A stretch of 9,333 nt of DNA, taken from an uncultured Desulfuromonadales bacterium. Its GTDB lineage: Bacteria; Desulfobacterota; Desulfuromonadia; Desulfuromonadales; Geopsychrobacteraceae. A program made the translations under genes and the position numbers. Below the pieces are notes generated by a model that had not been told where the DNA came from, made no database searches, and saw only the letters and a program-made list of their open reading frames with translations. Location of the stretch: NCBI GenBank assembly GCA_945787295.1, contig CALZHQ010000094.1, forward strand, positions 1 to 9,333. Direction: 5' to 3'. This document shows positions 1 to 9,333 of the stretch, piece after piece. Position 1 is the stretch's first letter. Every line of letters begins with the position of its first letter.

Positions 1-128
1 GCAGTAAACTGAATCTGTACATTATCAGACGAGCCCAGCAGGGGATTGAACGCCGACACCGCGAAGCGCGTCGAGCCCTGCTGCAACATGATCGGCAGAC
101 CGGTCGGCTGCTCGCTTTCAGCGGTCAT
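1..128 (-). CDS. 5' part of an unidentified protein gene, cut by the left edge
   Basis: Reading the minus strand from an ATG at 128-126, the frame is open to the window edge, giving 42 codons. The product begins MTAESEQPTGLPIM and continues with a mixed, globular-looking composition (LQQGSTRFAVSAFNPLLG). I do not recognise the family. The plus-strand frame covering 3-137 is also open, but its product is very rich in arginine and histidine, as expected of an antisense shadow, so I prefer the minus strand. No good Shine-Dalgarno sequence precedes the ATG. The frame stays open further upstream into the inverted repeat at 144-182, with other ATGs at 152 and 173, so the start is uncertain. If real, the gene diverges from everything else in the window, and its leader has been altered by the neighbouring cassette. 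Confidence 0.4.
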   Translation of the reverse strand, partial: MTAESEQPTGLPIMLQQGSTRFAVSAFNPLLGSSDNVQIQFT

Positions 129-143
129 ATGGAATGACAAAGG

Positions 144-182
144 GATGAACATCGAACATCGAACGTCCAACATCGAATGATG
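144..182 (+). repeat. Left inverted-repeat arm of the cassette
   Basis: This arm begins gatgaacatcgaac and contains three close copies of the catcgaa unit. Its reverse complement is found at 618-656 with five mismatches. It ends 11 bases before the ATG of the four-helix-bundle gene and may therefore contribute to that gene's transcript leader. Confidence 0.75.
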
Positions 183-193
183 AATAAAAAAAG

Positions 194-559
194 ATGAAGG
201 CACAGACTTATGACCTAGAAGAAAGGCTGCTCGAGTATTCGGTGAGAATTATTAAGATTGTTGAACAGCTTCCAGATACCAGAGTAGGCAACCATGTAGC
301 TGGCCAATTGTTAAGGTCGGGAACTTCACCTTATCCAAACCATGGTGAAGCTCAGGCAGCGGAGTCCCCAAAAGACTTTATCCATAAGCTTCGTATCTCA
401 TTAAAGGAACTTAGGGAGACCGAGAGATGGTTAAAACTTATTCAGCGAGTACCACTAATTAAAAAACATGAACTGCTAAATGAAATTTTACAGGAAACAG
501 ACGAATTAATTAAGATTTTCGTTACGAGTATAAAAACGGCTGAAACGAAAAAAAAGTAG
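194..559 (+). CDS. Four-helix-bundle protein (23S rRNA intervening-sequence / bAvd-like family)
   Basis: This 121-residue protein matches the small four-helix-bundle family found inside 23S rRNA intervening sequences and related to the Avd accessory proteins of diversity-generating retroelements. Visible family marks are an opening YDLEERLLEYSVRI helix, QLLRSGTSPYPNHGEAQAAE (residues 38-57), KDFIHKLRISLKELRET (60-76) followed by RWLKLI, and a last charged helix ending in a lysine-rich tail. The length is normal for the family. The family forms oligomeric barrel-like bundles with a basic surface; its cellular role is unsettled, and RNA binding is only suspected. The start at 194 follows an A-rich leader without a clear Shine-Dalgarno sequence. 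The gene is AT-rich compared with its neighbours and is enclosed by inverted repeats, which suggests it arrived as a unit. No retroelement reverse transcriptase or rRNA is visible nearby, so neither of the best-known contexts applies here. Confidence 0.9.
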   Translation: MKAQTYDLEERLLEYSVRIIKIVEQLPDTRVGNHVAGQLLRSGTSPYPNHGEAQAAESPKDFIHKLRISLKELRETERWLKLIQRVPLIKKHELLNEILQETDELIKIFVTSIKTAETKKK

Positions 560-617
560 TCATAATAAATTTCGTATCGGATGTTTAAACAAATTAAATC
601 ACGGAGCGGAGCGACAT

Positions 618-656
618 CATTATTCGATGTTCGACGTTGGGCGTTCGATGTTCATC
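618..656 (-). repeat. Right inverted-repeat arm of the cassette
   Basis: The reverse complement of this arm begins gatgaacatcgaacgccc and matches the left arm at 34 of 39 positions. It lies 59 bases after the stop of the four-helix-bundle gene and 48 bases before the adaptor start, so it forms part of the leader region of the adaptor gene. Confidence 0.75.
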
Positions 657-704
657 TTTCAAGAAACTTAATCAAAAACATCTGGAATCGGAGATAAAAC
701 TTTC

Positions 705-1556
705 ATGTTGATTCTACCTAAAAAGACTATTTTAAACCTGATTCTGGTTGCTATGCTACTGTTCGCCACGGCAGTGTGCGCCGAGACGGTCGAGTACGAC
801 GGCCTGATCGAACCATACGTGGTTGTTAATATAGGTGCGCCGGCGGAGGGGGTTGTCGCCGGAGTCACCGTTGATCGGAGCAGTTCGGTCAAAGAGGGGC
901 AAATCCTGGTGGAGATGGAATCCTCCGTGGAGCGGGCGGCACTGGAAAAAGCCAAAGCAATGGCGACCTTTGACGGCGAAATCGGCTTGCAGAAGACTCA
1001 GCTGGCCTTTGCCAAGCGGGCGCACAGCCGGTTCAAGAGACTGGAGGCGATTGCAAACCACGATAAGGACCAGGCTGCGACCGAGATTCTCCGGGTCGGT
1101 CATCGCCTGAAGCAGGCACGTGAAAAAAGGACGCTGGCCAAATATGAGTTGAAAAAGGCACAGGCCATTCTCAATCGGTGTTCGATCAAAAGCCCCATTT
1201 CAGGGGTGGTGGTCGAGCGCTATGTTTCCCCCGGTGAATATGTTAACAGTCAGCCGCTGCTGCGGGTGGCGCAGATCGATCCGCTGCGGGTGGAGGTGAT
1301 CGTTCCGGCCCAGATTTTTGGCCGCATCATCCCCGGCATGACCGCGACCATTGTACCGGAGCTCCCGCAGTACGGCGAACAGACCGCCACTGTAACCATT
1401 GTTGATAAAGTGATCGATGCCGCCAGCAGCACCTTCGGGGTACGCCTGGAACTGCCCAATGCCGAACAGCAGATGCCGAGCGGTTTGAGGTGTTTGGTCC
1501 GGTTTGAAATCGATCAAACCGCTGATGAGGAGAATAAGGTGACAGCGCAGAACTAA
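705..1556 (+). CDS. HlyD/AcrA-family periplasmic adaptor (membrane fusion protein)
   Basis: This 283-residue protein should bridge an inner-membrane transporter and an outer-membrane channel in the periplasm. Residues 1-26 form a Sec signal peptide: KK, a hydrophobic core, then a cleavage site after V-C-A. Cys25 is preceded by V rather than G, A or S, so a lipoprotein is unlikely. Next come the first half of the lipoyl-like domain (about 41-75, with APAEGVVAGV and VKEGQILVEME), an alpha-helical hairpin rich in K, E, A and L (about 75-155), the second lipoyl half (159-190, CSIKSPISGVVVERYVSPGE), and a beta-barrel opened by RVAQIDPLRVEVIVP (187-201) and ending near 270. At 283 residues, and with a cleaved signal in place of a membrane anchor, it is closer to RND-type adaptors than to classical type I secretion HlyD. 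A GGAG at 690-693 lies 11 bases before the start. The giant gene follows in the same direction, so a role in its export is plausible but unproven. Confidence 0.92.
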   Translation: MLILPKKTILNLILVAMLLFATAVCAETVEYDGLIEPYVVVNIGAPAEGVVAGVTVDRSSSVKEGQILVEMESSVERAALEKAKAMATFDGEIGLQKTQLAFAKRAHSRFKRLEAIANHDKDQAATEILRVGHRLKQAREKRTLAKYELKKAQAILNRCSIKSPISGVVVERYVSPGEYVNSQPLLRVAQIDPLRVEVIVPAQIFGRIIPGMTATIVPELPQYGEQTATVTIVDKVIDAASSTFGVRLELPNAEQQMPSGLRCLVRFEIDQTADEENKVTAQN

Positions 1557-1661
1557 TTATGAATTCTTAATTTTTAATTTTAAATGAAGGCATTCTATCG
1601 TTTTAAGGAATAGACAGAATACATTAATTCAAAATTTATAATTCAACATTAAGAATTATAA
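1557..1661. repeat. AT-rich imperfect palindrome between the adaptor and the giant gene
   Basis: Bases 1557-1571 pair with 1648-1661 (ttatgaattcttaat against attaagaattataa, one base unpaired), and attctatc at 1592-1599 pairs with gacagaat at 1613-1620 with one mismatch. The intervening arms are loosely complementary, giving a long hairpin with a loop around 1600-1612. It begins immediately after the adaptor stop. It has no GC-rich stem or U-tract, so it is not a standard intrinsic terminator; a degenerate MITE-like element or a transcript-processing hairpin fits better. A perfect TATAAT occurs at 1637-1642, with TAGACA at 1611-1616, but the 20-base spacer is too long for a convincing sigma-70 promoter. 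I saw nothing else in the remaining bases up to 1689. Confidence 0.5.
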
Positions 1662-1689
1662 ATATGTTTGGATAAGTATTACCGTTCCT

Positions 1690-1698
1690 AAAGGGGGG
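1690..1698 (+). promoter_or_regulatory. Strong Shine-Dalgarno sequence that fixes the giant gene's start
   Basis: The purine run aaagggggg ends five bases before the ATG at 1704. An in-frame TAA at 1689-1691 lies just upstream, and no ATG, GTG or TTG occurs in frame between them. The start is therefore unambiguous, which matters because the protein begins without a recognisable signal peptide. Confidence 0.85.
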
Positions 1699-1703
1699 CA
1701 AGC

Positions 1704-4700
1704 ATGTTTAGAAAAATCAAGGAGCCGTTCAGCAAAATCAACAAACCAGCAAAAAAACAACCCGAGATTCTTCGTTATGAAGAGCTGGAACAGCGTCTGC
1801 TGTTTTCGGCCGATGTTGTGCCGGGTCTGGATAGCATTGCCGTTGAAGAGCAGGTGCTGGTTGAGGATATCACCAACAATGTTCAGGTCGAGCGCGAAGC
1901 TGCCCGGCAAACGGTTGAACAAACGGTTGCGCAAGCACGCTCTGAGCTGGTTTTGGTCAACGAGGACGTGGCCGATTATGAACAGCTGATCGCCGATCTG
2001 CAAGGCAACGATAACAACCGGATCATCGAAGTGGTGGTTCTCGAATCCGATCGCGACGGCATCGAGCAGGTCACAGAAATCCTTTCAGAGCGCTTGGATC
2101 TGGCGGCCGTGCACATCATCAGCCACGGGACCAACGGGCAGATCAACCTGGGCGACAACTGGTTGAACAGCACCACCCTGCAACAGAACAGTGATGCCGT
2201 TGCCGGTTGGGGCAACGCCCTGAGCGAGAACGGGGATATCCTCTTTTACGGCTGTAATATCGTCGCCGATGCCGACGGCCAAACCTTGCTGAATAATATT
2301 GCCGAGCTTACCGGCGCCGATGTGGCTGCCTCAGACGATGCAACCGGGCATGCGGATCGCGGCGCGGATTGGGAGCTGGAAGTCGCCGAAGGTGATATCG
2401 AAGCCGATATCGTAGTAAGTACGAAAACGCAAGACACTTGGACCAACCTGCTTGCAGTGATCGCAACCGACGATTTTTCCGCTGGCTATACCGGCGGGGG
2501 CGGCTGGACTGGCAACTGGACGGAGGTCAACGACGACGGCAGTTCGGCTGGCGGAAGGGTTAAGATTTCCGGTGGGACCCTGCAGGTTGAAAATGCGTAC
2601 GACAGCAGTGGCAACCCGGCCAACTATAAAGGGGCCTACCGGCAGGTCGACCTTTCCAGCGCCTCGGGTGCAATCCTGACTTTTGACTATCAGCGCTTTA
2701 CCCCGCAAACAGGGGGACAGGTTCTCGTCGAGGTCGGTTATGGCGGCGGTAATTGGCGAACTCTTGCGACCTACGATTTAATAGCAGCGGATGGCAGTCC
2801 GGTTTCCTCCGGCAACTTGACCATCAATGCCAGTGAAACTGCCGTCGACACCCAGATCCGTTTCAGGTCCACCGGGACGGATACCGACGCCTATATTCAG
2901 GTGGACAACGTTCAAATTACGACCAGTACTGACACCACCACCGTTGGCAACGGCACCGCCCCGGCCGATAAAAATGTCTGGGCCGGCGGCTATCACTTCA
3001 CCGTCAACTCCTTTACCCTATCGACCGACGCCGGTGCTGACACCCTGACCGACCTGACCGTCACCTTCAGCGGCACCGATGTCAATGACGTCGCGGCTAG
3101 CGGGGTGAAAATCTGGCGGGATGACTTCGGCACCCCCAATATCTGGGACGAAGGCGACACCCTGCTTGGCACCGCCACCTTCGCCGGCAACACCGCCACC
3201 TTCACCGGGCTGAGTGAAGGGATCACCACCACACCAGTCCAGTACCTGGTCACCTACGATATCGACGGTGCCGCCCCTGCCGGCAACACCCTGCAGGGGG
3301 CTGTGACATCGGTGACCACGACCAATGCCGTGGTTTACAACGACAGTGTCGATGCCACCCTGACCGTCGAAGCCGACAGTGTCCACGAAACCTCGGTCTA
3401 CAAGATGGTTTACGCCCCGGGGATTGTCGAAGAGCTCTATCTGAAAAACAGCAGTTCGCCGACCACCAATATTATGAACGGGATGAGTATTGGCAGTGTT
3501 TATGCGGCCACCCCTGGTTCGCTGCTGCTGACCTGGGACCCCGATGCCGCGGTCACCACCATCGTTGACAACAGTTCGGTGAAACAGGTGCAGATGTCCG
3601 GCCGATTGATGCACACCTCAGGTGTATCTTACGGTTCGGTGACCACGAACATCACTTTTTATGAAGATCGGGTCATCTTCGACCTGTCGCTAACCATGGA
3701 CGCCGCCCTCGTTAACGAATGGATGTTCATGACCTACGGCACCTGGGACGATGCTCTGCTGGATGAGTCCTTTGAATGGAGCAGCAACAACAGCGGCACG
3801 TTTAATACAGTTGATCCAGCGCCGAACTTCAATTCCGGCAACCAGTCTTCGCCGATCAGCTTCCAGGGACTTTTTGAACTGGGCGCGATCGATGGCCAGG
3901 TCAATGCCACGATGCAGAGCATCAGCAATTATAGCACCTCACAAATCAAGAATACCGATAATGACGGCGGTTCTGTCGACATCGCATTTCAAAAGCCGAA
4001 TCCAGTATTATTAACCACCTACCAGGCCTCGGTGCAATACAGCTTTGACAGCACCACCAGTGGTTTCAATACCACCACCGCTGAAGAACGGCAGGATGAT
4101 TTCGTCACTCCGGCGACGTTGAACTTCGGCATCGCCGGCGGTGACGGTGCGCTTACTGGTGACGGATATGTCGAGGAACGCGGCGCCTACACCCTGGATG
4201 ATAACGATGCCGACGATCATGTCCGCTTCGAGTTCCAGTCCACCACCAATCACCATTCCCCGGCCTTTGAAATCAACAACTGGAATTCAGCCGATCCTCT
4301 CTATTTGACAGTCGATGGTGCAATGAAAGTTGAGGGGCTAGATTTCCACGCCTCGGTGACAGGAACCACTCTATATGTCCAGTATCTTGGCGATATCTCA
4401 GCTAACTCAATTTTGGAGTTGAATCCGAATAATGTGCCAACCATTGGTGGTGCTGTGGCAGGGCAGGGGGTGAATGATACGGCGACCGTTTCGCCCTTCA
4501 CAGGCGTTACCATAGGTGACGCCGATTCATCTCAGATCCTGGCTGTCTCTGTCAATCTCGATACCGCAGCTAAAGGGACCTTCTCGGTTCTCAACGGTTT
4601 CAGCGACGCCGGTGGCGGAGTCTATACCTTCAGCGGAACTGCCGCCGCTGCAACAACCGCCATTCGTGGTTTGGTCTTTGATCCGGCTGACAACCGGGTT

Positions 4701-7700
4701 GCGCCTACGCTGACCGAAACGACGACGTTCACGATTTCGGTGGATGACGGCATTGCAGCACCAACAACAGACACCACCACCACCGTCATCTCCACCTCGG
4801 TCAACGATGCGCCTATATCCACCGATGACAGCTACACGGTGAATGAAGACAATACGCTCACCGTCGATTGGTGGGATATCGACTGGAGCCGTCGACAGCA
4901 ACTCACCTTGGACAACCTTGCGCAGTCCGAGACGCTGACCGACTTCCCCGTGCTGGTCATCGTCAACTCGAGCAACATCGATTACGCGCAGACCAAGGAC
5001 GATGGCTCGGATCTGCGTTTCTTCGCCGCCGATGGCACGCCACTGGCCTACGAGATCGAGCAGTGGAACGAGGGCGGCGACTCCACGGTTTGGGTCAAGG
5101 TCCCGCAGATCACAGGCACCTCCAACAGTGACAGCATCTGGATATACTACGGCAACGATGCCGCCAAATCGGGCGAAGCCGCCGGGGGAGTGTGGGACAG
5201 CAACTTTGTTGGTGTCTGGCATCTGAACGAAGAGCAGGCCGGCGTCGGTAGTACGGGCGTCTATAAGGACTCAACATCCTATAGCAACGACGGCATCGAC
5301 CGGGTCGCAGCCACAGGTCAGGAAGGTCAAATTACCGATGGTCAGGAATTCGGGCCTAACGACTGGGTCGAGATCGCACACGACGCGAGCCTCGATCTTA
5401 AGGATTCCATGACGATTTCGTTCTGGATCAAGCCGACTGCTGACTCCGGCAACTTCAACCGTGTAGTCGAGAAGGGGCTGTGGGGCTACAACAACTCCTA
5501 TTACTTCGGCGGTGGCAACGGCACCAACGACCTGACCTTCTACCTAAACGGCCAAGAAGTCTTCGACACCCCTGATAACGTGTTGACGGTCGGTGAGTGG
5601 CAGCACGCCGCTGTGAGTTACACCAGCAACGGCGATGGTACCGGCACCTCGCAGCTCTATCTGAACGGCGTCGAGATCGCATCCGGCAACTACACCAACG
5701 GGCTTGTTACCGGTAACACTGAGAGGCTCGCCATTGGGCACTCGGACCCGCTTTACGACTTTGACGGCTTCATCGACGAAGTGCAGATTTCCGATACCGA
5801 TCGCAGCGCGGACTGGATCGCTGCCCAATACCAAGCGACAAAGAACCAGTTCGGTACCGAGTTCGTACAGTTCGGCGGCGAAGAGTCGGTACCGGCGGTC
5901 GGCGGCGTGCTAAGCAATGACACCGATGTGGACGGCGATCCGCTCACCGTCACCCTGGTCGACGGCCCCGACAACGCTCAGTCCTTCACCCTGAAAAAGG
6001 ACGGCACGTTCATATATACCCCAACCGCAAACTATCATGGGACTGACACCTTTACTTACGAGGTTAGTGACGGTAACGGTGGCACTGCCCAGGCGACGGC
6101 CACGATTACCGTCAACCCTGTCAACGATGCCCCGGCGGGCGCCAACAACACGGTCAGCGCCGTTGAGGACACCGACTATGTGTTTGCCGCCGGTGACTTC
6201 GGTTTCACGGACCCCAACGACAGCCCGGCGGACAACCTCGCCAATGTGATCATCACCACCACGGTCGCCAACGGCACCTTGTATGTGGATGCCAATGGCA
6301 ACGGGATCGTCGATGGCGGTGAAGCGCTCAGCGACCTGGATACGGTCAGTGTCGCCGACATCAGCGCGGGTCGCTTGAAGTTCAAGCCCGCCGCCAACGC
6401 CAACGGCACGGGCTATGACAGTTTCACCTTCCAGGTCGTCGACGATGGCGCCGGCGCCGCCGACACCGATGCCACGCCCAACACCATGACCATCGATGTC
6501 AACGCCGTCAACGACCCTATCGGTGCGGTCAGTGATAGTGATGTTGCGACCAACACCGTTGCTGAAAACGCTACTATCGGTACCGTGGTGGGCATCACCG
6601 CCTCAGCCACCGATGTAGACACTGGTGATACCGTGAGCTACTCCCTGGATGATGACGCTGGGGGCTTATTTACTATTGATGCCGATACTGGGGTGGTGAC
6701 CGTCGCAGCAGCCCTGGACTATGAGACTGCTACCTCGCATAACATCACTGTACGGGCGACCAGCAGCGACACCAGCTTTAGCACCCAGGCCTTCACCGTC
6801 AATGTCAGCAATGTAAGCGACAGCATTTCTGGAACCGCCTTCATAGATGAAGGGGTGGCCAATATTGGGGCCGGGAAAACCATTAACGTATTGGTCAATG
6901 GTGTCAGTGTTGGTACCAGCGTCACCGCGGCAGATGGTAGTTACACCGTCGATACCGGTGTGATCAACGCCGGTGATGCGGTGGTACTCTTCATCGATAA
7001 CGATGCTACCTATAAAGGTGTGACGGTTACGATAGCTGATGGTTCAGATCTTGCGGGGGTCGATGTTTTTGCCGACCATGTCATGGTGCGCCATGAAGGG
7101 GGAGGTGCTCTGACCATTGCCGATATGGGTACTGCCTTGGGTGGTCATTCAGATACCGATATCGGTTACAGCGTGACTGCGGGGACGCTGACGGTTACTG
7201 GCGGTGAGCTCTACGTGCCTGCCGGTCACACATTTACGCCAGATGGTGATATAATTATTCAAGGTAGTAGTGGCAACATAGAGATCAACGGTACGCTTAA
7301 TGGTGGCTCGAACACCCTGACGGTTTCCGGGGACTGGGATTCCAAGAATGGAACCTTCAATTACGACACCAGCACGCTGAAGATGACCGGTGTCGGCAAG
7401 ACTTTGACTCAGGCTGCTGGTTGGGTGGACCGGTTCTACAACCTGACAATCGGCAATGGCGCCAGCATTACCCATGCCGGCGGCGTGTCCGGCATCGCCA
7501 ACGACATCACCATCGAAGATAATGCATCGCTTCTGTTTACGATCCATACCTTCCAGTCGCAGGACTCAGGTACCGGCGATCTGATCATCGGCAACAATGC
7601 GACCCTTGATATCAAGTACAAGTTCTACCACTACATCACCGATGCCAGTAATCACATCTCGACCACCGGTACGATCAAAAGCACAAACGGCACGGGGGTC

Positions 7701-9333
7701 TTCTATTACGCGGCGCTGACCGGCAACACGGCAGTTCCGGTGACCGCGCGTACCTATGATCTCGATGTTGCTGTCGCCGGTGCTTCGGATGCGGTTGCGG
7801 TTTTGAGTGGTGGAGTCAGTATGGATTTGGGGAGTCACGATCTGCTGTTGTGGGATTCCGGTCAGCTTGCCTACTACTATGGAACGCTTGATAATCCTTT
7901 TGATATTCCGATCGTATCTACCGGCACCCTGGAAATCGCTGACAAATGGGATAACGCAACCTTTACCGGCAGCTTGATCGCCCGCTCTGCCGATTACGAA
8001 TTCGGATCGGTCATTCTCCGTAATGGAAGCGGGTTGGATGCTGCGACAGGTGGTGGCGCATCTAACTGGACGGTTTTGGGCAATGTCACGCTGAACGCCG
8101 GTTCCACCTTCGATGCGGGTGGCTCGACCTGGAATATCGCCGGTGATTGGATTCGCAACGGCGGTTCTTTCACCGCCGGAACCTCGACGGTCAATCTGAC
8201 CGGTGGCGATCAGGCCATTCTCGGTTCTACAAATTTCTATAACCTGAGCAAAACCGAAGCCAGTAATGACGGCACGGATGTCACCTTGACCTTCGATAAC
8301 ACCGGTACTCAAACCGTCACGGGCACCCTGACGCTCGAGGGCCTCGATGATGACGACCGCATCAATCTGGTCTCCGACAGTCCGGGAAACCAGTGGGACC
8401 TGGTGCTTGCCGCCGGAGCGACCAAGGCGATCGATTACGTTGATGTCCAGGACTCCGATGCCTCCGGATCCGATCCCAGCCAGAAACCGATCGATGCGCC
8501 CAATGCCGTAGACAGCGGAAACAACACGGACTGGTTCGACTACGTCGCACCGACGCAGGTGAACAACATCGGCTCGATCGTCAGCGAAGGCGGCACGGAC
8601 ACGATCACGAACACGGAACTGCGCTACGACGACAGTGAGCAGCCGGCATCCAACGTGACGTACACCGTCACCGGCGGCCTGGTCAACGGCCAGTTGGAAC
8701 TGACCACGAACCCCGACGTCTCGATCACGACCTTTACCCAGGCGCAGATCGATGCCGGCCAGGTGGTCTACGTCCATGGCGGAAGTAACACCACCAGTGA
8801 CAGCTTTAACTTCAGTGTGGACGACAGCCAGGGCAACACGCTGGCCGGCCAGTCCTTCGTGCTGACGATCACCCCTGTCAACGACGCACCTGTGGTGAAT
8901 GACCAGGTCTTCGCGGTGGCGGAGAATTCCGTGAACAACACCGTGGTCGGCACCGTCGCGGCGAGCGATCCGGAACCCGGCGACACGCTGACCTATTCAA
9001 TTACTGGGGGGAACACGGGGGGCGCGTTCGCGATCGACCCGTCAAACGGCCAGATTACCGTGGCGAACAACGCAGCGCTGGACTTCGAAGTTAACCCGAG
9101 CTTTGCCCTAAGCGTTCAGGTCCAGGACGACGGCACCGGTAACCTCACCGATACCGCCTCCGTCACCGTCAACCTGTCGGACGTCAATCTGAGCTTCGCC
9201 GGGACAGCCTTCGCTGCTGACGGCGTGACGCCGCTTGGAGTAGGAACTACCGTTCGCTTGCTGGTCAATGGCTCGGCCGCGGGAACCGGAGTGACTGCAG
9301 CCGACGGCTCGTTCTCAGTAAATGCTGAGGCAA
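1704..9333 (+). CDS. Giant modular LEPR-XLL / DUF4347 / cadherin-like surface or secreted protein, C-terminus outside the window
   Basis: The frame is open for 2543 codons with no stop and runs off the right edge. Domains in order, by residue: LEPR-XLL-like motif (28-37); DUF4347 (107-238); jelly-roll-like segment (256-405); beta-rich segment (413-552); unrecognised segment (553-908); Ig-like repeat (909-1037); VCBS/cadherin-like domain split into 1038-1054 and 1400-1477 around a DUF2341 plus LamG insert; cadherin-like (1478-1605); cadherin (1606-1706); GTAF module (1707-1786); beta-helix-like repeats (1787-2278); CSPG-type repeat (2283-2396); second cadherin (2397-2495) and GTAF module (2496 onward). 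VNDAP or VNDP marks four domain boundaries. The composition is rich in Asp, Thr, Gly, Asn and Val, poor in Lys, with exactly one Cys (184). It is probably a calcium-stabilised extracellular adhesin or matrix protein. Its substrate is unknown. Any RTX or other C-terminal secretion signal would be beyond the window. Confidence 0.95.
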   Translation, partial: MFRKIKEPFSKINKPAKKQPEILRYEELEQRLLFSADVVPGLDSIAVEEQVLVEDITNNVQVEREAARQTVEQTVAQARSELVLVNEDVADYEQLIADLQGNDNNRIIEVVVLESDRDGIEQVTEILSERLDLAAVHIISHGTNGQINLGDNWLNSTTLQQNSDAVAGWGNALSENGDILFYGCNIVADADGQTLLNNIAELTGADVAASDDATGHADRGADWELEVAEGDIEADIVVSTKTQDTWTNLLAVIATDDFSAGYTGGGGWTGNWTEVNDDGSSAGGRVKISGGTLQVENAYDSSGNPANYKGAYRQVDLSSASGAILTFDYQRFTPQTGGQVLVEVGYGGGNWRTLATYDLIAADGSPVSSGNLTINASETAVDTQIRFRSTGTDTDAYIQVDNVQITTSTDTTTVGNGTAPADKNVWAGGYHFTVNSFTLSTDAGADTLTDLTVTFSGTDVNDVAASGVKIWRDDFGTPNIWDEGDTLLGTATFAGNTATFTGLSEGITTTPVQYLVTYDIDGAAPAGNTLQGAVTSVTTTNAVVYNDSVDATLTVEADSVHETSVYKMVYAPGIVEELYLKNSSSPTTNIMNGMSIGSVYAATPGSLLLTWDPDAAVTTIVDNSSVKQVQMSGRLMHTSGVSYGSVTTNITFYEDRVIFDLSLTMDAALVNEWMFMTYGTWDDALLDESFEWSSNNSGTFNTVDPAPNFNSGNQSSPISFQGLFELGAIDGQVNATMQSISNYSTSQIKNTDNDGGSVDIAFQKPNPVLLTTYQASVQYSFDSTTSGFNTTTAEERQDDFVTPATLNFGIAGGDGALTGDGYVEERGAYTLDDNDADDHVRFEFQSTTNHHSPAFEINNWNSADPLYLTVDGAMKVEGLDFHASVTGTTLYVQYLGDISANSILELNPNNVPTIGGAVAGQGVNDTATVSPFTGVTIGDADSSQILAVSVNLDTAAKGTFSVLNGFSDAGGGVYTFSGTAAAATTAIRGLVFDPADNRVAPTLTETTTFTISVDDGIAAPTTDTTTTVISTSVNDAPISTDDSYTVNEDNTLTVDWWDIDWSRRQQLTLDNLAQSETLTDFPVLVIVNSSNIDYAQTKDDGSDLRFFAADGTPLAYEIEQWNEGGDSTVWVKVPQITGTSNSDSIWIYYGNDAAKSGEAAGGVWDSNFVGVWHLNEEQAGVGSTGVYKDSTSYSNDGIDRVAATGQEGQITDGQEFGPNDWVEIAHDASLDLKDSMTISFWIKPTADSGNFNRVVEKGLWGYNNSYYFGGGNGTNDLTFYLNGQEVFDTPDNVLTVGEWQHAAVSYTSNGDGTGTSQLYLNGVEIASGNYTNGLVTGNTERLAIGHSDPLYDFDGFIDEVQISDTDRSADWIAAQYQATKNQFGTEFVQFGGEESVPAVGGVLSNDTDVDGDPLTVTLVDGPDNAQSFTLKKDGTFIYTPTANYHGTDTFTYEVSDGNGGTAQATATITVNPVNDAPAGANNTVSAVEDTDYVFAAGDFGFTDPNDSPADNLANVIITTTVANGTLYVDANGNGIVDGGEALSDLDTVSVADISAGRLKFKPAANANGTGYDSFTFQVVDDGAGAADTDATPNTMTIDVNAVNDPIGAVSDSDVATNTVAENATIGTVVGITASATDVDTGDTVSYSLDDDAGGLFTIDADTGVVTVAAALDYETATSHNITVRATSSDTSFSTQAFTVNVSNVSDSISGTAFIDEGVANIGAGKTINVLVNGVSVGTSVTAADGSYTVDTGVINAGDAVVLFIDNDATYKGVTVTIADGSDLAGVDVFADHVMVRHEGGGALTIADMGTALGGHSDTDIGYSVTAGTLTVTGGELYVPAGHTFTPDGDIIIQGSSGNIEINGTLNGGSNTLTVSGDWDSKNGTFNYDTSTLKMTGVGKTLTQAAGWVDRFYNLTIGNGASITHAGGVSGIANDITIEDNASLLFTIHTFQSQDSGTGDLIIGNNATLDIKYKFYHYITDASNHISTTGTIKSTNGTGVFYYAALTGNTAVPVTARTYDLDVAVAGASDAVAVLSGGVSMDLGSHDLLLWDSGQLAYYYGTLDNPFDIPIVSTGTLEIADKWDNATFTGSLIARSADYEFGSVILRNGSGLDAATGGGASNWTVLGNVTLNAGSTFDAGGSTWNIAGDWIRNGGSFTAGTSTVNLTGGDQAILGSTNFYNLSKTEASNDGTDVTLTFDNTGTQTVTGTLTLEGLDDDDRINLVSDSPGNQWDLVLAAGATKAIDYVDVQDSDASGSDPSQKPIDAPNAVDSGNNTDWFDYVAPTQVNNIGSIVSEGGTDTITNTELRYDDSEQPASNVTYTVTGGLVNGQLELTTNPDVSITTFTQAQIDAGQVVYVHGGSNTTSDSFNFSVDDSQGNTLAGQSFVLTITPVNDAPVVNDQVFAVAENSVNNTVVGTVAASDPEPGDTLTYSITGGNTGGAFAIDPSNGQITVANNAALDFEVNPSFALSVQVQDDGTGNLTDTASVTVNLSDVNLSFAGTAFAADGVTPLGVGTTVRLLVNGSAAGTGVTAADGSFSVNAEA
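1785..1814 (+). other. LEPR-XLL-like N-terminal motif of the giant protein
   Basis: Residues 28-37 read LEQRLLFSAD and are preceded by a basic stretch (KINKPAKKQPEILRYEE). This resembles the short LEPR-XLL N-terminal domain of very large repeat proteins, with Q replacing the usual P. No Sec-type hydrophobic core follows. The motif may be a targeting or processing signal, but its function is not established. Confidence 0.8.
2022..2417 (+). other. DUF4347 domain, caspase-like (clan CD) candidate
   Basis: Residues 107-238 show the DUF4347 pattern: a beta strand IIEVVVLES, then AAVHIISHGTNGQINLG with H141-G142, then GDILFYGCNIVADADG with G183-C184, and a closing stretch GADVAASDDATGHAD followed by GADWELEV. 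A His-Gly and a later Gly-Cys, each after a hydrophobic strand and 43 residues apart, is the arrangement seen in clan CD peptidases and CHAT domains. Peptidase activity is an inference. Confidence 0.85.
2469..2918 (+). other. Jelly-roll-like beta domain
   Basis: Residues 256-405 begin DDFSAGYTGGGGWTGNW and end DAYIQVDNVQITT, with a central VDLSSASGAILTFDY. This is the layout of MAM- or CBM-like beta sandwiches that follow DUF4347 in other giant proteins. The family is assigned by appearance only; ligand unknown. Confidence 0.5.
2940..4427 (+). other. Two beta-rich segments, the second of unrecognised family
   Basis: Residues 413-552 look like an Ig-like export-protein module (FTVNSFTLSTDAGADTLTDL, then IWRDDFGTPN, then QYLVTYDIDG). 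Residues 553-908 do not resemble any domain I know. They are less Thr-rich and contain aromatic, globular-looking stretches such as VYKMVYAPGIVEELYLKN and NEWMFMTYGTWDD. They could be a ligand-binding or enzymatic domain, but no catalytic motif is visible. Confidence 0.4.
4428..4814 (+). other. Ig-like repeat ending in VNDAP
   Basis: Residues 909-1037 contain the pattern FTGVTIGDADSSQILAVSV, YTFSGTAAAATTAIRGLVF and TTTFTISVDDG, closing with VNDAP. This is a common stalk repeat of large bacterial surface proteins. I read it as a spacer domain. Confidence 0.6.
4866..5900 (+). other. DUF2341 plus LamG (concanavalin-like) insert
   Basis: Residues 1057-1152 match DUF2341: WDIDWSRRQQLTLDNL, TDFPVLVIVNSSNIDYA, DLRFFAADGTPLAYEIEQW, VWVKVPQI and SIWIYYGN. 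Residues 1164-1365 form a LamG-type lectin fold: FVGVWHLNE, DWVEIAHDASLDL, MTISFWIKP, EWQHAAVSYT, SQLYLNGVEI and DGFIDEVQISDT. These two domains often occur as a pair and are thought to bind carbohydrate. Here the pair sits inside the next beta domain and not beside it. Confidence 0.8.
5901..6518 (+). other. VCBS/cadherin-like domain remainder plus one further cadherin-like domain
   Basis: Residues 1400-1477 contain GGVLSNDTDVDGDPLTVTLV, DGTFIYTPTANYHGTDTFTY and a closing VNDAP, a canonical VCBS or cadherin-like domain lacking its first strand. Residues 1478-1605 form another (VSAVEDTDYVF, GTLYVDANGNGIVDGGE, FKPAANANGTGYDSFTF, then VNDP). The Asp-rich loops are probable calcium sites. Confidence 0.75.
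6519..7061 (+). repeat. Copy 1 of the cadherin plus GTAF module
   Basis: Residues 1606-1706 are a cadherin repeat with VAEN, ATDVDTGD, FTIDADTGVVTV and LDYE calcium-binding marks. It is followed by a small beta module, SGTAFIDEG, INVLVNGVSVGTSVTAADGS. The same pair recurs at 8892-9333 about 790 residues later. The small module may be a transthyretin- or carboxypeptidase-regulatory-like fold, by analogy only. Confidence 0.75.
7062..8537 (+). other. Beta-helix-like repeat region
   Basis: Residues 1787-2278 carry many short strand repeats (LTVTGGELYVPAG, NIEINGTLNGGSNTLTV, VTLNAGSTFDAGGSTW). A longer unit occurs twice: GDW, then NGTF or NGGSF, then a Thr-Gly step, then FYNL, starting at G1876 and G2147. 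It closes with YVDVQDSDASG and SGNNTDWF (2245-2278). This pattern suggests a right-handed beta-helix, which would act as a rigid stalk. Confidence 0.6.
8550..8891 (+). other. CSPG-type (Cadherin_3-like) repeat
   Basis: Residues 2283-2396 show ITNTELRYDD, VTYTVTGGLVNGQLEL, FTQAQIDAGQVVYVHGGSNT and DSFNFSVDDSQGN, ending VNDAP. The order ITNTELRYDD, FTQAQIDAG, YVHGGS is the hallmark of chondroitin-sulfate-proteoglycan-type repeats found in bacterial surface proteins. Confidence 0.8.
8892..9333 (+). repeat. Copy 2 of the cadherin plus GTAF module, cut by the right edge
   Basis: Residues 2397-2495 form a cadherin repeat (VAEN, AASDPEPGDTLTY, FAIDPSNGQITV, LDFE). It is followed by FAGTAFAADG, VRLLVNGSAAGTGVTAADGS, the same order as at 6519-7061. 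The LD[YF]E marks are 788 residues apart and the GTAF marks 790. The copies are clearly related but well diverged, so the duplication is old or the modules were acquired separately. Confidence 0.75.

Follow-up and report, generated by a model that had tools for sequence, protein, structure and literature searches.

Why does a giant protein, otherwise cysteine-free in its sequenced part, keep one cysteine there, and what might this residue do? The question is raised by the window, i.e. the whole stretch of 9,333 nucleotides that was analysed, in which a forward-strand frame stays open from position 1704 to the window end, so that its 2543 residues and the cysteine count made on them represent a partial protein. 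An earlier note on this DNA had placed the only cysteine at C184 and paired it with H141-G142, and translation gives exactly these residues at 2253-2255 and 2124-2129. The features of the frame that are needed in the following are these:

1704..9332, + strand: giant LEPR-DUF4347 surface protein, 2543 aa, running off the window
1779..1838, + strand: LEPR-XLL motif, residues 26-45, containing LEQRLLFSAD (NCBIfam NF012209)
1947..2453, + strand: DUF4347 domain, residues 82-250 (Pfam PF14252, 9.2e-53), predicted caspase fold
2124..2129, + strand: H141-G142 (CACGGG) with the putative catalytic His, aligned to Tce1 His186
2253..2255, + strand: C184 (codon TGT), putative catalytic Cys and only Cys, aligned to Tce1 Cys240
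2316..2381, + strand: conserved stretch, residues 205-226 (ADVAAS...TG...DWELE), with invariant G215 and W223
2451..2456, + strand: Leu250-Ala251, candidate self-cleavage point (prediction only), after which conservation falls off

DUF4347, which matches PF14252 with 178.8 bits against a curated cut-off of 24.6, is the first Pfam domain of the protein and is followed by cadherin-like, Ig-like, LamG and DUF2341 domains. The LEPR motif near the N-terminus passes its model marginally (18.7 bits, cut-off 17). Family counts were made on 121 proteins, namely the window's own protein and the top 120 among 460 homologues. In these proteins, which have a median length of 2498 aa, the first DUF4347 copy starts at median residue 101 and at residue 173 at most, and 12 or 13 of the 121, depending on the search, possess two copies. 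Tandem copies were seen in P0003, P0004, P0006, P0008 and P0011 and at locus L083. At their other end, the giants of L004, L006, L007, L008 and L010 carry a membrane-like segment and a charged tail, as judged by eye.

Number and position of the cysteine

Low cysteine content as a peculiarity of the window's protein was rejected, as it is a family trait that is found in the 121 proteins as well as in 40 LEPR frames. Outside the domain, the 121 proteins contain 193 cysteines in 286,961 residues, from which about 1.7 are expected at the length of the window's protein, and one or no cysteine would be expected about half the time. The count in homologues that the earlier note had called for thus revealed a family-wide scarcity, yet wherever a protein has a single cysteine, it lies in the C184 column (34 of 34 such proteins among the 121). 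None of the 121 is free of cysteine, and in 41 all cysteines fall into the C184 column or columns. It is therefore the position of the cysteine, rather than the low number, that is beyond chance.

The 40 LEPR frames were chosen by a LEPR match and by their fit within one stretch, and hence not at random; some run off the stretch or contig, and not all adjoin an export module of the kind described below. The catalytic cysteine, called here by the pattern [YF][GAST]C inside DUF4347, is kept in all 27 frames that possess this domain. It accounts for every cysteine in 11 of them and for 28 of their 58 cysteines overall, counted over 93,039 residues from LEPR on. The 13 LEPR giants without DUF4347 have 18 cysteines in 47,779 residues, and eight of them have none at all. 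As the rates of non-catalytic cysteines are alike with the domain (30/93,039, or 0.032%) and without it (18/47,779, or 0.038%), cysteine appears to be excluded generally and to be kept where the dyad needs one.

A conserved dyad on a predicted caspase fold

Among the 133 domain copies of the 121 proteins, the histidine is present in 129, with a gap in one more, and the cysteine in 130. Loci L001-L080 were collected with six peptide patterns, one of which contains the word YGCN, and their perfect score (86/86) is therefore unfit as a test of cysteine conservation. A fairer sample is provided by loci L081-L164, which come from Pfam-profile searches and represent mostly the better-scoring matches per genome, so that weak copies are under-represented; the copies from 83 of these loci retain Cys in 85/86, His in 80/86, Gly142 in 83/86 and Gly183 in 75/86 cases. 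In an alignment of 119 sequences, G215 and W223 are invariant, and the positions conserved to at least 90% include H141, G142, G183, C184, A209, S210, T214, L225 and E226. The histidine is absent from the copies of L100, L101, L145, L161, L097 and L103 (gapped in L103), and L101 also lacks the cysteine; judging from these residues, such copies are possibly inactive.

The AlphaFold model of residues 77-262 has a mean pLDDT of 95.4 and a pTM of 0.90, and residues 1-75 are modelled at low confidence. The predicted structure has the caspase/haemoglobinase fold of clan CD, with core strand 133-139 running into H141-G142 and core strand 173-182 into C184. By profile, the N-terminal alignment matches Tce1 with an E-value of 0.0015 for the chain and 0.013 for the stretch. 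Counted on this alignment, H141 falls on position 77 and C184 on position 131 of the solved chain, which starts at residue 110, and thus on His186 and Cys240. These two residues have been named the putative dyad of Tce1, and the TcdB protease domain is among its top structural hits, according to the available text of PMC13323088. From the same alignment, H141 and C184 would be expected to lie close to each other in the window's protein. The earlier note had asked for a structure prediction with a fold search and for the conservation of both residues, had placed His-Gly and Gly-Cys each behind a hydrophobic strand in clan CD style, and had offered a caspase-like reading with reserve; the predicted fold shared with Tce1, the two strands, the dyad kept in most profile-found copies and its alignment to the Tce1 dyad all support that reading.

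The literature on Tce1 is not uniform. The name DUF4347 is absent from the main text of PMC13323088, and the same protein, PA0256, is called DUF4347 in PMC8262886. Its toxicity in E. coli is disputed, with a 2-log drop reported in 2021 (PMC8262886) versus no marked effect in 2026 (PMC13323088), as far as the available text of both papers goes.

A second link leads to peptidase family C80. When sequences were scanned singly, Peptidase_C80 was matched by 47 of 119 N-terminal parts at E<=1, with 4.4e-4 as the best value, and weakly by 43 of 115 domain copies at E<=0.1, with 2.5e-4 as the best value; in either scan the next family reached 6. The window's own domain gave no C80 profile match at E<=1, and C80 membership was dropped for it. 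No C80 structure is among the 50 matches listed in each of four structure searches, which does not count as evidence either way, and the list of eight clan CD families in the available text of PMC12445089 does not include DUF4347. Matches to DeNovoTIM were discounted as repeats of one weak 28-residue match. The DUF4347 profile also matches residues 244-459 of the chain in PDB 11xu, ECT2L (E 3.5e-4 for the chain). With dyad positions that in the alignment are apparently not His and Cys, ECT2L is possibly a eukaryotic pseudo-protease.

The operon upstream of the giant gene

Two partial or complete genes that precede the giant frame place it in a genomic context:

3..137, + strand: C-terminal tail of a SecA-like ATPase, 44 residues plus stop (translation, tblastn)
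705..1556, + strand: HlyD-type membrane-fusion protein, 283 aa (Pfam HlyD_D23, 5e-19)

By tblastn, the tail is 81% identical to the end of the SecA-like protein of L001 (670 aa), residues 628-670. Members of this SecA-like family (L004, L006, L008) match SecA_DEAD / P-loop_SecA, and those of L001 and L008 match NCBIfam SecA models with scores below the cut-offs. Close relatives of the HlyD protein likewise adjoin the giant gene in L001, L003 and L004 (404-412 bits) and in L006 (263.5 bits), and at these four loci genes for a GAF-HlyD protein, an M50-type protease fused to HlyD (M50-HlyD, 714-736 aa), a SecA-like ATPase (670 aa) and the HlyD protein precede the giant DUF4347 gene. The sequences of the M50 proteins include HExxH as well as an NPxxxxDG stretch. 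L008 possesses the GAF-HlyD, M50-HlyD and SecA-like genes and L002 a part of the set; no module genes were found in the examined flanking DNA of L005, L007 and L010, which are close to the window's protein. The window starts inside the SecA-like gene, and the M50 and GAF-HlyD counterparts are known from L001, L003, L004, L006 and L008. The window thus holds one end of a SecA-like/M50-HlyD/HlyD operon, in which a small gene of S23 type separates the SecA-like and HlyD genes. This gene (23S_rRNA_IVP, 194-559) lies between inverted repeats of 40 nt (144-183 and 617-656, 88% complementary), and together they look like a small inserted element; two S23-type genes were seen in the same operon of L004. 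Directly 3' of the giant gene, sensor-kinase and GGDEF/EAL genes are located in L006 (16978-19971), L008 (12071-16764) and L010 (16968-20105), suggesting c-di-GMP or two-component control.

The HlyD gene at first suggested type I secretion. This was rejected, as the genes beside the giant one in the nearest relatives encode SecA-like, M50-HlyD and HlyD proteins, and the window holds no ABC transporter gene. One published LEPR giant, as far as its description is available, ends in RTX domains, which speaks against this rejection and, by pointing to another export route, also counts against the giants being cargo of the module.

LEPR, DUF4347 and the module across genomes

Genomes were sampled from three groups, whose names follow the organisms of L033 (Pseudomonadota), L017 (Cyanobacteria) and L004 (Desulfobacterota), the sources of sampling. 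DUF4347 occurs in 95 of 398, 43 of 146 and 13 of 247 of these genomes, respectively, and is missing from all 14 control genomes. In the 398 Pseudomonadota, M50-HlyD is found in 90 genomes and together with DUF4347 in 75 (Fisher odds ratio 72, p 1e-46, kinship ignored). Of all DUF4347 places, 150 were listed, and at 47 of these, spread over 39 genomes, M50-HlyD lies no more than 40 kb away on one contig, which is a lower bound with two candidates scored per genome. LEPR also tracks M50-HlyD: in the same genomes, and again with kinship ignored, 40 of the 41 with LEPR at E<=0.001 possess M50-HlyD, as do 51 of the 52 with LEPR at E<=0.01 in frames of at least 300 aa. Of the 90 genomes with M50-HlyD, on the other hand, 39 lack a LEPR match of this kind; the model has 24 positions and misses weak motifs. 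Only matches at these two thresholds were counted, because at E<=1 the model also matches 7 of the 14 control genomes, one of them above its cut-off. In the 146 Cyanobacteria, M50-HlyD matches are few and weaker (14 genomes, 10 of which also have DUF4347). Inspection by eye of the draft contigs found no adjacent M50-HlyD/DUF4347 pair among those listed, and the cyanobacterial DUF4347 places listed have no LEPR pattern match in the stretch examined.

Giants beside modules often start with LEPR, with or without DUF4347, although several are cut at their start by the stretch examined. Exceptions are L218, which has a signal-peptide-like start, and L220, which has no LEPR. In L212 (1533-7856), a LEPR giant beside M50-HlyD has, in place of DUF4347, a stretch with the motif EEYGHHLDH, read here as metallopeptidase-like, and no cysteine from its likely start. 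Open frames as long as 11,649 to 19,427 aa were also seen to contain LEPR motifs (G314:C115:112865-112924; further ones in G267, G259, G396 and G524). The idea that LEPR is a substrate of DUF4347 is weakened by LEPR giants without this domain (L225-L229, L212 and the 13 proteins above), and LEPR fits the export module better. A literature search for its name, within the text available to it, returned no function. Taking the co-occurrence and the operons together, we think that the LEPR giants are likely cargo of the SecA-like/M50-HlyD/HlyD module.

A possible mechanism and its alternatives

The proposal that follows starts from computed results, i.e. the single cysteine, the conserved dyad, the predicted fold, the alignment to the Tce1 dyad, the operon and the co-occurrence of LEPR with the module. 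DUF4347 would be a caspase-fold cysteine peptidase with an H141/C184 dyad, forming the first recognised domain of a nearly cysteine-free giant that begins with LEPR and is likely exported by the SecA-like/M50-HlyD/HlyD module. After export, the domain would cut its own chain near the domain edge, at best guess after Leu250, and thereby detach the part with LEPR and protease from the repeat region. That DUF4347 is an active peptidase is quite probable; that it acts on itself is a closer call, which we would put a little below even. Three points favour self-processing: DUF4347 forms part of a long chain and lies close to its beginning (median residue 101), related C80 domains self-cleave, and the domain edge is sharply conserved as aromatic-xxx-Leu-Ala. 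Among 220 non-redundant copies, 217 have the aromatic residue, 204 have Leu250 and 111 have Ala251, and conservation drops thereafter. Cleavage at Leu250 itself is a prediction from this pattern that is unlikely to hold exactly, since the same pattern would be expected if Leu250 were merely the last packed residue. Taken as a whole, an exported giant with a built-in, possibly self-cleaving caspase-fold peptidase is the best explanation we can offer, and we do so tentatively.

An active caspase-fold peptidase could also act in trans, as a displayed effector domain that attacks surface proteins of neighbours or of the own cell. Tce1, the closest solved relative, is indeed a stand-alone type VI cargo and a proposed cysteine protease effector, and its partner Tce2 impairs yeast growth in a manner relieved by mutation of the cysteine (available text of PMC13323088); moreover, DUF4347 in Cyanobacteria stands without adjoining M50-HlyD among the places listed and is thus not tied to one export route. 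We nevertheless regard action in trans as rather unlikely, because the domain lies near the N-terminus, close to LEPR where this is present, and not at a displayed tip, and because the Leu-Ala border is conserved. A further catalytic variant is a self-transpeptidase, in which a thioester at C184 would tie the giant to a cell-surface amine, like the caspase-fold GPI transamidase. For this no acceptor partner was seen, the structural alignment to GPI-T has an rmsd of 13.1, and five giants of Desulfobacterota or Nitrospirota type already have a membrane-like segment at their end, as judged by eye, so that we consider it improbable.

The dyad could finally be structural, in a non-catalytic caspase-fold module with a role in binding or folding. 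His or Cys is absent from 6 of the 86 profile-found copies, and the ECT2L chain matches the profile without His and Cys at the aligned dyad positions. On the other hand, the cysteine is kept in otherwise nearly cysteine-free proteins, including all 27 LEPR-DUF4347 giants, and the dyad aligns with the proposed catalytic dyad of Tce1, which makes a purely structural role unlikely.

Beyond the self-cleaving peptidase, LEPR may be conceived as the signal for export along a dedicated route that spans the envelope and serves giant cysteine-poor proteins, many of which would bring along a caspase-fold protease for removal of the signal. The components of this route would be a fusion of an M50-type intramembrane protease with HlyD, additional adaptors of HlyD type and, in one branch, a SecA-like ATPase. 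Its cargo class would comprise nearly cysteine-free giants in frames of up to 19,427 aa, and in many of them the protease right behind LEPR would remove the signal part after arrival. This wider picture is speculative, and we consider it doubtful in its entirety. If it is true, there would be a large class of giant surface proteins in bacteria that have an exporter of their own and often a built-in protease.

The protease reading for Tce1 (2026) and the module (2015) are already in print. Within the available text of the open-licence literature, a protease reading for DUF4347 in giant proteins and LEPR giants as module cargo were not found. The present proposal gives the domain DUF4347 a testable function, and would give the secretion-like module described in 2015 (PMC4452313, available text) a cargo and an export signal.

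Comparison with known systems

Kamneva et al. 2015 described a module of SecA_DEAD, M50, HlyD and GAF proteins and called its broader role "completely unknown"; the available text of that paper (PMC4452313) names no cargo, and none of the terms DUF4347, cadherin and giant is used in its main text. All four protein kinds also occur in the operon beside the giant genes of the window's relatives, and in the window itself genes for a secondary SecA (3-137, tail only) and HlyD (705-1556) lie close together. Unlike that module, several Pseudomonadota loci have a form without a SecA-like gene in the stretch examined. With the LEPR-XLL proteins (NF012209) the window's protein shares the motif, which passes at 18.7 versus 17. 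The CHAT peptidases of SAVED-CHAT and Craspase, which are parts of intracellular systems, show 13-15% identity.

The closest solved relative is Tce1 of Pseudomonas aeruginosa (PA0256, PDB 9qpe chain G), whose dyad aligns by profile and whose fold is the one predicted for the DUF4347 domain. Tce1 is, however, a stand-alone type VI cargo of 310 aa with a predicted beta-sandwich N-terminal domain (PMC13323088, available text), whereas in the window the domain forms the N-terminal part of a giant that also contains a LEPR motif and cadherin-like repeats. In this architecture it resembles the C80 peptidases of MARTX and large clostridial toxins, which belong to clan CD, are likewise built into a long chain, and cleave themselves (PMC12445089, available text).
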